Position numbers and translations under genes: made by a program. From NCBI GenBank assembly GCA_013298845.1, contig JAAFJN010000007.1, positions 96,245 through 160,244 of the forward strand: a stretch of DNA of 64,000 nt. Reading direction: 5' to 3'. This document shows, in pieces, positions 1-64,000 of this stretch. Below the pieces are notes generated by a model, which searched no databases, was not told the origin of the DNA, and was given only the letters and a program-made list of their open reading frames with translations. Position 1 is the first letter of the stretch, and each line of letters begins with the position of its first letter. Origin of the DNA: Chitinophagales bacterium. GTDB lineage: Bacteria; Bacteroidota; Bacteroidia; Chitinophagales; Saprospiraceae.

Positions 1-1
1 C

Positions 2-1210
2 GATGGTTTGGGTACAGCGTTTGCTTCTGAACTTATTTTGCGCAACAACAACCAGATTATGGACGGTGAAAACGAATCGGCACCCAATGATATTTTTGGC
101 ACCACCAACCACACGGAAACGACCATTGACGAGGTTATGCTGCGCTATATGAGTATTGATCGCTACATTAAAATGAAAGAACTGCCTTACGATGGCATTC
201 ACCACATTGATATGCACATGAAATTGCTGGACGAAGAAACGCTGCTGGTGGGGAAATATCCAACCGGTGTTTCCGACGGGCCACAAATTGAAGCCAATAT
301 TCAATACGTTCTTGACTCCTATAAAACGTCTTTTGGGCGCGATTTTAAGGTCATTCGCATCCCGATGCCTTCTTTTAACAATAATTTTCCGCCTTACGCC
401 AACGAGGCTTTGTACCCCACCTACGCCAATGCGTTGTTGGTGAATAAAACCATTCTGTTGCCCCAATACAATCACCCCGATGATCTGGCGGCGCAGGATA
501 CCTTTAAAAAATATATGCCCGGTTACCAAGTGGTGGGCATCAACTGTAATGATATGATTGGCGCGGGTGGTGCCATTCACTGCATTACTAAAGAAATTGG
601 GGTATTGGACCCTCTGCGTATTGTGCACGCGGCCATCCGCACCGCCGACGTGGATAAACCCGAAGACTGGCAAGTGCGCGCTACCGTGCAGCACCGCAGC
701 GGTATTGCTCAGGTGGAATTGTTTTACACCACCGATTTGAATGGTGCCTGGACCATGATCCCGATGCTTTATGATCCCACCATTGAGCAGTACGTGGCGG
801 CCATTCCGCCGCAATCGCCGCAGAGTACCGTTTATTATTACATGAATGCCACGGCCAATAACGGCAAAAACATCAGCCGACCCATGCCCGCACCCGAAGG
901 TTACTGGTCGTTCCGGTCTTTCCAAATTTCGTCCGTATCAACGGCCAATGTCGCCCAAATGGCCCCCATTTATCCCAATCCGGCCCGCGCTATTACAGTG
1001 GTACCGGTGCAGTTCGACCAGGCGGCCAAAGGTTCGTTGCGCTTATACAATACCTTGGGACAATTGCAAACCACGGTCTTTGAAGGGGAATTTCCGGCGG
1101 GCAGCAAAAATTATTTTATTCAGGCCGACCGCTTTCCGGCAGGGCATTATCTCGTTGTTTTACAAACCGCACAACAATTCATTACGCAGCAGTTGGTGAT
1201 TGGTGAATGA
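2..1210 (+). CDS. Secreted arginine/agmatine deiminase-family protein with T9SS sorting domain, 5' partial
   Basis: The reading frame is open at the left edge, so the N-terminus lies outside the window. The visible part matches the PAD_porph/agmatine deiminase fold: a DGIHHIDMHMK block carries the catalytic histidine region and GGAIHCITKE carries the nucleophilic cysteine near the end of the domain. Family members hydrolyse guanidino groups (peptidyl-arginine or agmatine), releasing ammonia. After the enzyme domain comes a beta-rich segment of about 100 residues, then a C-terminal domain starting at IYPNPARA that looks like a T9SS type A sorting signal. Together these suggest an exported, surface-anchored deiminase, as in the Porphyromonas PPAD arrangement. 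Whether the substrate is protein arginine or a small molecule cannot be told from this fragment. The stop overlaps the upstream part of the next frame. Confidence 0.82.
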   Translation, partial: DGLGTAFASELILRNNNQIMDGENESAPNDIFGTTNHTETTIDEVMLRYMSIDRYIKMKELPYDGIHHIDMHMKLLDEETLLVGKYPTGVSDGPQIEANIQYVLDSYKTSFGRDFKVIRIPMPSFNNNFPPYANEALYPTYANALLVNKTILLPQYNHPDDLAAQDTFKKYMPGYQVVGINCNDMIGAGGAIHCITKEIGVLDPLRIVHAAIRTADVDKPEDWQVRATVQHRSGIAQVELFYTTDLNGAWTMIPMLYDPTIEQYVAAIPPQSPQSTVYYYMNATANNGKNISRPMPAPEGYWSFRSFQISSVSTANVAQMAPIYPNPARAITVVPVQFDQAAKGSLRLYNTLGQLQTTVFEGEFPAGSKNYFIQADRFPAGHYLVVLQTAQQFITQQLVIGE

Positions 1211-1217
1211 TATTGAA

Positions 1218-2000
1218 ATGATCAAAAAAAAGACCTTTTTTGCCTCCGATTTCCATTTGGGCGTTGATATGCGCCATACTTCCATCGAACGCGAACGCCG
1301 GATTATCCGTTGGTTGCGGCACGTCGCCCCCCAGGCGGAGGCGATTTATCTGGTGGGCGATATGTTTGAATTTTGGCACGATTACAAATATGTTGTGCCA
1401 AAAGGACACACGCGGTTGTTGGGAACTTTGGCCGAATTGCGCGACTCCGGTGTGCCCATTTATTTTTTTCGGGGCAACCACGACCTCTGGATGTCGGGGT
1501 ATTTTGAAGAAGAATTGGGCATACCGGTGTACAACCACCCCGTTGAAATCACTATTGGGCAAAAACGCTTTTTGATCGGCCACGGCGACGGGCTTGGTCC
1601 CGGCGATACGGGTTATAAAATCATGAAAAAAGTGTTTACCAACCCCGTGTGCCGGTGGGCATTTCGGCAGATACACCCCGATTTGGGCGTTCGGTTAGCG
1701 CGGTTTGCCAGCGGAAAAAGCCGCGCCGCCACCCCCGATGCCGAAAAAGGCTGGATGGGCGACCAAAATGAATGGCTGTTGCAGTATTGTTTGGGCAAAT
1801 TGGCCAAAGGCGTGGAACCCGATTATTTTGTGTTCGGTCACCGCCATTTGCCCATCGACTGGCAATTGCCCAACCAACGCAGCCGTTATATCAACCTTGG
1901 CGAATGGATGTGGGCTTATTCGTACGCCGAGTTTGACGGAACCGATCTGCGCATATTATTTTGGGAAGAGGAAGAAGGGGTAGTGGTGCGGAATTATTGA
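1218..2000 (+). CDS. lpxH: UDP-2,3-diacylglucosamine diphosphatase (LpxH-like)
   Basis: This is a calcineurin-like metallophosphoesterase of 260 residues. Metal-binding motifs appear in family order: SDFHLG (D11, H13), GDMFEFW (D48), GNHD (N87-D89), GHGDG (H122) and GHRH near the C-terminus. The FEFW after the second motif is typical of LpxH-type enzymes, which cleave UDP-2,3-diacylglucosamine to lipid X in lipid A synthesis at the inner membrane. I chose the ATG at 1218 because it lies directly before the first beta strand; in-frame TTG and GTG codons lie at 1200 and 1203. The gene follows the deiminase by 7 bases. Its 3' end overlaps the convergent membrane-protein gene by 7 bases. Confidence 0.82.
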   Translation: MIKKKTFFASDFHLGVDMRHTSIERERRIIRWLRHVAPQAEAIYLVGDMFEFWHDYKYVVPKGHTRLLGTLAELRDSGVPIYFFRGNHDLWMSGYFEEELGIPVYNHPVEITIGQKRFLIGHGDGLGPGDTGYKIMKKVFTNPVCRWAFRQIHPDLGVRLARFASGKSRAATPDAEKGWMGDQNEWLLQYCLGKLAKGVEPDYFVFGHRHLPIDWQLPNQRSRYINLGEWMWAYSYAEFDGTDLRILFWEEEEGVVVRNY

Positions 2001-2815
2001 CGGACACTAAACACCCGTTCAAACGTATCCATTTTTACCGCCGTTCCCTTCCGCCGGGCCACCACTTTGGTGCGAATAATTTCGTTGGGCTTGTCGCTAA
2101 AAGGCAGCCTGAAAAAAGCCGCGCCGTTCGTTGCTGTTGGTTCTTTTTCGTTGATAAAATACCGAAAATCGCGGTAGTTGCACCGGCTTAGATCTTGAGT
2201 TTGTAAAAAAAGCACCATTTCTACCGTATCGCCCTGCACCGGATTGGGCGTGCTAAAATGGCATTCCAGATTGGGAAAAAAACAACTGGTTGGCGGCTGA
2301 CTTTTTTCGTAAAGTACCTGCAACGCCTGTTGTTCCAATAACAAGACCAACAAATGGCATTTTTGCAAAAAATCGGGATTAGTGCCCTGGTCAGGGTTTA
2401 GTTGCAGGCCCAGATTGTACATACTATGTTGCAGCACTTGCTGAACAAGCGGTTCCGCGTACACCGGAGCCGCGCTCAATTGCCGAACGATTGCCCGCAG
2501 CGTATTTTCCCGCGTTGAATTTCTGTTATCGATTAATTCATTCAAATACCGCGCCGCTGAGTCCGCTAAAGTCGCTATTTGTTGGCCTTGAGCAATCCGG
2601 TTCGAGGCGTCGCTATTTTCATTTTGGACCAATGATTCGGCCAAAGTCTCCCGTCGGTTGGCGTTTTGTTGTTGTAAAAGGTCAATCGTGTATCCTGTAG
2701 AGTGTACTACTTTTTCCCGCAGTTCAGCCAAGGTCCGCAAACGCCAGCCAATGAGTACCACCAATCCCAAAGAAACGGCCAGCGGTAAGTATCTTGCAAA
2801 AAAGGTGGTATTCAT
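1994..2815 (-). CDS. Single-span membrane protein with helical periplasmic region, unknown function
   Basis: This is a 273-residue protein. A short N-terminus is followed by one membrane span (about residues 8-25, LPLAVSLGLVVLIGW) and a Gln/Asn/Glu-rich helical region likely to form a coiled coil (about 27-110). A predicted beta-rich C-terminal portion with several cysteines follows (NLECHF, DLSRCNYRDF). I do not recognise the family. The layout of N-terminal anchor, helical stalk and beta domain resembles a small GldM/PorM-like protein, but that is only an architectural analogy. Its ATG overlaps the stop of the upstream membrane protein in an ATGA junction (2812-2815), so the two are probably translationally coupled partners. 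The start at 2815 was preferred to upstream in-frame codons because it immediately precedes the hydrophobic segment. Confidence 0.7.
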   Translation of the reverse strand: MNTTFFARYLPLAVSLGLVVLIGWRLRTLAELREKVVHSTGYTIDLLQQQNANRRETLAESLVQNENSDASNRIAQGQQIATLADSAARYLNELIDNRNSTRENTLRAIVRQLSAAPVYAEPLVQQVLQHSMYNLGLQLNPDQGTNPDFLQKCHLLVLLLEQQALQVLYEKSQPPTSCFFPNLECHFSTPNPVQGDTVEMVLFLQTQDLSRCNYRDFRYFINEKEPTATNGAAFFRLPFSDKPNEIIRTKVVARRKGTAVKMDTFERVFSVRQ

Positions 2816-3471
2816 AAGGTCGGTCGGATGCGTAAAGGAAATGAACGTACATAGGATTGCACTTCTTCGGTGAGGGGATTTTTGATCGTTATTTTGGGCT
2901 GTAACGTCATTTTTCCGGCCTGGTTCGCCCGAAAACGGTACCAATACAGGCCATTATTGGCTTGCAGGGTATCGCTATTGACGGTACAAACCATATTGTC
3001 ATACAGCATATAAGTATTGTAGGGAACGACCGAAAGCCGGCCATTGTGACTGTTTTCCGACGGAATGCGTTCCAAAATGGGCAAAAGTGCCTCGGTATGT
3101 TGGGGCGCACAGCCCAACTGTTCCCGAATTGCCCGCCAATGGTCCAATTGCGCCCGGGCGGAATCAAATCGGGTCAATTCGTATTGTACCCATGCTTCGG
3201 GCGAACGTTTTTCAGCGGCGGGTAACGGCGTCGGGTTGTTGCGGTACGCCTTTATTTCGGCTTGTACCCCGGAGTTGGGGGGACAATAACGCTCCAACGT
3301 GTTCATTTCTCCGTACACCGCACGCTCGACTACGGAACAGTTCATTTTTATCAAATCCGCATCGGAGGACCAGTGCCCGGCGTTGGGTGTTTGATAACTG
3401 AGGTACGCGTAGTAAGCGCCCAAACCGATGGTGAATGCCCAGCGGAGTATGATTTTTGGTTGCGCGCTCAT
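2812..3471 (-). CDS. Single-span membrane protein, partner of the downstream gene
   Basis: This protein has 219 residues. After a short basic N-terminus (MSAQPKIILR) comes a membrane span (about residues 10-26), a helical region with CSVVERAVYGEMNTLERYC, and a C-terminal beta-rich domain ending in FPLRIRPTL. The C-terminal stretch with VPYNTYMLYDNM and GLYWYRFRANQAG looks like an immunoglobulin-type fold, which loosely recalls the end of GldM-like proteins. No catalytic motif is visible. It is 17 bases downstream of the OsmC gene and shares a 4-base ATGA overlap with the next gene, so the three probably form one transcription unit. The ATG at 3471 was chosen because upstream codons in this frame read through the OsmC gene and have an Arg/Pro-rich composition foreign to a real protein. 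Confidence 0.7.
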   Translation of the reverse strand: MSAQPKIILRWAFTIGLGAYYAYLSYQTPNAGHWSSDADLIKMNCSVVERAVYGEMNTLERYCPPNSGVQAEIKAYRNNPTPLPAAEKRSPEAWVQYELTRFDSARAQLDHWRAIREQLGCAPQHTEALLPILERIPSENSHNGRLSVVPYNTYMLYDNMVCTVNSDTLQANNGLYWYRFRANQAGKMTLQPKITIKNPLTEEVQSYVRSFPLRIRPTL

Positions 3472-3488
3472 TTTTACCCAAAATATTT

Positions 3489-3896
3489 TTAATACGAAAC
3501 GGCTTCCGCGATATTGAGTTCTCCTTTGAGCATCCGGTGCACCGGACAGCGGTCGGCGGCGCGCATTAATTGGGCGCGTTGGTCGTCGGTAAGGTCGCCT
3601 TCGAGGCGGATTTTCACCTGAATATCGGTCACGGTTTGTCCGTCGCGGCGTTCGGTATCCAGCGATAATTCGGCGTGTACATCGTCCAGGGGCCAACCTT
3701 TTTGGCGGGCCAGGTACCGGATGGTCATGGTTTTACAAGCCGCCAATGCGGAGAGTAATAAATCGTAGGGGGCAAAACCGAGGTCGGTGCCGTTGTCGGC
3801 TACGGGTTCATCGGCTAAGTAACCGTGGGTGCCATTGGACAAAATAGTTTGGTAACCAATGGGCATATTGCGCGCGTTTAATGTTGCTTTCGGCAT
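3489..3896 (-). CDS. OsmC/Ohr-family peroxiredoxin-like protein
   Basis: This 135-residue protein has the OsmC fold signature: GFAPYDLLLSALAACKTMTIR with C54, followed by ADRCPVHRML with C117. These are the two redox cysteines that reduce organic hydroperoxides in the OsmC/Ohr superfamily. The N-terminal GTHGYLADEP and the APYDLLLSALAAC block place it nearer the YhfA/OsmC-like subgroup than Ohr, which usually carries a longer N-terminal sheet. It is a cytoplasmic dimer in known family members. It is probably the first gene of an operon with the two coupled membrane proteins that follow, although no functional link is obvious. The 117 bases upstream hold no recognisable promoter. A length of 135 residues is normal for the family. 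Confidence 0.88.
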   Translation of the reverse strand: MPKATLNARNMPIGYQTILSNGTHGYLADEPVADNGTDLGFAPYDLLLSALAACKTMTIRYLARQKGWPLDDVHAELSLDTERRDGQTVTDIQVKIRLEGDLTDDQRAQLMRAADRCPVHRMLKGELNIAEAVSY

Positions 3897-4013
3897 TTAT
3901 TTTTAGATTTGTGGTGTGCGTATAAAAACAAGATAACCAACTTTAGAACGTTATGTTCCACGAATTTAAGACCGTGTAGGAGCAATTTTCGGGGAGCGAT
4001 TATTAAGTGATTT

Positions 4014-4847
4014 TTACAGGTCGCCTATCTCCTCGACCGATAACCCAGTGAAATCAGAGATATCTTGATTAGGTAAGCCTTTTTGTTTCATTTTTCTTGC
4101 AACTTCTTCTTTTGCTTGTTTATCTGCCCTCTTTTCTGCCCTCTTTTCTGCCAATTCTATTTTGCCTCGTTCATCTTGTTCTCTCATTGCTGCATAGTCA
4201 TATGCATTTAATTCTTCTTTTTCCCAAGAATGCTTATTTGCATCGTGGTATGCCTCTTTCAAACCTTCATCGTCAACATTTTCAGGAATAACCGTTAGAT
4301 TCTCTGCTTCCTTGATGAAAAATATCCACTTGTCCGTAATTTCCGTCAGTTCCTTCAACGGCTTTACAAACTTCGGAAGTTCGATAAAATAAAAGTCCAT
4401 ATCCAGAATGGCTCGTTCACCATCCTCCACATCGCAAACCGCATGATGCGACAAATATTTTTCCCCGGAAGTAAATTTAAAGTCAAAAATCCCGATAAAA
4501 ATGACGGGTTTGAGTTCGGTATATTGTTCGCCGCTCTCTATTTGTTGGGAATACTCCTTGCTGGCGTAGTAAAGCAATCGTTTATCCAAGCCATCCGGCT
4601 CGGCTACCTGCATCTCAATGATGTAGGTTTTGCCTTTTTTGTCCTTCGCCTTTACGTCAATGATTGACGCTTTGAGATTTTTGATGATGGGGAGTTGGTA
4701 GGGGTTGAGGATTTCAACGTCCTCAATGACATCCTTTCCCTTTAACTTCATCACGGCATTGAGAAAGGAAATAAGGATGATTTTTTTGTTTTCATTGCCG
4801 AAAATTTTCCTAAAAGCGATATCATTTTTTATGTCTACAAACTGCAT
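4014..4847 (-). CDS. Rpn family recombination-promoting nuclease / PD-(D/E)XK putative transposase
   Basis: A protein of 277 residues. The N-terminal motif DIKNDIAFRKIFGNE is the hallmark of the Rpn/PDDEXK_2 family. The nuclease core is D64 in IIDVKAKD followed by the EMQ of YIIEMQV (E78, Q80), the D-x(n)-E-x-Q variant of PD-(D/E)XK. The C-terminus is a long charged helix (EKRAEKRADKQAKEE) and a short LPNQDISDFTGLSVEEI segment typical of these proteins. Relatives of RpnA cut DNA and raise RecA-independent recombination; cellular roles are unsettled. Base composition is visibly more AT-rich, and AAA/GAA/ATT codons more frequent, than in neighbouring genes, which suggests horizontal acquisition. 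No terminal inverted repeats or target duplications were seen, so it is a lone gene, not a recognisable IS. Confidence 0.88.
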   Translation of the reverse strand: MQFVDIKNDIAFRKIFGNENKKIILISFLNAVMKLKGKDVIEDVEILNPYQLPIIKNLKASIIDVKAKDKKGKTYIIEMQVAEPDGLDKRLLYYASKEYSQQIESGEQYTELKPVIFIGIFDFKFTSGEKYLSHHAVCDVEDGERAILDMDFYFIELPKFVKPLKELTEITDKWIFFIKEAENLTVIPENVDDEGLKEAYHDANKHSWEKEELNAYDYAAMREQDERGKIELAEKRAEKRADKQAKEEVARKMKQKGLPNQDISDFTGLSVEEIGDL

Positions 4848-4863
4848 TTTTTTTAATTTTTAG

Positions 4864-4871
4864 CAAAAATA
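4864..4871 (-). promoter_or_regulatory. Probable -7 element of the Rpn gene
   Basis: Read on the minus strand the bases are TATTTTTG, matching the Bacteroidota consensus TAnnTTTG, 16 bases upstream of the start codon. A clear TTTG at -33 is not visible, so this is moderate evidence only. The rest of the 236-base gap to the sigma gene is AT-rich and holds no other recognisable signal. Confidence 0.4.
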
Positions 4872-5083
4872 CGATAAATTTGGAAAATCTACTCGCTTTT
4901 ACTCCGCCTCTCCACTCATAATAAATCCATATATTGTACCAATAAACCCGCCAGCACAACTTATATCATTTTTTCTTCAGATAAATTACTCATTTGGATG
5001 GAAAAATATTTTTTTAAATTTTTTGGAAGAACTTTAAAGTAAAAACCTGTTTCTTTCGTCTTCCCTAATATAACGTGAATGAG

Positions 5084-5644
5084 ATGCTAACTATGGCCGC
5101 ACCAACCCAACAAAATATAACGGGGGTAATCAGAACGTACAGTACGAGGTTGCTGGGATTTATCCGGGATCGGGTAAAAACCGAAGCCGATGCCGAAGAC
5201 ATATTACAGGATGTATGGTATCAGTTCAGCCGCGTTGCTTCGGGCGAACCCATCGAACAAATCAGTGCCTGGTTGTATCGGGTGGCGCGGAACCGGATCA
5301 CCGACCTCTATCGAAAACGCTCCACCGATGCGCTGGAAGACTTGGTAGAGGAAGACGAAGACGGCGAATTGTACCTCAAAGAGTTGTTTCTGGCCGCTCC
5401 CGATACCCCGGAAACGGAATATCAGCGACAGGTGTTTTGGGATCAACTTTTTGCGGCATTGGACGAATTGCCCCCCGCCCAACGCGACGTATTTATCTGG
5501 AATGAATTGGAAGATCAAACATTTCAGGAAATTGCCGACCGAACGGGCGATAATATCAAAACCCTGATTTCCCGAAAGCGCTACGCTATTCAGCACCTGC
5601 GCGACCGATTGGACACTTTTTACACCGAATATTATAACGCTTAA
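5084..5644 (+). CDS. ECF-type RNA polymerase sigma factor
   Basis: A sigma-70 family protein of about 186 residues. Region 2 is recognisable as LLGFIRDRVKTEADAEDILQDVWYQFSRV followed at a distance by WLYRVARNRITDLYRKR, the -10 recognition and core-binding helices. Region 4 is LDELPPAQRDVFIWNELEDQTF then EIADRTGDNIKTLISRKRYAIQHLRDRL, the -35 helix-turn-helix. An acidic linker (VEEDEDGE) joins them. The start is uncertain: GTG 5075, ATG 5084 and ATG 5093 are all in frame, and I give 5084. No classical anti-sigma gene follows; instead two small membrane proteins and an Hsp20 lie downstream, which points to an envelope or heat stress regulon. Upstream I see no TAnnTTTG element, consistent with autoregulation by an alternative promoter, though that is inference. 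Confidence 0.88.
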   Translation: MLTMAAPTQQNITGVIRTYSTRLLGFIRDRVKTEADAEDILQDVWYQFSRVASGEPIEQISAWLYRVARNRITDLYRKRSTDALEDLVEEDEDGELYLKELFLAAPDTPETEYQRQVFWDQLFAALDELPPAQRDVFIWNELEDQTFQEIADRTGDNIKTLISRKRYAIQHLRDRLDTFYTEYYNA

Positions 5645-5657
5645 CCACACCAGTATC

Positions 5658-6002
5658 ATGACAAATTACGGATTCAATAACCGCCCAAAACGCTTTGGAA
5701 TCGGCCGATTTTTCGGTTTCGCCCTGATGTTTTTGGTATTTGCAGCGGTCATGGGTTTTATCGTGATGTTCCTTTGGAATGCCATTTTACCGGAGGTGAC
5801 GGGCGTACAACCGCTCAATTACTGGCAGGCTGCCGGTTTGTTGTTACTCTGTCGGATCCTCTTCGGGGGGCACGGCGGCCGGTGGGGCAAAGGCGGACGC
5901 GGCCCCGGCGGGCCACAACGCGAACGCTGGATGAACATGACCGATGAGGAGCGCCAAAAAGCCCGCGAGGCTTGGCGTAACCGCTGCCGTTCTAAAGACT
6001 AA
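5658..6002 (+). CDS. Small two-span membrane protein co-transcribed with the ECF sigma factor
   Basis: This is a 114-residue protein with two hydrophobic segments: FGFALMFLVFAAVMGFIVMF (about 19-39) and WQAAGLLLLCRILFGG (about 55-70). These are joined by LWNAILPEVTGVQPLNY. A Gly/Arg-rich stretch (GGHGGRWGKGGRGPGG) and a charged tail with MTDEERQKAREAWRNRC follow. The LWN..LP...G......WQA.GLLLL..ILFGG pattern recurs in a widespread family of small proteins next to ECF sigma genes in Bacteroidota and some Proteobacteria; its function is not established to my knowledge. It begins 13 bases after the sigma stop, so it is in the same operon. It could modulate the sigma factor from the membrane, but no direct evidence is in the sequence. 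A strong terminator follows. Confidence 0.8.
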   Translation: MTNYGFNNRPKRFGIGRFFGFALMFLVFAAVMGFIVMFLWNAILPEVTGVQPLNYWQAAGLLLLCRILFGGHGGRWGKGGRGPGGPQRERWMNMTDEERQKAREAWRNRCRSKD

Positions 6003-6038
6003 ATAATTCCCGCGAGGGAGATTCCATTACTACATGGT

Positions 6039-6071
6039 AAAAACGGGGCCAACGGTTTCGGCCCCGTTTTT
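6039..6071 (+). terminator. Rho-independent terminator after the sigma operon
   Basis: A perfect 12-bp inverted repeat (6039-6050 with 6060-6071, GGGGCC core) encloses a 9-base loop. The 3' arm ends in five T residues. It lies 37 bases after the stop at 6002 and 20 bases before the next start, so it separates or attenuates transcription between the two small membrane-protein genes. Confidence 0.9.
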
Positions 6072-6090
6072 ACACTACAATTAAATTACT

Positions 6091-6378
6091 ATGAAAGTTG
6101 CAAAAGTTTTTTTCGCGCTGATCTTCGGCGCAGTGTTTCTTATTACCCTTTTTAAAGTGTTGTTCTTTATGCTTTTCTTCGGGTTAATCTTTGGAGGCTG
6201 GATAATGGCCTTTAAATCAAGAAGTTATCGTTATCAGGCCGCTTATGCGCAACAACCGGCATCGCCGCAACCGTTTGCGCCCTGGAACCGCTACGAGGCT
6301 TCGGTTCAACCTTTAGATCCCAGTTGGAGTGCGTATAACACCCCAATTACGGCTTCAAGACGCATCGAGGTTCTGTAA
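6091..6378 (+). CDS. Small membrane protein upstream of Hsp20
   Basis: This is a 95-residue protein. The first 42 residues are almost entirely hydrophobic (KVFFALIFGAVFLITLF then VLFFMLFFGLIFGGWIM), giving one long or two tightly packed membrane segments. A basic SRSYRY follows, then a Pro/Gln/Ala-rich soluble tail. No known domain is recognised. The gene lies between the terminator at 6071 and the Hsp20 gene, 37 bases before the latter, so the two may be one operon and part of the same stress group as the ECF sigma gene. An alternative reading as a signal peptide is unlikely because the hydrophobic stretch is too long and lacks a cleavage site. Confidence 0.65.
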   Translation: MKVAKVFFALIFGAVFLITLFKVLFFMLFFGLIFGGWIMAFKSRSYRYQAAYAQQPASPQPFAPWNRYEASVQPLDPSWSAYNTPITASRRIEVL

Positions 6379-6415
6379 GAAACTGTTTTTTCACTATTCA
6401 AATCAAGCACTAACT

Positions 6416-6856
6416 ATGTACCACACACATGAAATGCGCGGACAGCGCGGTAACTGGCACGGCTGCGGCCAATGGAAAAAAGCAGCCTTTATGCACCGTT
6501 TTCAACAGCACCAGGCCGCGTGGCATCGCGGCGAACACCAAAATATCAACGTCAATATCCGGGAGCAACCCGATTATTACGAACTCTTTGTGTTTGCACC
6601 GGGGCGCACCAAAGATGCGTTTCACATTGCCATCACCGATGATGTACTTGTCATTAAAGCCAACGCCGGTACCCCCGAAGCCGCCGAACAATGGCTGCAC
6701 TTCGAGCACAATCCCAAAGCGGGTTTTGAGCGGAGGTTTCAGTTGAATAAAAAAGTGGACACCGATGCCATTACGGCCCGGTACGTGGATGGGGTTTTGG
6801 AAATTACCCTGCCCAAATTGCCCGGAACCGAGCCGCAGCGGGTGAATATCGCGTAG
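6416..6856 (+). CDS. Hsp20/alpha-crystallin family small heat-shock protein
   Basis: This is a 146-residue protein. The alpha-crystallin domain runs from about residue 40 (NINVNIREQPDYYELFVFAPG) to the diagnostic DGVLEITLPK near the end, followed by a short tail. Members are ATP-independent holdases that keep unfolded proteins soluble in the cytoplasm. The N-terminal arm is unusually rich in His, Gln, Trp and Gly (QRGNWHGCGQW, RFQQHQAAWHRGEHQ). The C-terminal extension lacks a clear I-x-I/V motif (it ends PQRVNIA), so oligomer packing may differ from textbook sHSPs. The ATG at 6416 is preferred; an upstream in-frame ATG at 6329 would overlap the preceding gene. Its stop lies 3 bases from the convergent gene's stop. 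Confidence 0.88.
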   Translation: MYHTHEMRGQRGNWHGCGQWKKAAFMHRFQQHQAAWHRGEHQNINVNIREQPDYYELFVFAPGRTKDAFHIAITDDVLVIKANAGTPEAAEQWLHFEHNPKAGFERRFQLNKKVDTDAITARYVDGVLEITLPKLPGTEPQRVNIA

Positions 6857-6859
6857 GTT

Positions 6860-7765
6860 TTATTGCCCAATACCCAAAAACACCCACCGGCGTTGTTCGG
6901 GGCTGTACTTAAATTGATACGGGGTTTCCTGCCGCTCGGTGGGAGCCGTGAGGTTAAAATAAAACTCTACCCCGTGTACCGTTAACGTACCATCCGGGGC
7001 AAAGCGGATTTTTCGGGCGCGGTCGTCTCCGCGTGGACCAAGACCCTCTAAGGTGAGTTCCACGCGGGGCGTACCGTTGAAACTGCCGTCGGGTTTTAAA
7101 CCCACCGACAAGATATTGCCATTGCGAGCGGCCCCAAAGTACAGGCGTTTTTCGCCGTTAATAAATCCAATGCCCACGCCAAAAGCATCCAAAGAATCCA
7201 TTTGGGCGATAATGCGCATGTCGGTGGTATTTATGGCAAAAACGCGGCCTTTTTCTTCGTTTAAAGTGCTGCCAAATACCGAAGAAGCGTATAAAACGGC
7301 GTTGTCGCAGTCGTATCCCATGCCCAAAAGCCCATACGGATTTTGTTTGTTAAACGCGGAATCGGGGCGGGGCAGGTCAATGGCCATTTTTAATTCACCC
7401 GTTTTTTTATCGGTTTTCCAAATGCGGTTTTGCTCTTCCGGTTTGTTGTGGAGCAGGTTGACCACCGGTACGGGAGCCACCCAAACTTCACCTTTTTCGG
7501 TAATCACCATTGGCCCCAGCCAACCCGCTTTGGTCCACGAAGGATGCTGCCAGGTGCGCGCTTTTTTGTCGGAATCGGCGGCGGGCAATTCGGCGTACAC
7601 CAACCCCATTATTTTGCGTTCGGAAGTGGTAAAATAGGCCCTTTGCTGGTCGAATTCCGTTTTTTGAATAAATGACGGTACCGTACGGCAATCGCGGTTC
7701 GATTGGGCGGAAGCCCCCAAAACGCAACAAAATACGAGGACAAAAGAAGTTTGAAAACGATGCAT
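6860..7765 (-). CDS. Secreted propeller-like protein of unknown function
   Basis: This 301-residue protein begins with a clear signal peptide (MHRFQTSFVLVFCCVLGASA, cleavage near AQS). The mature part has repeated short strands with Gly/Asp turns (EKGEVWVAPVPVVNLL, GRVFAINTTDMRIIAQM, GNILSVGLKPDG, GTLTVHGVEFYF). This pattern fits a six-bladed SMP-30/NHL-type or quinoprotein-like beta-propeller, but I do not recognise a specific family. There is no T9SS domain or lipobox, so a periplasmic location is likely. The start at 7765 was chosen because it opens the signal peptide. It lies 7 bases downstream of the next upstream gene, so the two form a probable operon. Confidence 0.7.
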   Translation of the reverse strand: MHRFQTSFVLVFCCVLGASAQSNRDCRTVPSFIQKTEFDQQRAYFTTSERKIMGLVYAELPAADSDKKARTWQHPSWTKAGWLGPMVITEKGEVWVAPVPVVNLLHNKPEEQNRIWKTDKKTGELKMAIDLPRPDSAFNKQNPYGLLGMGYDCDNAVLYASSVFGSTLNEEKGRVFAINTTDMRIIAQMDSLDAFGVGIGFINGEKRLYFGAARNGNILSVGLKPDGSFNGTPRVELTLEGLGPRGDDRARKIRFAPDGTLTVHGVEFYFNLTAPTERQETPYQFKYSPEQRRWVFLGIGQ

Positions 7766-7772
7766 AAATGTG

Positions 7773-8228
7773 TCATATGTGATAACTACCGGGCGGTTGT
7801 AGTACCATCCGTTGCGCCGTAGCCTGCCGTTGGGTAATGAACCAATAACAACTGATTCCCAAAAACGTCCAGATAATATCGTGCGGATCAAAGTAAAATT
7901 GATGGGTAAACTGCTGGATATACTCCCAACCCAAAACGCCCGATAACGCAAAAATACAAGCCGAAAAACGGTAGTACAACGGGTCAAAGATACGTTGCCG
8001 GGCGTTACGTTCCAAGATATAAGGCATTAAAAAAGTATAACAGGCAGGGACGTAAATACCCGCCAAAAAATTGGGGGCAACACCTAATAAATAATTAATG
8101 GCATCAATGTGTGAATGCAGGTTGGGGCGAACAATATACTGTACACTTCTACACGAACTTTCACCTGCCAGATAAATAATTGCCCAAATTCGATGCGCTG
8201 CGGGGATATAAACCGGTGCTAGAGACAT
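7773..8228 (-). CDS. Multi-span membrane protein (VanZ-like layout)
   Basis: This 151-residue protein has about four hydrophobic segments: WAIIYLAGE, FLAGIYVPACYTFLMPYIL, ACIFALSGVLGWEYI and IIWTFLGISCYWFI. The FDPHDIIWTFLGISCYW segment resembles the D-x-x-D-I-x-x-N-x-x-G motif of VanZ-like and related small integral membrane proteins, but the match is partial and I make no functional claim. It is probably transcribed with the downstream propeller-like protein (gap 7 bases). The 179-base divergent gap to xerD holds the xerD promoter; nothing convincing is seen for this gene. Confidence 0.6.
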   Translation of the reverse strand: MSLAPVYIPAAHRIWAIIYLAGESSCRSVQYIVRPNLHSHIDAINYLLGVAPNFLAGIYVPACYTFLMPYILERNARQRIFDPLYYRFSACIFALSGVLGWEYIQQFTHQFYFDPHDIIWTFLGISCYWFITQRQATAQRMVLQPPGSYHI

Positions 8229-8370
8229 TTTTCAGCGTTTTTTTGTTTGTTTCCGTAACTTAAAAGCCATTTGGAATTACCGATGGTGGGCAAAATCCAA
8301 ACAATCTTAGACGCAAACAACGGCTTTTACCCTCAAAGGTACAAGGGGGAAAGACTAACTTTAACCTTAG

Positions 8371-8403
8371 TTTGACGAATTTATTATTATTGTCTTAATT
8401 TTG
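8371..8403 (+). promoter_or_regulatory. xerD promoter, probably giving a leaderless mRNA
   Basis: TTTG at 8371-8374 and TAATTTTG at 8396-8403 are separated by 21 bases, an excellent match to the Bacteroidota sigma-ABfr promoter. The ATG follows only 4 bases after the -7 element (TTTGCGGC then ATG), so transcription should start at or next to the A of the start codon. Confidence 0.75.
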
Positions 8404-8407
8404 CGGC

Positions 8408-9325
8408 ATGAACTGGCCCGCTGCCGTGGCTGCTTTTCGCGGCTACCTGCTCCTCGAGCGCTCAATGAGTCAAAACACCATTGATGCCTACATTGTTGAT
8501 GTACAAAAACTAATCCGTTTTTTTGAGGTCCACCAACCCGGGAAATTACCTCTCGACGTTACCCCCGACGATATCCACACGTTTATTCTCTGGATCAATG
8601 ATTTTGGCCTCGAAGCGAGTACCCAATCGCGCATTATTTCCGGCGTAAAAGCCTTTTACAAGTTTTTATTGGTGGAAGATTTGCTCGACAAAGATCCTAC
8701 TCTATTGCTCGATTCGCCCCGTTACGCCCGCAAAATTCCCGATGTGCTCAGTATTGACGACGTACAAACCATGCTGAACATCATTGATTTATCGGAACCA
8801 TTGGGCATTCGGAACCGCGCCATGATCGAAACCCTGTACGCCTCCGGGCTGCGGGTGAGCGAGTTGGTGGAACTGAAATTTCGCCAAATATTTACCGAAG
8901 AAGGTTATTTGAAGGTCATTGGCAAAAACAACAAGGAACGTATTGTGCCCATTGGCGACGAAGCCCTCCGATTTATTGCCATGTACACCGAACACGTGCG
9001 GAACCAAATGGATATTGCGCCGGGAAACGAGCAGTTTGTATTTCTCAACCGCCGGGGCAAAAAACTCACCCGCGTTATGGTGTTTTACATCATTAAAGAA
9101 GTGGCCGAAGCCGCCGGAATTACCAAAACCGTCAGTCCACACACGTTTCGGCACTCGTTTGCCACCCATTTGGTCGAAGGCGGGGCCGACCTGAAAGCCG
9201 TACAGGATATGTTGGGCCACGAGAGCATTACCACCACCGAAATTTATACCCATTTGGACACCGCTTATTTGAAAGAAACGATTCAGTTGTTTCATCCGAG
9301 GGTGAAATGGGCTAAAGACCAATAA
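8408..9325 (+). CDS. xerD: Site-specific tyrosine recombinase XerD
   Basis: At 305 residues it has the exact length of XerD. The N-terminal SAM-like DNA-binding domain is followed by the catalytic domain with R149 (ASGLRVSEL), a lysine in GKNNKERIVP, H245 and R248 (SPHTFRHSFATHL), H271 (MLGHES) and the nucleophile Y280 (TTEIYTHLD). XerC/XerD resolve chromosome dimers at dif during division, working with FtsK. The single gene sits between unrelated housekeeping genes with no attachment sites or cargo, which argues for the chromosomal recombinase and not a phage integrase. Bacteroidota often annotate this paralogue as XerD; distinguishing XerC needs a tree. Confidence 0.92.
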   Translation: MNWPAAVAAFRGYLLLERSMSQNTIDAYIVDVQKLIRFFEVHQPGKLPLDVTPDDIHTFILWINDFGLEASTQSRIISGVKAFYKFLLVEDLLDKDPTLLLDSPRYARKIPDVLSIDDVQTMLNIIDLSEPLGIRNRAMIETLYASGLRVSELVELKFRQIFTEEGYLKVIGKNNKERIVPIGDEALRFIAMYTEHVRNQMDIAPGNEQFVFLNRRGKKLTRVMVFYIIKEVAEAAGITKTVSPHTFRHSFATHLVEGGADLKAVQDMLGHESITTTEIYTHLDTAYLKETIQLFHPRVKWAKDQ

Positions 9326-9449
9326 GGGAACGATTTTTTCAAAAATTCAGTTTTGCCTAAAAAAGTAGAAAGTGAGATTTAATGTACGCCTCGTGCTTTC
9401 TTCTAAATATAAAGAGTAGTCCCCAGAACACAAATCCAACTACACTAAG

Positions 9450-9481
9450 TTTTTACAAAACGCCATAATTATTTATCTTTG
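9450..9481 (+). promoter_or_regulatory. Probable ileS promoter
   Basis: TATCTTTG at 9474-9481 matches TAnnTTTG and is followed by GCGCC, an extension seen at several promoters in this window. A T-rich TTTT at 9450-9453 sits at the expected -33 position with about 20 bases between. The start codon of ileS is 28 bases downstream. Confidence 0.6.
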
Positions 9482-9509
9482 CGCCTCTTTTGCCGCATCC
9501 ATTCATATA

Positions 9510-12500
9510 ATGTATAGAGAATTTAAATCACTCAATCTGCCCGCCATTGACGCTGAAATCCTTCAGTTCTGGCGCGATGAGCAGATCTTTGAAAAAAGTG
9601 TCGAACAGCGCGACCCCAATAATTCCTTTGTGTTTTACGAAGGACCACCATCTGCCAATGGTATGCCCGGTATTCACCACGTGATGGCGCGTACCGTGAA
9701 AGACCTCTTTTGCCGCTACAATACCCTCAAAGGTTTTCGCGTAGAGCGCAAAGGCGGTTGGGATACCCACGGCCTGCCCATTGAGTTGCAGGTGGAAAAA
9801 GAACTGGGCATCACCAAAGAAGATATTGGAAAAAAAATTACGGTGGACGAGTACAATCAGGCTTGCCGCGCCACCGTCATGCGGTACAAAGACCTGTGGG
9901 ACGATATTACCCGTAAAATGGGCTATTGGGTGGATTTGGACAATCCGTACATCACGTTCGAGGACCAATACATCGAAACCTGTTGGTGGCTCCTTCAGCG
10001 TTTATACAACAAAAAAACGGCCAATGGCGACTCTTTCCTCTACAAAGGATTTACCATTCAGCCGTTTAGCCCCGCCGCCGGTACCGGCCTCAGTTCGCAC
10101 GAACTGAACATGCCCGGCTGTTACAAAGAAGTCACCGATACCTCCGTTGTGGCCATGTTTAAAGTGCGCCCCGACGAACAATCGGCGTTTTTGTTCGACC
10201 ATGCCGACGAAGATGTGCGGGTATTGGCCTGGACGACTACGCCGTGGACTTTGCCGTCCAACGTGGCTTTGACCGTTGGGCCTAATATCGAATACGTAAA
10301 AGTAAAAACTTTTAGTCCCTACACCGCCGCTCCGGTGAGTGTTGTATTGGCCAAAGAACGCCTTTCGGCTTATTTCGACGTGGCCAACGCCGAATTGCCG
10401 ATGGAGCCGTTTGATACCGCCGCTAAAAAGCCCGCCATTCCGTTTCGCGCGGGGGAAGCCTTTAAGGGTAGTCGGTTGTTGGGTTTGCGGTTCGAACAAT
10501 TATTGCCTTATGTTACGTCGCCCGAATTGGAAAAAGACGGTTTTCGGATTATTTCCGGCGATTGGGTCACCACCGAAGATGGTACCGGGGTGGTACACAC
10601 CGCGCCGTATTTCGGGGCCGACGATATGCGCGCCTGCAAAGAAGCGGGCATCCCGATGATTGGAATTGCCGATGAAAAGGGCGTAATTCAGCCATTGGTA
10701 GATCGGCAGGGTAAATTTGTGAACGAAGTGACCGATTTTGCCGGTCGGTACGTAAAAGCCGAATATTACAACAAAGAGGCACAAAACGACCCCGATTTTA
10801 AACCCACGGATCTCCTCATTACCCTCAAATTGAAGGAAGATAACAAGGCATTCCGCATCGAAAAATACAAACACAATTATCCGCATTGCTGGCGGACCGA
10901 CAAACCCGTACTGTATTACCCGCTCGATTCGTGGTTTATCCGCGCTTCGGCGGCCAAAGAACGGCTGTCGGAACTCAACCAAACCATCAACTGGAAACCC
11001 GAATCTACCGGTTCCGGGCGTTTTGGGCAGTGGTTGGATAATTTGCAAGACTGGAACTTGTCGCGCTCCCGCTATTGGGGCGTGCCATTGCCCATTTGGC
11101 GCACCGAAGACAGCAGCGAAGAAGTTTGCGTGGGTTCTATCCCCGAATTGGCCACGGAAATAGAAAAAGCCAATGCCGCTTTGGGTTTGAACCAACAAGT
11201 TCCCAAAGACCTGCACCGCCCCTACATTGACGATGTGGTGTTGGTATCGGCTTCGGGAAAACCCATGCGCCGCGAATTGGATTTGATTGACGTTTGGTTC
11301 GACTCCGGTTCCATGCCTTACGCTCAATGGGGCCTCGATTACGAAAAAATGGCCGCCGGTGCCGATAAACCCTTCAAAACCCCGTTTGATGTATCGTACC
11401 CCGCTTCGTTTATTGCCGAAGGGGTGGACCAAACGCGGGGCTGGTTTTATACCTTGCACGCCATTGCCGGTATGTGTTTTGATTCCGTTGCGTTCCAAAA
11501 TGTAGTGTCCAATGGCCTTGTTTTGAACAAAGACGGCAGCAAAATGTCCAAATCACGCGGCAACGTAGTGGATCCGTTCAAAACCATTGACGCTTACGGG
11601 GCCGATGCAACTCGTTGGTACATGATGTCGAACGCCAACCCGTGGGATAACCTCAAATTTGACAGCGACGGGATTGTTGAAACCCGAAACAAATACTTCG
11701 GTACCCTTTTTAATACCTATAATTTCTTTGCGTTGTACGCCAATTTGGACGGCTGGAAAATGGACGAATCCAACGTGATGCCGTACGCCGACCGCTCCGA
11801 ACTGGACCGCTGGGTGATTTCCAAACTGTACAGTCTGGTGCAAGATTACCGCGAGGCGATGGACGATTACGAACCCACCCGCGCCGCCCGCGCCTTAGAG
11901 ACCTTTGTGGATGAGCATTTGTCCAACTGGTACGTGCGCTTATCGCGCCGTCGTTTTTGGCGGGGAGACATGAGCGACGACAAACGCGCCGCTTACGAAA
12001 CCTTGTTCGAGTGTTTGATGGTAACGGCGCAACTATCGGCGTCGCTGGCACCGTTTTTCTCCGATTGGTTGTACCGCAACCTCACCGCGCCCATCCGGGA
12101 AAAAGCCATTGCGAACGGTACGCCCTTGCGCCACGAATCGGTGCATCTCAGCGATTTAACCGCCCCCGACGGCACCAAAATTGACGTGGATTTGGAAAAA
12201 CGCATGGACTACGCGCAGCGCATTTGCTCGTTGGCGTTGAGTATTCGTAAAAAAGAAAAATTACGCGTGCGTTTGCCCCTGCAAAAAATCTTGTTGCCCA
12301 TTCTCGACGAAGCCTTTATGGCCGAAGTGGACGGGGTAAAAGACCTGATTTTGTCCGAAATAAACGTAAAAGAGATCGAATATATCACCGATTCTTCGGG
12401 TTTGTTAAAAAAAGGAGCCAAGGCCAATTTCAAAACTTTGGGTGCCAAATTGGGCAAAGACATGAAAGCCGCCGCCGATCAAATTGCCGCTTTCACCAAC

Positions 12501-12929
12501 GAACAAATTAACGACCTGGAAAAAGCGGGCAGCGTGGCGATTACCGCCAACGGCACCGAATACGCCATCACGCCGGAAGACCTGATTATTTCCACCGAAG
12601 ATCTGCCGGGTTGGAAAGTCGCCACCGATGCCGGTCTAACGGTCGCCCTCGATGTAACACTCACCGAGGCGTTGTTGGCCGAAGGAACCGCCCGCGATTT
12701 GGTGAACCGCATCCAAAACGTGCGGAAGGAGAAAGATTTTAATGTTACCGACCGCATTGAAGTGGCAATAGAACCCCACCCGGCCATCGAAGCCGCCGTG
12801 GCCCATTACGCCGATTATATCAAAGCGGAAGTATTGGCCAATTCGCTCATTCTTACGGCCGAAGGTCCGTGGGAAACCGTGGAACTCAACGACGAAGTAA
12901 CGCTGAATGTGAGGGTGAGTATGGCGTAG
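9510..12929 (+). CDS. ileS: Isoleucyl-tRNA synthetase
   Basis: A class I synthetase of 1139 residues, the normal size for the eukaryote-like IleRS type found in many Bacteroidota. The HIGH-equivalent motif is GMPGIHH (residues 51-57), preceded by FYEGPPSANG. The large CP1 editing domain follows (LAWTTTPWTLPSN; DGTGVVHTAPYFGADD). The KMSKS loop is K678-S682 in DGSKMSKSRGN. The anticodon-binding domain begins near RSELDRWVISKL. It charges tRNA-Ile in the cytoplasm and hydrolyses misactivated valine. A C-terminal extension of about 200 residues replaces the zinc-binding tail of E. coli-type enzymes. The eukaryote-like type is often associated with lower mupirocin sensitivity, which is known for the class and not shown here. 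A terminator follows. Confidence 0.97.
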   Translation: MYREFKSLNLPAIDAEILQFWRDEQIFEKSVEQRDPNNSFVFYEGPPSANGMPGIHHVMARTVKDLFCRYNTLKGFRVERKGGWDTHGLPIELQVEKELGITKEDIGKKITVDEYNQACRATVMRYKDLWDDITRKMGYWVDLDNPYITFEDQYIETCWWLLQRLYNKKTANGDSFLYKGFTIQPFSPAAGTGLSSHELNMPGCYKEVTDTSVVAMFKVRPDEQSAFLFDHADEDVRVLAWTTTPWTLPSNVALTVGPNIEYVKVKTFSPYTAAPVSVVLAKERLSAYFDVANAELPMEPFDTAAKKPAIPFRAGEAFKGSRLLGLRFEQLLPYVTSPELEKDGFRIISGDWVTTEDGTGVVHTAPYFGADDMRACKEAGIPMIGIADEKGVIQPLVDRQGKFVNEVTDFAGRYVKAEYYNKEAQNDPDFKPTDLLITLKLKEDNKAFRIEKYKHNYPHCWRTDKPVLYYPLDSWFIRASAAKERLSELNQTINWKPESTGSGRFGQWLDNLQDWNLSRSRYWGVPLPIWRTEDSSEEVCVGSIPELATEIEKANAALGLNQQVPKDLHRPYIDDVVLVSASGKPMRRELDLIDVWFDSGSMPYAQWGLDYEKMAAGADKPFKTPFDVSYPASFIAEGVDQTRGWFYTLHAIAGMCFDSVAFQNVVSNGLVLNKDGSKMSKSRGNVVDPFKTIDAYGADATRWYMMSNANPWDNLKFDSDGIVETRNKYFGTLFNTYNFFALYANLDGWKMDESNVMPYADRSELDRWVISKLYSLVQDYREAMDDYEPTRAARALETFVDEHLSNWYVRLSRRRFWRGDMSDDKRAAYETLFECLMVTAQLSASLAPFFSDWLYRNLTAPIREKAIANGTPLRHESVHLSDLTAPDGTKIDVDLEKRMDYAQRICSLALSIRKKEKLRVRLPLQKILLPILDEAFMAEVDGVKDLILSEINVKEIEYITDSSGLLKKGAKANFKTLGAKLGKDMKAAADQIAAFTNEQINDLEKAGSVAITANGTEYAITPEDLIISTEDLPGWKVATDAGLTVALDVTLTEALLAEGTARDLVNRIQNVRKEKDFNVTDRIEVAIEPHPAIEAAVAHYADYIKAEVLANSLILTAEGPWETVELNDEVTLNVRVSMA

Positions 12930-12967
12930 GTATGGGTTGTACGGTATTCTTCGGCCGTATAAAAAGC

Positions 12968-13029
12968 AAAAGCCTCCTTTTTGAAATTTTATCACAAATA
13001 TGATTTCAAGAAGGGGGCTTTTTTTGTTT
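12968..13029 (+). terminator. Terminator after ileS
   Basis: The arms 12968-12987 and 13003-13022 pair over 20 positions with two G-T wobbles, around a 15-base loop, and run into a T-rich tract to 13029. It lies about 40 bases after the ileS stop. The remaining bases up to 13180 hold no clear promoter. Confidence 0.85.
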
Positions 13030-13180
13030 TAGGGGGCAGCGTCTCCCACACCCCACCATAAAAACCAAGTACCCGCGCAAGTACCTGCAACGCGATGCGA
13101 CCGGTAAAATCTAAAACACCTAACTTGCCGGTAATTGTCGGACCTTACACCAAATAAAGTCCGTTTAAAACCCCACACGT

Positions 13181-16087
13181 ATGGCCACACGTATCCCTTT
13201 TGCTGTACTGGTAATTATCCCCTTCATTGCTGCCAGCCAACATCACCCCACCGACCAAATATCCGCCGAAAAAGCGCTGGTGCAAGCCGATGTGGCGTAC
13301 CAACACCACCAATTTCCCGAGGCCCGACAATGGGCACAAGGGGCTTATACCTTTTTTAAAGCGCAACGCGATACCCACTTTGCCCAAGCCGCTTATCAAT
13401 TGGGCCGCTCCTGTTTTGCCCTCCAACGGTACGATACCGCCCGGCTTTATTTCGCCGAAGCGGCCCATTTTTTTCCTTGTCCCTCCATCCCGTGCGGCGA
13501 TGCCTGGCACTATGCCGCCCGTTGTGCCTGGGAAACCGATCAACTCCCGGATGCCGAACTGTTGTACAAAAAAGGGTTGGAAATCCGGCAATCCATTCCG
13601 CTGGGCGCAGGCTGTGATATTGCCGAATCGCGCAGTGCCTTGGGCGATGTGTACCACGCGCAGAGCAAATATGCCACTGCCATCGAAGAATTTACGTTGG
13701 CCCTCGAAGCGCAGCAACGTTGTTCGGGGACCAATAGTTTGGGCGTTGCCCGGGTGCGCGGTAATTTGGGTATGTCGTATTTGCGCCAGGGCGATTATGC
13801 CGAAGCACGGAGCCAATTGGAGCAGTGTTTGTTGATTCAACAGCAACAATTACCCGCTGAACACGCAGATATTGCGCAAACGTTGTATTATTTAGGCACG
13901 ACCTACCGTTCCATGATCCGACCGGAAGAGGCTTTTTTTTATTACGAAAAAGCAGTTGCCATTTACGAACAAGTGTACGACACCACGTACCTCGAATTGG
14001 CGAGCGTTTACGATGGCATTGGTCAATATTATTTGCAACAAAAACTATACGAAAAAGCGTTGCAATATTTGCAAAAAATGCACCAAATTATGGTGTTTTA
14101 CGGGCAAACTGAATCAAAATCATACGCTTTTGCGTGCGCAAGTTTTGGGCAGGTGTACCTTGGTTTAAAAAAATATCCGGAGGCAATCGTGTGGTTTGAA
14201 AAAACGGTGGCGATTTGGCGCGCTAAAAATCCCCATCTTAATTCGCAATTAGCCTCCATGCTGACTTATTTGGCGCGGGCGCGGATAAAAAACAACGAAT
14301 TTGAACGAGGAGTAGCCCATTTTACGGAGGCCATTGAGATTTGGGAACAATTAGGCCATCCGTACCTGCCGCAAGGTTATGGGTTGTTGGCCACTGCTTT
14401 TAAAAATGAATACGTCGGGCGTTTGGATCCCAATTTGCTCGAAAAAAGCCGCTTTTGGTACAAAAAATCAATAACAAATACCGTCGAACAATTGCGGTAC
14501 GAAACCGGACAGGACGCCCTGCGGAAAATGTTAAACGAATATTCCCGCACGGTGTTCAACGCTTTTCACGCCGAGTACCTGAGCCAACAACGCCTCTCCA
14601 ATGACCGCGATAGTGCCCTCCAAAATATGTGGATGTTGCAAGAACAGGTGCACGGCTACCAATTATTGGTCGCAATGCAGGAAGCCAAAGCCCGCTCTTT
14701 TGCCGATATCCCCGACGCCGAACGCCGACGGGATTCGTTGCTACGGACCGAAATTGTTGCTTTGGAACGCCAACGCATGCAGTTGCTACTGGCCGGTAAA
14801 CCACTCGATGATGCCGCTGTATTGACCATTGATACCAAAATATTAGCCCAAAAAAGCACCGCAGAACGTGGATTGGCCGAATTGGAACAAAAATACCCCA
14901 ACTATACCCAGCAACGGTACCAGCGGAACATGCGGAGTTTGGCCGAAATACAGGAGGCGTTGTTGCCCGGTCAAACTATACTGAGTTACATGACGGGCGA
15001 TTCATCGGTTTTTGCAATGGTGGTCCAAAAAACGACCGCAAGCGCCTACCAAATACGGCTAAAAACTACTTTAGCGGAACCCATTTCCCGGTTGCGCAAA
15101 GGTATCGAGGGCTATTATGCCGGTACGGCCAAATCACCGGCGTTGTACGAACAATCGGTGACGCAATACGCCGCCGCCGCCGAACAATTGTATCAAACCC
15201 TGATTGCGCCCTTGACCGATGCGCTGACGGGGCAAATTATCATTATTCCCGATGGTGTCCTGAATGAACTGCCATTTGATGCGCTGTTAACCGGAACGCC
15301 GGGCGACCTGACCAATTTCGGGACGTATCCTTTTTTGGTAAACCGGTACCGCATTAGTTACGCTTATTCGGGTACGACCTACGCGCAGGTTAGTCGGGCT
15401 TCGGGGCGGGTAACCGGAAACGGATTATTAGCGATGGCGCCATTTTACCAAAGTGATACGACGTTGTTGTTGTCAGCGCGGGCCGGAACGGAAAACGCTC
15501 ATCGGGAGGGTTTGGTGGTATTGCCGTATTCCGGGGAAGAAATTAAACGTATTCAGCCTTTTTACCGCGATAATGCGCGGTTATTCACCGGAAAAGCGGC
15601 GACCAGGGAACAATTTTTGGCGTTTGCCGGGCAATATCCGATTGTGCATTTGGCGACGCATGGTTATGCCAACCGCCTTACGGGCGCGTATTCGTACCTG
15701 GCCTTCGCCCCCGATGCGCACAGCGACGGTATTCTGACGGCGGGTGAATTGTACGCTTTGCGGCTGCCCGCGACCCTGGTGGTATTGTCGGCCTGCGAAA
15801 CCGGGACGGGCGAGCGGCAAACGGGCGAGGGGGTTATTGGGTTGGTTCGGGCATTTGTTTTTGCCGGTGCGGAAAGTGTCGTCGCGTCGTTGTGGCGGGT
15901 AAATGACCGTTCAACCATGCAGTTAATGCACTTTTTTCACGAGGAATTAAACAAAGGAAACGATCGTCAGTGGGCACTTTCGGAAGCAAAACGCCGCTAT
16001 ATTTCCCAAAATCCGGGGGTACAGGCGCATCCGTATTTTTGGGCTGCATTTACGCTGCACGGCGCAACGGGTGTTATTGGTCGGTAG
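13181..16087 (+). CDS. Exported TPR-CHAT domain protein (caspase-like protease candidate)
   Basis: A protein of 968 residues. It opens with a short hydrophobic N-terminus ending near AASQ, consistent with a signal peptide. Residues about 30-430 are tetratricopeptide repeats with the usual Ala/Tyr/Gly spacing, for example LASVYDGIGQYYLQQKLYEKALQYL. A helical linker rich in Gln and Glu follows (about 470-600). The C-terminal CHAT domain has HLATHG (H823, H827) and VVLSACETGTG (C872), then GVIGLVRAFVFAGAESVVASLW, which are the family landmarks. H827 and C872 form the expected caspase-type dyad. TPR-CHAT proteins are clan CD proteases in several signalling systems; here the leader implies action outside the cytoplasm. 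The 3' end overlaps the convergent anti-sigma-like gene by 14 bases. Confidence 0.9.
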   Translation: MATRIPFAVLVIIPFIAASQHHPTDQISAEKALVQADVAYQHHQFPEARQWAQGAYTFFKAQRDTHFAQAAYQLGRSCFALQRYDTARLYFAEAAHFFPCPSIPCGDAWHYAARCAWETDQLPDAELLYKKGLEIRQSIPLGAGCDIAESRSALGDVYHAQSKYATAIEEFTLALEAQQRCSGTNSLGVARVRGNLGMSYLRQGDYAEARSQLEQCLLIQQQQLPAEHADIAQTLYYLGTTYRSMIRPEEAFFYYEKAVAIYEQVYDTTYLELASVYDGIGQYYLQQKLYEKALQYLQKMHQIMVFYGQTESKSYAFACASFGQVYLGLKKYPEAIVWFEKTVAIWRAKNPHLNSQLASMLTYLARARIKNNEFERGVAHFTEAIEIWEQLGHPYLPQGYGLLATAFKNEYVGRLDPNLLEKSRFWYKKSITNTVEQLRYETGQDALRKMLNEYSRTVFNAFHAEYLSQQRLSNDRDSALQNMWMLQEQVHGYQLLVAMQEAKARSFADIPDAERRRDSLLRTEIVALERQRMQLLLAGKPLDDAAVLTIDTKILAQKSTAERGLAELEQKYPNYTQQRYQRNMRSLAEIQEALLPGQTILSYMTGDSSVFAMVVQKTTASAYQIRLKTTLAEPISRLRKGIEGYYAGTAKSPALYEQSVTQYAAAAEQLYQTLIAPLTDALTGQIIIIPDGVLNELPFDALLTGTPGDLTNFGTYPFLVNRYRISYAYSGTTYAQVSRASGRVTGNGLLAMAPFYQSDTTLLLSARAGTENAHREGLVVLPYSGEEIKRIQPFYRDNARLFTGKAATREQFLAFAGQYPIVHLATHGYANRLTGAYSYLAFAPDAHSDGILTAGELYALRLPATLVVLSACETGTGERQTGEGVIGLVRAFVFAGAESVVASLWRVNDRSTMQLMHFFHEELNKGNDRQWALSEAKRRYISQNPGVQAHPYFWAAFTLHGATGVIGR

Positions 16088-16913
16088 TTATTTGTTGCAA
16101 CAGGTCGGTAGCCAATTGGCGATAAGGATATACCGGGTCGGCGGCCATATTTTTTAAGGTTTGAACGGCCGCGCTCGTTTTTTGGGTGGCCAATTGGCAA
16201 AGTGCCCAATTAAAACGCGCTTCGTGGCGGAACTGAAAACTATTGACCAATGCTGAAAAATCGGCGGTAGCGCGTTGCCATTGCCCGGTTTTCATGTGGG
16301 CGTTGCCGCGTAGGAACACTTCGGTTTCATCGGCGTTGGTGGCGGTATTTCGGGGCAAAAAAGTTAATGTTACGGCGTAATTTCCTTTTTCGTAAGCCAT
16401 CATGGCCGAGTCGAGCCGGGTTGGCACATCGGGTGAATCACTGCTGCGGGTAAATCCGGTCAATGGTTCCCGCTGAAAGGATTGGGCCAGTGCCCTGTAG
16501 TTTCTGGGAGCCGGAGCGGGCTTTTTTTCAGCCACGGGCAATGGTTCCGACGGCGGATTTACCGGGGGCGTTGGTTGCTCTTTTTCGGGGGGCGTAAACG
16601 CGGGGGGTGGATTGGAATCGGGTGTATTGGTCATAAAATACCAGCCCGCGCCCCCGATGCCCACGAGCAAAAAAAGGGACAGCAGCCAAGTCGCCCACCG
16701 GCCCCAAACGGGTGGTTGGGGCGGAGATTGCAGGGCATCGGCAACTTTCAGGCGGGTGCGCATGGCATCGAGTTGGTGAATGACCTCTCGGTGCCGGGCT
16801 AATGCCGCGGCTAAATCGGCGTTTTGTTCCAACGCGGACTCAAATTCAGCGTGTTCTTCGGGTGGCAGTTCTCCGTTCAGATAGGACTCCATCCAGGTGT
16901 GATAATTTTTCAC
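16074..16913 (-). CDS. Single-span anti-sigma-like protein with TPR-like periplasmic domain
   Basis: About 279 residues. The N-terminal 60 residues (YLNGELPPEEHAEFESAL, then LAAALARHREV) match the zinc-less cytoplasmic head of Bacteroidota anti-sigma-like proteins, where the ELPPEE..FE...... pattern is characteristic. One membrane span follows (WATWLLSLFLLVGIGGAGWYF, with an aromatic end). Next come a Pro-rich linker (PPPAFTPPEKEQPTPPVNPP) and a C-terminal helical region with TPR-like spacing (MMAYEKGNYAVTLTFL, FLRGNAHMKTGQWQRATADF). The gene directly follows the sigma factor: its likely GTG start (16913; TTG at 16919 also possible) is 6 bases past the sigma stop. It probably holds the sigma factor at the membrane and senses a periplasmic signal, which is inference. 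Confidence 0.78.
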   Translation of the reverse strand: MKNYHTWMESYLNGELPPEEHAEFESALEQNADLAAALARHREVIHQLDAMRTRLKVADALQSPPQPPVWGRWATWLLSLFLLVGIGGAGWYFMTNTPDSNPPPAFTPPEKEQPTPPVNPPSEPLPVAEKKPAPAPRNYRALAQSFQREPLTGFTRSSDSPDVPTRLDSAMMAYEKGNYAVTLTFLPRNTATNADETEVFLRGNAHMKTGQWQRATADFSALVNSFQFRHEARFNWALCQLATQKTSAAVQTLKNMAADPVYPYRQLATDLLQQITTDQ

Positions 16914-16919
16914 GGGCAA

Positions 16920-17531
16920 TTATTTGTTCAGCGCCGAAGCGGCCATTTCAACGAGTTTTTTCATACACCGGGCGCGATGGGTTTTTAAGGCATCCACCGT
17001 TGTGTATGGGCTTAATTGTTGTTCAATAACTTCTTTGTCACGTTTTTCTTCGAGGTATTTGAGGCGGATTAATTGTTGACAAGTGGGCGAAATGGCGTTT
17101 AAAAAGCGGTTCAGTTGTTCAACGGCTTCCCAATTGGCCGGATCATGCTCTTCTTCTTCGGCTTGGTCAAATTGCTCCGACAGCGGTTCCACGTGCTGTT
17201 TTTTGAGTTTGCGCAGCCGGTGCATCATTTTGTTTTTCGCCACCTCAACGGCGAATGTTGCGGGCGAATATCCCTGAAATACATAGGCGCCACTCCTTAT
17301 TTTAAGTAACATGGTCGCAATGGCATCGCCAATGAGTTCTTCAATGTCGGTATCGGGCAGGCCGCCACTGCGCGCCAGTTTGTACACAAACGGCGCAACC
17401 CGCGTGTACAGGCATCGGATAGCCCCCGATTCTTCGGCTCGTAACCCCTCAAACAGCAGTTGGTCGGAGGTGTACGCTTGACAATCTTTTGAAGATTGAC
17501 GCCCCAATAAAACATTCAAAAAGCCAGACAT
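16920..17531 (-). CDS. Sigma-70 family (ECF-like) RNA polymerase sigma factor
   Basis: This 203-residue protein has a region 2 comprising LRAEESGAIRCLYTRVAPFVYKLARSGG followed by DTDIEELIGDAIATMLLKI and FAVEVAKNKMMHRLRKLKKQ. Region 4 is LNAISPTCQQLIRLKYLEEKRDKEVIEQ with TTVDALKTHRARCMKKLVE as the DNA-recognition helix pair. It is followed after 6 bases by the anti-sigma-like membrane protein. It is divergent from the giant surface-protein gene (189-base gap), and the CHAT gene converges on the pair from the other side. The ATG at 17531 gives the normal N-terminus; an upstream in-frame codon would add a Phe/Asn/Arg-rich stretch of no clear meaning. Targets are unknown, but the flanking CHAT and giant protein genes are the obvious candidates. 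Confidence 0.85.
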   Translation of the reverse strand: MSGFLNVLLGRQSSKDCQAYTSDQLLFEGLRAEESGAIRCLYTRVAPFVYKLARSGGLPDTDIEELIGDAIATMLLKIRSGAYVFQGYSPATFAVEVAKNKMMHRLRKLKKQHVEPLSEQFDQAEEEEHDPANWEAVEQLNRFLNAISPTCQQLIRLKYLEEKRDKEVIEQQLSPYTTVDALKTHRARCMKKLVEMAASALNK

Positions 17532-17720
17532 GGGTTTATTTTGGGGCAATATTAATTCATTTGGGCTAAAAAACACCCGCTTTAACCGTTTATTCCGTTG
17601 GCGATTAAAAAGGTGACCGTTTAAAAAAAAATTTAAAAAAAAGGTTTGAGATGACACATTTGTAAAAAGCAGTGGAATAGAGGATTGAACGGCATTTAAA
17701 TTTTACAAAAAAGAATTCTT

Positions 17721-20700
17721 ATGTTACATCTTAAACGACTGACTTGTTACCCCATTCCGCTGATTCCTTTACTTTTTTTATTGGGATTATTCGTAAATAC
17801 AACGTCCCTGCGTGCCCAATCGTGCGCCTCCATGACGGTGACGTGGGACAATTGGGAGCCTTGTAAATTTCGGGTTGTGCTCAACAACAGCACCGAATGC
17901 GTTCCTTCTTTGCGATTATTGCTCAATTCCGGGCAGTTTGCGGGTTGGAGCGCCAGTACAGCCAATGGTTGGACGGGCCAATTAATTGCGCCCAACGAAA
18001 TTATATTAACCCACACCAACGGTTTTGTTCCCATTGGGCAATCCATACCGGTTGGCTTTTCGCTGGCTCCCGGCGTTGTTGCGGATGCGGCCCTTTTGTG
18101 GGATTTTACCTGCGGCCTGGGGGAAGGGTGCTTCTCTGAGACGACCCTCACCAGTTGCCCCGACCCCAATAATGCCAGTATTACCGGGGTGAAATACGTA
18201 GAATGTGACCCCAAAGCCTACGTTAACCAACCGGTAGTGCCCGGGTGGCCGATCCAATTGTTAAATATTGACGGTGCGGTCATTGCCGAAGAACAAACGG
18301 GCAGCGATGGCCGATATGCCTTTTACGATTTGCCATACGGCGTGTATTTGGTCAAAGAACTGGCCGCACTGGGCTGGACTTCCTCGGTTCCGGCCAGTGG
18401 CCAGATAACAGTGGATTTGGCCCCGTCGGGGCAGGGCACGGCCAATTTTGGCAATTGCCCGGCTTGTTCCTGCGATTCGGTTTTTATGGACGTTGTTCAG
18501 TTGCCCGTGACCAGCGATTCGTGCAGGTATCGTTTTGCGGTGCAAAACAGCAGTGCTTTTTGTTTTGGCCAATACGATGTGACGTTAACCACCGGACAGT
18601 TTACGGCATACACCGTAACGGCGGCGGGTTGGGTGGTGGTGCCGATTTCGGGGCAGCACCTCCAATTAACGGCCCCGGCCGGGACCATTACGCCCGCCGG
18701 CAATATTTTTCCTTTGGATTTTTCCATAACGGGCAATAGTGTACACGATATAAGGGTATCCACCATCAGTGGGGCCGGCATTGTTTGTTTTCGGTCCTTT
18801 TCATATCCGTGTCCACCCCCTGCCATCCCGGCTCCGTGTTGCCCGCAAGGCAGCACATTTGGGCCGGAATTAGTGGTAAACGGCGATTTTCAGGCGGGTA
18901 ACACGGGTTTTACTTCCGGGTACAGCCCCAATTATTTTATCCCCGGTACCAATACCATGATTGGTTGGTACTCGGTGTTGCAGAGTAACCAGGTGTACGC
19001 GGCCAATTCCCAATGGTCGGCCATTGAGCATACGGCCTCGCAGGCCACGGGTAAAATGCTGATTGTGGATGGTAATAATTTTGGCAGTAATATCGCCTGG
19101 CGCGAAATGGTTAATGTTACTGCTGGGACCAATTACGCGTTTTCGGCCTGGGTGAATAATTTGGTCATTCCAACCCGAAATTACGCCGATCCCGGGGCGC
19201 AATTGTGGGTAAATGGGGTAAATGTAGTCGGTGTCGCAACCCTTTCCGAGGTGCCCGATCAATGGGTGCGCCTCTGCGGAACCTGGACCGCCACGGTTTC
19301 TGGTTTGGTAAATATCGAAATTCGCATGGCCAATACCACATCGGTGGGCAATGACCTGGCCGTGGATGATGTGAGTTTCCGGGCTTGTGTGCCGCCCACT
19401 CCGTGTCAGGTATCCATCAACGTAACGCCGATCAATAATTGTGGATTGGTGCAGGTATCGGCCACGGTGGGAACGGGTCAGGTCGCCACGTACCAATGGT
19501 GCGACGGCCAAACAACGGCCGGTTACACGGTTCAGTTGCCCTGCGGGCCGCACACGTTTTGCGTAACGGCCACTTGTGCCAACGGCAGTACCTCTACCGC
19601 CGTAGCCACCTACGTGGCATCGGATAATGTGCCGCCGGTGGCGCTTTGCCAATCGGTCATTACGGCGACTTTGACCCCCAATTGCGTGGCCAATATTACT
19701 TCCGGGATGGTGAATGCCGGTTCGACCGACAATTGCCAAATAGTATCGCTGCAAGTAAGTCCCGCCCAAATTACGGGTTGTAGTACCACGCAGGTGATTT
19801 TGACGGTGACCGATTGGTGCAACAACACCAGCACTTGCGCCACTTCGGTGCAAACCACCGAAAATGTTCCCCCCAATATTACTTGTCCGCCAACGGTCAC
19901 CATTCTGGGGACATTGGGCGCGGCGGGGGGCTGCGTGGCGACGTATCAGCCCGCTACACCAACTGCCACGGATAATTGTGATCCGTCGGTAACCATCACG
20001 GGCACTGCACCGACGGTTTTTGGCGCGGGCACCACTTCGGTGGTTTGGACGGCGACGGACGATTGCGGAAATACCCGAACCTGTTCACAGCAAATTGTGG
20101 TGCAATGCTGCGCCAATTGCCCAACGGGCAGCACTCCCGGCCCCGAATTGGTGACTAATGGCGATTTTCAGGCCGGAAACACGGGTTTTTCGTCCAATTA
20201 CATCGCGCTTCCGCCCACGTGCAGCCCCAATGAATACACCGTGGCCAGCGGCATTACCGTGCCCACTTTGTGCAACAACTGGACGGCCACCGACCACACA
20301 ACTGGTTTAAACACCGGCCTGATGTACGTCGCCGACGGCAGCATGACAATCGGTGTAGCGGCGTGGTACACCCCGGTTACTTTGACGGCCAATACCCTGT
20401 ATTCGTTGTGCGCTTTTGCCAATAACCTGAATGAACCCAGTTTTGATCGGCCCGATCCGATTGTAGAAGCCGTGATCATGGACGCTACCCTCAGTACGGT
20501 TATTGCGACGGTAAGTTCTACTGGTCTTTTGCCCGAAACCCCCGATGTGTGGTTTGACATGAGTACCACCTGGACTTCATCGGTAAGTGGTGCGTACAAT
20601 TTGGTGTTCCGAACGGCGGGTACTTCTTTTGAGGGTAATAATTTTGCGCTCGACGATATTAGTTTTCGCGCCTGTGTACCGCCGCCGGTGTGTACGTGTG

Positions 20701-22346
20701 GTGTTTATTCCGACATGACGTACCGCCCCGCGCAGGGTACCATGAATATTCCGGTGGTGTGCGGCGACTCGTTGTTTGCGGATTGTACTACCACTTTCCC
20801 TTGGACCCTCAATGGTGTATTTATGTGCCAGGGCAACAATTGTCCGCCCGTTACAAATATGTTTTGGACCTTAAAAGACCCCGCAAATGCGCCCATTGCC
20901 AGCAATCCTTCTATGACGGCTAACCCCAATTTTTCGTTAAATATTAATTCTTCCTTGTTTGCTACGGCGGGTGTTTACACCTTGACCATTGGTGCTATTT
21001 GTGGTACCGATACCTGTTATTGCACCTATTATATTCATTCCAATGGTTGCGGTTGTTGCGCCAGTTACGATGAATTTTGCCAAAACTTGATGAATCACAT
21101 CGTTGCCAGTGTGGATGCGGATTTGTGCAAAGCCACGGTAACCATTAGTAATTTGCCCAATTGCGACCGGGTTGACTGGATCAATTGGGGCGACGGCAAC
21201 CAAACCGGTGGCCCATTTGTGGCCGGCAGTATGGCCATGCACACTTACAGCGGCAGCGGCGGGACTTTTGTTATTTCTTACCTGGCCATTGAAACCAACC
21301 CACAAACCGGTCTTATTTGTTTTGAAAAAGTGGTGCACGATACCATTGTGTTGCAATGTGATTCGTGCGCAACACCGCCGTCGGGAATGGTTGCCTGGTG
21401 GCCAATGGATGATCAGTTGGGCGATGCAGCGGCGGTGGACACCATTGGTGTATTTGATGCATTACCCATGTCGGGCGGTTCCATTGGGTTTTCGGCGGGA
21501 CCAGACCCCGTACCGGGTAAAGTGGGCGGCGCTTTGGAATTTGCGGGAACCCCAACCTACGCCTTTTTGGAAGTGGCGGATGATCCGGCGTTAAATTTCG
21601 GCGCGGGTAATTTCACCATTGATGCTTGGGTAAACACCAATATGAGTACCCAAACGGAGCCAATTGTGGACAAATTAGGCAATACAAACACTGGCTACGG
21701 ATTGTCTATTCAGGGTGCTTCGCCGTATTATTTAACGTTAGCCATTGGCAATGGCAGTTCGGTGCAGTACCTGAGTGGGCCACAAGTATTACCGGGTCAA
21801 TGGACTTTTGTGGCGGCAGTGGTGAACGCCGGAACGGCTGATTTGTACGTCGGATACGGCGGCACGTTGTACCAGGTGACCGGATTACCCATTACCGGAA
21901 CGGCCAACGCATCAAATACTTTGCCTTTGTTGATTGGCAAAAATCCCTTGAATCCGCATTGGAACATCACCATTGACGAGTTGGAAATATTTGATACGGC
22001 GGTGCCAATTGCGGATTTGAAGGCTATTTTTGAAGCCGACAGCATTGGTAAATGCAAACCCGCCACGAGTTCGGTGTGGACTCCAACGGGACGCGGCCTG
22101 CAAAAAATGCAGATATTCCCCAATCCGGCGTCGGGTGTGTTTAACGTTGCCTGGACTTTTGAATCGCAAGAACACAGCACGGTGCGCCTCGTGAATATTA
22201 ACGGCGAAATTGTGCTGGAAAAAACCGTGGCCGAGGGGCAATTGAACACTCAAATTCAGGCCGGGCATCTTTCGGCCGGGATGTATTTTGTTCAGTTCAT
22301 CACGGAAGGACGGGTGATTTCGGTGGGAAAAGTAGTGAAATACTAA
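17721..22346 (+). CDS. Giant multidomain secreted surface protein with T9SS sorting domain
   Basis: A protein of 1541 residues with a signal peptide ending near LRAQ. Order of parts: a Cys-rich N-terminal domain; an SdrD/SpaA-like fold (about 153-250, with GSDGRYAFYDLPYGVYLVKE); a second Cys-rich domain; a carbohydrate-binding-like module opening with VVNGDFQAGNTGF (about 383-555); an Ig-like segment; two HYR-type domains (about 635-795, NVPPVALC and NVPPNITCPP); a second copy of the VNGDFQAGNTGF module (about 810-987); Cys-rich domains; a LamG/concanavalin-like domain (about 1221-1436, MVAWWPMDD to IDELEIF); and a T9SS type A domain from QIFPNPASG. No enzyme motif is seen. It is probably an adhesin or glycan-binding surface protein. 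It is divergent from the sigma/anti-sigma pair and may belong to its regulon. Confidence 0.85.
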   Translation: MLHLKRLTCYPIPLIPLLFLLGLFVNTTSLRAQSCASMTVTWDNWEPCKFRVVLNNSTECVPSLRLLLNSGQFAGWSASTANGWTGQLIAPNEIILTHTNGFVPIGQSIPVGFSLAPGVVADAALLWDFTCGLGEGCFSETTLTSCPDPNNASITGVKYVECDPKAYVNQPVVPGWPIQLLNIDGAVIAEEQTGSDGRYAFYDLPYGVYLVKELAALGWTSSVPASGQITVDLAPSGQGTANFGNCPACSCDSVFMDVVQLPVTSDSCRYRFAVQNSSAFCFGQYDVTLTTGQFTAYTVTAAGWVVVPISGQHLQLTAPAGTITPAGNIFPLDFSITGNSVHDIRVSTISGAGIVCFRSFSYPCPPPAIPAPCCPQGSTFGPELVVNGDFQAGNTGFTSGYSPNYFIPGTNTMIGWYSVLQSNQVYAANSQWSAIEHTASQATGKMLIVDGNNFGSNIAWREMVNVTAGTNYAFSAWVNNLVIPTRNYADPGAQLWVNGVNVVGVATLSEVPDQWVRLCGTWTATVSGLVNIEIRMANTTSVGNDLAVDDVSFRACVPPTPCQVSINVTPINNCGLVQVSATVGTGQVATYQWCDGQTTAGYTVQLPCGPHTFCVTATCANGSTSTAVATYVASDNVPPVALCQSVITATLTPNCVANITSGMVNAGSTDNCQIVSLQVSPAQITGCSTTQVILTVTDWCNNTSTCATSVQTTENVPPNITCPPTVTILGTLGAAGGCVATYQPATPTATDNCDPSVTITGTAPTVFGAGTTSVVWTATDDCGNTRTCSQQIVVQCCANCPTGSTPGPELVTNGDFQAGNTGFSSNYIALPPTCSPNEYTVASGITVPTLCNNWTATDHTTGLNTGLMYVADGSMTIGVAAWYTPVTLTANTLYSLCAFANNLNEPSFDRPDPIVEAVIMDATLSTVIATVSSTGLLPETPDVWFDMSTTWTSSVSGAYNLVFRTAGTSFEGNNFALDDISFRACVPPPVCTCGVYSDMTYRPAQGTMNIPVVCGDSLFADCTTTFPWTLNGVFMCQGNNCPPVTNMFWTLKDPANAPIASNPSMTANPNFSLNINSSLFATAGVYTLTIGAICGTDTCYCTYYIHSNGCGCCASYDEFCQNLMNHIVASVDADLCKATVTISNLPNCDRVDWINWGDGNQTGGPFVAGSMAMHTYSGSGGTFVISYLAIETNPQTGLICFEKVVHDTIVLQCDSCATPPSGMVAWWPMDDQLGDAAAVDTIGVFDALPMSGGSIGFSAGPDPVPGKVGGALEFAGTPTYAFLEVADDPALNFGAGNFTIDAWVNTNMSTQTEPIVDKLGNTNTGYGLSIQGASPYYLTLAIGNGSSVQYLSGPQVLPGQWTFVAAVVNAGTADLYVGYGGTLYQVTGLPITGTANASNTLPLLIGKNPLNPHWNITIDELEIFDTAVPIADLKAIFEADSIGKCKPATSSVWTPTGRGLQKMQIFPNPASGVFNVAWTFESQEHSTVRLVNINGEIVLEKTVAEGQLNTQIQAGHLSAGMYFVQFITEGRVISVGKVVKY

Positions 22347-22383
22347 CTCATTTTTGCCAAAATTTATAAAAAAAGAGGCTGTA

Positions 22384-22505
22384 GAACATCGAATTTTGAA
22401 CACCGAACATCGAACACCGAACATCGAATTTTGAACACCGAACATCGAACACCGAACATCGAATTTTGAACACCGAACATCGAACACCGAACATCGAACA
22501 CCGAC
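22384..22505 (+). repeat. Heptad tandem repeat, left arm of inverted array (locus 1)
   Basis: Consecutive 7-base units all begin GAA: GAACATC, GAATTTT, GAACACC, GAACATC, GAACACC. These five form a 35-base higher-order unit repeated exactly three times (22384, 22419, 22454), followed by two more units and GAC. The array starts 37 bases after the stop of the giant protein gene. Confidence 0.95.
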
Positions 22506-22545
22506 GTGATGTTTAATTAAATAAGGCGCATTGTGCTGATACTTC

Positions 22546-22590
22546 GATGTTCGGTGTTCGGCGTTCGATGTTCGATGTTCAAAATTCGAT
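22546..22590 (-). repeat. Heptad repeat, right arm of inverted array (locus 1)
   Basis: Units GATGTTC, GGTGTTC, GGCGTTC, GATGTTC, GATGTTC and AAAATTC are the reverse complements of the GAACATC/GAACACC/GAATTTT words of the left arm. They keep 7-base phase and end at the stop codon of the minus-strand S74-domain gene. The two arms could form a long hairpin in transcripts from either side. Between the arms is 40 bases of unremarkable DNA. Confidence 0.92.
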
Positions 22591-24362
22591 TAGTCTTTTG
22601 CCACGCTCATTTTGCGCTCCAACACCTGGCGGCCATTCACCTGAAGGTCGTAGATGTACAAACCGTTGTTCAATTCACCCGCCGAAATGGTAATTAAACC
22701 GGCGGCATCGGAAAGGTTAAACGATTTGATGGTGCGTCCGGTGAGGTCGTACACATTGATGCGGGCGCCGGTTGTTCCGGTTGGAACAGCGTAAGCAATC
22801 ACGGTGTTTTGGCCAAACGGATTTGGACTGTTTTGTTCGAGGCGGAACCCGTCGAGGTTATTGGCCGATTGACCGGCTTTGAGATCGTTGAACTGGCTGC
22901 GCAGTTCGGCGATTTCGTTTTTCATGTCCTCCATTTCCGTTTTTTGGGCGGTAATAATCTGGTCCTGCTCTTTGATGGCCTCGGTCAACACGGGAATTAA
23001 AGACGTATAGTTGATACCGTAGTAGCCGTTGTCAAATTTAGCCACGATGTCGGGAATTACTTTTTCTACGTCTTGGGCGATAAAGCCGTACTGGGTGCCT
23101 TTGCCGAAGTTATATTGTTCAAATTCTTCGGTTCTGAAGGTATAGGTAGAACCTTGTAACTGGCGAATTTTACCCAAAGCATCTTCAACCGGACGAATAT
23201 TATCTTTGAAGCGGCGATCAGAAGTGAGTACGTTGCCATTGGCGACTACATTGCCCGCTACGGTAAGGAGCACCGGACCGAGGGCAAAACCACTAAAATT
23301 AAGCGGATTGGTAGTGCCGATACCCACGCGGCCAGCGGATGTCATTGTCATTACCCGGAGGCGATTGGCGGTATTGAAGTTGCCGACAGGGTTTGCATTG
23401 CGGAAACTAAAGTACATTTTATCCAATCCATTTACCGGATTTTGGCTGGCAAAGTTCTCCTTAACATTCAGGTTGCCCGAGTTTAAATCCTGCCAAGTTA
23501 ATTCACTGGCTTCTTCACCGGGGAATAAGGCATCTGTAGAATTGCTGGGGTCCGCGTTCCGGATGGCTTGCAAATTGATTGCGTTACCAGAAAATGGAGG
23601 TGCCAGGCCGTCAATTTGAGCGCGGAAACCTTCAATGAGCACCGGCTCCGTGCTGGAACTATTGCCGTCGCGACCCAACGCAGAGAATGTATTAACCGGA
23701 TTGGGGAATGTCGTATTATTCAACGGAGCACCATTAAACACCGTAATGTTTTTGAAGGCGGCATCTGATTTTGTTGCATCCACCCAAAACGTTGTGCTCA
23801 AATCGGGGCCTGCCTGCGATGGCTCGGTCAAAATACTGACCGTTCCACGTGGATTGGCGATTAAAAGATCCCGACCGGTACCAAACGTAGCGGAGTTTTC
23901 GTAACTCCGGATAATAAATCTACTTTTATTGGTTCCGGTTGAGCCAAAGCCCGCAATCAGGTCCAATATATTATTACTATTGGCCAAAAGGTTGTAAAAA
24001 CCAACGGAACCGTTTTCGGCAATGGCCAAACCGTAAGGAGATACCGGCCCGCCGGGGTTTCCGACGCCAAGACCGCACCATTTGGCTGCGTTAAAATCAC
24101 CAATTTCACCGGAAACATAATGCGCAAGGATGCCATCTTTTACCGCAAAACGCGCCTTGGGTATGATACCAAGTGCCGTTTGAAGATTATTGGTATTTAC
24201 CCCAGTAGGGACGAAGCCAATACCTATTCGGCCAGTTCGAAATCCATCTTGAACAATACCTGTATTCAGCGCGGCATTATTAGATAATTGTTGATACTGC
24301 GCAAAAGCCGATTGAGCAAAAAAGGTAAAAATGAAGAGTAATACTAAGTGATTGTGTCGCAT
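22590..24362 (-). CDS. Secreted protein with S74/tail-fibre chaperone domain and T9SS sorting domain
   Basis: This is a 590-residue protein. It has a signal peptide (MRHNHLVLLFIFTFFAQSAFA). The centre is a Gly/Asn/Phe-rich beta region with low repeat regularity. The peptidase S74 (intramolecular chaperone) domain begins at SDRRFKDNIRPVEDAL and includes FGKGTQYGFIAQDVEKVIPDIV and YGINYTSLIPVLTEAI. A coiled coil follows (IKEQDQIITAQKTEMEDMK to QFNDLKAG). The C-terminus (NSPNPFGQNTVIAYAVP) is a T9SS type A domain. S74 domains trimerise phage fibres and eukaryotic MYRF; in Bacteroidota they occur in exported fibre-like proteins of unknown role. The start at 24362 opens the signal peptide. It is not phage-derived in context: no other phage genes are near. 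Confidence 0.87.
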   Translation of the reverse strand: MRHNHLVLLFIFTFFAQSAFAQYQQLSNNAALNTGIVQDGFRTGRIGIGFVPTGVNTNNLQTALGIIPKARFAVKDGILAHYVSGEIGDFNAAKWCGLGVGNPGGPVSPYGLAIAENGSVGFYNLLANSNNILDLIAGFGSTGTNKSRFIIRSYENSATFGTGRDLLIANPRGTVSILTEPSQAGPDLSTTFWVDATKSDAAFKNITVFNGAPLNNTTFPNPVNTFSALGRDGNSSSTEPVLIEGFRAQIDGLAPPFSGNAINLQAIRNADPSNSTDALFPGEEASELTWQDLNSGNLNVKENFASQNPVNGLDKMYFSFRNANPVGNFNTANRLRVMTMTSAGRVGIGTTNPLNFSGFALGPVLLTVAGNVVANGNVLTSDRRFKDNIRPVEDALGKIRQLQGSTYTFRTEEFEQYNFGKGTQYGFIAQDVEKVIPDIVAKFDNGYYGINYTSLIPVLTEAIKEQDQIITAQKTEMEDMKNEIAELRSQFNDLKAGQSANNLDGFRLEQNSPNPFGQNTVIAYAVPTGTTGARINVYDLTGRTIKSFNLSDAAGLITISAGELNNGLYIYDLQVNGRQVLERKMSVAKD

Positions 24363-24543
24363 AACAATATTAAATGTTAAGAAGGAAAAGGCGGCAAAAC
24401 TTTTTCCTTGGTGAGGAGAAGTGTGTGGTACCAGCACGACACAAAAGTGCGGGTTCTCTTCTCCCAAAAAACGACAAAGCACGGCGCAGTACAACCATCA
24501 ATTACAAAAATCGACGAAAACTGACCAGAATTGACAACAACGG

Positions 24544-24825
24544 TTATCGGGGGCGAAGGCCCAAAGTGGTGTCTTGGCAATAAACAGCGGGGTGCATTTT
24601 GAGCGGCCAGCCCATCACCAGGTAAATTTCCAGCACATCTTCAATTTTGAGCAGGTGTTTTTTGGGAATACTAATGCTGTGTTCCCGCAAAAAGGTTCTT
24701 AAATCGCGTTCACTGATCCCGTATTCGCGGGCCAGGTCATCGCGGCGTTTCATACATACTAAATGAGCATACTCGGCCGGTACTTCTACGTTTCGGCCAT
24801 GAACAGGATAAATTATTGGTCGCAT
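24544..24825 (-). CDS. Small helix-turn-helix-like protein
   Basis: This is a 93-residue protein. A short beta-like N-terminus (MRPIIYPVHGRNVEVP) precedes RRDDLAREYGISERDLRTFLREHSI, which has the spacing of a helix-turn-helix (helix, ISE turn, helix), then a leucine-rich helix (LLKIEDVLEIYLVMGW). It may be a DNA-binding protein or a small adaptor; no family is recognised. It is the first plus or minus strand gene upstream of the S74-domain gene, 181 bases away. It lies next to the OMP remnant and small RNA region, which looks like a rearranged stretch. The ATG at 24825 is chosen; upstream in-frame codons give a Phe/Ile/Cys-rich extension of doubtful reality. Confidence 0.5.
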   Translation of the reverse strand: MRPIIYPVHGRNVEVPAEYAHLVCMKRRDDLAREYGISERDLRTFLREHSISIPKKHLLKIEDVLEIYLVMGWPLKMHPAVYCQDTTLGLRPR

Positions 24826-25032
24826 CGTTACTACATCGAATTTTGTGGATAATAAAATAATAGAGATAAAATGCACGGGATTAAAGCAAGTTTTGTGGAA
24901 GTACAATCAGGGAATAAAAAGAAAACGTCAAACAAATTTATGAAGAAAAATGTTTTGCAAAGATCGCAAAAATATTACAGTATAGTGCAAGATTGCTTTT
25001 TTATATTTTTAGGTGGTTTTTTAGCAGAATAA

Positions 25033-25067
25033 AAATGCCATTTCGAGGAGAACCCGAAATGGCATTT
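25033..25067 (-). terminator. Terminator of the truncated outer-membrane-protein gene
   Basis: A perfect 13-bp stem (25033-25045 with 25055-25067) closes a 9-base loop. On the minus strand the stem ends in TTT and runs into TTATTCT. It lies 19 bases after the stop of the OMP remnant, exactly where its terminator should be. Confidence 0.8.
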
Positions 25068-25086
25068 GCTTTTGTCTTGTTACTTG

Positions 25087-25161
25087 TTAAAACCGGCGAA
25101 CCAAACCCAGCGATACCTGGTTGGAAAAGCCCGAATTAAACAAAAAATTAGTGCTGTAAAG
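25087..25161 (-). pseudogene. 3' remnant of an outer-membrane beta-barrel gene
   Basis: The minus strand encodes a stretch ending SGFSNQVSLGLVRRF then TAA (stop at 25087-25089). A terminal phenylalanine preceded by alternating hydrophobic residues is the beta-barrel signal read by BamA, as in the last strand of OmpA-like or TonB-dependent barrels. The frame degenerates immediately upstream, where the first small RNA terminator begins, and no start codon or barrel precedes it. The rest of the gene has been lost or replaced. Only about 24 residues survive, so the family cannot be named. Confidence 0.6.
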
Positions 25162-25280
25162 AAAAAAACAGGCTCTGCCTAACTTACGTCGGGCAGCGCC
25201 TCATATCAATCTTCCTACCGTGTTTTAAATTTTTATTTGGAAGTACCCGGAGGTACCAGAAATGGCGTAACTATTTTACC
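25162..25280 (-). ncRNA. Small RNA candidate, tandem copy 1
   Basis: A short minus-strand transcript is predicted from the promoter at 25284-25316 to a terminator at about 25162-25200. Near the 5' side there is a small hairpin with stem GTACC/GGTAC and a UCCG tetraloop. The 3' module is the block ACGGTAGGAAGATTGAT (25205-25221) then a terminator stem CTGCC/GGCAG with a further GGC/GCC outer helix, loop CGACGTAAGTTA, and seven T residues. No open reading frame of note is present. The 3' module recurs in the next copy with changed stem but constant loop. It could belong to a known Bacteroidota RNA family, which an Rfam search would decide. Confidence 0.72.
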
Positions 25281-25283
25281 CGG

Positions 25284-25316
25284 CAAAGGTAAAATTTTTT
25301 ACATAGATATAACAAA
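25284..25316 (-). promoter_or_regulatory. Promoter of small RNA copy 1
   Basis: On the minus strand TTTG (25313-25316) and TACCTTTG (25284-25291) are separated by exactly 21 bases, a consensus Bacteroidota promoter. No coding sequence lies downstream before the terminator. Confidence 0.75.
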
Positions 25317-25380
25317 TGGGGAATCATTTTTTTTGGAGACCCGATTGCCGCTAAAAATGGGCATTTATGGGCAATAAAAT

Positions 25381-25485
25381 AAAAAAGCCGCCGAACTTAC
25401 GTCGGGCGGCCCATGAAAAATCAATCTTCCTACCGTAATTTTTTTCAAATTACATTGTAATTCTAATTCTCCTGTGTGTAATTCA
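25381..25485 (-). ncRNA. Small RNA candidate, tandem copy 2
   Basis: This transcript of about 105 bases is predicted between the promoter at 25489-25521 and the T-run at 25381-25386. The 5' part contains ACACACAGGAGAATTA, a ribosome-binding-site-like block shared with the candidate at 57 kb, followed by an ATG that is closed at once by TAA. The 3' module is ACGGTAGGAAGATTGAT (25420-25436), then a terminator with stem GCCGCC/GGCGGC (25405-25410 with 25387-25392), loop CGACGTAAGTTC and six T residues. Every stem position that differs from copy 1 is changed on both sides, which is direct evidence for RNA structure. Confidence 0.75.
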
Positions 25486-25488
25486 ATG

Positions 25489-25521
25489 CAAAGTTAAGCA
25501 TTTCCTTTTTTCACCAGCAAA
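25489..25521 (-). promoter_or_regulatory. Promoter of small RNA copy 2
   Basis: TTTG (25518-25521) and TAACTTTG (25489-25496), read on the minus strand, are separated by 21 bases. The arrangement is the same as at copy 1. Confidence 0.78.
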
Positions 25522-25559
25522 TTATTTTTCTTAAATTTTTGTTAATGAAATCTTAATGC

Positions 25560-27092
25560 CTAAAAGTCGAACTTGATACCCTGCGCTAAGGGTACTGATT
25601 CTGAATAGTTTATGGTGTTTGTCTGGCGTCTCATATACGCTTTCCAAGAGTCAGATCCTGACTCCCGACCACCGCCAGTTTCTTTTTCGCCACCAAATGC
25701 ACCGCCAATTTCGGCACCGGAGGTACCAATGTTTACGTTGGCAATACCACAATCAGAACCGGCCACCGACAAGAAACGCTCGGCTTCGCGCAGGTTTCCG
25801 GTCATAATCGCCGACGATAACCCCTGAGGAACGCCGTTTTGCATGGCAATGGCTTCTTCGATGGTATCGTATTTCATAATGTACAAAATAGGCGCAAACG
25901 TTTCGTGTTGCACAATGTCCCAACTGTTTTGGGCTTCGGCAACGCAGGGTTTAACGTAGCAGCCGCTTTCGTAACCCGGGCCTTCCAGTACACCACCATC
26001 CACGACCATTGTACCGCCCGCTTTTTTTACGGCTTCGATGGCGTTGAGGTAGTTTTGCACGGCACCTTTATCTATCAATGGGCCTACGTGGTTGTTGGCA
26101 TCCAATGGATCCCCGATGCGCAATTGTTTGTACGCACCGGCAAGGGCGTTTTTCACGTCGTTGTACATGCTGGAGTGCACAATCAGGCGGCGTGTGGTAG
26201 TGCAGCGTTGTCCGGCGGTACCCACGGCCCCGAATACGGCTCCGGTCAGTACAATTTTCAAATCTGCCGATGGTGTCACGATAATGGCGTTGTTGCCACC
26301 CAATTCCAGCAACGACCGTCCGAGGCGTTCGGCGACGGTTTTGCCCACGGTTTTGCCCATGCGGGTGCTACCGGTGGCACTTACCAACGGCACGCGGCCG
26401 TCTTTGGTCATCATTTCGCCCACTTTGTAGTCGCCGTTGATGATGCAGGAAATGCCTTCGGGCAGGTTATTGGCTTTTAATACTTTTTGGAACAACAACT
26501 GGCAGGCAATGGAGCACAGCGGTGTTTTTTCCGATGCTTTCCATACGCACACGTCGCCGCATACCCACGCGATGCAGGCATTCCAGGACCAAACGGCCAC
26601 CGGGAAGTTAAACGCCGAAATGATGCCCACGATACCCAGCGGGTGCCACTGTTCGTACATGCGGTGAGCGGGACGCTCCGAGTGCATGGTGAGGCCGTAT
26701 AACTGGCGGGAAAGTCCCACGGCGAAATCGCAGATGTCAATCATTTCCTGGACTTCACCGTAGCCTTCTTGCAGGCTTTTACCCATTTCGTAACTCACCA
26801 AACGGCCGAGTGGGTCTTTGTATTGGCGGAGTACATCGCCGTATTGGCGTACAATTTCGCCGCGTTTGGGGGCGGGCATATCGCGCCAAACCTTAAAAGC
26901 CTCCTGCGCGCAGGTGATAACTTGTTCGTATTGGTCGCGGGTAGTGGTGGTTACCGAGCCAATGAGTTGGCCATCTACCGGTGAATAACTTTGGATGGAG
27001 CGGGCACTGCCCGTGAGGCTTTGTTGGCCCGTCCAGGTACCTGCATTTTTGGCTTTGAGGCCCAATTTGCGGAGAAACTCTTTTGGTTGCAC
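25560..27092 (-). CDS. ALDH7-like aldehyde dehydrogenase (L-aminoadipate-semialdehyde dehydrogenase type)
   Basis: A protein of 510 residues, normal for the family. Motifs run in order: FNFPVAVWSWN with CIAWVCGDVCVWKASEKTPL (NAD-binding), SATGSTRMGKTV, the general base E263 in LLELGGNNA and the nucleophile C297 in GTAGQRCTTTRRL, then ETFAPILY near the C-terminus. The sequence around these follows ALDH7A1/antiquitin rather than ALDH2 types, so oxidation of alpha-aminoadipate semialdehyde in lysine degradation, or betaine/other aldehydes, is the likely role. The start is a GTG at 27092 before QPKEFLRKLG; codons further upstream give a low-complexity frame. It is a single-gene unit with a TACCTTTG promoter element upstream and the two small RNA genes just downstream. 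Confidence 0.9.
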   Translation of the reverse strand: MQPKEFLRKLGLKAKNAGTWTGQQSLTGSARSIQSYSPVDGQLIGSVTTTTRDQYEQVITCAQEAFKVWRDMPAPKRGEIVRQYGDVLRQYKDPLGRLVSYEMGKSLQEGYGEVQEMIDICDFAVGLSRQLYGLTMHSERPAHRMYEQWHPLGIVGIISAFNFPVAVWSWNACIAWVCGDVCVWKASEKTPLCSIACQLLFQKVLKANNLPEGISCIINGDYKVGEMMTKDGRVPLVSATGSTRMGKTVGKTVAERLGRSLLELGGNNAIIVTPSADLKIVLTGAVFGAVGTAGQRCTTTRRLIVHSSMYNDVKNALAGAYKQLRIGDPLDANNHVGPLIDKGAVQNYLNAIEAVKKAGGTMVVDGGVLEGPGYESGCYVKPCVAEAQNSWDIVQHETFAPILYIMKYDTIEEAIAMQNGVPQGLSSAIMTGNLREAERFLSVAGSDCGIANVNIGTSGAEIGGAFGGEKETGGGRESGSDSWKAYMRRQTNTINYSESVPLAQGIKFDF

Positions 27093-27126
27093 TGTAAAAT
27101 ATAAGTTAGGTTCGAAAAATGAGGCG

Positions 27127-27134
27127 CAAAGGTA
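27127..27134 (-). promoter_or_regulatory. Probable -7 element of the ALDH gene
   Basis: Minus-strand TACCTTTG followed by CGCC lies 35 bases upstream of the GTG start. The -33 TTTG is not at the ideal distance, so confidence is moderate. Confidence 0.5.
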
Positions 27135-27160
27135 GTGAAATTTGGCCGCAAATCGGCAAT

Positions 27161-28336
27161 TTAAAGTTTGTACCCGTAACTCAGCGCGATACTGGGCATT
27201 TCGGGGAACGTGGTTTCCAAACGAATAAAACTGCGATTTTTGAAAAAATACTGCACGCCTGCGCTCGCGGTAGCCCGCGCCACCCACTCGTTTTGATCCT
27301 CGAAAAAACCCAGTTTTCGCAATTTGGTCACGCTCATCCCAAGGCTAACATGAGGGGTCAGGCGTTTTTCGGGCAACAACAATATGTTGAAACGCCCCCT
27401 TATTTCGGTAAAATTGCTCTTGTACCGCTCCGTGGGAACGTAAAAAGGTCGCCGCCCCTGCACCAAATAATATTCGTGGCTAAACCGTTTGCTGGCGAAA
27501 TAATTGCTAAAATTAACGCCCACAAGAACAGCCGATACCGCGCCATAGGTATTCAACGGTGAAAAAGAGGATTCGTCCTGCTCGTTGTACCGCACTCCGG
27601 CGTACATACCACCCGCTACGATGGTCAATCGTCGTTTTTTACGTTGTACAGTTGCCGAGGGCTGGGGAGTAACGCCGCAACTATTATTGTATTTGCGCAC
27701 CAACCCGGCAATAACCCGTTCATCCAGTTCGGGCACGGTTGTCAGGCGGGCCTTTGGGCAATCCACAAACATGGTTTGCAGGGTGGCGTAATAAAATCGT
27801 TTAAAGGCGTATTCGCCCTCCAACAACCGGGGTAGGTGCGTTACCGTGTCTGATTGGATAATTTTACCGCTGTTTTTGTCGCTTAATGTGTTGATAACTA
27901 AGGTTAATTGTTCGAGGGGACTGCCATTTTTAGAGACGTACAAAGCGTAGTTAATTTCGGAGTTCTCCAATTTGTACAGTTGAACGGTGCCGTTTTCCAG
28001 CAGGCGCAAAAAACGCGTTTCGTATATTTTGGGTACGCCTTTAATGCCGCTGGGAGCGTTGTAATATTGTACGGCCTCCGAGCGGAAATGGGGGCCGGTA
28101 TCAAACCCAAATCCTTTGAGTTGGGTGGGTTGCAGTTCTTGGGCCGCGTCGGTTTTTTCCGGCGTTTTAATCGTTATTGCCCGCGAAAGTTGCTCATAAG
28201 CGGCATCCAGGATATAACCTTTGGTGGTATCGCCGCTGTTATTGACGACGTATCCGGGCGAAAAAATTTGTTGGGCATTTATTCCAATAATCCCGCTCCA
28301 TAAGAAAAGCAGGACGAGAAGTGCTTTGTTGTGCAT
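27161..28336 (-). CDS. Secreted/outer-membrane protein, tandem paralogue B
   Basis: A protein of 391 residues with a signal peptide (MHNKALLVLLFLWSGIIGIN, cleavage near AQQ). The mature N-terminus starts QIFSPGYVVNNSGDT.KGYILDAAYE, a region shared almost word for word with the next upstream gene. A middle domain (FLRLLENGTVQLYKLENSEINYALYVSKNGSPLEQL) is likewise conserved. The C-terminal third alternates polar and hydrophobic residues and ends in SIALSYGYKL, as in outer-membrane beta-barrels. No enzymatic motif is seen. It starts 16 bases after the paralogue, so the two are one operon produced by duplication. Known relatives are uncharacterised Bacteroidota proteins, often described as outer-membrane beta-barrel proteins. 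Confidence 0.75.
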   Translation of the reverse strand: MHNKALLVLLFLWSGIIGINAQQIFSPGYVVNNSGDTTKGYILDAAYEQLSRAITIKTPEKTDAAQELQPTQLKGFGFDTGPHFRSEAVQYYNAPSGIKGVPKIYETRFLRLLENGTVQLYKLENSEINYALYVSKNGSPLEQLTLVINTLSDKNSGKIIQSDTVTHLPRLLEGEYAFKRFYYATLQTMFVDCPKARLTTVPELDERVIAGLVRKYNNSCGVTPQPSATVQRKKRRLTIVAGGMYAGVRYNEQDESSFSPLNTYGAVSAVLVGVNFSNYFASKRFSHEYYLVQGRRPFYVPTERYKSNFTEIRGRFNILLLPEKRLTPHVSLGMSVTKLRKLGFFEDQNEWVARATASAGVQYFFKNRSFIRLETTFPEMPSIALSYGYKL

Positions 28337-28352
28337 GGCAAAATAGCGTATT

Positions 28353-29501
28353 TTATAGTTGAAATCCGACGGTGAAATTAAAGCCCGGCAAATCGGGAAA
28401 TCCGGCTTCGGCGCGCAGAATGATGTGGTTGACGGTGGTATATTGTAGCCCCACGGCAATCAGCAGGCGCGCAACACGGTCATCGGTAATGAAGGTGTTT
28501 ACGCCGTAACGGCGGGCAAAACCCATGCCAACGGTGGCGTAAGGGGACAACCGGTTGGCCGGGCGAAACAACGTATTTACCCGCGCCTGTATTTCCCAAA
28601 AACCGGAATCGCCATCACCACCCACATTGATCCGCACTTCCTGACTGAGCCGTTTACTTTCTAAGTTATTACCAAAATGCATACCCACACTCGCGTTGTA
28701 GTAGCCGTCGGGTCGGCTGAGCGGCGGTGTTAATCGCCCGGCACTCACCACCGATTTACCGGCTCCGCCGCCGCCAACGATGAGGTGTAGCACGTAGTTT
28801 TTACGCGCTTCTTTGTTGGCCATTGTGGTGAAAACCCCGCAGGTTTTGTTGTATTTTTGGACAAATTTAGCGATCAGATTGTCTTTTAATTCGGGTAATT
28901 CCTGTTTGGTAAATTTTGGACAATCGCCGGTGAGTTGCTGTAAGGTCGCGTAATAAAAACGCCGATAAACGTAGTCTCCCCGAATGAGTTCGGGTGCCCG
29001 TGTAACGGTATCGGAGGCCAGGATAGTGGATTGTTTGCGCCCCTCTACGCCTTCTACGGTGTTAATGACCATGTAGAGTTGCTGGAGCGAACCGCCGTTT
29101 TTGGAGAGGTAAAGCACGTAGTTAATGTCCGAAATGTCCAGTTTGAACAAATCGAGGGTACCGCTTTCAATTTGCCGTAAAAAACGCGTTTCCGACACTT
29201 TTCGGGTTCCGGTAGTGCCTTTTACCTTTTCTGAGTACGCCACCGGGTGCGCTTTGTAAGCGGTGCCATCCAGCCCAAACCCCCGTATTTCGGTGGGTTT
29301 AAACACGTCGGATGGGGCATTTTCTGCTTTTTTAAAGGTTACCTGTTTGGATTGTACTTCGTAGGCTGCATCCAGTACGAACCCCCGGAGGGTATCGCCA
29401 CTGTTGTTGATAAGGAAGCCCGGCGAAAAAATCTGTTGTGCATTGGTCCCAATAATCCCGCTACACAGGAAAAGCAGGACAAGGAGTGATTTGTTTTGCA
29501 T
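28353..29501 (-). CDS. Secreted/outer-membrane protein, tandem paralogue A
   Basis: A protein of 382 residues, paralogous to the gene just downstream. Signal peptide MQNKSLLVLLFLCSGIIGTN, then QQIFSPGFLINNSGDTLRGF, TEIRGFGLDG, TRFLRQIESGTLDLFKLDISDINYVLYLSKNGGSLQQLYMVIN and, in the last third, barrel-like strands ending NFTVGFQL. It differs from the paralogue mostly in the middle and barrel regions, while the signal peptide and first 25 mature residues are nearly the same. This suggests a fairly recent duplication with the N-terminus under constraint or homogenised. It is the first gene after a TATATTTG promoter element. Confidence 0.77.
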   Translation of the reverse strand: MQNKSLLVLLFLCSGIIGTNAQQIFSPGFLINNSGDTLRGFVLDAAYEVQSKQVTFKKAENAPSDVFKPTEIRGFGLDGTAYKAHPVAYSEKVKGTTGTRKVSETRFLRQIESGTLDLFKLDISDINYVLYLSKNGGSLQQLYMVINTVEGVEGRKQSTILASDTVTRAPELIRGDYVYRRFYYATLQQLTGDCPKFTKQELPELKDNLIAKFVQKYNKTCGVFTTMANKEARKNYVLHLIVGGGGAGKSVVSAGRLTPPLSRPDGYYNASVGMHFGNNLESKRLSQEVRINVGGDGDSGFWEIQARVNTLFRPANRLSPYATVGMGFARRYGVNTFITDDRVARLLIAVGLQYTTVNHIILRAEAGFPDLPGFNFTVGFQL

Positions 29502-29532
29502 GATGAGATGTTTATGATAAATTATTCACCAG

Positions 29533-29540
29533 CAAATATA
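29533..29540 (-). promoter_or_regulatory. -7 element for the paralogue A/B operon
   Basis: Minus-strand TATATTTG lies 32 bases before the start of paralogue A and only 8 bases from the end of the next gene, so it separates these units. Confidence 0.5.
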
Positions 29541-29547
29541 CACGCAC

Positions 29548-30180
29548 TTATAACCGATAATGTAATTGAAACGCTAAAAAATGTTCATACAACGAATTGC
29601 GATAGTTTTTTCCTTCGCCCGGGCGGTACAAAAAGTTGAGCGCACGGTTGTACCGGAACGACCAGCCCAAGTGGCGGGTGACGTTAAAACTGGCCCCCAG
29701 CAACAGCGTCGCGCTGTTTTCGTTCAGGTCTTCGAGGGCGGCATTAATCCCAAAACCGTCGTTAAACTTGTCTTTGTAACTAATAAGGCGGCCATAAGCC
29801 AGACCGGTGTTAAACGTCACGCGGTACCAGTCGCTTTTACCGTTTTTGCCTTCCATTAACCAATCGGAATAGTGCCATTGGAAGGGTACTTCCACGTAAT
29901 TGAGGGTGGTGCTAAACAGCGGGTAGTACTGCGGCTGGTTGCGGCAACCCCGTTGCGTAAACAAAAACTCCACGCTGGCCGCTTGTTTGCCTTTGAGCCG
30001 GGCCGATACGCCCAAACCTGCTTGGACCCCTACTTTATGGTATCCGGCCGAAATGTCGCCGTCAATTTGAGCGGCGGTTAGCCCCGCAATGGCACGGGCC
30101 GAAAATCGAGGTTGTGCGTACGCCGTTGTTAAGGCCCCTAAAAGCAAAAAAATGGTGGTGTATGATTTATATCGGTTCAT
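29548..30180 (-). CDS. PorT-family-like outer-membrane beta-barrel protein
   Basis: This 210-residue protein has a signal peptide (MNRYKSYTTIFLLLGALTTA, then YAQ). The mature part shows alternating strands of an eight-stranded barrel: AIAGLTAAQIDGDISAGYHKVGVQAGLGVSARL, SVEFLFTQRG, LNYVEVPFQWHYS, TFNTGLAYGRLIS, LGASFNVTRHLGWSFRYNRAL, and it ends FLAFQLHYRL. The pattern GLxAxQIxGD..G..K.G...G is typical of the PorT/OMP_b-brl_2 group. Such proteins occur in the outer membrane; PorT itself is needed for T9SS, but many paralogues have unknown roles. A promoter element lies 56 bases upstream. The ATG at 30180 opens the signal peptide. Confidence 0.82.
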   Translation of the reverse strand: MNRYKSYTTIFLLLGALTTAYAQPRFSARAIAGLTAAQIDGDISAGYHKVGVQAGLGVSARLKGKQAASVEFLFTQRGCRNQPQYYPLFSTTLNYVEVPFQWHYSDWLMEGKNGKSDWYRVTFNTGLAYGRLISYKDKFNDGFGINAALEDLNENSATLLLGASFNVTRHLGWSFRYNRALNFLYRPGEGKNYRNSLYEHFLAFQLHYRL

Positions 30181-30235
30181 AGTTATGTGTTTTTAATTTT
30201 TTCGAAAATTTTGGGCGATGCGTACAGCAACGGGG

Positions 30236-30243
30236 CAAAGATA
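30236..30243 (-). promoter_or_regulatory. -7 element of the PorT-like gene
   Basis: Minus-strand TATCTTTG lies 56 bases upstream of the start. No distinct -33 TTTG is seen. The rest of the 296-base divergent gap to the kinase gene holds nothing recognisable. Confidence 0.45.
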
Positions 30244-30476
30244 AGATAGTGCATTCATGTGGTAATAACCTTTTTTGGGTTGGTTTGTTGAGGGTTGCGC
30301 TGTACCTGACGCAAAAACAGTGTTTGTAGGTCGGGCAACAAATACAAAAAAAATGGCGGCGTGTGTTTATTTTATGCGGGCGTTGGTTTACTTTTACGAG
30401 TGATTAGCCGGAAAATTGCGTTTTTGCCGTTCAACGGTTGGGTTTTCCTAAAATAATCTTATCACCAACCACTTTT

Positions 30477-32435
30477 ATGTTTAATCACCATTTTTGCCAT
30501 TCTTTTTATCTCAAAAGCCTTTCCCGGTCCACATCGGTGCTTTTTTATCTCTTTTTTTCTGGTGTTGTTGGGCATTCCATTATGGCCCAAACTCCTTGTA
30601 TGTGCGCCTACGAAAAAGAACGTATCCCCGAAATTGTGCGGCATTTTAACAGCGGGAACGTGGATTCGGCCCTGGTCATTTTTGAGCAAATCCGGCAAAC
30701 GGGCCTTCCCGAGTGCCGAATGGCGTATTGTAACGCGATGGCGCAGTACTATTTTAACAAAAATGAATTCAAACAAGTGCGGCCTTACATGGACGAAGAG
30801 CGCCGTTTGTTGGATTCGCTCGGTTGTTCGCCGGTTGCCCGCGCCCGGCATTTTAACACGTTTGGACATTATTACCTGTCCATCAACAACTACGCAAAAG
30901 CCGTGGAATGTTACCTCGAGGCGTTGTCGAATTCCAATTTGGCCAAAGACCCAATGAGTAGTTATCGATCGCTGATTAACCTTTCGGTGGTGTCGAGCAA
31001 CAACAAAGAAACCGAAAAATCGCTCGATTATCTTCAGCAGGCGGAGACCGCCGTTTGGGCCTTGATGAATAGTAAGGGCGATAACCCGCAACGGCCCAAA
31101 ATGGACCATACCGACCAATTAAGTGAGGTGTACACCCGAAAAGCGGATATTTATAATAAATTGTACGCCTTAAAAAAAGAACCCGCGCTGGCCGATTCGG
31201 CGAAAACCCTGGCCTGCAAGGCATTGACCATTGCCCAACGCCTCCACAATGGCCACGTGATGAGCCATTCTTACGCGGCCTTGGCCGAACAGGCTTCCCT
31301 TACGGGGCAATACGCCGCTGCGTTGGCCCTGGCCGATAGCGTGTGGGCCTCCGCGCCGCAATCGTTGGGAAATATGTACAAATACCAGGCTTTTTTGCTC
31401 AAAAGCAAAGCATTGATGGACCAGGGCACGTATCCCCAATCGGCGGTTTTTGCCGATTCGGCCCTGTGGTACGCCGAACGATTTAATCCGCAAATGGTCC
31501 AAAATGCCTTGTTTCAGGTGTACGAAACCCGGAAAAAAATTCAACAATTCGACCGCGCTTTGGTGGCTTTTGAACGGCATACTCTGATCAAAGATTCGTT
31601 GGCCGGGGTGGAAAAAATAAATACCATCAACGAACTGGAACAGCAGTACAATAAGGTAAAAAACGAAAAAAGCATCCGGGAATTGACGCAGGAACGCCAA
31701 ATTATTACGCTGCGCAACCGACTGCTGCTGCTCGGAGTGTTGTTGGCCGCCGGTGTCATTCTGGTGCTGGTTTTTTTGCAACGCCAACGCGCGATAAAGG
31801 CGCGGCAAAACCAGTTGGAAACCGAGCAACGCCTCAACCGGGCGCGTATGAACCCGCATTTCTTTTTTAATGCCTTGGGCGCTTTGCAGGCGTTGGTGTT
31901 AAAAAACGGCGATGCGCGGCATACGGCGGTGCATTTGTCCAAATTTGCGGCCATTATGCGCCAAACCCTCGATAGTACCTACACCGAATACGTGAGCATT
32001 GAAGAAGAAAAAAATTACCTCACGCAGTATTTGGAGTTGCAGCAACTGCGCTTTCCCGACAGTTTTTCGTTCGAAATTGAGGTGGATGCGGCATTGGACG
32101 AGCAGGAAACCCTGGTGCCGCCCATGTTGATTCAACCCTTTGCCGAAAACGCCATTGAACACGGTTTTTCGGACAAAAACCCCGATAATCACCTGGCCAT
32201 TCATTTTGCCAAAGCGGAAAACATGCTTTTGCTCACCATTAAAGACAACGGGAAAGGGTTATCTTCTACCCAAACCCGCAGCGAAAAACACATTTCGAGG
32301 GCTACCCAAATTATCCGCGATCGCCTCGATATTTTGAACCAACAACAACAAACTCAAGCGCGTTTTACCATCGAAAACCGCCCCGGCGACGGCGTGCTGG
32401 CCCAGGTGTACGTGCCCTTAACCTACAAATCATGA
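30477..32435 (+). CDS. LytS-type sensor histidine kinase with periplasmic TPR domain
   Basis: A protein of 652 residues. N-terminal signal or anchor segment (about 15-38), then tetratricopeptide-like helical repeats facing the periplasm (about 40-390), a coiled segment (INELEQQYNKVKNEKSI), one membrane span (about 414-434, LLGVLLAAGVILVLVFL) and the His_kinase/LytS domain. The phosphoacceptor is H461 in RMNPHFFFNAL; the ATP-binding part has PMLIQPFAENAIEHGF and KDNGKGL. This is the usual five-TM-free Bacteroidota variant that reads a periplasmic ligand through TPRs. Its gene overlaps the LytTR response regulator by 4 bases (ATGA), so the pair is translationally coupled. The start at 30477 is preferred over an upstream ATG at 30438. 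Confidence 0.9.
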   Translation: MFNHHFCHSFYLKSLSRSTSVLFYLFFSGVVGHSIMAQTPCMCAYEKERIPEIVRHFNSGNVDSALVIFEQIRQTGLPECRMAYCNAMAQYYFNKNEFKQVRPYMDEERRLLDSLGCSPVARARHFNTFGHYYLSINNYAKAVECYLEALSNSNLAKDPMSSYRSLINLSVVSSNNKETEKSLDYLQQAETAVWALMNSKGDNPQRPKMDHTDQLSEVYTRKADIYNKLYALKKEPALADSAKTLACKALTIAQRLHNGHVMSHSYAALAEQASLTGQYAAALALADSVWASAPQSLGNMYKYQAFLLKSKALMDQGTYPQSAVFADSALWYAERFNPQMVQNALFQVYETRKKIQQFDRALVAFERHTLIKDSLAGVEKINTINELEQQYNKVKNEKSIRELTQERQIITLRNRLLLLGVLLAAGVILVLVFLQRQRAIKARQNQLETEQRLNRARMNPHFFFNALGALQALVLKNGDARHTAVHLSKFAAIMRQTLDSTYTEYVSIEEEKNYLTQYLELQQLRFPDSFSFEIEVDAALDEQETLVPPMLIQPFAENAIEHGFSDKNPDNHLAIHFAKAENMLLLTIKDNGKGLSSTQTRSEKHISRATQIIRDRLDILNQQQQTQARFTIENRPGDGVLAQVYVPLTYKS

Positions 32436-33178
32436 AAGTCCTGATTATTGACAACGAGCGCCCCATGCGCGAGGCCATGCACCAACTACTGCTGGCCTTT
32501 TGCCCCGAAGTTACGGAAATTGAAATGGCCACGGATATTCCCGGTGGAACGGCCCTGATTCGGCATTTTCAACCCGATTTGTTGTTCCTCGACGTGGAAT
32601 TGGACAACGGCGTAACCGGATTTGATTTGCTGCGGCAGTTGTCGGCCCCGTTTCATTTTGCCCTGGTGTTTGTAACGGCCTACGATAAATACGCTATGGA
32701 AGCGTTTCGGTTTAGCGCAGTTGATTTTTTGCTAAAACCCGTTGACCCCGAATTATTGGTGCAAAGTGTGCAAAAAGCCGCCCAAAACCGGCGAAATCAG
32801 CATTTAGCCAGTCAAATTGACTTTTTGCTGGAACGTATGGCGGCTCCTCAGGAAGCGCCCAAACGGATTGCCCTCAAAGATGCCGAACACATTTATTTCC
32901 TGCGGTCCAACGAAATTCGGTATTGCGAAGCCGACGGGGTGTACACCAAATTTGTTACCGAAAATACCAAACCCATCGTGGTTTCTAAAAATTTGAAAGA
33001 ATACGAGCAAATTTTGGAGCCGCTGGGTTTTATCCGCACGCACAATTCATTTTTGGTGAATCCGGCCAAAATTGCCCGTTACGACAAAAATACGGATACC
33101 CTTTTACTCGATTCCGGGGAGCAAGTACCCTTGTCGCAGCGGAAAAAGGAGCAGGTGCTCAAATTGTTGGTGGTGTAA
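32432..33178 (+). CDS. LytTR-family response regulator
   Basis: This 248-residue protein has a receiver domain with D54 as phosphoacceptor (DLLFLDVELDNG), T82 in VFVTAYDKYA and K102 in FLLKPVDPE. The C-terminal LytTR DNA-binding domain starts at IALKDAEHIYFLRSNEI and includes RTHNSFLVNPAKI, which is the conserved core. It is the cognate partner of the kinase directly upstream, with an overlapping ATGA junction. LytTR regulators bind direct repeats upstream of target genes. No candidate target box was identified with confidence in the window; the T9SS cargo gene 150 bases downstream is a natural suspect by position only. Confidence 0.93.
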   Translation: MKVLIIDNERPMREAMHQLLLAFCPEVTEIEMATDIPGGTALIRHFQPDLLFLDVELDNGVTGFDLLRQLSAPFHFALVFVTAYDKYAMEAFRFSAVDFLLKPVDPELLVQSVQKAAQNRRNQHLASQIDFLLERMAAPQEAPKRIALKDAEHIYFLRSNEIRYCEADGVYTKFVTENTKPIVVSKNLKEYEQILEPLGFIRTHNSFLVNPAKIARYDKNTDTLLLDSGEQVPLSQRKKEQVLKLLVV

Positions 33179-33199
33179 CCGCGCATTTATTAGCGAAAC

Positions 33200-33249
33200 G
33201 CCCGCACTTGTTATCCCAAATTCGGCACCCGTTTATGGCGGGCTTTTTT
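33200..33249 (+). terminator. Probable terminator after the two-component operon
   Basis: GCCCGC (33200-33205) pairs with GCGGGC (33238-33243), followed by six T residues. The loop is long (32 bases), so the evidence is moderate. Confidence 0.5.
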
Positions 33250-33265
33250 CCCATTTGTATACCAT

Positions 33266-33273
33266 TATCTTTG
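33266..33273 (+). promoter_or_regulatory. -7 element upstream of the T9SS cargo gene
   Basis: TATCTTTG matches TAnnTTTG, 58 bases upstream of the start at 33332. A T-rich run precedes it at about the right distance but no clean TTTG. Confidence 0.45.
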
Positions 33274-33331
33274 TGACACAAATTACAAAGAAAATATTCT
33301 TTTCACATTTTCAACGCTTAATCCATTTTAT

Positions 33332-34873
33332 ATGACACCGATTTTTTACAAAAAAACAGCCTTTCTTGTTCTTGCGCTGTGCGCCGCCAACCTGCTTTCG
33401 GCCCAGTTTTCCACTTTTTTAAACTTTTACCGGGGGACTCACCCGTTTTATTACCTTAAATCGGTGGCGGCTATTAGCGACGGTTACGTGATTGTGGGCG
33501 AAAGCCAGTTCGAGGCATCTGCGCCAACGGAGGCATTTATGCTAAAAACCAATTTTGCGGGTGCCATAGAATGGGAAAAAAGTTGGGGCGGCCCCGGTTA
33601 CATCACCTCCTTCACCGATGCGGTAGCCACCAGCGACGGCGGTTTGGTGGCTTTAGGATCGGTGGTGACACCGGATACCACGTTTTCGCTGATTCGATTG
33701 TTAAAACTGGATAAAGACGGCAATTTTGTGTGGGAACGCTCTTGGGGTCGCGGTACCGGCGACGTTTTTCCGTTGCGGTTAATGGCCTTAAACGACGGTT
33801 TTTTGATTAGTGGTGTATCGTTGAATTTTAGCCCCAATTACGCGTACGGGTTGTTTGTAAAAACCAACGAACAAGGCAATGTGCAGTGGAGTAGGGGCAT
33901 AACTACGGGCCTAAATGACTTTTCGTTTCGATACACGGCCCAGGTGCTTAGCGATACCGTGTTTTATATTTGCGGAGCCAGCAGTGCCCCGACGGGCGTG
34001 ATGAAAGTGGGCCAATCGAACGGACAGGTCATCGAAGTGGCTACTTATGGCGATCCGGGGCAGGTGCGGTTGACCAGTATGCGGGCCACCAGCGACGGGA
34101 ATTTTTTGCTGGCGGGCGAAATTCAATCCGCTCAAGGGACTTCGGAGGCGGTTTTTTTACACAAAGTAACCCCCGCATTTCAGGTGCTTTGGACCAAAAA
34201 ATGGCTAAATACCGCCGAATACACCCCGGAATTATTGGATGAAAACACCATTTTGCTTAAAAAAGATCAAGGTGATGCCATTTTTGCCCGCCTGAATACC
34301 AACGGAGAGGCGACCGAGGCCCGCAATTTCTTTCGCCCTTTTTCCGTGTTGCGCCGGAACGAAGAAGGTGGGCTACTATCGGTCGGTCAGTCGTTGAACC
34401 CATTTCATTGGCATCTTTTAAAAACGTGGCCAACGGGAGCGTTGCCCACCTGCGACCCATCTATTTTTGCTATTGCCACCGAAAACTACGATTTACCACT
34501 TAATAACCAAAGTTTTGCTTTGGGCGAAAACCTTTCTTTTGATAAAAGTGCCGATGTCATCGCTGCCGAAACTTCCGGAGTATTTCTGGAAGATTATTGC
34601 GGGGTTACGTCGAGTACGCACGAACTTCCAACAATGTTTCCCATTTCTATCAGCCCCAATCCGGTGCGCGGCGTATTTACCCTGCAAACCGAAGCCGGTA
34701 TGAGCGGCCAATTCCTGATTGTTGACCCGCAGGGTCGCGTTGTTCACACCGGCTATTATATTGCTCCCTCTCAATCCATTGCGTTAGGCGATTTGCCCAC
34801 GGGCAGTTACACCTTAATTGTAGAAGCCGATAACGGATTGGTTGCCCGCCAAATGCTGTACGTTATCCGATAG
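33332..34873 (+). CDS. Secreted propeller-type protein with T9SS sorting domain
   Basis: A protein of 513 residues. Signal peptide ends near LLSAQ. The body has about seven repeats of the pattern xxTSDGGLVALGS, SDGYVIVGES, LNDGFLISGVS, TSDGNFLLAGE, typical of the beta-propeller cargo of Bacteroidota (delta-60/kelch-like repeats). The C-terminal T9SS type A domain opens with SISPNPVRGVF and ends QMLYVIR. No enzymatic residue is evident. The gene is single and sits between the LytS/LytR pair and the M43 protease gene. It is probably surface-exposed or released through the type IX machinery. Confidence 0.82.
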   Translation: MTPIFYKKTAFLVLALCAANLLSAQFSTFLNFYRGTHPFYYLKSVAAISDGYVIVGESQFEASAPTEAFMLKTNFAGAIEWEKSWGGPGYITSFTDAVATSDGGLVALGSVVTPDTTFSLIRLLKLDKDGNFVWERSWGRGTGDVFPLRLMALNDGFLISGVSLNFSPNYAYGLFVKTNEQGNVQWSRGITTGLNDFSFRYTAQVLSDTVFYICGASSAPTGVMKVGQSNGQVIEVATYGDPGQVRLTSMRATSDGNFLLAGEIQSAQGTSEAVFLHKVTPAFQVLWTKKWLNTAEYTPELLDENTILLKKDQGDAIFARLNTNGEATEARNFFRPFSVLRRNEEGGLLSVGQSLNPFHWHLLKTWPTGALPTCDPSIFAIATENYDLPLNNQSFALGENLSFDKSADVIAAETSGVFLEDYCGVTSSTHELPTMFPISISPNPVRGVFTLQTEAGMSGQFLIVDPQGRVVHTGYYIAPSQSIALGDLPTGSYTLIVEADNGLVARQMLYVIR

Positions 34874-34926
34874 TTGAAACTTATTTTTTAATAGATCTCT
34901 GGATCAAGTCCCACGTGCGTACTGTC

Positions 34927-34953
34927 CTCCGCCCGGCGTTTGCCGGGCGTGAG
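34927..34953. repeat. Short GC-rich palindromic hairpin
   Basis: CGCCCGGC and GCCGGGCG flank a GTTT loop, with further pairing of the flanking CCTC/GAGG. It sits between the stop at 34873 and the M43 gene, and there is no T-run, so it is a hairpin of unknown role (REP-like or mRNA stabiliser) and not a canonical terminator. Confidence 0.7.
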
Positions 34954-35004
34954 GCCTCCAAACTATTGTCATTCCCCATATTTTTTTACCATTATTCATC
35001 ATCT

Positions 35005-37695
35005 ATGAGAAAATTATTCATGTTTTGTTGCTGTTGCCTGCTGGCAATGGCCCTCACTCCGATTGCCCGGGCGCAGGAATCCTGCTTGCTCCAACCCACC
35101 GACGCCCAATTGAAACACCTCACCGAAACCCGCGTTGCCCGCCAACAGTTTGATGCGCACGACCACGACGGGGCCGAATCGCCGGGAGGGATCAAATGGG
35201 TGCCCATTCAGTTCCACAACTGCGTATTAACCCTGAACAATGCCGCCGATGGATTTAATTACACGGGTTACGTGGACAATGCCATGTCGCGGCTCAATCA
35301 ATTGTTTGCGCCGTACCAAATTCAGTTTTACGAATGCGGTATTGCCAATAAGTTTGTCAACGGCACTTTGTACGGTTTCGACGCCACCGAAGAGCCGCAA
35401 TTGACGGCTTACGATGTCCCGAACGTGTTAAATGTTTATTTTTTCGGGGCCGTTACCAGTGGCGGTACCAATTATTGCGGTTACAGTTATTTGCCGCCCA
35501 GCGCCGACCGTATTATTATGAGCAAAGGCTGCATTGGCCTTGGTAACGAAGAAATATTTGTCCACGAAGTAGGGCATTATTTTGGTTTGTACCATACCCA
35601 CGGCAAAAGTAATACCGCCCTCACCGACGAATTGGTGAACGGCTCCAATTGCGCCACGGCGGGCGATGATGTCTGCGATACCCCGGCTGATCCCAAATTA
35701 AATACCGCAAATACCAACCCCAACACCTGTGTATATGCAGGCACACAACGCGACGCGAACAACCAACTTTACCAACCCAATCCGGCCAATTACATGTCTT
35801 ACGCCTGGCCAACGTGCCGCAACATGTTTACGCCCCAACAAATGAACCGCATGGCGTACGCCGTGCACAACGACCGCAGTTACCTCACGGGTTGCGCGCA
35901 CCCCAACAATTGCACCACGCCGATTGCCACTTTGCCGCATGGTTTTGATTTTGAAACGGGATGGGAAGGTTGGTCCAACGCCTGGATCGAACCCGAATGG
36001 TACGTTCCGGCGTTGCTCAACAGCGGCCCAACACCGACGGCCAATACCGGCCCCGATCAGGCTTTTTCGGGCAATAATTACCTGCACGTGGAAGGTTCGG
36101 CTAATTTAAATGCCTATGAACGGTACGGTATTTTACGCAGTCCGTGTTTTGATTTGCGCGGTTATTCGTCCCCTAAAATGTCGTTTCGGTACCATTTGTA
36201 CGGTGCTGATATCTACGGGATGTACGTACAGGCCAGCACCGATGGCGGTTACGACTGGAGCACGCTCCCGCAGCAGTTGTTGTACATCAACGAAAACGTA
36301 GTATCGCTCAATCAGTGGCGTTCTTTGGAGGTAGATTTATCGGCCTTTAACAACGTGCCCAATGTCCAGTTGCGCATTGGGGTGGCGTTGTGGTACGGCG
36401 AAGAAGGCGATTTTGCCGTTGACAGTGTTTCGGTGTACAACACGGGCAGCGTTGCGCCTTGTTCGTTGGCCATTGCGCCGTTGGTACAACATGTCAATTG
36501 TTTTGGCCAAAATAACGGCGAAATCGGGTTGCAAATCACCGGTGAAAACGGCGCGTTAACCTTTAACTGGTCCAATGGTGCCACCTCTGCCGGTATTGAA
36601 GGCTTGGCACCGGGCATTTATTCCGTTACCACCACCGATGCGCAGGGATGCACGGCAACGGCATCCGCTACGTTGTTGCAACCGGCTTTGCTAACGGTTG
36701 CGGTTACCACTACCCCCGCGACCACGGGCAGCAACGGTACGGCGACGACCACGGCCACTGGCGGAACGGCACCTTATTATTATTTCTGGTCGAATGCGGC
36801 CACCACTGCCAGTATCGGCGGTTTAGCGGTGGGAACTTACACCGTGACGGTGATTGACAGCAACGATTGTCCCGCCACGGCCACGGCCACCGTATTACCT
36901 CCGGCGTCCAATTGTGCCAGTACCTTGAGCGTATTCCCGGCCACGGCGACTTTTGAACAAAATTTCCTGGTTTTTGAACGAATTATGGGGTATTCAACCA
37001 ATTGGGTGCGCCGAAACAGCCCAACGCCCAACGCCAATACCGGCCCCAACGCGGCGCACCAGGGGAATTATTACGCGTTTCTTAATTCCGGTCCAACGTC
37101 GCGAACGGGTGTTTTACGCACCAAAGATTGTTTGAACCTGTCCAACGTGACCAATCCGGTGCTGGAATTTTATTACCACATGCAAGGGGCCAATATGGGT
37201 ACGCTGTACGTGGAAGTCAGTATGGACAATGGTGCGACCTGGACCACCGTCTGGTCATTGTCGGGCAATCAGGGCAACCAATGGACCAAAGCCTCCGTGA
37301 ACCTGCAACCGTACAATAACGGCTCTACTTTGGTGCAATTCAGGGGCGTAACCGGTACTAATTCGTTGAGCGATATGGCTTTGGATGCCATTTACCTCGG
37401 TCCGGCGGGTAATAATCAGTTTGCCCCTATGTACCCCGAAGAGGCCCCGGTAGAAATGGGCAACGCGCAACTGTATCCCAACCCGACAACCGGCGTATTT
37501 ACGTTCCAAACTGCCGCCGAAAACCCTCAAAACTGCGTGGAAGTGTACCACCAAACGGGCCGTTTAATCTGGCGTTCCGACGTAAAAGGTCACGTATTCC
37601 AGGTTGATTTGAGTGCTCAGCCTCCGGGTGTTTATTATTTGCGTAGCCACAACGAAACGGGCGTAATTAGCAAAAAAGTTTTGGTTAGTGAATAA
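35005..37695 (+). CDS. Secreted M43 (pappalysin-type) zinc metalloprotease with SprB repeats and T9SS sorting domain
   Basis: A protein of 896 residues. Signal peptide MRKLFMFCCCCLLAMALTPI then ARAQ. The M43 catalytic core holds HEVGHYFGLYH (zinc ligands H187, H191, H197; E188 as base) and a Met-turn in PANYMSYAW. A MAM/jelly-roll domain (LPHGFDFETGWEGWSNAW to FAVDSVSVYN) follows, then two SprB-type repeats (LVQHVNCFGQNNGEIGLQI; GTAPYYYFWSNAATTASI), a second jelly-roll domain (TFEQNFLVFERI to DAIYLG) and the T9SS domain (QLYPNPTTGVF). The enzyme would act outside the cell. The stop codon lies inside the heptad repeat array that follows. The start at 35005 was chosen for its signal peptide. 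Confidence 0.93.
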   Translation: MRKLFMFCCCCLLAMALTPIARAQESCLLQPTDAQLKHLTETRVARQQFDAHDHDGAESPGGIKWVPIQFHNCVLTLNNAADGFNYTGYVDNAMSRLNQLFAPYQIQFYECGIANKFVNGTLYGFDATEEPQLTAYDVPNVLNVYFFGAVTSGGTNYCGYSYLPPSADRIIMSKGCIGLGNEEIFVHEVGHYFGLYHTHGKSNTALTDELVNGSNCATAGDDVCDTPADPKLNTANTNPNTCVYAGTQRDANNQLYQPNPANYMSYAWPTCRNMFTPQQMNRMAYAVHNDRSYLTGCAHPNNCTTPIATLPHGFDFETGWEGWSNAWIEPEWYVPALLNSGPTPTANTGPDQAFSGNNYLHVEGSANLNAYERYGILRSPCFDLRGYSSPKMSFRYHLYGADIYGMYVQASTDGGYDWSTLPQQLLYINENVVSLNQWRSLEVDLSAFNNVPNVQLRIGVALWYGEEGDFAVDSVSVYNTGSVAPCSLAIAPLVQHVNCFGQNNGEIGLQITGENGALTFNWSNGATSAGIEGLAPGIYSVTTTDAQGCTATASATLLQPALLTVAVTTTPATTGSNGTATTTATGGTAPYYYFWSNAATTASIGGLAVGTYTVTVIDSNDCPATATATVLPPASNCASTLSVFPATATFEQNFLVFERIMGYSTNWVRRNSPTPNANTGPNAAHQGNYYAFLNSGPTSRTGVLRTKDCLNLSNVTNPVLEFYYHMQGANMGTLYVEVSMDNGATWTTVWSLSGNQGNQWTKASVNLQPYNNGSTLVQFRGVTGTNSLSDMALDAIYLGPAGNNQFAPMYPEEAPVEMGNAQLYPNPTTGVFTFQTAAENPQNCVEVYHQTGRLIWRSDVKGHVFQVDLSAQPPGVYYLRSHNETGVISKKVLVSE

Positions 37696-37746
37696 CGAAT
37701 AGTGAAAAGTGAATAATGAATAGTGAAAAGTGAATAATGCAGTACG
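37690..37746 (+). repeat. Heptad array and inner inverted repeat, left arm (locus 2)
   Basis: Seven in-phase 7-base units (GAATAAC, GAATAGT, GAAAAGT, GAATAAT, GAATAGT, GAAAAGT, GAATAAT) begin inside the last codons of the M43 gene; its TAA is bases 37693-37695. They are followed by TGCAGTACGA, whose exact reverse complement opens the right arm at 37901. Confidence 0.95.
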
Positions 37747-37900
37747 ATATTTAGTTGTAAAATATAGTCGGCGTTGAATTGTGAAATAATTCGACCAAAA
37801 ACACAAAAAAACTTACGTTTTTGTCAATTGTCGCAAATAATTCAGGCTTTTCTTAAAAAAATCACAATTTTTTAACCCAAAATGATTTTACGAGTAAACG

Positions 37901-38021
37901 TCGTACTGCACTATTCACTATTCACTATTCACTATTCACTATTCACTATTCACTATTCACTATTCACTATTCACCATTCACCATTCACTATTCACTATTC
38001 ACTATTCACTCTTCACTCTTC
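37901..38021 (-). repeat. Inner inverted repeat and heptad array, right arm (locus 2)
   Basis: TCGTACTGCA at 37901-37910 is the reverse complement of 37737-37746. From 37910 sixteen perfectly phased heptads follow: nine ACTATTC, two ACCATTC, three ACTATTC and two ACTCTTC. On the minus strand these are GAATAGT-type words, as in the left arm. The last heptads (38006-38021) are the C-terminal codons of the next gene. The 154-base spacer between the arms is AT-rich and contains no gene. Confidence 0.95.
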
Positions 38022-40225
38022 ACTATTTTCACAACATAGCGTTGTCCGTTGTTTTTGGTCAGGTACAGATAGTGGGTGCCGGACGGCGTTTGGCCGGGCA
38101 AAACAATGGAGCCGGATTGTACCCGCCCGTTGGCGATGGTTTGGCCTTGGGTATTGATCAAATCCCAGCGGGCCTGGTCAAAACTCAGGTCTTTCAGTTG
38201 CAAATGCGTCGTTGAAACGGCTGGATTCGGGTAAATTTCCGGCACAACGCTCGTTGGAACGTCCAAAACCGGCACAATACCGATGACTTCGCCTACTTCG
38301 TGGTGCGCAATATTGGTGATGATCGGCGGGTTAAAATCGAAATAAATACCCGCGCTATTATCAATAAACGTTCCAAACGGATTGTCTAATTGTTGGTTAA
38401 TGCGGAACGAAATAAACCCGTGCGACAATGGCTCATTGGTAAAACTATCTACCAGTTTAATTTGCTCAAAGCGGAACGCGAGCAAATTGCCCTTTTCCAC
38501 GGAGTAGGTAAAATTGTGGCTGGATTTCAAATGCCGAATGGACATTGGATCAAGGGCCGCCGGTAAAGTATCGCGGATCACGACGGTAAATGCCGTGTCA
38601 GTACCCGTGTTTTGGAACCGAATCAGGTAATCAATTGGGGTATTTGGGCGGATGAGTTGCAATTCACCCCAACCTTTGGGGAAACCCTGTTTATCGTTCG
38701 GGTCGTACGCCCCAATAACTTCTTTGCATTCTTCGTCCTGCGCGCTGCCCGGATCGTACAAAGGGAACATGGTAAAAGAACCCGTTGTGAAGGTGTTGTC
38801 GGTAGTGCAGCCTTCCACCGTTTTGGAGGGGTTGCCGGGAATCGGGTGATACGGCACTTGTTCGGCCTCCAAACGCCAGGTGGAGCCATCGGCGGGTAGT
38901 GGCACCGTAATAGATTCGCCCGCATCAAGATCAAACGGCGTCATCATGTACATCACGTGGTCCTGAATCACGATATAGTCGTTGGTCGAACTCATGGGAG
39001 CCGTACCAACGTTGGTAATTTTGAACAAAACTTCGGTACCGGTGCAGGTAGCCGTTACGTTTACACTGGCACCGCCCCATTGCGGCACTGGCTGCTGGCA
39101 ATCGGTATCGGGGTAAGCGTGGACGCTGTAACACAAGGTTTGCCCTAAAAGGGTGCTGTCGCAGTCGTTCAGCGCAATTAATTGAAAACTAACGCATTGC
39201 AGCGGGTCCAAATCGCCCAGGTCAAACCGGTACACGTCTTCCGATACGGTCGTAAACGGTAGGGTAGCAGACGATACAGGTTCCATTTCTTCCGGCAGGG
39301 TTACAATAACATAAGCATCATCGGCGGTTTCGGAACCATTGTTGCACACTTCCACGTAAAACGGCACGTCGAAACAACGGCGCATGATGCCGCTGGAAAT
39401 CGTGGCTTCCAATTCGGTGCACGACAAGGTACTTTCGACGCTAAAATTCACCTGAACCGTATCGGCAGCATTGCCGGGTAACGTAACTCCGTTGTTACAC
39501 ACCTCCCAGCCTGCCGACGGAGCCAAGGCAGTTACGGTAAATGGCCCCGAACTTGGTGGCACAAAAGCCCGGAAACGGCCATTGGCATTGGTGGAATACA
39601 CGGAGGTTTGCCCCTGATTATTCACTACCGCAACTGGCCAGCGATTGGCCCCCGTTTCGGTAGTTTGGGGGGTGCAGTCGTCGTTGTCATCGGCCCGCAC
39701 GTAACCTTCGATCAGTTTGTAACCAACCGCTTCATTACCCATGGACACGACCACCGTTTCGCCCGCGTCGTAGGCCGCTTTTATGGCCAAACCAAGCGAA
39801 GATTTCACCATTATGGTAGGAATGGTCACTTGCGCACCAGATGCGCCCTCGGCCATAAGAATAACGCTATCCGCCGTGTTGATAACGATGGCCGCAATGG
39901 CACCTTTCAACTGAGCATTGAGGACTTTTTGACCAAATTCGCAAGTGCCCCGCCGCAAAACGGCAATTTTGCCCGTCATATCGGTACCATCTTCAACGCA
40001 AAACATAGAGTCGGTTTGGGGAAAAATGACCTCTCCTATGACCACTGAATTGGCCAAATCACCGCCAAATATGGCCGGCGAGTGCGCTCCTTGCCCGTAG
40101 ATACTAACCTGCGCTATTTCGCCGGGTTGTATTACCGAAAAATACTGAATCACCGGTTGTTGTTGGGCAAAAACCGTATGAGTCATCCATAAAAATACGC
40201 CAAATAATAGTTTAAAACCTTTCAT
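38006..40225 (-). CDS. Secreted PA-domain protein with DUF11-like domain and T9SS sorting domain
   Basis: A protein of 739 residues. Signal peptide MKGFKLLFGVFLWMTHTVFA. A protease-associated (PA) domain follows (about 30-165, with GKIAVLRRGTCEFGQKVLNAQLKGAIAAIV). The middle has Cys-rich beta domains. Then comes a DUF11-type/uncharacterised repeat domain beginning DPNDKQGFPKGWGELQ and containing YLIRFQNTGTDTAFTVVIRDTL, followed by a T9SS type A domain (EIYPNPAVSTTH). A PA domain without an attached protease is common in Bacteroidota cargo. The same DUF11-like module appears in the protein at 62.4 kb. The C-terminal residues KSEE are encoded by the repeat array. The start at 40225 opens the signal peptide. 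Confidence 0.87.
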   Translation of the reverse strand: MKGFKLLFGVFLWMTHTVFAQQQPVIQYFSVIQPGEIAQVSIYGQGAHSPAIFGGDLANSVVIGEVIFPQTDSMFCVEDGTDMTGKIAVLRRGTCEFGQKVLNAQLKGAIAAIVINTADSVILMAEGASGAQVTIPTIMVKSSLGLAIKAAYDAGETVVVSMGNEAVGYKLIEGYVRADDNDDCTPQTTETGANRWPVAVVNNQGQTSVYSTNANGRFRAFVPPSSGPFTVTALAPSAGWEVCNNGVTLPGNAADTVQVNFSVESTLSCTELEATISSGIMRRCFDVPFYVEVCNNGSETADDAYVIVTLPEEMEPVSSATLPFTTVSEDVYRFDLGDLDPLQCVSFQLIALNDCDSTLLGQTLCYSVHAYPDTDCQQPVPQWGGASVNVTATCTGTEVLFKITNVGTAPMSSTNDYIVIQDHVMYMMTPFDLDAGESITVPLPADGSTWRLEAEQVPYHPIPGNPSKTVEGCTTDNTFTTGSFTMFPLYDPGSAQDEECKEVIGAYDPNDKQGFPKGWGELQLIRPNTPIDYLIRFQNTGTDTAFTVVIRDTLPAALDPMSIRHLKSSHNFTYSVEKGNLLAFRFEQIKLVDSFTNEPLSHGFISFRINQQLDNPFGTFIDNSAGIYFDFNPPIITNIAHHEVGEVIGIVPVLDVPTSVVPEIYPNPAVSTTHLQLKDLSFDQARWDLINTQGQTIANGRVQSGSIVLPGQTPSGTHYLYLTKNNGQRYVVKIVKSEE

Positions 40226-40254
40226 AGGAGTTATTGTTGGTGATGAATTTTTTT

Positions 40255-40340
40255 TATACTGAGCGTCGCCGGGTTTTGTGCACCACTTTAGGGGTATTGT
40301 CCTGCGTTTTTATGCACAAAACCTGCCGTGTCGAAGTATA
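40255..40340. repeat. Split palindromic intergenic repeat, copy A
   Basis: The left arm begins TATACTGAGCGTCGCCGG and continues to GGTTTTGTGCA; the right arm runs from TGCACAAAACC to GTGTCGAAGTATA. The inner GGTTTTGTGCA/TGCACAAAACC pairs perfectly and the outer ends pair imperfectly, with about 30 bases between. The outer words resemble the halves of a common Bacteroidota REP (TACTGAGCG...TGTCGAAGTA). Confidence 0.8.
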
Positions 40341-40514
40341 TTCTGGTACAAATATTCGGCAATGGAGCAGGTTCGCCAAAATCAATTTCCACTGATTGTT
40401 AAAATAATTTTCAAAAAATAAAAACTAAATTTTTGATTATCAGTTTCTTACAAAGATATTTGTCCAAAAAATTACTGTCAACTGCTGCCTTTTAAACGTT
40501 AAAAATAATTCATC

Positions 40515-41951
40515 ATGACCAAACTGCCAACAAATACGCCCAACGATATGGAACAAACCCCGGTTTGGCAGGTGCTGCGGGCTTTACCCGTAACGGCTTT
40601 GCTGGAAATTGAAAAATGTACCCGTTCGCCTTTTTTAAACCAACGCGACGATGTTGTTCAACTGTACAAAGCCCTGCGCAAACGGATTGCCAACGGCGGT
40701 AACCCGCCCGGCCGCGAGGTTTTGGCCCGCGAAATTTGGCCCGAAAAACCTTTTGACAGCAAACAATTTCGGGTGGCGTTGCATTTTTTGCAGGAACTCA
40801 TTTTTCAATATTTGCGCCTCAAAAAAAACGAATCGGACACCGGACGGGCGCAACTGGATCTGGTGCAAGCCCTGCGGGAATTATCGCTGGACCATTTGGC
40901 CGAGACTATTTTGGTCAAAAACGAAGATTTTTTCCTGAATCATCCCCGCAAAGATGCCGCCGCCCACGAACGGCAGTTTTTGTATCGGGTCGAACTGCTG
41001 CGCCTCGCGGGTGGGGGCGCCCGCACCCGCAACCTCGATTTGCAGGGGCTTTCGACGCAATTGGACAAGGCTTTTATCCTCAAAAAACTCAAAACCGCCG
41101 CCGAATTGCTCTCGCACCAAAGGGTGTTTAAAGTGGAATACGATTTCGGGATACTCGATTGGTTGCTCACCTACCTGCACGAGCAACCGGCGCTGCTGGA
41201 GACCCCGGAAATTCAACTGTATTACAATTGTTGCATGGCGTTGAAACACCCCGAAAACAGCCAATATTTTTTGGCCCTAAAACCCGCCCTGCAAACGGTG
41301 GAAGATCTGTTTCCGCCCGAAGAATGCCGCGAAATGGTGCTGTTAACCCTCAATTATTGCATTCGGAGGCTCAATTCCGGCGAAGCGGCCTTTGCCCGGG
41401 AAGGGTTTGAACTGTACCGGACGGCCTTGGAAAAAGGTTATTTGCTGGAAAAAGGAGAACTGGACCGCTTTACGTTTCACAACGTGGTGGCCATCGGGAT
41501 TATGCTGGAGGCGTTTGAATGGGTGGAGCAATTTATCAACCAATATTCCGGCAAAATTGCGCCCACGCACCGCGAAAGCATGTCGAGTTATTGTCGGGCG
41601 CGGTTGGCTTACGGGCAAAAAAAATACCCCGATGCCATTGGTTTGTTGCAAAAAGCCGATTACAACGACCTGTTGTTAAATTTGGCGGCCAAAACGATTT
41701 TGCTAAAAATTTACGTGGAAACCGACGAACTCCGCCTCCTCGATGCGCACCTCGACGCGATGACCAATTTCCTGCGGCGCAAAAAAATTATCGGGTACCA
41801 CCGCGAAAACTACCTGAACATTGTGAAATACGGGCGCAAATTGACCAGTCTCAACCGTTTTGACAAAGCCGCCTGCGAAGCCCTGCGAACGATGGTTGAA
41901 CAAGAGCCGAATTTGACCGAAAAAGCGTGGTTTTTGCAGCAATTAAGGTAA
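40515..41951 (+). CDS. Helical-repeat protein of unknown function
   Basis: A protein of 478 residues without signal peptide or membrane span. It is all-helical in appearance, rich in Leu, Glu, Arg and Ala, with repeats of the form LxxALxxxxLxxLAxxxL. Segments such as RAQLDLVQALRELSLDHLAETIL, CMALKHPENSQYFLALKPALQTVEDLF and YCRARLAYGQKKYPDAIGLLQKADYNDLLLNL resemble TPR/alpha-solenoid turns. I do not recognise the family; it may be a scaffold or regulatory adaptor found in related genomes. It is a single gene, converging with the acyltransferase with a 9-base overlap of the 3' ends. The first ATG (40515) or the second (40548) could be used. Confidence 0.7.
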   Translation: MTKLPTNTPNDMEQTPVWQVLRALPVTALLEIEKCTRSPFLNQRDDVVQLYKALRKRIANGGNPPGREVLAREIWPEKPFDSKQFRVALHFLQELIFQYLRLKKNESDTGRAQLDLVQALRELSLDHLAETILVKNEDFFLNHPRKDAAAHERQFLYRVELLRLAGGGARTRNLDLQGLSTQLDKAFILKKLKTAAELLSHQRVFKVEYDFGILDWLLTYLHEQPALLETPEIQLYYNCCMALKHPENSQYFLALKPALQTVEDLFPPEECREMVLLTLNYCIRRLNSGEAAFAREGFELYRTALEKGYLLEKGELDRFTFHNVVAIGIMLEAFEWVEQFINQYSGKIAPTHRESMSSYCRARLAYGQKKYPDAIGLLQKADYNDLLLNLAAKTILLKIYVETDELRLLDAHLDAMTNFLRRKKIIGYHRENYLNIVKYGRKLTSLNRFDKAACEALRTMVEQEPNLTEKAWFLQQLR

Positions 41952-43214
41952 CAATCCCCCAATAACCGCTTCGCGCTGCGCTTTTATACTGGCCCAAACC
42001 GCCGGGTCTAACCGCTTTTTTTGTTGCTGCGCCCGGTATCCGTTTCGGCAATCGAGGTAATATTCCGCAAAGAAGCCCAGCAGCGCCACCAGTACCACCA
42101 GCCCTAAATAACCGGCCCACGACGGCACCCAAAAACAGGTCGCCCACCGCAAGGCCCACAAGGCCAACGAAAACGTAAACAGTCCTGACAATACTTTTAT
42201 CGTGGAGGAATAACCGATGTACAGGTTGAGTTTTTTATTCAGCCGATACGGCAGGTAACAAGGCAAAAACCAAAACAACATGGCCACCAAAAACACCGGC
42301 GCTCCCAGCCACAGCACCAGTTTTTGTCCCGCAGAAAACCGCTCGCTGAATACCGCGTCGGGGCAGTGGTGTGCTTGCAATTGGTCGTTGTACGCCCGCA
42401 ATTGTTGCCAGGTGGTGCTGTTGGTCATGAGGTGATTGCGCACCAATTGCTGCGTTCGTTCAAACTCCACGCGCAGGGGGAGGGGTTGGGCATCGTGCAA
42501 CATGGATTCGGCCAGGGTGACCAGCGTTTCACCCGCCTCGTCCACGGCATGGATGGTTTGGTCTTTCAACCGCTGCTCGATGTACTCGGTGAGGGCATCT
42601 ACCGTGGCGGGACCGTTTTTTAACCAATCGGACAACCAGTCTTCCACCAAAATGGGCTCTTCCACGCACATCACGGCGTTGCTCCTGAACAAATGGGGGG
42701 CGTTGTACGATAACCCGATGGGCAAAATGCGCACTTTATTGTGGTACCGCGCTTCGGTTCCGAGCGCAATGCGGGCGGTTCCGGTTTTAAGCGGGCGCAC
42801 GAAACGATTCATGTAACTCACGCCTTCGGGGGCAATAAACAAAGCCCCGCTTTTACCGAGGTGGATATAACTTTGCTCAAATGCATCTTCGTTGTCGCGC
42901 ACTTCGCCTTCTTCCACGTCCTCTTTTCTTTTTACCGGAATACAATACAAACGCCGCAGAATCCAGCCGCTGACGGGATTTTTGAACAAACCGTAATTGG
43001 CCAAAAAGAACATCACGCGGGGAATAAAAGACCCCGGTAACAACACATCCATCAGCGTGGAGGGATGGTTGGCGACCACGATAATCGGCCCGTCGGTTTG
43101 TTTCAGGTATTCCTTTCCAATGACCGTCAGGCGTTGAAAATACACCCGGGCACCAACCCGGGCAATGACGCGAAAAAAATGGTACAAAGCCCACAAAAAC
43201 GGGTTAATTCGCAT
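41943..43214 (-). CDS. PlsC-type 1-acylglycerol-3-phosphate acyltransferase-like protein
   Basis: A protein of 423 residues, longer than typical PlsC (about 240). The acyltransferase core begins DGPIIVVANHPSTLMD, with H50 and D56: the spacing is H-x5-D, not the usual H-x4-D, as in a Bacteroidota subgroup. The glycerol-phosphate-binding motif is IAPEGVSYMNRFVRPLKTG. The C-terminal third holds two or three membrane spans (LVLWLGAPVFLVAMLFWFLP, TWLGLVVLVALLGF) that are not part of the catalytic domain. Such enzymes transfer acyl groups to lysophosphatidate or related acceptors at the inner membrane. The gene begins 1 base after the end of the amino-acid permease gene, in the same direction, so they form an operon. 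Confidence 0.82.
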   Translation of the reverse strand: MRINPFLWALYHFFRVIARVGARVYFQRLTVIGKEYLKQTDGPIIVVANHPSTLMDVLLPGSFIPRVMFFLANYGLFKNPVSGWILRRLYCIPVKRKEDVEEGEVRDNEDAFEQSYIHLGKSGALFIAPEGVSYMNRFVRPLKTGTARIALGTEARYHNKVRILPIGLSYNAPHLFRSNAVMCVEEPILVEDWLSDWLKNGPATVDALTEYIEQRLKDQTIHAVDEAGETLVTLAESMLHDAQPLPLRVEFERTQQLVRNHLMTNSTTWQQLRAYNDQLQAHHCPDAVFSERFSAGQKLVLWLGAPVFLVAMLFWFLPCYLPYRLNKKLNLYIGYSSTIKVLSGLFTFSLALWALRWATCFWVPSWAGYLGLVVLVALLGFFAEYYLDCRNGYRAQQQKKRLDPAVWASIKAQREAVIGGLLP

Positions 43215-43215
43215 A

Positions 43216-44922
43216 TTATCGGCTGGGTCGCGCTATTTTACTGTGTTTATAACCGTAACTAAAATAAATTACCAGACCAATGGCCAGCCAGATAAAAAAG
43301 CCCAACCAACTGTGCGCGGGAATTTGCGCCATCATGTACAGGCAGCACACAAGACCCAGCACCGGAATGAGTGATAATTTATGAATAAAGGTCCAATAGG
43401 CCATGAGCAGGCTCACCAACAGGAACAACACCATCGGAATTTGGTGGGCACCGTCTTTGAACGATAACCAGTCGCGGGTGGCTTCGGGGTATTGGGTAAA
43501 TAAACCAGCGGCACCCGCAACCAGCATAGCGGGGTAAATAAACTGGCCGTTGAGGTAGGGCGTGCGGAACTTGCCACGGGGCGCATCGGGGGTAATTTGC
43601 ATTTTGAGTACCCCGGCGCACACCAGTACAAAGGCGAACAGGGTGCCCATACTGCACAAATCCAACACCACATCGCTGGAAATAAACAACATGGGTACAA
43701 TTACAAATACCGCCGTCATGATGGTGGAAAAGTCGGGTGTTTGGTATTTGGGGTGAATATGGGCAAAACGCGGCGGCAAAAGGCCATCGCGGCTCATGGT
43801 CATCCAGATGCGGGGTTGGCCCAATTGGAACACCAGAAACACACCCGCCATAGCCACTACCGCACTCACGGCGATAATTCCCGACATCCAGGGCATCCCT
43901 AATTTTTCAAAAACAAACGCCAGCGGATCGTCCACGTTTAATTGGGTATAACTCACCATGCCGGTCAGCACCAAAGCGATAATAATGTACAAAACGGTAC
44001 AAATCACGATGGAATACACCATTGCTTTGGGCAAGTCGCGTTGCGGATTTTTGCATTCTTCGGCGGTGGTTGAAATGGCATCAAAACCGATGTAGGCAAA
44101 AAACACCGACGAAACCCCCGCCATTACACCACCAAAACCATTGGGTAAAAACGGGTGCCAATTGGCCGTATCCACGTAAAAAACGCCCACGATAATCACC
44201 AGTACCACCACGGCCATTTTGAGAATAACCATCAAATTGCCCGCATTTTTGGACTCTTTAATGCCCACGTACACCAAAGCGGTAATCAGAATTGACATAA
44301 TAATCGCCGGAATGTCGAGGATCATGCGCAGGCCACCCATCACCGGAGCGTTGGACCAGGCCGCCATGGCTTCGCGTTGGCGGGCGGTAATGTCGCCGCC
44401 TTTCCCCGAAGCAATCAGGTCCTGGGCAATTTGCACATCCGAAGAAGCGGTGCTGTAATCAATTTGGGCCCATTCGGGTATTTTCCACCCGACACTTTCG
44501 CACAAAGACGTAAAGTATCCCGACCACGAAACCGCCACCACAATATTACCAACGGCGTATTCCATCAACAGCGCCCAACCGATAATCCAGGCGATTAATT
44601 CACCAAAAGCCACGTAAGAGTACGTGTACGCGCTGCCCGAAATGGGCAACAGCGAGGCGAATTCGGCGTAAGCAAATGCGGCAAAACCACAGGCTACCGC
44701 CGTAAAAATAAACAGGAAGACTACGCCCGGGCCACCGCCAAAACTGGCTTTACCAATGGTGCTAAAAATACCGGCCCCGATAATGGCCGCGATACCGAAC
44801 GCAGTAAGGTCCCAAAGGCCCAAACTTTTGGCTAATCCGGTACCGTGTTCGCTTTCATGTTCGGCTCCTGCAATGGCATCCGGAATGCTCTTTTTGCGGA
44901 AAAGGTTGTTGAATAAGGACAT
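43216..44922 (-). CDS. APC-superfamily amino acid permease
   Basis: A protein of 568 residues with about twelve hydrophobic membrane spans. The first contains IGAGIFSTIG, the unwound TM1 glycine-rich substrate motif (GAGIF) of the APC family; TM6 region is FFAYIGFDAISTTAEECKNPQRDLP, also diagnostic. The order and length match cationic amino-acid transporter-like (CAT) members, which have a longer C-terminal region than the bacterial LysP type. It imports amino acids driven by proton or sodium gradients; substrate cannot be inferred. An upstream in-frame ATG at 44976 is less likely than 44922. It is followed directly by the acyltransferase. Confidence 0.9.
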   Translation of the reverse strand: MSLFNNLFRKKSIPDAIAGAEHESEHGTGLAKSLGLWDLTAFGIAAIIGAGIFSTIGKASFGGGPGVVFLFIFTAVACGFAAFAYAEFASLLPISGSAYTYSYVAFGELIAWIIGWALLMEYAVGNIVVAVSWSGYFTSLCESVGWKIPEWAQIDYSTASSDVQIAQDLIASGKGGDITARQREAMAAWSNAPVMGGLRMILDIPAIIMSILITALVYVGIKESKNAGNLMVILKMAVVVLVIIVGVFYVDTANWHPFLPNGFGGVMAGVSSVFFAYIGFDAISTTAEECKNPQRDLPKAMVYSIVICTVLYIIIALVLTGMVSYTQLNVDDPLAFVFEKLGMPWMSGIIAVSAVVAMAGVFLVFQLGQPRIWMTMSRDGLLPPRFAHIHPKYQTPDFSTIMTAVFVIVPMLFISSDVVLDLCSMGTLFAFVLVCAGVLKMQITPDAPRGKFRTPYLNGQFIYPAMLVAGAAGLFTQYPEATRDWLSFKDGAHQIPMVLFLLVSLLMAYWTFIHKLSLIPVLGLVCCLYMMAQIPAHSWLGFFIWLAIGLVIYFSYGYKHSKIARPSR

Positions 44923-45088
44923 AAGTTGGTGATTTTTATCTTGTCTGGCGCGTTTATTTAAAATCTTTAAAAACAAGGGTGAACGCCAAAAGCGGCGAAA
45001 AGTAGATATTTCGTTTTATTCCAGCAACTATCCAACCTAAACTTTGTGTTTTACGTCATCTTTTTACGTTTTTATCTGTTATTAGACG

Positions 45089-45096
45089 TAAATTTG
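45089..45096 (+). promoter_or_regulatory. -7 element of ccmE, predicting a leaderless mRNA
   Basis: TAAATTTG ends 4 bases before the ATG at 45101 (TTTGCGCC then ATG). The same spacing occurs at xerD and at the EamA gene. A T-rich stretch at 45061-45065 is near the -33 position. Confidence 0.65.
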
Positions 45097-45100
45097 CGCC

Positions 45101-45499
45101 ATGAAGAAATCTCATATTTTGGCAATCATTGTTGTTGCCGTTGCGATCGGAATCCTCATCTCTGCCAGTGCAGACGTTACTACTTACGCTAATTTTGAGC
45201 AGGCCGCCAAAACCGGTGACCGCGTAAAATTGGTAGGTCAATTGGTAAAAGAACACCCCGTAGAATACAACCCGGAAAAAGACCCGAATTTCCTATCTTT
45301 TCACCTCCGCGATGATAATGGCGTGGTGCGCCGCGTTGTACTCAGAGCCGGCAAACCGCAGGATTTTGAACGCTCCGAACAAATTGTACTCACCGGCTCT
45401 ATGGAAGGCGAAACCTTTGAAGCCAGCGACATGCTGCTCAAATGTCCTTCCAAATACAAAGACCAGGAAGTGTACATTCGCTCCGAACAAGGTTCGTAA
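45101..45499 (+). CDS. ccmE: Cytochrome c maturation protein CcmE, CxxxY type
   Basis: This is a 132-residue protein with an N-terminal membrane anchor (HILAIIVVAVAIGILISAS), then an OB-fold beta-barrel (VKLVGQLVKEHPVEYNP, LSFHLRDDNGVVRRVVL, IVLTGSMEGETFEASDMLLKCPSKY). CcmE is a periplasmic heme chaperone that receives heme from CcmC and delivers it to CcmF. Classical CcmE binds heme through His in HxxxY. Here the position is C115 and Y119 in CPSKY, the CxxxY variant known from Desulfovibrio-type CcmE. The gene starts without room for a leader. CcmF follows after a terminator, which supports a joint pathway with separate transcription. Confidence 0.87.
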   Translation: MKKSHILAIIVVAVAIGILISASADVTTYANFEQAAKTGDRVKLVGQLVKEHPVEYNPEKDPNFLSFHLRDDNGVVRRVVLRAGKPQDFERSEQIVLTGSMEGETFEASDMLLKCPSKYKDQEVYIRSEQGS

Positions 45500-45610
45500 T
45501 AACCGCCTGGTCCGGTAAATATTTGCGCGTAACCGAGTTGCATCGACAACATTTGCAGCCCACAGGGTGTTTTCCCCGCCGGTGCATCACTTTAGTATGA
45601 CCCAAAACAA

Positions 45611-45636
45611 GGTTTCCCGTCAACGGGAACCTTTTT
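45611..45636 (+). terminator. Terminator after ccmE
   Basis: GGTTTCCCG and CGGGAACC pair with one bulged T around a short loop, followed by five T residues (45632-45636). It lies 44 bases before the ccmF start. Confidence 0.65.
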
Positions 45637-45679
45637 CAATAAGAGCCACCCAAAGGGGCGCTCCAATAAAAATATAATA

Positions 45680-48490
45680 ATGGAATATATAGGCGAACAC
45701 TTACTCCCCGGCCGATTTGGCCATCTTTGTGTAGTTTTATCATTTGTAGCGGCCCTTTTGGCGGCTGTTTCTTACTTTTTTGCCACCAACCGCCGCGCAT
45801 TACCGGAATCGGAAGGTTGGAAATCGCTCGGCCGATTGGGATTTGTGGTACACGGTGTAGCAACGTTTGGGGTGATTATCAGCCTCTTCTATATCCTCAC
45901 CTCCAAAATGTACGAATACCAGTACGCCTGGGCCAATGTATCGGACGATTTGCCGTTCAAATACGTTTTTTCGGCTTTTTGGAAAGAACAACAGGGTAGT
46001 TTTCTGTTGTGGTCCTTCTGGAATATTGTTCTTGGTCTGGTTCTGATTGTTCGTTCGGGCAAATGGGAAGGCCCGGTAATGGCCGTTATTGCCCTTTCCG
46101 AAGCCATTATCGGTTCCATGATTTTGGGTTTATACTTCGGCGATTTCCGCCTCGGCGTAAGTCCGTTTGAGTTGCTCCGCGATACCATGGACGCGCCCAT
46201 TTTCCAGCAGGCCGATTATTTGGCCAAAGTAAAAGGCAACGGCCTCAATCCGCTGCTCCAAAACTACTGGATGACCATTCACCCGCCCACTTTGTTTTTG
46301 GGTTTTGCCAGTACCATTGTGCCCTTTGGTTTTGCCATTGCCGGTCTTTGGATGCGCGAACACAAAGAATGGCTGAAACCGGCCCTGAACTGGTCCTTGT
46401 TTTCGGGGGCCATCCTTGGAACGGGTATCCTCATGGGTGGTGCCTGGGCCTACGAAGCCTTGTCATTTGCCGGTTACTGGGCTTGGGACCCGGTGGAAAA
46501 TACCTCGCTGGTGCCGTGGTTGACGCTGGTAGCGGGTATTCACACCAATTTGGTGGCGCGCGCCACCGGTTATTCCATCAAAAGTACGTACGGTTTTTAC
46601 CTCGTTTCGTTCCTGCTCATCTTGTACTCCACGTACCTGACCCGAAGCGGTATTTTGGGTGATACTTCCGCGCACGCCTTTACCGAAATGGGTTTGGGCT
46701 TTCAGTTATTGCTGTTTATCGGCAGTTTCTCTTTGCTGGCGCTGATTTTATACCTGTCACGGGTGAAAGGAATTCCCACCATCAAAGAAGAAGAGCGGTT
46801 TAATACCCGCGAATTTTGGATGTTTATGGGTTCGCTGGTACTGTTGTTTTCGGCGATTCTGATGACGGGAGCCACTTCGTTGCCCGTATTTAATAAAGTC
46901 GTGCAATTGTTTGACCCCACGTACGAAGGGGCGGCGCTCAAAGACCCTGTCGAACACCACAACCGCTACCAAATGTGGATTGCGGTATTTATGGCCGTTT
47001 TGTCGGCGGTTGCCCAATGGCTGCGGTACAGTGAATCCAATTGGTCCGCTTGGGCCAAAAAATTCACCGTGCACCTTGGCATTGCGGCGGTAGCGGGTAT
47101 TGCCTTAACCTTTGCCAACAGTTATTGGATTCGTTTGCAGGGCGACTGGCGTTTGTGGACCTTGTTATTCACGGCCATGTTCACGCTGGTTTCCAACGGT
47201 TCGTACATTTTTTCATTTGCCAAAGGAAATATCAAAGTGGCGGCTTCGGCGGTATCGCACCTGGGTTTTGGGGTGTTATTGTGGGGTATTATGTCTTCCG
47301 GGTTGAACAAAGAATGGATTTCGTCCAATAATTTTGCGATGGAAGGTTTGATTGAAGGCATGAACCAGGAAACGATGAACAAAAACGTGTTGCTCATGCG
47401 CAATGCGCCCATGCCCATTAAAGACAACTACGACGCCACGTACCTGAGCGATACCATCGAAAGACAAACCCGCACGTTCACTGTAGAGTTTAAAAAACGC
47501 GACGAAAAAGGCGACCACACGGGCGAATCATTTGTCCTGACGCCTAACGTGATGTACGACCGGCAATTTACCAAAGTGGTGGCCTCTAACCCGTCCACGC
47601 AGCACTATTGGAACTACGATATTTTCACCCACGTTTCTTCGTTGCCCAAAGCCGAACTCGATCCGGAATTTGCCAAACAACAGGAAGACAGCCTCAAATA
47701 CGTGACGTACAATGCCCGCGTGGGGGATACCATTTTTACCAAAGAACATTACATTGTGGTGGAGGAAATTACCAAAACGCCCCGCCACCCGGATTATAAA
47801 GGCGAAAAAGGCGATTTGGCCTACGGTATTAACATGAAAGCGTATTCGCTGGAAGACCGTTCGGGTTACCCGCTTAACCCCATGATGTACCTCCGCCCGG
47901 ACGAAGGGGCTTTTGCCCTCACTTCCTCGGTGCCGCAGTTGGAAATTAAAGCCAAACTCACCGACAAAGGCATGGAGAAAATTTTCCAAACCGAAGAAGC
48001 TCTTAAATACGAGTCTTTTGAGTTAAAGCGGGGCGCGTCTTTTCAGTTTAAGGGGTACACGGTGACATTTGAAGATATTTCGGCCAACGACATCAAACTT
48101 GCTTCGTACCAACCCGAAGAAGGGGATATCGCCGCCGGAGTAACCTTAAACGTAAAAAGTGCCAACGGCCAACAGTTTACCGTTCATCCGGTGTATTTGA
48201 TTCGCCAAAACCAACCGTTTGGCCTCAAAGACGAAATCATGTCGGAAGGTTTGCGGTTTAACGTGCAAAAAATTGATCCGGCGAGTGGATTGGTGACCAT
48301 CGGTGCGGCGCAAGCCACGCCTGAACAACAAAGTATTCCGGTGGAAATTGCCGAAAATGCCGGTCGTTCCGATTATATTGTACTCGAAGCGATTATTTTC
48401 CCGGGTATTAAATTGGTTTGGGCCGGTTCCATGCTGATGTTGCTCGGTTTGGCTTTGGGCTTTTGGCGCCGGATGCAGTCGAAATTGTAG
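45680..48490 (+). CDS. ccmF: Cytochrome c heme lyase subunit CcmF
   Basis: A protein of 936 residues. The N-terminal two thirds has about fifteen membrane spans. The heme-handling WWD segment is GGAWAYEALSFAGYWAWDPVENTSLVPWLT, the CcmF/CcsA signature, and conserved histidines lie in the flanking loops (for example IHPPTLFLGF). The C-terminal third (about 590-900) is a soluble periplasmic region, longer than in proteobacterial CcmF (about 650 residues), with beta-rich segments such as DRSGYPLNPMMYLRPDEGAF, then a last span (FPGIKLVWAGSMLMLLGLALGFWRR). CcmF ligates heme to the CXXCH motif of apocytochrome c. ccmE lies just upstream; other ccm genes are not in the window. Confidence 0.93.
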   Translation: MEYIGEHLLPGRFGHLCVVLSFVAALLAAVSYFFATNRRALPESEGWKSLGRLGFVVHGVATFGVIISLFYILTSKMYEYQYAWANVSDDLPFKYVFSAFWKEQQGSFLLWSFWNIVLGLVLIVRSGKWEGPVMAVIALSEAIIGSMILGLYFGDFRLGVSPFELLRDTMDAPIFQQADYLAKVKGNGLNPLLQNYWMTIHPPTLFLGFASTIVPFGFAIAGLWMREHKEWLKPALNWSLFSGAILGTGILMGGAWAYEALSFAGYWAWDPVENTSLVPWLTLVAGIHTNLVARATGYSIKSTYGFYLVSFLLILYSTYLTRSGILGDTSAHAFTEMGLGFQLLLFIGSFSLLALILYLSRVKGIPTIKEEERFNTREFWMFMGSLVLLFSAILMTGATSLPVFNKVVQLFDPTYEGAALKDPVEHHNRYQMWIAVFMAVLSAVAQWLRYSESNWSAWAKKFTVHLGIAAVAGIALTFANSYWIRLQGDWRLWTLLFTAMFTLVSNGSYIFSFAKGNIKVAASAVSHLGFGVLLWGIMSSGLNKEWISSNNFAMEGLIEGMNQETMNKNVLLMRNAPMPIKDNYDATYLSDTIERQTRTFTVEFKKRDEKGDHTGESFVLTPNVMYDRQFTKVVASNPSTQHYWNYDIFTHVSSLPKAELDPEFAKQQEDSLKYVTYNARVGDTIFTKEHYIVVEEITKTPRHPDYKGEKGDLAYGINMKAYSLEDRSGYPLNPMMYLRPDEGAFALTSSVPQLEIKAKLTDKGMEKIFQTEEALKYESFELKRGASFQFKGYTVTFEDISANDIKLASYQPEEGDIAAGVTLNVKSANGQQFTVHPVYLIRQNQPFGLKDEIMSEGLRFNVQKIDPASGLVTIGAAQATPEQQSIPVEIAENAGRSDYIVLEAIIFPGIKLVWAGSMLMLLGLALGFWRRMQSKL

Positions 48491-48514
48491 GTTTTTTAAA
48501 CCGTTTCTTAGTAT

Positions 48515-48564
48515 GAACAACGACCACATAAAATCCGCTTGGTGATTTTATGTGGTCGTTGTTC
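48515..48564 (+). other. Perfect 20-bp stem-loop between ccmF and the next gene
   Basis: The arms 48515-48534 and 48545-48564 are exact reverse complements over 20 bases (GAACAACGACCACATAAAAT), with a 10-base loop. The stem ends in GTTC then AATATA, not a T-run. It lies 24 bases after the ccmF stop and 22 bases before the next ATG. It may end transcription from ccmF or structure the leader of the next mRNA. Confidence 0.9.
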
Positions 48565-48586
48565 AATATATTCACAATACACACCG

Positions 48587-50239
48587 ATGACAAAAAACAC
48601 CTTACTGCTCTGCTTATTCTTGTTGTTCGGGTCCGCCACTGCGGTTGCCCAATTGACCGAGCGCAACGCCTCCAGGCTCATGGACAGCCGTAGCCACGAC
48701 ATCATCGAAACCACCGATAATGCGGTGTTGGTCGCTTACGCCGCTGCCAGCCTCGAAAGTTTTGGCGAAGCGCTTATTGTGGTTCAAAAGTATAACCTGC
48801 AAGGCGCGCTACTTTGGGAAAAAACCGTGTTGGATAACCCCGATTACGACTTGGTAAATGATATTGCACTTTTGGCCCGCCCCGACGGACAATTTATCAT
48901 TTTTGCCAGTCCGGGGGCTTGTGACGTAGGTTTGCCCTCTGTTTTGGCGCTTTGTTCGCCCGAAGGAATTGTGCAATGGCAAACCACCCACGCCACTTCG
49001 ACCGAGGTTCGGTTGGCACCCGCCGAAGACAATAACTTTTACGCCATTACACCGGTGTTCGGTGCCGTAGAATACACCAAATATGCACCGCAGGGCCTTG
49101 TGTTGGAAATTGGCACCTCCATTTATCCCGTTATGGGCCTTCAAACCACCGATGGCGTGGTGAATTTCCGGGATAATGCTTTTGTAAAAACGCAAAACGG
49201 CAGCATCTTTTTTTACCCCTGGGATAACACGCCCGTGTATGCCCTCGCCGATTACGACAACGGCGATATTGCGGTGTTTGGATACCAAAAAATATACCGA
49301 CTCAGCAGTAGCCTTGAGTTGGTGAGTATCCTTGGTTTTAGTGAAGAATACACCGCCGCCGATCTTTGCCCCGATGGATTTATGACCACGGTGGCCATTG
49401 ACAGTTTTCTATTTTTGCAGCGCTACAATGATAACGGGGAATTAGTACAAATTTTAAATTTGGGAAAACACGCCGAAAACCCGAATTTTTTGGTCAAAAA
49501 CAACCGGTTTTACCTCGCGGCTACCAATAATCCGCCGCAACAATCGTCGTCGAACTGGGTCATTAACGAAGATGTTTCTCTGAGCGGCCAATGGCAAAGC
49601 CAACATGACTTGGCCATTACCGGTATTCAGTTCAGCGGAGTACCTACGGGCACCATAGACCCCATTTTTCCCCCACCAAGTTATTCCGTTGATTACAAAG
49701 ATGTGTTTGCGGTAGTGGAAAACAAGGGCAGCCAACCCATTCACCGTTTTCACCTCAAAACCCGCATGGATATTTGCCCTTCTGTGTGCGAAGGAGAAAA
49801 CATCTTTAATATTACGGTGGAAAATACCATTTTGCCGGGCGAAACCAAAACGGTGTACATGGCCTATATCGCCGGTGGCTGCATCACATCGGATGTGCGC
49901 AACCTGTGCATTTGGGCGTCGGAAGTGGCCGATGTGCGCGACGACCAACCCGGTGACAACATTTTTTGTACCTTTATTCCCGATATTGTTGCCGTGCGCG
50001 AAAGCGTAACCGTTCCCTTGCGCATGTACCCCAACCCGGCGCAGGATGTTGTGGTGTTAGACGATCCACAGTACGTTAACCAACCTTATCGTTTGTACAA
50101 TTCGGAGGGGAAGTTGGTGGGCAGCGGCCGTTTTACTGGAAAACGCCTCGAAGTAGGGGCGCTGGCAGCCGGTACTTACCACCTCGAAGTAGCGTTGGAA
50201 AACAACGTGTCGGCCGTTGGTTCTTTTGTTAAGAAATAA
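48587..50239 (+). CDS. Secreted T9SS cargo protein with propeller-like and CARDB-like regions
   Basis: A protein of 550 residues. Signal peptide MTKNTLLLCLFLLFGSATA, then VAQL. Residues about 30-350 hold repeated short beta segments with Gly/Asn/Asp turns, compatible with a propeller (DIIETTDNAVLVAYAAASL; YNLQGALLWEKTVLD). A domain of the CARDB type (about 375-460, FSGVPTG..YKDVFAVVENKGSQPIHRFHLKTRMDI) precedes the T9SS type A domain (MYPNPAQDVVVLDDPQYV). It is followed 8 bases later by a small secreted protein, so the two may be co-transcribed. The start at 48587 is preferred over an upstream ATG (48539) lying within the hairpin. Confidence 0.82.
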   Translation: MTKNTLLLCLFLLFGSATAVAQLTERNASRLMDSRSHDIIETTDNAVLVAYAAASLESFGEALIVVQKYNLQGALLWEKTVLDNPDYDLVNDIALLARPDGQFIIFASPGACDVGLPSVLALCSPEGIVQWQTTHATSTEVRLAPAEDNNFYAITPVFGAVEYTKYAPQGLVLEIGTSIYPVMGLQTTDGVVNFRDNAFVKTQNGSIFFYPWDNTPVYALADYDNGDIAVFGYQKIYRLSSSLELVSILGFSEEYTAADLCPDGFMTTVAIDSFLFLQRYNDNGELVQILNLGKHAENPNFLVKNNRFYLAATNNPPQQSSSNWVINEDVSLSGQWQSQHDLAITGIQFSGVPTGTIDPIFPPPSYSVDYKDVFAVVENKGSQPIHRFHLKTRMDICPSVCEGENIFNITVENTILPGETKTVYMAYIAGGCITSDVRNLCIWASEVADVRDDQPGDNIFCTFIPDIVAVRESVTVPLRMYPNPAQDVVVLDDPQYVNQPYRLYNSEGKLVGSGRFTGKRLEVGALAAGTYHLEVALENNVSAVGSFVKK

Positions 50240-50247
50240 TACTCAAT

Positions 50248-50709
50248 ATGCTTTATTCCAAATTCGGTTTAACCGCAGTAGCCCTCCTTCTGGTTACTGC
50301 CCTGCCCGCGCAATCCAAATGCACTGCTATTACCCTCAGCGCTTTACAGGTGATTGAAAACACCGCTCCTGATCAAAAAGAATCCAAAATTCTGTCGGCC
50401 GGTTTCGATTTACGGCAAGCGGTGCTTCAAAAAGACAATGTCACCAAGGTTTATTCTAAGTGTTGGGTGGTGTCTGGGGGCAAAAAAGATTATTTTGAAC
50501 ACAAACTTTTTTGGGATGCCAAAAACGATTCCATCAAATTTGCCATGCTCAACGAGCAGGATTTCCAGAGTTACCGCAAGGAATTAGACGAGCGGCACCC
50601 TTCGGGCGCGGGGGCCTCGGTGGTGGTGGGTAAAAAATTTACGTATTATCTCGGTTTTGAAAAAATTGACAATATGGATTATTACACCCTGACGCTGGTC
50701 AAAAACTAA
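50248..50709 (+). CDS. Small secreted protein of unknown function
   Basis: This 153-residue protein has a signal peptide (MLYSKFGLTAVALLLVTALPA, cleavage near AQS). The mature part has two cysteines early (KCTAITL; YSKCWVV) and beta-rich segments such as KKDYFEHKLFWDAKNDSIKFAML. No T9SS domain, lipobox or enzyme motif is present. It is 8 bases after the T9SS cargo gene and overlaps the convergent GNAT gene by 4 bases. It may be a partner or chaperone of the preceding cargo, but only by position. Confidence 0.65.
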   Translation: MLYSKFGLTAVALLLVTALPAQSKCTAITLSALQVIENTAPDQKESKILSAGFDLRQAVLQKDNVTKVYSKCWVVSGGKKDYFEHKLFWDAKNDSIKFAMLNEQDFQSYRKELDERHPSGAGASVVVGKKFTYYLGFEKIDNMDYYTLTLVKN

Positions 50710-51221
50710 AAAATCAATTCCATCTGGATGTTACAACGTTCATAGGGCGTTGGGCGGCCGTACACTTCGGTAAATCCCATTTTGCGGTACAAGTTAATGG
50801 CGGGTGTGAGGGAGGTATTACTTTCCAGGTACAGGTTGGCGGCTCCCAGGTCTTTGGCTTTTTTGATAACGGCCTGGCCCAGCAGCCAACCGATGTTTTT
50901 GCCCCGCATGGTGGGCGAAACGGCCATTTTTGCCAATTCAAAATGATAAACCGGGTCGTTCATTTTAATTAATGCGCACACACCAACGGGGGTATTTTCG
51001 TGCAAAGCCACCAAAATATGGCCACCGTTATCGAGAATATACGAACGCGCATTGTCCAATGACTTGTAATCGGACGCCTCCATTTTAAAATAAGCCGAAA
51101 TCCATTCTTTGTTCAAGTCCTTGAAAGCCTGTTCGTACTGCGGCTCAAAATCTACAATGTGTACCGACGGTGTTGTGTGGGTATCGGTTAATTCTGGGGC
51201 AAATGTATTGGTTGGTGTCAT
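50706..51221 (-). CDS. GNAT family N-acetyltransferase
   Basis: This 171-residue protein has the GNAT fold. The acetyl-CoA-binding motif A is FELAKMAVSPTMRGKNIGWLLGQAVIKKA (the RGKNIG pyrophosphate loop), and motif B is NLYLESNTSLTPAINLYRKMGF. The N-terminal part contains WISAYFKMEASDYKSL. Substrates range from amines to protein N-termini and cannot be predicted. It is a stand-alone gene in a 339-base gap before LysR. Length is normal for the family. Confidence 0.93.
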   Translation of the reverse strand: MTPTNTFAPELTDTHTTPSVHIVDFEPQYEQAFKDLNKEWISAYFKMEASDYKSLDNARSYILDNGGHILVALHENTPVGVCALIKMNDPVYHFELAKMAVSPTMRGKNIGWLLGQAVIKKAKDLGAANLYLESNTSLTPAINLYRKMGFTEVYGRPTPYERCNIQMELIF

Positions 51222-51309
51222 GCGCTAAAAGGTAAAAAGTGAAAAGAATAAATGACCAAAATGTTCGGGTGTGTGAAGCACCAACTGCACCCGAGGGAAA
51301 AAGAAAACC

Positions 51310-51450
51310 TTAGAACACTATTTTCCGTGGTTTATTTTCCTTTTCCACGACATCCTGGATTTTAATGGGGCGGACAAATCTTTCTTTGCCACCGGTAATT
51401 TCTACGTAATCCCCGCGTCGATCGCGATGACCGCACAAACATCGGGGCAA
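51310..51450 (-). CDS. Possible 46-residue small protein
   Basis: On the minus strand a TTG at 51448-51450 opens a frame ending at 51310. Its product starts PRCLCGHRDRRGDYVEI and ends KENKPRKIVF. It is charged and hydrophilic, with codon use similar to neighbouring genes. The N-terminal CxC-x-H looks like a metal-binding knuckle. There is no ATG and the gap is only 339 bases, so it could be chance; the lack of stops and the composition are the only support. The rest of the gap holds the LysR promoter. Confidence 0.3.
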   Translation of the reverse strand: MPRCLCGHRDRRGDYVEITGGKERFVRPIKIQDVVEKENKPRKIVF

Positions 51451-51470
51451 TTATTTATACCCGAAGATGC

Positions 51471-51478
51471 TAATTTTG
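51471..51478 (+). promoter_or_regulatory. -7 element of the LysR gene
   Basis: TAATTTTG is a perfect TAnnTTTG, 82 bases upstream of the start at 51561, leaving an untranslated leader of about 75-80 bases. No strong -33 TTTG precedes it. Confidence 0.5.
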
Positions 51479-51560
51479 CATAATTTTATGCCTTTAAAGC
51501 ATAAGTGATTAACCGTTGGTTTTTGGTCAAAAAAACCAAATCAATAAATTTTTGTCAAAA

Positions 51561-52472
51561 ATGGAATTACGGCAAATAAAATACTTTCTGGGCGTTGCCG
51601 AGACCTTAAATTTTTCGAAAGCAGCGATAAATCTAAATATTGTGCAACCGGCGCTGAGTCGGCAAATTCAGCACTTGGAAGAAGATTTGGGCGTGCTTTT
51701 GTTTGAACGCGACAAAAGAAATGTGCGATTAACGCCCGCCGGGGTCTTTTTCCGCGACGAAATGCTGCTGATGATCGAACGTTTTAAAAATACCCGCAGC
51801 CGGGCCTTGTCCATTCAAAACGGTAACGTAGGCTCGCTTCGGATCGGTTATCCGGGTTCGGCCCTGTATTCTATCTTGCCCGAAGCCCTGAGTTTGTTGC
51901 GCGAAAAACTGCCTTTGGTGGAGGGGATTCTTTCCGAAACCCACGAAGTCAATATCGTGGAATCGCTGCTGAACAACCATATTGACGTGTGTTTTTCGCG
52001 CGAGGGCATTGCTGATCACGTGCACGTGTGCCACCGGGAGTTGTTTTCCGAACCCTTGTCTTTGGTGGTGCCGGATAGCCACCCGATTAACAAAACCAAT
52101 TTTACCTCCATTGCCCAATGCCGCGACGAAGCGTTTATTTTGCCCTTTATGGCCGATTGGCAACAGTATAAAAGCCAGGTTTTTGGTATTTTTAACCCGC
52201 ATGGTTTTATGCCGCGCATTGCTTATGAATCGAATTACGGCTCTACCATTATGCGTTTGGTGGAAAAAAAACTGGGTGTGGCGATTCTGCCGTTGAGTTA
52301 TCGCATGGGTAGTTCGCTCAAAGTGCGTTTTATTCCGTTGCCCCAGCATACGACCACCTTGTACTTGGTTTGGCGCACCAACGACCCCAGCCCGGTAGTG
52401 CGTAATTTTATCGAACTTTGTACGGAAGCGGTGCAGCACTTGGACTTTGATTTTGAAGGTGCTGAAATTTAA
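51561..52472 (+). CDS. LysR family transcriptional regulator
   Basis: This 303-residue protein starts MELRQIKYFLGVAETLNFSKAA, the LysR winged helix-turn-helix (about 1-60, with QPALSRQIQHLEEDLGVLLFERDKR), followed by a periplasmic-binding-protein-like effector domain (VGSLRIGYPGSALYSILPEALSLLREKLP). LTTRs act as tetramers on T-N11-A sites and respond to small molecules; the effector is unknown. An upstream in-frame start at 51516 would add a Gln/Asn/Lys-rich tail, but the canonical N-terminus is at 51561. The next gene is a thioredoxin-like protein in the same direction, separated by the palindromic repeats. Confidence 0.93.
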   Translation: MELRQIKYFLGVAETLNFSKAAINLNIVQPALSRQIQHLEEDLGVLLFERDKRNVRLTPAGVFFRDEMLLMIERFKNTRSRALSIQNGNVGSLRIGYPGSALYSILPEALSLLREKLPLVEGILSETHEVNIVESLLNNHIDVCFSREGIADHVHVCHRELFSEPLSLVVPDSHPINKTNFTSIAQCRDEAFILPFMADWQQYKSQVFGIFNPHGFMPRIAYESNYGSTIMRLVEKKLGVAILPLSYRMGSSLKVRFIPLPQHTTTLYLVWRTNDPSPVVRNFIELCTEAVQHLDFDFEGAEI

Positions 52473-52604
52473 ACCAAAGTGATGACGGGAAAAATACTGG
52501 TCGCGCGGCATTAAATCTGGTAAAAAACGCGCAGGAAACGGGATTCCGATGAACGCATCGTAACTTTGCCCTGTTTCGGAATGAAATTTTCGTTTTGATC
52601 GGGG

Positions 52605-52706
52605 ATCCGCACGGCCGTGCGGATTAACACGGGTTATGATTGGATCCGCACGGCCGTGCGGATTTACGGATTTATTTTGATCGGGGATCCGCACGGCCGT
52701 GCGGAT
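52605..52706. repeat. Three copies of a perfect 20-bp palindrome
   Basis: ATCCGCACGGCCGTGCGGAT is a perfect palindrome occurring at 52605-52624, 52644-52663 and 52687-52706, between lysR and the thioredoxin-like gene. The first and third are preceded by the same TTTTGATCGGGG, so the whole block is a repeated unit. It may be a dispersed repeat or a set of operators. Confidence 0.95.
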
Positions 52707-52727
52707 CTACGTGGGATTTATTTTACA

Positions 52728-53291
52728 ATGGCTTATACACTTTCTAATATGTTACCCTTGGGCACCCTTGCGCCCGATTTTGAACTGCCCGAACCCGGTA
52801 CGGGCAAGAATGTTCGGTTGAACGACATAAAAGGCGCACGCGCGACCGTAGTTATGTTTTTGTGCAACCATTGCCCTTATGTGTTGTACATCAACGCCGA
52901 AATTGTGCGGATTGCGCAGGAATACGGCCCTCAAGGCGTGCAATTTGCGGGCATTAACAGCAACGATGCCGAAACACACCCCGACGATGCGCCCGAAAAA
53001 ATGGGACCGCACGCAATGGCCGTGGGTTATACTTTCCCGTACCTGTACGACGAAACCCAAGCCGTTGCCCGCCAATACGATGCCGCCTGCACGCCCGATT
53101 TTTACGTGTTTGATGCCGATTTAAAACTCGCATACCGGGGCCAACTGGATGGCAGCCGACCCAAACGCAACCCCGTTGAACCTACCGGCGAAGACCTCCG
53201 CGCAGCGTTGGATGCCGTGTTGAGCGGCCAGCCCGCCGCCGAGGTGCAACGCCCTTCCGGTGGTTGTAATATCAAGTGGAAAGAAGCCTGA
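52728..53291 (+). CDS. Thioredoxin-family (AhpC/TSA, redoxin) protein
   Basis: This 187-residue protein has the peroxiredoxin/redoxin layout: PLGTLAPDFELPEPGTGKNVRLNDIKGARATVVMFLCNHCPYV. The redox pair C46 and C49 form CNHC, a CxxC variant with NHCPYV typical of a cytoplasmic thioredoxin-like subgroup. TPDFYVFDADLKLAYRGQL supplies the cis-proline and the strand after it. It probably reduces hydroperoxides or protein disulphides. No signal peptide is present. The start at 52728 is preferred; an in-frame ATG within the palindromes would encode an Arg/Gly-rich extension. It is converging with the haloperoxidase homologue 8 bases away. Confidence 0.9.
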   Translation: MAYTLSNMLPLGTLAPDFELPEPGTGKNVRLNDIKGARATVVMFLCNHCPYVLYINAEIVRIAQEYGPQGVQFAGINSNDAETHPDDAPEKMGPHAMAVGYTFPYLYDETQAVARQYDAACTPDFYVFDADLKLAYRGQLDGSRPKRNPVEPTGEDLRAALDAVLSGQPAAEVQRPSGGCNIKWKEA

Positions 53292-53299
53292 AACGGTTT

Positions 53300-54661
53300 T
53301 TAGATCCCAAAATCCAGGTTGTTCAGGATAAGATTCCCGATGCAGCGCCCGCTGTTTATGCCTTCTTCGCAGGAGCGGCGGAACTGTACACCACCTACCA
53401 CGCGACTCTCGGCCATTTGTTCACCGCAATGCGTAATGGATTCAAACTGGCGTTCGGGCAACAAAAACGGCCCACCTTCCGGGGTATATAATGCACTGCC
53501 GAGGTGGGTGCGATCTACGAACGTGCGGTCTTCGAGTTCCGAGACCAGTACCACCGGTAGCGCCCCGCCCAGTATGGCCGAAGCCGAAATATAATCCGGG
53601 TAAGGCGGGGTACTTAAAATGGGTTCCCATCCGGTGCTAAATTGCTCCTTGATGTACGTGGCCGGGCGCAGCATATTGTATTTGTATTTCATGTACCAGG
53701 CACTGCTGTATGCATCGGCGACGGCCAAACCGGCAAGGCAATATACCTTGGCGCAAAACGCTAAATCGCGTTCGTCTTTTTCCAAAAACTGTTTGGCAAT
53801 ATTTATCCAATGCCCCGCCGGGCTGCTGGTACGACCCGGCCCATTCTCAAAGTGGTAGGCCAATTTTTTGTTTTGATCGCTCCGGGGCGTATAATAAATT
53901 TCCTGGGCTTCTTTGTGAAATGTACTACCCGATGCCGTTGAATAAGGTGTAGGTTCTTCGGCTTCGCACACCTGTGAGTGCGCAATGACAAAGGTCCGCA
54001 GGGTACCCCACATGGGTTCAACTGGACTTTGATTGTACGTTGTACGGTCCCAATACCACGGGTGCGCGGCGTCGCGAACGGGCAATTGCGGCACAATATT
54101 CCGAATAATATCGCGGCCATCTTTTCGGGCGCGGGTGACAATAGATTGCCCAATGGCAATACCCAGGGCTTTGGAACGGTCAAAAACCGAGCGTTCCGAA
54201 ATACCTGCACTCAATTTATCTTCTTGTCGTTCGGTTAAAAGCGCCACCGCGCTGCGTTGCGCATCGGTCATTTGGTCCATTACCTCCGGCAGCACAATCC
54301 GAAGCGCATTACACATCACAACCCCCCAATCGTATATTTTTAATTCGTCAATGGGCGCAGCACGCGGGTAATCGTTAATTTGCCCGGCCAAACTTTTGGC
54401 CCCCGGAATACCATTGTACAAAGACTCCCACAGCGCAAGCCCCACATAGCCGAAAGCCCGTGCCGCGTGCGGCCCGGACAGATTATTCTCCTTAATACAT
54501 TGGTCACTGAGTTGTATCCAATCGTGCGCAAAAGTGCCACTGTAACCCGCCGTTTTATTAGTCTGATACAAATTTGTTGGTTGTTCATCAATGCCTTTAC
54601 AACGCAACATAAATAAGGCAACCGCAGCCAATGCCACGACGTAGATATTTCTTAATTCCAT
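53300..54661 (-). CDS. Vanadium haloperoxidase-like protein lacking both active-site histidines
   Basis: A protein of 453 residues of the PAP2/vanadium-dependent haloperoxidase family. The N-terminus (about 5-20 hydrophobic, then C21) looks like a lipoprotein signal. Family landmarks are present: KYKYNMLRPATYI (K327, R332), STPPYPDYISASA, and ESRVVGGVQFRRSCEEG near the C-terminus (R420). In active enzymes the second motif is PSGH and the third is GxHW/Y. Here the acid-base His is S361 and the vanadate-ligating His is Q426. The protein is therefore probably not a haloperoxidase or phosphatase, but may keep a binding role. A promoter with 21-base spacing lies upstream. A sequencing error is unlikely since the frame is intact. 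Confidence 0.75.
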   Translation of the reverse strand: MELRNIYVVALAAVALFMLRCKGIDEQPTNLYQTNKTAGYSGTFAHDWIQLSDQCIKENNLSGPHAARAFGYVGLALWESLYNGIPGAKSLAGQINDYPRAAPIDELKIYDWGVVMCNALRIVLPEVMDQMTDAQRSAVALLTERQEDKLSAGISERSVFDRSKALGIAIGQSIVTRARKDGRDIIRNIVPQLPVRDAAHPWYWDRTTYNQSPVEPMWGTLRTFVIAHSQVCEAEEPTPYSTASGSTFHKEAQEIYYTPRSDQNKKLAYHFENGPGRTSSPAGHWINIAKQFLEKDERDLAFCAKVYCLAGLAVADAYSSAWYMKYKYNMLRPATYIKEQFSTGWEPILSTPPYPDYISASAILGGALPVVLVSELEDRTFVDRTHLGSALYTPEGGPFLLPERQFESITHCGEQMAESRVVGGVQFRRSCEEGINSGRCIGNLILNNLDFGI

Positions 54662-54739
54662 GCTGATTAATTAGATATTACCGTAGTTCAAAAAAATAGT
54701 GAAATAAAACTGGACCGGAAAGAATGTTAGACGGAAGCA

Positions 54740-54772
54740 CAAAGGTATAACAAAAAATGGTAAACGCACAAA
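54740..54772 (-). promoter_or_regulatory. Promoter of the haloperoxidase-like gene
   Basis: Minus-strand TTTG (54769-54772) and TACCTTTG (54740-54747) are separated by 21 bases. The -33 element falls inside a copy of the palindromic intergenic repeat, which here donates part of the promoter. Confidence 0.6.
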
Positions 54773-54792
54773 ACCTGCCGAGTCGAAGCATA
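54766..54792. repeat. Half copy of the split palindromic repeat, copy D
   Basis: GCACAAAACCTGCCGAGTCG and the following AAGCATA match the right arm of copy A with two changes. No left arm is recognisable. It lies between the divergent haloperoxidase and DPP-IV genes. Confidence 0.65.
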
Positions 54793-54799
54793 CATGTTT

Positions 54800-54807
54800 T
54801 ATCTTCG
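54800..54807 (+). promoter_or_regulatory. Degenerate -7 element of the DPP-IV gene
   Basis: TATCTTCG differs from TAnnTTTG by one base and is followed by CGCC as at other promoters here. It lies 49 bases upstream of the start. Confidence 0.4.
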
Positions 54808-54855
54808 CGCCTCTTGTTATTAAATTTTATTTTTCCGCACTTACATCATTACACT

Positions 54856-56991
54856 ATGCAAAAAAGTCTGATATGCTTGCTCTTTTTGGCCCTTAACGGC
54901 CTTCTGGCGGCTCAAGGTACCTTTACGATGACGGAGGCCATTAACAAAAGAGTGGCTTTTGCCCCGGCTAACCTCCGGCAAATGGAATGGATTCCCGGTA
55001 CCGAAGAATTCACCCACACGGCGGGTAAAAACCTGGTTCGGGTACACGCGCAAATCCTCAAAAACGACACCATTGACTTATTATCTTCGCTTAATCCGGC
55101 GTTGGAAAAAGCCGGGTATAAAACCTTAAACGGCATTCCTTCCTTCAAATGGCTCAACCGCAACGAACTTTGGTTCCAAACCGCCACCGAAGCATTTGTA
55201 TGGTCCACTACCAACGGCCTTTTGCTAAAAAACAACCTCCCTGCCGACGCCGAATCGGTGGATTACCACGATAAAACGTACCAGGCCGCTTACACCCGTG
55301 GGCAAGCCCTGTACGTCAACACCGAAGGGAAAGCCACCAAAATCGCCGAAAGTGAAAAAGACGGCATCGTGTACGGCAAAAGTGTTCACCGCGACGAATT
55401 TGGGATTCGCAAAGGAACTTTTTGGAGCAATTCCGGTCGAATGCTGGCTTTTTACCGCATGGATGAATCTATGGTGACCCAATATCCCATTTACGTGCTG
55501 GATTCCATGCCCGCCGTAGCCCGCCAAATTCGTTACCCCTACGCCGGGGCCAAAAGCCACCACGTGACCGTGGGGGTCTTTAACATCGAAAAAAGCACCA
55601 CCGTGTATTTGCAAACTGGTCAACCTGCCGAGCAATATCTCACCAATATTGCCTGGTCACCCGATGATAAATACATTCTGGTAGCGGTCGTTAACCGCGA
55701 ACAAAACCACCTTTGGCTCCAACAATTCGACGCCCGCACGGGGGCTTTGGTCAAAACCATTTTGGAAGAAACCAACGAAAAATGGGTCGAACCGGAACAA
55801 CCCGCGCAATTTGTACCCGGTAGCAACACGCAATTTGTGTGGCAAAGCGAACGCGACGGTTTTAATCACATGTACCTCGGCGACTTGGAGAGCAAAACCT
55901 TACGCGCCCTGAGCAGTGGCAAATTCCCCGTTACCAATTTTTACGGCTTTTCGACCGACGGCAAACGCTGTACGTACCAAGCTGCCGACGAATCGGGCCT
56001 GAACCGGTACATCTGGATGGCTAATTTGAAGGATGGAAAAACGGTAAAACTCACCGAAAATACCGGCGTACACAACGCCGTGGTTAGCCCCGATGGTAAC
56101 TATTTTGTGGATATTTTTTCGGAGTTAAACACCCCACGCGTTATTTCGGTGCGCAAAACGGCGGGCGGCACCGTCACTGGCACTCTCCTGACGGCCGTTT
56201 CGCCCGTAAAAGAGTACAAAATGGGCACCACCCAAATTGTGGCCCTGGCATCGCCGGACGGCACTCCGCTCAATGGCCGCCTGATTTTGCCCGCTGGATA
56301 CGACCCGGCCAAAAAATATCCGGCTTTGATCTATGTTTATAATGGCCCCCACGTCCAAATGGTCACCAATTCCTGGCTGGGCGGCGGCGAAATGTGGATG
56401 CACCGCCTGGCCAACGAAGGATACGCGGTATTATCGGTGGACGGGCGCGGTTCGGCGCACCGCGGGCGCGATTTTGAGCAGGCGATTCACCGCCGGTTGG
56501 GCGATAAAGAAATGGAAGACCAACTGGCCGGCGTTGACTACCTGAAATCACTTGGATTTATTGATCCCGCCCGCATCGGGGTGTACGGCTGGAGTTACGG
56601 CGGGTTTATGACCACCTCGCTCATGACCCGCCCCGAGGCCAAAGGCGTATTTAAATGCGGCGTGGCCGGTGGACCGGTGCTCGATTGGCGGATGTACGAA
56701 ATTATGTACACCGAACGCTACATGGACACGCCGCAGGAAAACCCGGAAGGTTACCAAAAAAACACGTTGTACAATTACCTCGATAACCTCAACGGTCGCT
56801 TGCTGATGATTCACGGCACCTCCGACAACGTTGTTCTGTGGCAACACTCGATGAAGTACGTGCAGCAATGCGTTAAAAAAGGCAAACAACTGGACTACTT
56901 TATTTACCCCGAACACGAGCACAATGTGACCGGGCCGGACCGGGCGCATTTGTTCGAAATGATTGAAGGTTTTTTAAAGTTACGGTTGTAA
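54856..56991 (+). CDS. S9-family dipeptidyl peptidase IV-like serine protease
   Basis: A protein of 711 residues, exactly the DPP-IV length. Signal peptide MQKSLICLLFLALNGLLA, then AQ. The beta-propeller (about 30-470) contains AYTRGQALYVN, SGRMLAFYRMDESMVTQYP and DFEQAIHRR motifs of S9B enzymes. The catalytic domain has GWSYGGFMT with S580, HGTSDNVV with D657, and H689 in HEHNVT. The catalytic Ser/Asp/His triad is intact. It removes dipeptides from N-termini with Pro or Ala at position 2, probably in the periplasm. The start at 54856 opens the signal peptide. A weak promoter lies 49 bases upstream. Confidence 0.95.
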   Translation: MQKSLICLLFLALNGLLAAQGTFTMTEAINKRVAFAPANLRQMEWIPGTEEFTHTAGKNLVRVHAQILKNDTIDLLSSLNPALEKAGYKTLNGIPSFKWLNRNELWFQTATEAFVWSTTNGLLLKNNLPADAESVDYHDKTYQAAYTRGQALYVNTEGKATKIAESEKDGIVYGKSVHRDEFGIRKGTFWSNSGRMLAFYRMDESMVTQYPIYVLDSMPAVARQIRYPYAGAKSHHVTVGVFNIEKSTTVYLQTGQPAEQYLTNIAWSPDDKYILVAVVNREQNHLWLQQFDARTGALVKTILEETNEKWVEPEQPAQFVPGSNTQFVWQSERDGFNHMYLGDLESKTLRALSSGKFPVTNFYGFSTDGKRCTYQAADESGLNRYIWMANLKDGKTVKLTENTGVHNAVVSPDGNYFVDIFSELNTPRVISVRKTAGGTVTGTLLTAVSPVKEYKMGTTQIVALASPDGTPLNGRLILPAGYDPAKKYPALIYVYNGPHVQMVTNSWLGGGEMWMHRLANEGYAVLSVDGRGSAHRGRDFEQAIHRRLGDKEMEDQLAGVDYLKSLGFIDPARIGVYGWSYGGFMTTSLMTRPEAKGVFKCGVAGGPVLDWRMYEIMYTERYMDTPQENPEGYQKNTLYNYLDNLNGRLLMIHGTSDNVVLWQHSMKYVQQCVKKGKQLDYFIYPEHEHNVTGPDRAHLFEMIEGFLKLRL

Positions 56992-57135
56992 AAATGAAAA
57001 AAGCGGCACCTTGTTTGTAAAAAAAATCCGTATCTTTTTTTTGGCTAAATTTTTCATAAATGCAACTGGATAAATTTTTTACAAATGACAATTATTAGCA
57101 AAATAATTTTATTTTTCCAATTTTAGAAAAAAAAC

Positions 57136-57168
57136 TTGCGTAATATCCGGAGAAGTGCCGTATATTTG
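57136..57168 (+). promoter_or_regulatory. Promoter of the 57-kb small RNA candidate
   Basis: TTG (57136-57138, in CTTG) and TATATTTG (57161-57168) are separated by 22 bases. No gene of the usual kind lies between it and the terminator 85 bases downstream. Confidence 0.7.
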
Positions 57169-57172
57169 CAGC

Positions 57173-57289
57173 GAACACACAGGAGAATTATAAAGTTGAA
57201 CCAAATGGCCGATTACGAATTACACAATTGAAATTAGAAGATGGAACACAGCCGTTTTCGACGAAATGTCGAAAACGGCTATTTTTTTG
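57173..57289 (+). ncRNA. Small RNA or leader-peptide transcript candidate
   Basis: A transcript of about 115 bases is predicted from the promoter to a very strong terminator: stem 57250-57262 with 57268-57280 (13 bp, perfect), loop GAAAT, then ATTTTTTT. The 5' region contains ACACACAGGAGAATTA, the same block found in small RNA copy 2 at 25 kb. This block is a strong Shine-Dalgarno sequence. After it, an ATG at 57205 opens an 8-codon frame (MADYELHN) closed by TGA at 57231. The transcript could be an sRNA, a tiny mRNA or an attenuator of the methyltransferase. The remainder of the 395-base gap, 56992-57135, is very AT-rich and shows no other signal. Confidence 0.6.
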
Positions 57290-57342
57290 GCCACTCATCA
57301 CAAACATTTCTCCGTCCGATGCGGCACCAGATTTTCTGTTTG

Positions 57343-57350
57343 TACCTTTG
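57343..57350 (+). promoter_or_regulatory. -7 element of the methyltransferase gene
   Basis: TACCTTTG followed by CGCC lies 36 bases upstream of the start at 57387. It is after the small RNA terminator, so the methyltransferase has its own promoter. Confidence 0.5.
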
Positions 57351-57386
57351 CGCCGGATTAGAGCATGTCTTAAATACATTTTTAGT

Positions 57387-58013
57387 ATGAACAACAGTCA
57401 GGCGTATAACCAATGGGCCGAGCAGTACGACAGCAACAACAACAAAACGCGTGATCTGGAGGCCATTGCCCTCCGCAGCGTACTGGCGGAACGGGAATTC
57501 GAGCACATTTTAGAAATTGGGTGCGGCACGGGGAAGAACTCCGTTTGGCTCAAAGACCGCTGTACCAGCCTCACCGGCCTCGATTTTTCGGAAGAAATGC
57601 TGGCCAAGGCCAAAAGCAAAATTCCGGATGCGCACGTGGATTTTCGCTGGGCGGATATTCGTCAACCCTGGGCCGTTCCCGATGGTCATTTTGATCTCGT
57701 TACGTTCAGTTTAGTGCTGGAGCACATCGAGGATATTGAATTTATTTTTGCCGAAGTACGCCGTGTACTCCGTCCGGGCGGGACGGTATATTTGGGTGAG
57801 TTTCACCCGTTTAAGCAGTATTTGGGCAGTAAAGCGCGTTTTGAGATGGAAAATGGCGATGTTTTTGTGTTGGAATGTTTTAATCACCACACCTCGGATT
57901 TTTTTGCGGCGGCTAAAAAACAAGGGTTTCGCTGCGCTGATTTACAGGAGTGGACCGATAACGACGACGAGCATGGCGGTATTCCAAGGGTGTTGACGAT
58001 GGTGTTTGTTTAG
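57387..58013 (+). CDS. Class I SAM-dependent methyltransferase
   Basis: This 208-residue protein has the Methyltransf_11/25 fold: ILEIGCGTGKNSVWL is motif I (SAM-binding glycine loop), SLTGLDFSEEMLAKAK is motif post-I, and FDLVTFSLVLEHIEDIE with VLRPGGTVYLGEFHP corresponds to motifs II-III. The YNQWAEQYDSNNNKTRD N-terminus is common to methyltransferases of the UbiE/BioC/Tam-like type. The substrate is not predictable. It has no membrane span. The ATG at 57387 is preferred; an upstream TTG (57228) would read through the terminator stem. It ends 119 bases before the convergent transporter gene; that gap shows no clear signal. Confidence 0.88.
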   Translation: MNNSQAYNQWAEQYDSNNNKTRDLEAIALRSVLAEREFEHILEIGCGTGKNSVWLKDRCTSLTGLDFSEEMLAKAKSKIPDAHVDFRWADIRQPWAVPDGHFDLVTFSLVLEHIEDIEFIFAEVRRVLRPGGTVYLGEFHPFKQYLGSKARFEMENGDVFVLECFNHHTSDFFAAAKKQGFRCADLQEWTDNDDEHGGIPRVLTMVFV

Positions 58014-58132
58014 AAACTACTTATTTTTGCATCAGCAGATAGAGATTCACCGGCTTATGCGCATTTGGTGGAACTAACTCTAATGTATTTATCTACTATT
58101 TCAAAACACGCAAACGGAGCGTCTCCCCTTCA

Positions 58133-59011
58133 CTATTTCCGCGCCAGATACAAGCCGCCCAAAATCATACCGGAAGCCAACGCATCAATCCAACCGATGC
58201 TTTCGCCGTCCCAGGCCCCAATGAGCATGGACATCACCGGCAACAAAAAGGTAACCGAGGTGGCAAATAACGTGGATGTCTTTTGTAATAAATCAAAATA
58301 TACAATGGACGCCAACGCGGTGCCCACTATCCCCAAAAAAGCCAAATAACCCAAGCCTTCCCAACCACGAGGGTGGGTCATGGCGGTTTCCCACCCGCCC
58401 GAGCCAATCATCACCAACACCGAAGGAATGCCCAACAGCATAAACGATGCCGCTGCAATCGCCGCCGGATGGTGCCCCTGGAGTTTACTACCGATAATAT
58501 TGGAATTTAAACCGTAAAAAAGTGTAGCAAAAGCGCACATTAAAGCGTACCCCAAATGACCGGATACCGCGCTTTTGGCGTTAAAAAACACCAATACCAC
58601 CGCACCCGTTAATCCTAATAAAATGCCCGCCACTTTATAGACGTTGGCTTTCATCTGGAACAATAAAACACCCAACACCAGGGTAAAAAGCGGCGTAAGA
58701 GCGTTGAGAATACCCGCCAAACTGCTGCTCACGTGCTGTTGCGCAAACGCGTACATCAGGTTGGGTATGGCCGATCCGCACAGTGCCACCGCCAAAAAAT
58801 AATACCAATACTTCCATTGAATTTTGGACCAATACACCACGGCAAACGGAATATACGCCAGTGTCGCCATGGTCATGCGCCACGACAACATTTGAACGGG
58901 ACTAAAAATAGCAACGGAACGTTTGATAAACAAAAAGGAAAATCCCCAGACAAATGCGAGGCTAAACATAGTGATCCAGGCGCGGGTGCCCGGCGATTGG
59001 GTGGTTTGCAT
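58133..59011 (-). CDS. EamA/DMT-superfamily transporter
   Basis: A protein of 292 residues with ten membrane spans in two EamA repeats: the first half begins WITMFSLAFVWGFSFLFIKRSVAIFSPVQML and contains QHVSSSLAGILNALTPLFTLVLGVLLF; the second half ends VGTALASIVYFDLLQKTSTLFATSVTFLLPVMSMLIG and WIDALASGMILGGLYL. Such proteins export or import amino acids, nucleotides or other metabolites. The substrate is unknown. Its start is exactly 4 bases after a TACCTTTG element on its strand, so the mRNA is probably leaderless. It is divergent from the outer-membrane protein gene, across copy B of the palindromic repeat. Confidence 0.92.
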   Translation of the reverse strand: MQTTQSPGTRAWITMFSLAFVWGFSFLFIKRSVAIFSPVQMLSWRMTMATLAYIPFAVVYWSKIQWKYWYYFLAVALCGSAIPNLMYAFAQQHVSSSLAGILNALTPLFTLVLGVLLFQMKANVYKVAGILLGLTGAVVLVFFNAKSAVSGHLGYALMCAFATLFYGLNSNIIGSKLQGHHPAAIAAASFMLLGIPSVLVMIGSGGWETAMTHPRGWEGLGYLAFLGIVGTALASIVYFDLLQKTSTLFATSVTFLLPVMSMLIGAWDGESIGWIDALASGMILGGLYLARK

Positions 59012-59015
59012 CGCG

Positions 59016-59023
59016 CAAAGGTA
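59016..59023 (-). promoter_or_regulatory. -7 element of the EamA gene, predicting a leaderless mRNA
   Basis: Minus-strand TACCTTTG, then CGCG, then the ATG at 59011. No clean TTTG lies at -33. Confidence 0.6.
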
Positions 59024-59032
59024 GCATTAGTT

Positions 59033-59118
59033 TATCTACTGAGCGTTGCCGGGTTTTGCGCAAACATCTGGTTTATAGCACTATTTTCACGCACAAAACC
59101 CGCAGCGGCGAAGTACAA
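59033..59118. repeat. Split palindromic intergenic repeat, copy B
   Basis: The left arm ACTGAGCGTTGCCGGGTTTT and the right arm AAAACCCGCAGCGGCGAAGT match copy A with several changes, and the inner GGTTTTGCGC/GCACAAAACC part still pairs almost fully. It lies between divergent genes, just before a TATCTTTG promoter. Confidence 0.75.
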
Positions 59119-59123
59119 ATACC

Positions 59124-59131
59124 TATCTTTG
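59124..59131 (+). promoter_or_regulatory. -7 element of the OMP-CotH operon
   Basis: TATCTTTG is a full match to TAnnTTTG, 31 bases upstream of the start at 59163, directly after the palindromic repeat. Confidence 0.5.
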
Positions 59132-59162
59132 TCTTCTATCTACACAAAAACTTCTTTAACTC

Positions 59163-59864
59163 ATGTTCTTTCGAGTGCTTACTCCGGCGGCTTTTTGTTT
59201 GTTATCCTTGCCTTTTTTGGCCGCTCAAAAAATACAACCCGATAAAATTATCCTCAAAAATACCGAAATACAAACCGGTAAAATTATCGCCGTTGATGCC
59301 GATCATTTGCGGCTGCGCAAAGCCGATCAATCCGAATCTATTATTCCATTTGGCGACATTGACAGCGTAACCGGTCTTTCGTACCGCACCCGTTTTTTGG
59401 CGGGCGGCCTTGGTTTGGGCAGTTTTAACTATTATTCGCCCTATTTATTCGAGGATAACCGCACCAAAGGGGGGCATTTTTTACTGCGGGCTGGCCGATT
59501 CAAAAACCGACACCGCGCTACTTTTGGCCAACTGAGCATTATGCCCGGTACTTTTACCGTCACCCGCATCGGGGTGGGCTGGCAATACCATGTCTGGCAA
59601 CATTCGGACCCCGTTAACGCGTACATCGGCGTGGTGCCGGAACTAAATTTAGTGGCCAATAACCCCGCGTTCGTTACGTTTTCGGGGCATTTGGGCGCTT
59701 CTTTTTTGGCGTGGGAAAAAGTGCGCTTTTTTGCGGAGGCCACCTGGCTCCGACCGGTGTTTAACATTAGTAAAGCCAATAGTTTTAACGTACAAATAGG
59801 CGTTCGGCTGAACCGCGAATTTTGGCCGTATTACAAAGCCCTCAACAATACCATTCGACCATGA
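59163..59864 (+). CDS. Outer-membrane beta-barrel protein coupled to CotH
   Basis: A protein of 233 residues. Signal peptide MFFRVLTPAAFCLLSLPFLA, then AQK. The mature N-terminus (DKIILKNTEIQTGKIIAVDADHLRLRKAD) is a short beta domain of the kind found before Bacteroidota barrels. The rest shows barrel strands: FLAGGLGLGSFNYYSPYLF, HFLLRAGRFKN, TVTRIGVGWQYHVW, FVTFSGHLGASFLAWEKVRFF, FNVQIGVRLNREFW. No enzymatic residue is evident. Its TGA overlaps the CotH ATG (ATGA at 59861-59864), so translation of the two is coupled, an arrangement that suggests physical interaction or joint export. Confidence 0.75.
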   Translation: MFFRVLTPAAFCLLSLPFLAAQKIQPDKIILKNTEIQTGKIIAVDADHLRLRKADQSESIIPFGDIDSVTGLSYRTRFLAGGLGLGSFNYYSPYLFEDNRTKGGHFLLRAGRFKNRHRATFGQLSIMPGTFTVTRIGVGWQYHVWQHSDPVNAYIGVVPELNLVANNPAFVTFSGHLGASFLAWEKVRFFAEATWLRPVFNISKANSFNVQIGVRLNREFWPYYKALNNTIRP

Positions 59865-61438
59865 GACCACTGTTTTTTTTCCTCCTCTGCATCTGTGCTG
59901 CCACCGCGCACGCCCAACCCGGCAATCGCTTGCTGGACCACTCCCAAATGCACGAAATCCGGTTGCGGATTGGCCTGACGGATTGGATTGATACTTTGTA
60001 CCTGGATTATAAAACCGCCAACGAAGAAAGCCGAACGGCACCGGAAATATACCGCAAATGCCATTGGGCCAGCGTGGACGGGCAGGAAATTGGTCCGGTT
60101 GGCCTTAAAATGAAGGGAAATTTTAGCGTTTTATTTAACGCTGCGCAACAAAAAACCAAGTTTCCGTTCAAAATTGCTTTTGATGAATACATTGACCAAA
60201 AATACGATGGCCTGAAAAAAATTAACCTCAATACCAATACCAATGATCCCTCGTTCCTGCGCGAAGCCCTTGCTTACCAACTCCTCAACCGCGCCGACGT
60301 TACCGCCCCCCGAACGGCCTTTGCTCGTTTATACGTGAACGATACCTACGTCGGGCTGTATTCTTTGGTCGAAAATGTGGATAAAACGTTCCTGAAAACG
60401 CATTTTGGCAGCGACGACGACGGTAATTTATACAAAGGACTTATCTCCGGTTTGGGTTGGCGCGGGGCCAGTGAAGCGGATTACCAGGATGCTTTTGAAC
60501 TAAAAACCAATGAATCAGAAGCCGACTGGTCGCGGTTGATTCAATGGCTTAATCTCATTAACAATACGCCGCCCGACAGCGTTTTTGCCACGTTGGAAAA
60601 TGAATTTGAACTCGATCATTTTTTGCGAATGGTCGCCATCGAACGCTTGGTGAACGCCTGGGACAACTACTCGGGCGGCGGCTCCAATTATTACCTGTAC
60701 GAGCGCGAAAACGGAAAAATTATGTTTATTCCGTGGGACTACAACGAAAGTTTTCAGTACGTCAACGGCGTTTTGGGCGTGGGTAAATCGTACCTGATTC
60801 CCCGCAACCAACGGCCTTTGCTCGACGCGGTATTTCAGCACGAGGCGTGGCGCGAACGGTATTTTGAAGTCGTTTGTGACATCCTTCAATCCAATCTTTT
60901 TTCGGTGGATTCGCTGCTGCCACAAATTCAGGCGTGGCACGAATTGATCCGCGAGGCTTACCGCGAAGAACCGGCTCCGTTGAGTAGTTTTGAAGATTTT
61001 CAGCGCAGTTTGGATGATGTTGTGGACGAAGTTGCGGCTTTTCCTAAAACCGGTTTTAGCGCCCGGCTAACGCGCTACAAGGGGCTTTTGCCTTATATCC
61101 AACTCCGGCGGGAATGGGCCATTCAGCAGTTGGAATGGTACCAATACACCTGCAATGCCCCCAAAGTTCAGTCGGCCCCGCAGCCGCTTTTTATATACCC
61201 CAACCCCATTCGTTTGGGTGAAACGCTGCACTTTTCCACCCCGCTTCCCAATGATATTACCCGTAGTTTTATCCGGGTAATAGACGCAACGGGCCGGGCT
61301 GTTTGGGCGCAAAATTGGACTTTTACGCCGCGCAACGCCACCCTGGAACATTGGCCACAATTGGCTCCCGGTCTCTATTTTATCCAAAAAATGGACGCCG
61401 ACGGACAACTCTGGACGGGGAAGGTAGTGATTGAGTGA
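59861..61438 (+). CDS. CotH-family kinase-like secreted protein with T9SS sorting domain
   Basis: A protein of 525 residues. Signal peptide MRPLFFFLLCICAATA, then HAQ. The CotH domain includes GLKMKGNFSVLF, FPFKIAFDEYIDQKYDGLKKINLNTN, a block APRTAFARLYVNDTYVGLYSLVENVD, and WDNYSGGGSNYYLYERENGKIMFIPWDYNESF with the metal-binding WDYN-type loop. CotH proteins are atypical kinases: in Bacillus CotH phosphorylates spore-coat proteins; in Bacteroidota they are exported. The T9SS domain opens with FIYPNPIRLGE and ends GKVVIE; the stop lies at the start of the repeat array at 61435. It is translationally coupled to the outer-membrane protein upstream. Confidence 0.92.
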   Translation: MRPLFFFLLCICAATAHAQPGNRLLDHSQMHEIRLRIGLTDWIDTLYLDYKTANEESRTAPEIYRKCHWASVDGQEIGPVGLKMKGNFSVLFNAAQQKTKFPFKIAFDEYIDQKYDGLKKINLNTNTNDPSFLREALAYQLLNRADVTAPRTAFARLYVNDTYVGLYSLVENVDKTFLKTHFGSDDDGNLYKGLISGLGWRGASEADYQDAFELKTNESEADWSRLIQWLNLINNTPPDSVFATLENEFELDHFLRMVAIERLVNAWDNYSGGGSNYYLYERENGKIMFIPWDYNESFQYVNGVLGVGKSYLIPRNQRPLLDAVFQHEAWRERYFEVVCDILQSNLFSVDSLLPQIQAWHELIREAYREEPAPLSSFEDFQRSLDDVVDEVAAFPKTGFSARLTRYKGLLPYIQLRREWAIQQLEWYQYTCNAPKVQSAPQPLFIYPNPIRLGETLHFSTPLPNDITRSFIRVIDATGRAVWAQNWTFTPRNATLEHWPQLAPGLYFIQKMDADGQLWTGKVVIE

Positions 61439-61499
61439 TGAGAGATTTAGTGATGAGAGATTTAATGATGAGATATGAGATATGAACGATGAGAGATGT
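61435..61499 (+). repeat. Short-word repeat array, left arm (locus 3)
   Basis: Two 15-base units TGATGAGAGATTTAG/A, then GATATGA-type words and GATGAGAGATG, begin at the TGA stop codon of the CotH gene. Confidence 0.85.
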
Positions 61500-61540
61500 C
61501 TAAGTCCGGTTAAGTCGTGTCAACTTTTTTAGGAAACGAC

Positions 61541-61600
61541 CGTCTCATCACTTCTAACTCATCTCTCATCACTAAATCACTCATCTAAAAATCTCTCAGT
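61541..61600 (-). repeat. Short-word repeat array, right arm (locus 3)
   Basis: The minus strand again reads GATGAG, TGATTTAG, TGATGAGAGAT and similar words, i.e. the reverse complement of the left arm. Bases 61577-61600 are the stop and last codons of the next gene, so the array enters its coding region. Confidence 0.85.
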
Positions 61601-62269
61601 ACTAAAAAACAACTCGGTGTACAATTCGGAGCAGCGCAAACAGCCCAGGTGAAACATGGCGCAGTGCACGCAGGTCAATACATCAGGGTTTAAAGCCGCT
61701 AAATGATGCTGATCCAACTGCATCAATTGGGCCAATACCTGGCGCTCCACCGCTTGCGCGGGCGGATGGGCGGCGGGCTGAAAGGTGCGTACCACGCGGC
61801 TTTCCCGAATATCAACGCGACCCAGCAGGGCGCACTGCGCGGAATACAAAGCGATGGAGCCGTTAAAGGTGAGTTCGTCCAATGGGTCGCCGTTGGTGTT
61901 GAACGAAATTTGGGCGCAATAGGCGCTATCAAACGTTATTTCCACCACAACCGCCCCTTCAATGCTGTCTTTTTCGTTAAAATAGACCAACAAAGTCCGC
62001 TCGGCATCGTTGCCCGGTAACGGAAGCGACAAGGCCTTGGCACCTTTGTTGCCCTGCGCCAGGGCCGGGTTTTTCCAGTCGGGCGTACCCGTGCAAGCCG
62101 CCGCGTTTTGCGCTGTCAACCAGGTATTTACCCGTTCCGAAGCGGTTTCCATAAAATGAGTTGGGTGGTAGGTTGGGGGCGAAACCGCCTTTTTAGGGTT
62201 GCCGGTAGCCATGCTGAGTAGCCCCGCGAGCAAACCCAAGGCCGAGAGTACAATGATTTTGTTTTCCAT
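61577..62269 (-). CDS. Secreted protein with C-terminal cysteine cluster, unknown function
   Basis: This 230-residue protein has a signal or anchor segment (NKIIVLSALGLLAGLLSMA). The body is mixed alpha/beta, with TLLVYFNEKDSIEGAVVVEITFDSAYCAQI and LDELTFNGSIALYSAQCALLGRV. The C-terminus holds LTCVHCAMFHLGCLRCSELY, a C-x2-C-x6-C-x2-C cluster with a histidine inside. In a soluble protein this would bind zinc or an iron-sulphur cluster; in an exported one, disulphides or metal are possible. No family is recognised. The stop and final codons lie within the repeat array, and the gene converges with CotH. The ATG at 62269 is chosen; the next upstream ATG (62296) adds a short polar stretch. Confidence 0.6.
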   Translation of the reverse strand: MENKIIVLSALGLLAGLLSMATGNPKKAVSPPTYHPTHFMETASERVNTWLTAQNAAACTGTPDWKNPALAQGNKGAKALSLPLPGNDAERTLLVYFNEKDSIEGAVVVEITFDSAYCAQISFNTNGDPLDELTFNGSIALYSAQCALLGRVDIRESRVVRTFQPAAHPPAQAVERQVLAQLMQLDQHHLAALNPDVLTCVHCAMFHLGCLRCSELYTELFFSTERFLDE

Positions 62270-62284
62270 AAATTGACCGTTTTT

Positions 62285-62330
62285 TATACTGAGCATCGCC
62301 GGAGTTTAGCCACCGTCGTGTCGAAGTATT
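62285..62330. repeat. Split palindromic intergenic repeat, shortened copy C
   Basis: TATACTGAGCATCGCCGG at the left and GTCGTGTCGAAGTATT at the right match the outer ends of copy A, but the inner GTTTTGTGCA arms are missing. The 46-base remnant lies upstream of the cysteine-cluster gene. Confidence 0.75.
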
Positions 62331-62350
62331 ATGTGACCTTTCCGGGTGTT

Positions 62351-63835
62351 TTATTGCGTCGCAATTCGGATGGTGTGCACCTGCCCCGACTCGGTAATAC
62401 AACGCAGTACATAATAACCCGGTGGCAATTGTCGGCGCTCCAAGGTGTAGGAGTTACCGTACACCGCCGCCCGGTGGAGCAACTGCCCCGCCACATTGTA
62501 CAATTGCAACTCGATGCGGGAATCGTCCGTTTTATCGGGGAAATACACCACGGCTTCGGTTTGCAGGGGATTGGGCATTACCTGAATTTCAAACGCCGCC
62601 GGGGGCGCCCCCTCCGAAGTATTCGTGATTAAAAACGAAGTGCCGATTTGGTGAAATGTTTCGTTGGTGAGCGTCAAAAACGGGATGGAGTTCATATCCA
62701 CACTGGCGCGGTTTAAAATCACCGTTCCGGCGGGTACATTCGGGTCCGGGCTAATGTGGTAACTAAAATACCCCCGCGATCCCGGTTCATTCACGCTGGA
62801 GGGCGGTAGTTGAATATTCGGAAAAACAACGGTAAGCATTTGATTTTCAAACGTGTACGTGTACGGATGCGAGGCTGCACCCACCCGAAAACTACCCATA
62901 TTCAGGTCGGGCGACAAGGTATCCCGGATGGTAAGAGTAGTGGCCGAAATGTTACCTAAATTTTGGAAACGAATGCGGTATTGTAATTCCGTTTGCCGGT
63001 CAATCAGGTGTTCTTCCCGGTATCCCACGGGAAAGGCTTCTTTCTGAATTCCGCCAATGGTATTTCGGGCGGTATCACAAAAAATAAATGCGCTCAAATC
63101 GCCGCTGTACTGCGGATACTGGGTTAGGTATCCCCTGCTCGGGTCGCCCGTGCCGCACCCTTCCACACTCGCCGAAAAAAGCCGGGGATACGGATGGTTG
63201 TTGAGCGGATTCATCTGAAACGTGATGGTTTTGCCGTTGGGATTAGGCCATTCAATTGTTTTTACCGTACCGGAGTCAATGGTACCAATCGTATCCATCA
63301 CGCGCATCAGGTGGTCTTCGATGATGATGTACGAAAGTTCGTTGCCCGGTGGCAGTTTTTGGCCCCGGTTATAGATCGAAAATACCGCCTTATCGTTGTC
63401 GCAAGCGCCCGTAAGTTGCAAATTCGGGCCTTCCCAACCCGGAGCGCCGTACAAACACGCCATATTACCATCTCTGGCCTGGAGACAAATGGCAGTTCCC
63501 GGCGTGACCGCGCACGATACGGCGGTGCTGAGGGTAATTTCCCGGCAGGATTGCCCCGGAATCGTGCCCAAAAAGTAAAATAAATCCTGGCCCTGCACCA
63601 ATGACGGCGCCGGATCGGAACTCACAAAATTGAGCGACGCAGGTAGCGTCACCACGATTTGGACAAAATTATACGCACTGGTGCTGTCGTTGCAAATCAG
63701 TACTTTGCTCCCGGTATTATCGCACGGAATCCAGCCATCGTTGGCCGCACTGATGCGCAGGATATTACAATCCGATTGCGCCAAAACCAGCGATTGCGCC
63801 GCGATAAAAAACAATAAAAACAATATTTTTTTCAT
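62351..63835 (-). CDS. Secreted DUF11-like protein with T9SS sorting domain
   Basis: A protein of 494 residues. Signal peptide MKKILFLLFFIAAQSLVLA, then QSDC. The N-terminal part is a beta domain (CNILRISAANDGWIPCDNTG; VVTLPASLNFVSSD). The region starting IGGIQKEAFPVGYREEH and containing YRIRFQNLGNISATTLTIRDTLSPDLNMGSF is a DUF11-type domain related to that of the protein at 38.0 kb (YLIRFQNTGTDTAFTVVIRD). The T9SS domain (QVMPNPLQTEAVVYFPD) ends IRIATQ. It probably contributes to the cell surface or matrix. No catalytic residues are visible. The start at 63835 opens the signal peptide. Confidence 0.85.
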   Translation of the reverse strand: MKKILFLLFFIAAQSLVLAQSDCNILRISAANDGWIPCDNTGSKVLICNDSTSAYNFVQIVVTLPASLNFVSSDPAPSLVQGQDLFYFLGTIPGQSCREITLSTAVSCAVTPGTAICLQARDGNMACLYGAPGWEGPNLQLTGACDNDKAVFSIYNRGQKLPPGNELSYIIIEDHLMRVMDTIGTIDSGTVKTIEWPNPNGKTITFQMNPLNNHPYPRLFSASVEGCGTGDPSRGYLTQYPQYSGDLSAFIFCDTARNTIGGIQKEAFPVGYREEHLIDRQTELQYRIRFQNLGNISATTLTIRDTLSPDLNMGSFRVGAASHPYTYTFENQMLTVVFPNIQLPPSSVNEPGSRGYFSYHISPDPNVPAGTVILNRASVDMNSIPFLTLTNETFHQIGTSFLITNTSEGAPPAAFEIQVMPNPLQTEAVVYFPDKTDDSRIELQLYNVAGQLLHRAAVYGNSYTLERRQLPPGYYVLRCITESGQVHTIRIATQ

Positions 63836-63879
63836 AGGATAAGGTAGTAAAACGATTTTTTGGGGTTTTTAAACAGTTA

Positions 63880-63910
63880 TTGTACGGAACGTCGCCAAGT
63901 CGAAATACAA
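63880..63910. repeat. Possible fragment of the split palindromic repeat, copy E
   Basis: TGTACGGAACGTCGCCAAGT followed by CGAAATACAAA resembles the fused outer ends of the repeat (GAGCGTCGCC and GTCGAAGTA) with several differences. Confidence 0.4.
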
Positions 63911-63915
63911 AGCGA

Positions 63916-64000
63916 CTAATGGTGCACAACAATATTCAGAACGGAGGTCCGCTGTTGGTCGGTCACCATTTGCACCCGGTACATTCCGGCGGGCAAGTTA
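63916..64000 (-). CDS. C-terminal end of a T9SS cargo protein, 5' partial (beyond the window)
   Basis: The minus strand from the window edge encodes NLPAGMYRVQMVTDQQRT and ends VLNIVVHH before a TAG at 63916-63918. The L-P-A-G-x-Y-x-V pattern is the conserved end of T9SS type A sorting domains (compare LSAGMYFVQF in the giant protein). About 27 codons are visible; the rest of the gene is outside. The passenger domain is unknown. Confidence 0.75.
   Translation of the reverse strand, partial: NLPAGMYRVQMVTDQQRTSVLNIVVHH

Follow-up and report, generated by a model that had tools for sequence, protein, structure and literature searches.

The 64,000-nucleotide stretch of DNA analyzed here (the window) carries two tandem units on its minus strand, flanked by an aldehyde dehydrogenase gene (25560–27287) and a short open reading frame (24544–24906) without a Pfam match. 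Direct reading bore out the anatomy that an earlier, sequence-only reading had described: firstly, both units have the arrangement TTTG-N21-TAnnTTTG; secondly, no open reading frame of 60 amino acids or more overlaps either of them; thirdly, the block ACGGTAGGAAGATTGAT is identical in both and is followed by a hairpin and T's; and fourthly, the terminator stems differ with compensating changes (GCCGCC/GGCGGC in copy 1, CTGCC/GGCAG in copy 2). The features of the locus are as follows:

25560–27287, minus strand: upstream neighbor, aldehyde dehydrogenase gene (Pfam PF00171; tblastn), synteny anchor with genomes G003 and G036
25489–25521, minus strand: promoter of copy 1, TTTG (from 25521), 21 nt and TAACTTTG (25496–25489), of the housekeeping Bacteroidetes type (direct reading; TAnnTTTG also found by script)
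25447–25463, minus strand: predicted 5′ hairpin of copy 1, GAATTAC-aat-GTAATTT, not conserved in sequence and weak (z only -0.28)
25411–25437, minus strand: single-stranded core and linker of copy 1, TACGGTAGGAAGATTGATTTTTCATGG (reading, family alignment, synteny)
25381–25410, minus strand: terminator of copy 1, GCCGCC / C.C mismatch / GAC-GUAA-GUU / GGCGGC and T-run (reading, folding, covariation)
25284–25316, minus strand: promoter of copy 2, TTTG (from 25316), 21 nt and TACCTTTG (25291–25284) (direct reading; script)
25242–25257, minus strand: predicted 5′ hairpin of copy 2, GGTACC-tccg-GGTACT, weak (folding; z -0.69)
25201–25222, minus strand: single-stranded core of copy 2, CACGGTAGGAAGATTGATATGA (reading, family alignment, synteny)
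25162–25200, minus strand: terminator of copy 2, GGC g CTGCC / C.A mismatch / GAC-GUAA-GUU / GGCAG a GCC and T-run (reading, folding, covariation)

The recurrence of ACGGTAGGAAGATTGAT is not expected by chance: the block occurs exactly twice in the window, both times on the minus strand (25436–25420 and 25221–25205), and still twice with up to three mismatches allowed, compared to an average of 0.07 in shuffled sequences, one of 100 of which reaches two. The promoter boxes would place the RNA starts at ~25482 and ~25277 (minus strand), and each unit, having a housekeeping promoter and an intrinsic terminator to itself, would give rise to a non-coding RNA of ~100–115 nt. Elsewhere in the window, the minus strand of 25087–25140 reads FNSGFSNQVSLGLVRRF up to a stop codon, in our reading a remnant resembling the end of an outer-membrane barrel protein, and a strong 15-pair hairpin follows it at 25033–25067.

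The terminator hairpin and the single-stranded core

The sequence-only reading had proposed that the terminator loop is invariant and may pair with a target. The 11-mer CGACGTAAGTT is indeed the same in both units, but it folds, and is therefore not an open loop: beyond one mismatch, both window hairpins form a 3-bp stem (GAC/GUU) closing a GUAA tetraloop. The exact 11-mer occurs three times in the 6.37-Mb genome, twice within the window pair, and with one mismatch allowed its occurrence in the window lies within chance (shuffle mean 1.04; 26 of 100 shuffles reach two). Nor is the cap shared by a third copy in the same genome (G000:C12:96296), which lies between a gene for a histidine kinase and a convergently oriented mqo gene and has a GAAA cap, U-A pairs replacing the mismatch, and a core with one change. 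These replacements indicate that the hairpin is kept as a structure with a GNRA-type cap, and that the loop is not invariant in the family. Family members differ in the cap (GUAA, GAAA or GCAA), whereas their most constant part is the single-stranded block before the hairpin; the loop thus finds no support as an invariant contact site, and target contact through loop pairing is disfavored. Although core and hairpin are equally constant behind the aldehyde dehydrogenase gene, comparison of the members points to the single-stranded core as the likelier contact site. Terminators capped by GNRA loops are common; a simple terminator scan missed copy 1 and gave copy 2 a different, shorter stem, probably because of the stem mismatch.

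The proposal that the pair displays selected RNA structure was supported by covariation of the homologous stems in 19 aligned members (alignment A3). Of the 190 cells of the ten-pair stem, 93.7% are paired, a percentage that is favored by counting the RNAalifold consensus of the alignment itself, as compared to 45.8% at most when the strands are slid against each other. Changes on both sides affect 24 cells, which are not independent events, the 19 rows including near-identical relatives, compared to 7.3 in shuffles (none of 500 as high), and the consensus has compensatory changes in six of the ten stem pairs. Two further measures are less decisive: the number of pairs with changes on both sides (6 versus 3.5 in shuffles, reached by 8 of 500) and of further pair types (14 versus 11.4; 27 of 500). 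Most of 38 members selected by script (L037 is doubtful) are predicted to form a further hairpin 5′ of the core, with sequences that are unrelated to each other; its z-score averages -1.17 over these members (median -1.45), the window copies standing at -0.28 and -0.69.

Family members, promoters and genomic context

The suggestion of a small RNA family, with tandem copies and structure under selection, was likewise supported by sequence comparison, in which two covariance models, R1 and R2, were used in turn. R1, built from three copies of the window's own genome (G000; the window pair and the copy on contig C12) and searched against 60 relatives, gave strong matches, five of them in G003. 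R2, built from 19 members (alignment A3), matched 36 of 42 genus genomes at E<=0.001 and 35 of 42 at E<=1e-6, 15 of the 42 having themselves supplied rows of the model. The window's genome holds six copies at E<=1e-6 (the window pair, one each on C12 and C34, and a pair on C40), four of the six lying in two tandem pairs, and tandem arrays are present in G000, G003, G014, G020, G026 and G064. Family units also form tandem triplets at G003:C195:9895–10632, G003:C422:17–322 and G000:C40:3219–3607, the third unit on C40 being degenerate. The two units in the window would be paralogous members of a family of small RNAs that has multiple copies within one Saprospiraceae genus.

R2 recognized 11 of 298 genomes in a sample of the order, seven of them genus members including the window's own, and 4 of 395 in a sample of the phylum, one of them the window's own; both searches used stricter filters with only 13–17 candidates scored per genome, which makes this distribution a lower bound. 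Two genomes from other genera of the same bacterial family, G246 and G253, carry the core; weak matches in G102, G197, G420, G547 and G620 (other families) lack it by eye and were not counted. An exact pattern scan of 84,980 species returned 36 stretches, 17 of which are family members as judged by eye, with titles naming Saprospiraceae, Saprospirales, Chitinophagales or uncultured Bacteroidetes MAGs; the other 19 were judged by eye to be chance matches in coding DNA. The core reads ACGGTAGGAAGATTG in the window sub-type and AGGAAGATTGTTTTCATTTGGTTTTTTGGGG in the genus type. Four genus genomes also have what may be another kind of small RNA, in which AGTAGTTTAAAGGTTAGGAA...ACTA precedes a hairpin containing GACGYAAGTT, near position 1501 of L021, L023 and L024 (plus strand) and of L036 (minus strand).

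We compared the promoters of 40 members chosen by script, two of which (L134 and the phage contig L298) lie outside the genus. An ECF-type motif, TGTGAC-N13-18-CGTATAA with up to two mismatches, is found within 156 nt upstream in 22 of the 40 (0.25 expected from shuffles) and is exact in 12 of these 22. TAnnTTTG is found in six, little in excess of the 2.95 expected: both window copies, C12, C34, L078 and L134, the last of which has the ECF-type motif as well; its placement is alike in these, 61–71 nt before the point 4 nt upstream of AGGAAG. In ten genomes, the exact TGTGAC motif has 10 matches versus one for a reversed control, six of them at family members. TGTGAC-N15-CGTATAA also precedes short non-coding stretches that end in a hairpin and T-run (L293:1501, L294:1501) and, in the window's own genome, a hairpin without T-run (L286:1501; G000:C23:35802); the remaining exact site (L289) lies before one small protein, which from its sequence we take to be of the LysM type. 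Such sites perhaps mark a wider small RNA regulon. In the account given in PMC9723704, such a factor as an ECF sigma factor is read from a CGT box at -10, and many relatives are therefore probably under the control of such a factor; from its promoter boxes, the window lineage appears to use the housekeeping factor.

G003 and G036 have an RNA gene at the equivalent place behind the aldehyde dehydrogenase gene, which matches theirs by tblastn at 91% (amino acids, G003) and 95% (over 96 amino acids, G036). The core and terminator, from AAATTACGG to the first six T's, are identical in G000, G003 and G036, which represent three species, as is the copy 1 promoter CTTAACTTTGCA across the three syntenic loci; most of the spacer otherwise fails to align well. 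Between G000 and G003, the aldehyde dehydrogenase gene has 80.8% DNA identity, and the RNA blocks have 96.2% (79 nt) and 94.6% (74 nt). Copy 2 is conserved in G003, and the aligned piece of G036 ends before it. Elsewhere in the family, in our reading, a divergent upstream gene is common to fourteen loci, that on C34 included (..NRY..GWLG proteins, three of them partly called), and the convergent gene in nine loci is presumably a D-aminoacyl-tRNA deacylase, recognized by its motifs. These shared neighbors indicate that the loci mostly represent one ancestral place and are not independent.

Relatives in viral contigs

The 26-nt genus-type core GATTGTTTTCATTTGGTTTTTTGGGG is present, exactly, in 11 IMG/VR contigs, and the shorter AGATTGTTTTCATTTGGTTTT in 14, these being the same 11 and L314–L316. 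A hairpin lies behind the core in all 11 (without a T-run in L308–L311), and R2 matches at the core with E<=3e-5 in each of the 11, the loci being given whole, as well as in L314 and L315, and weakly in L316; the loci having been picked by their core, these scores are not independent proof. The core is thus carried by five viral contig groups that have a terminase, tape measure, capsid or integrase: we found a terminase in L298 and L305, large and small terminase and HNH in L311, HNH in L309, a tape measure in L304, a capsid in L306, an integrase in L314 and a Clp-type protease in L312. L307, L312 and L313 have the same copy, and L308–L311 related ones; the copy in L298 lies at 6241–6315, and the core in L314 begins two bases past the end of a tRNA-Met gene (4157–4230). 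A second, partial core is found at L309:9785–9848, and the terminase-bearing contig L298 also encodes a caspase-domain protein (PF00656; 9109–9951).

Queried with a 63-nt phage piece, 50,697 named phage records gave no match. The window sub-type was not recognized in viral contigs, where five matches to its core lack a terminator and seem to be coincidental similarities within coding sequence; several weak R2 matches to phage contigs (L309:1835 and L311:7667 among them) are hairpins without the core and were not counted. An attachment site as the cause of the phage copies is thought unlikely, the phage and chromosomal terminators being different. It is possible, though we would stop short of calling it probable, that several unrelated phages captured the host RNA core and use it to take over the core's host partner during infection.

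Candidate mode of action and relation to known systems

In sequence, the window pair has several features of trans-acting base-pairing small RNAs: a promoter of its own for each unit, no open reading frame, an intrinsic terminator and an intergenic location. The predicted RNA would begin with a variable 5′ part, often a hairpin, and continue with the fixed single-stranded core and a terminator hairpin, in most cases GNRA-capped. The core keeps its sequence where the 5′ part and the terminator drift in theirs; it is therefore probably a point of contact, and the usual mode of contact for small RNAs is base pairing. Pairing by a short seed is our first choice and a protein site our second. We consider it probable that the pair are independently transcribed small RNA genes of a multicopy family, the core of which would most likely be trans-acting, a short seed that pairs with several messenger RNAs as that of the FopS RNAs does.

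A rather less probable alternative is that the core is a protein-binding site, in which case the RNA would serve as a sponge or scaffold instead of regulating by antisense pairing. The length and constancy of the genus-type core (~26–31 nt, little varied, with 26 nt exact in the 11 viral contigs) suit such a site, as do our target searches, which speak against a simple form of pairing. When the complement of the 21-nt core was sought in 42 genomes with G-U pairs allowed, 59 of the 62 matches were family loci, each within an R2 match, and three lay outside the family, as compared to six for a reversed control; no long antisense target is thus seen in these genomes. In 976 start regions of the window's genome (1.66 Mb, 26% of the genome, with rough gene calls), none of six cores clearly beats its shuffles, some do worse, and for several the coding controls pair rather better than the starts, as measured by an ungapped nearest-neighbor score with 60 shuffles per core, the absolute energies of which are too strong and serve for comparisons only. 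Ranking candidate starts for the window cores (without a control) gave none that stands out. As to a chaperone, searches of five genomes detected Hfq in none and RRM_1 (PF00076) in two, G000 not being one of the two. Against a protein site, the other strand of the genus-type core resembles a strong translation start, a likeness for which such a site has no need.

RybB and MicA are models for silencing under envelope stress, and the same likeness suggests that the genus-type core could mimic the antisense of secreted-protein mRNA starts and silence them under such stress. The complement of this core, AAACCCCAAAAAACCAAATGAAAACAATCTTC, has a start score above that of 99.65% of 8759 sampled non-start ATGs and of 84% of 992 starts, the profile having been built from those same starts; among 20 hand-picked near matches, 15 open a frame of at least 60 amino acids with MKTIF-like starts, and the ECF-type promoter motif also speaks for this reading. 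The 976 start regions, however, have no excess of complementarity over shuffled cores; no recurrent target is seen; ATGAAAA is a common start, so that the near matches prove little and are partly what common start codons give anyway; copy 1 of the window has no start-like complement (score -1.36); and the resemblance was noticed before testing. We consider this mimicry unlikely.

Two further explanations would dispense with a trans-acting RNA altogether. The units could be ordinary terminators of chance similarity with no RNA gene before them, GNRA-capped terminators being common and the RNA genes here being predictions; the identity of the core, the conservation of the promoter, the synteny and the covariation all oppose this, and make it very improbable. 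Weaker still, and largely refuted, is a role in cis, as leader or attenuator for the gene downstream, which is on the same strand in the window and in 7 of 29 loci (8 with L053 corrected for a same-strand open reading frame behind copy 2): each of the tandem units ends in a terminator of its own, and 22 of the 29 loci as called (21 after the correction), many of them orthologous, have a convergent next gene, so that the family in general is not a leader.

A seed that pairs in trans thus remains our preferred reading of the core, and the analysis yields a defined, searchable RNA family (R2) in Saprospiraceae, outside the Rfam families searched. It is one family with two promoter types and phage-borne relatives, and it offers concrete genes and a core for experiment in a genus without Hfq in the five genomes searched. 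To our knowledge, most of what has been learned about regulation by small RNAs in Bacteroidota comes from Bacteroides and a few flavobacteria; in the library searched, no paper joined Saprospiraceae with small RNA and sRNA, and none was listed naming Saprospiraceae in its title or the start of its abstract.

The sequence-only reading had left undecided whether the pair belongs to an existing family such as Flavo-1. The comparison that it called for gave no match at gathering score to any of 4227 Rfam families, in the window or in 14 loci with relatives, and relaxed scans gave sub-threshold matches only (over copy 1, the PyrG leader at 23.3 of 65 bits). Flavo-1 (RF01705), a Bacteroidetes RNA motif judged not to be cis-regulatory in the description of PMC2864571, accordingly differs from the family, matching neither the window nor the 14 loci at the Rfam threshold. 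Rfp11 and Rfp18 of Flavobacterium psychrophilum, which we compared by description, are Bacteroidetes small RNAs conserved in other species (PMC9723704), and Rfp11 is listed there under CGT-box promoters, attributed by the authors to ECF sigma factors; they differ in belonging to another bacterial family and in that the part of that paper available to us describes no multicopy arrangement. GibS of Bacteroides thetaiotaomicron, likewise compared by description, pairs with translation initiation regions and has two seeds, R1 and R2 (PMC11697453; names unrelated to our models).

Nearest in kind are the FopS RNAs, 14 paralogous small RNAs of Bacteroides thetaiotaomicron, which we compared by their description in PMC11697453 and not by sequence. 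As portrayed there, they differ from the present family in four respects: firstly, the 5′ end of FopS is single-stranded, whereas a 5′ hairpin is predicted here in most members; secondly, FopS associates with the RRM protein RbpB, whereas the window's genome has no RRM_1 match; thirdly, FopS promoters are of the housekeeping type, whereas the ECF-type motif is found in 22 of 40 members here; and fourthly, the present family is without a match in Rfam. Like FopS, the family consists of multicopy paralogues in the same phylum with a conserved single-stranded stretch before the terminator hairpin; the window pair shares its housekeeping promoters; and a link to phages is suggested by the FopS authors as well (PMC11697453).
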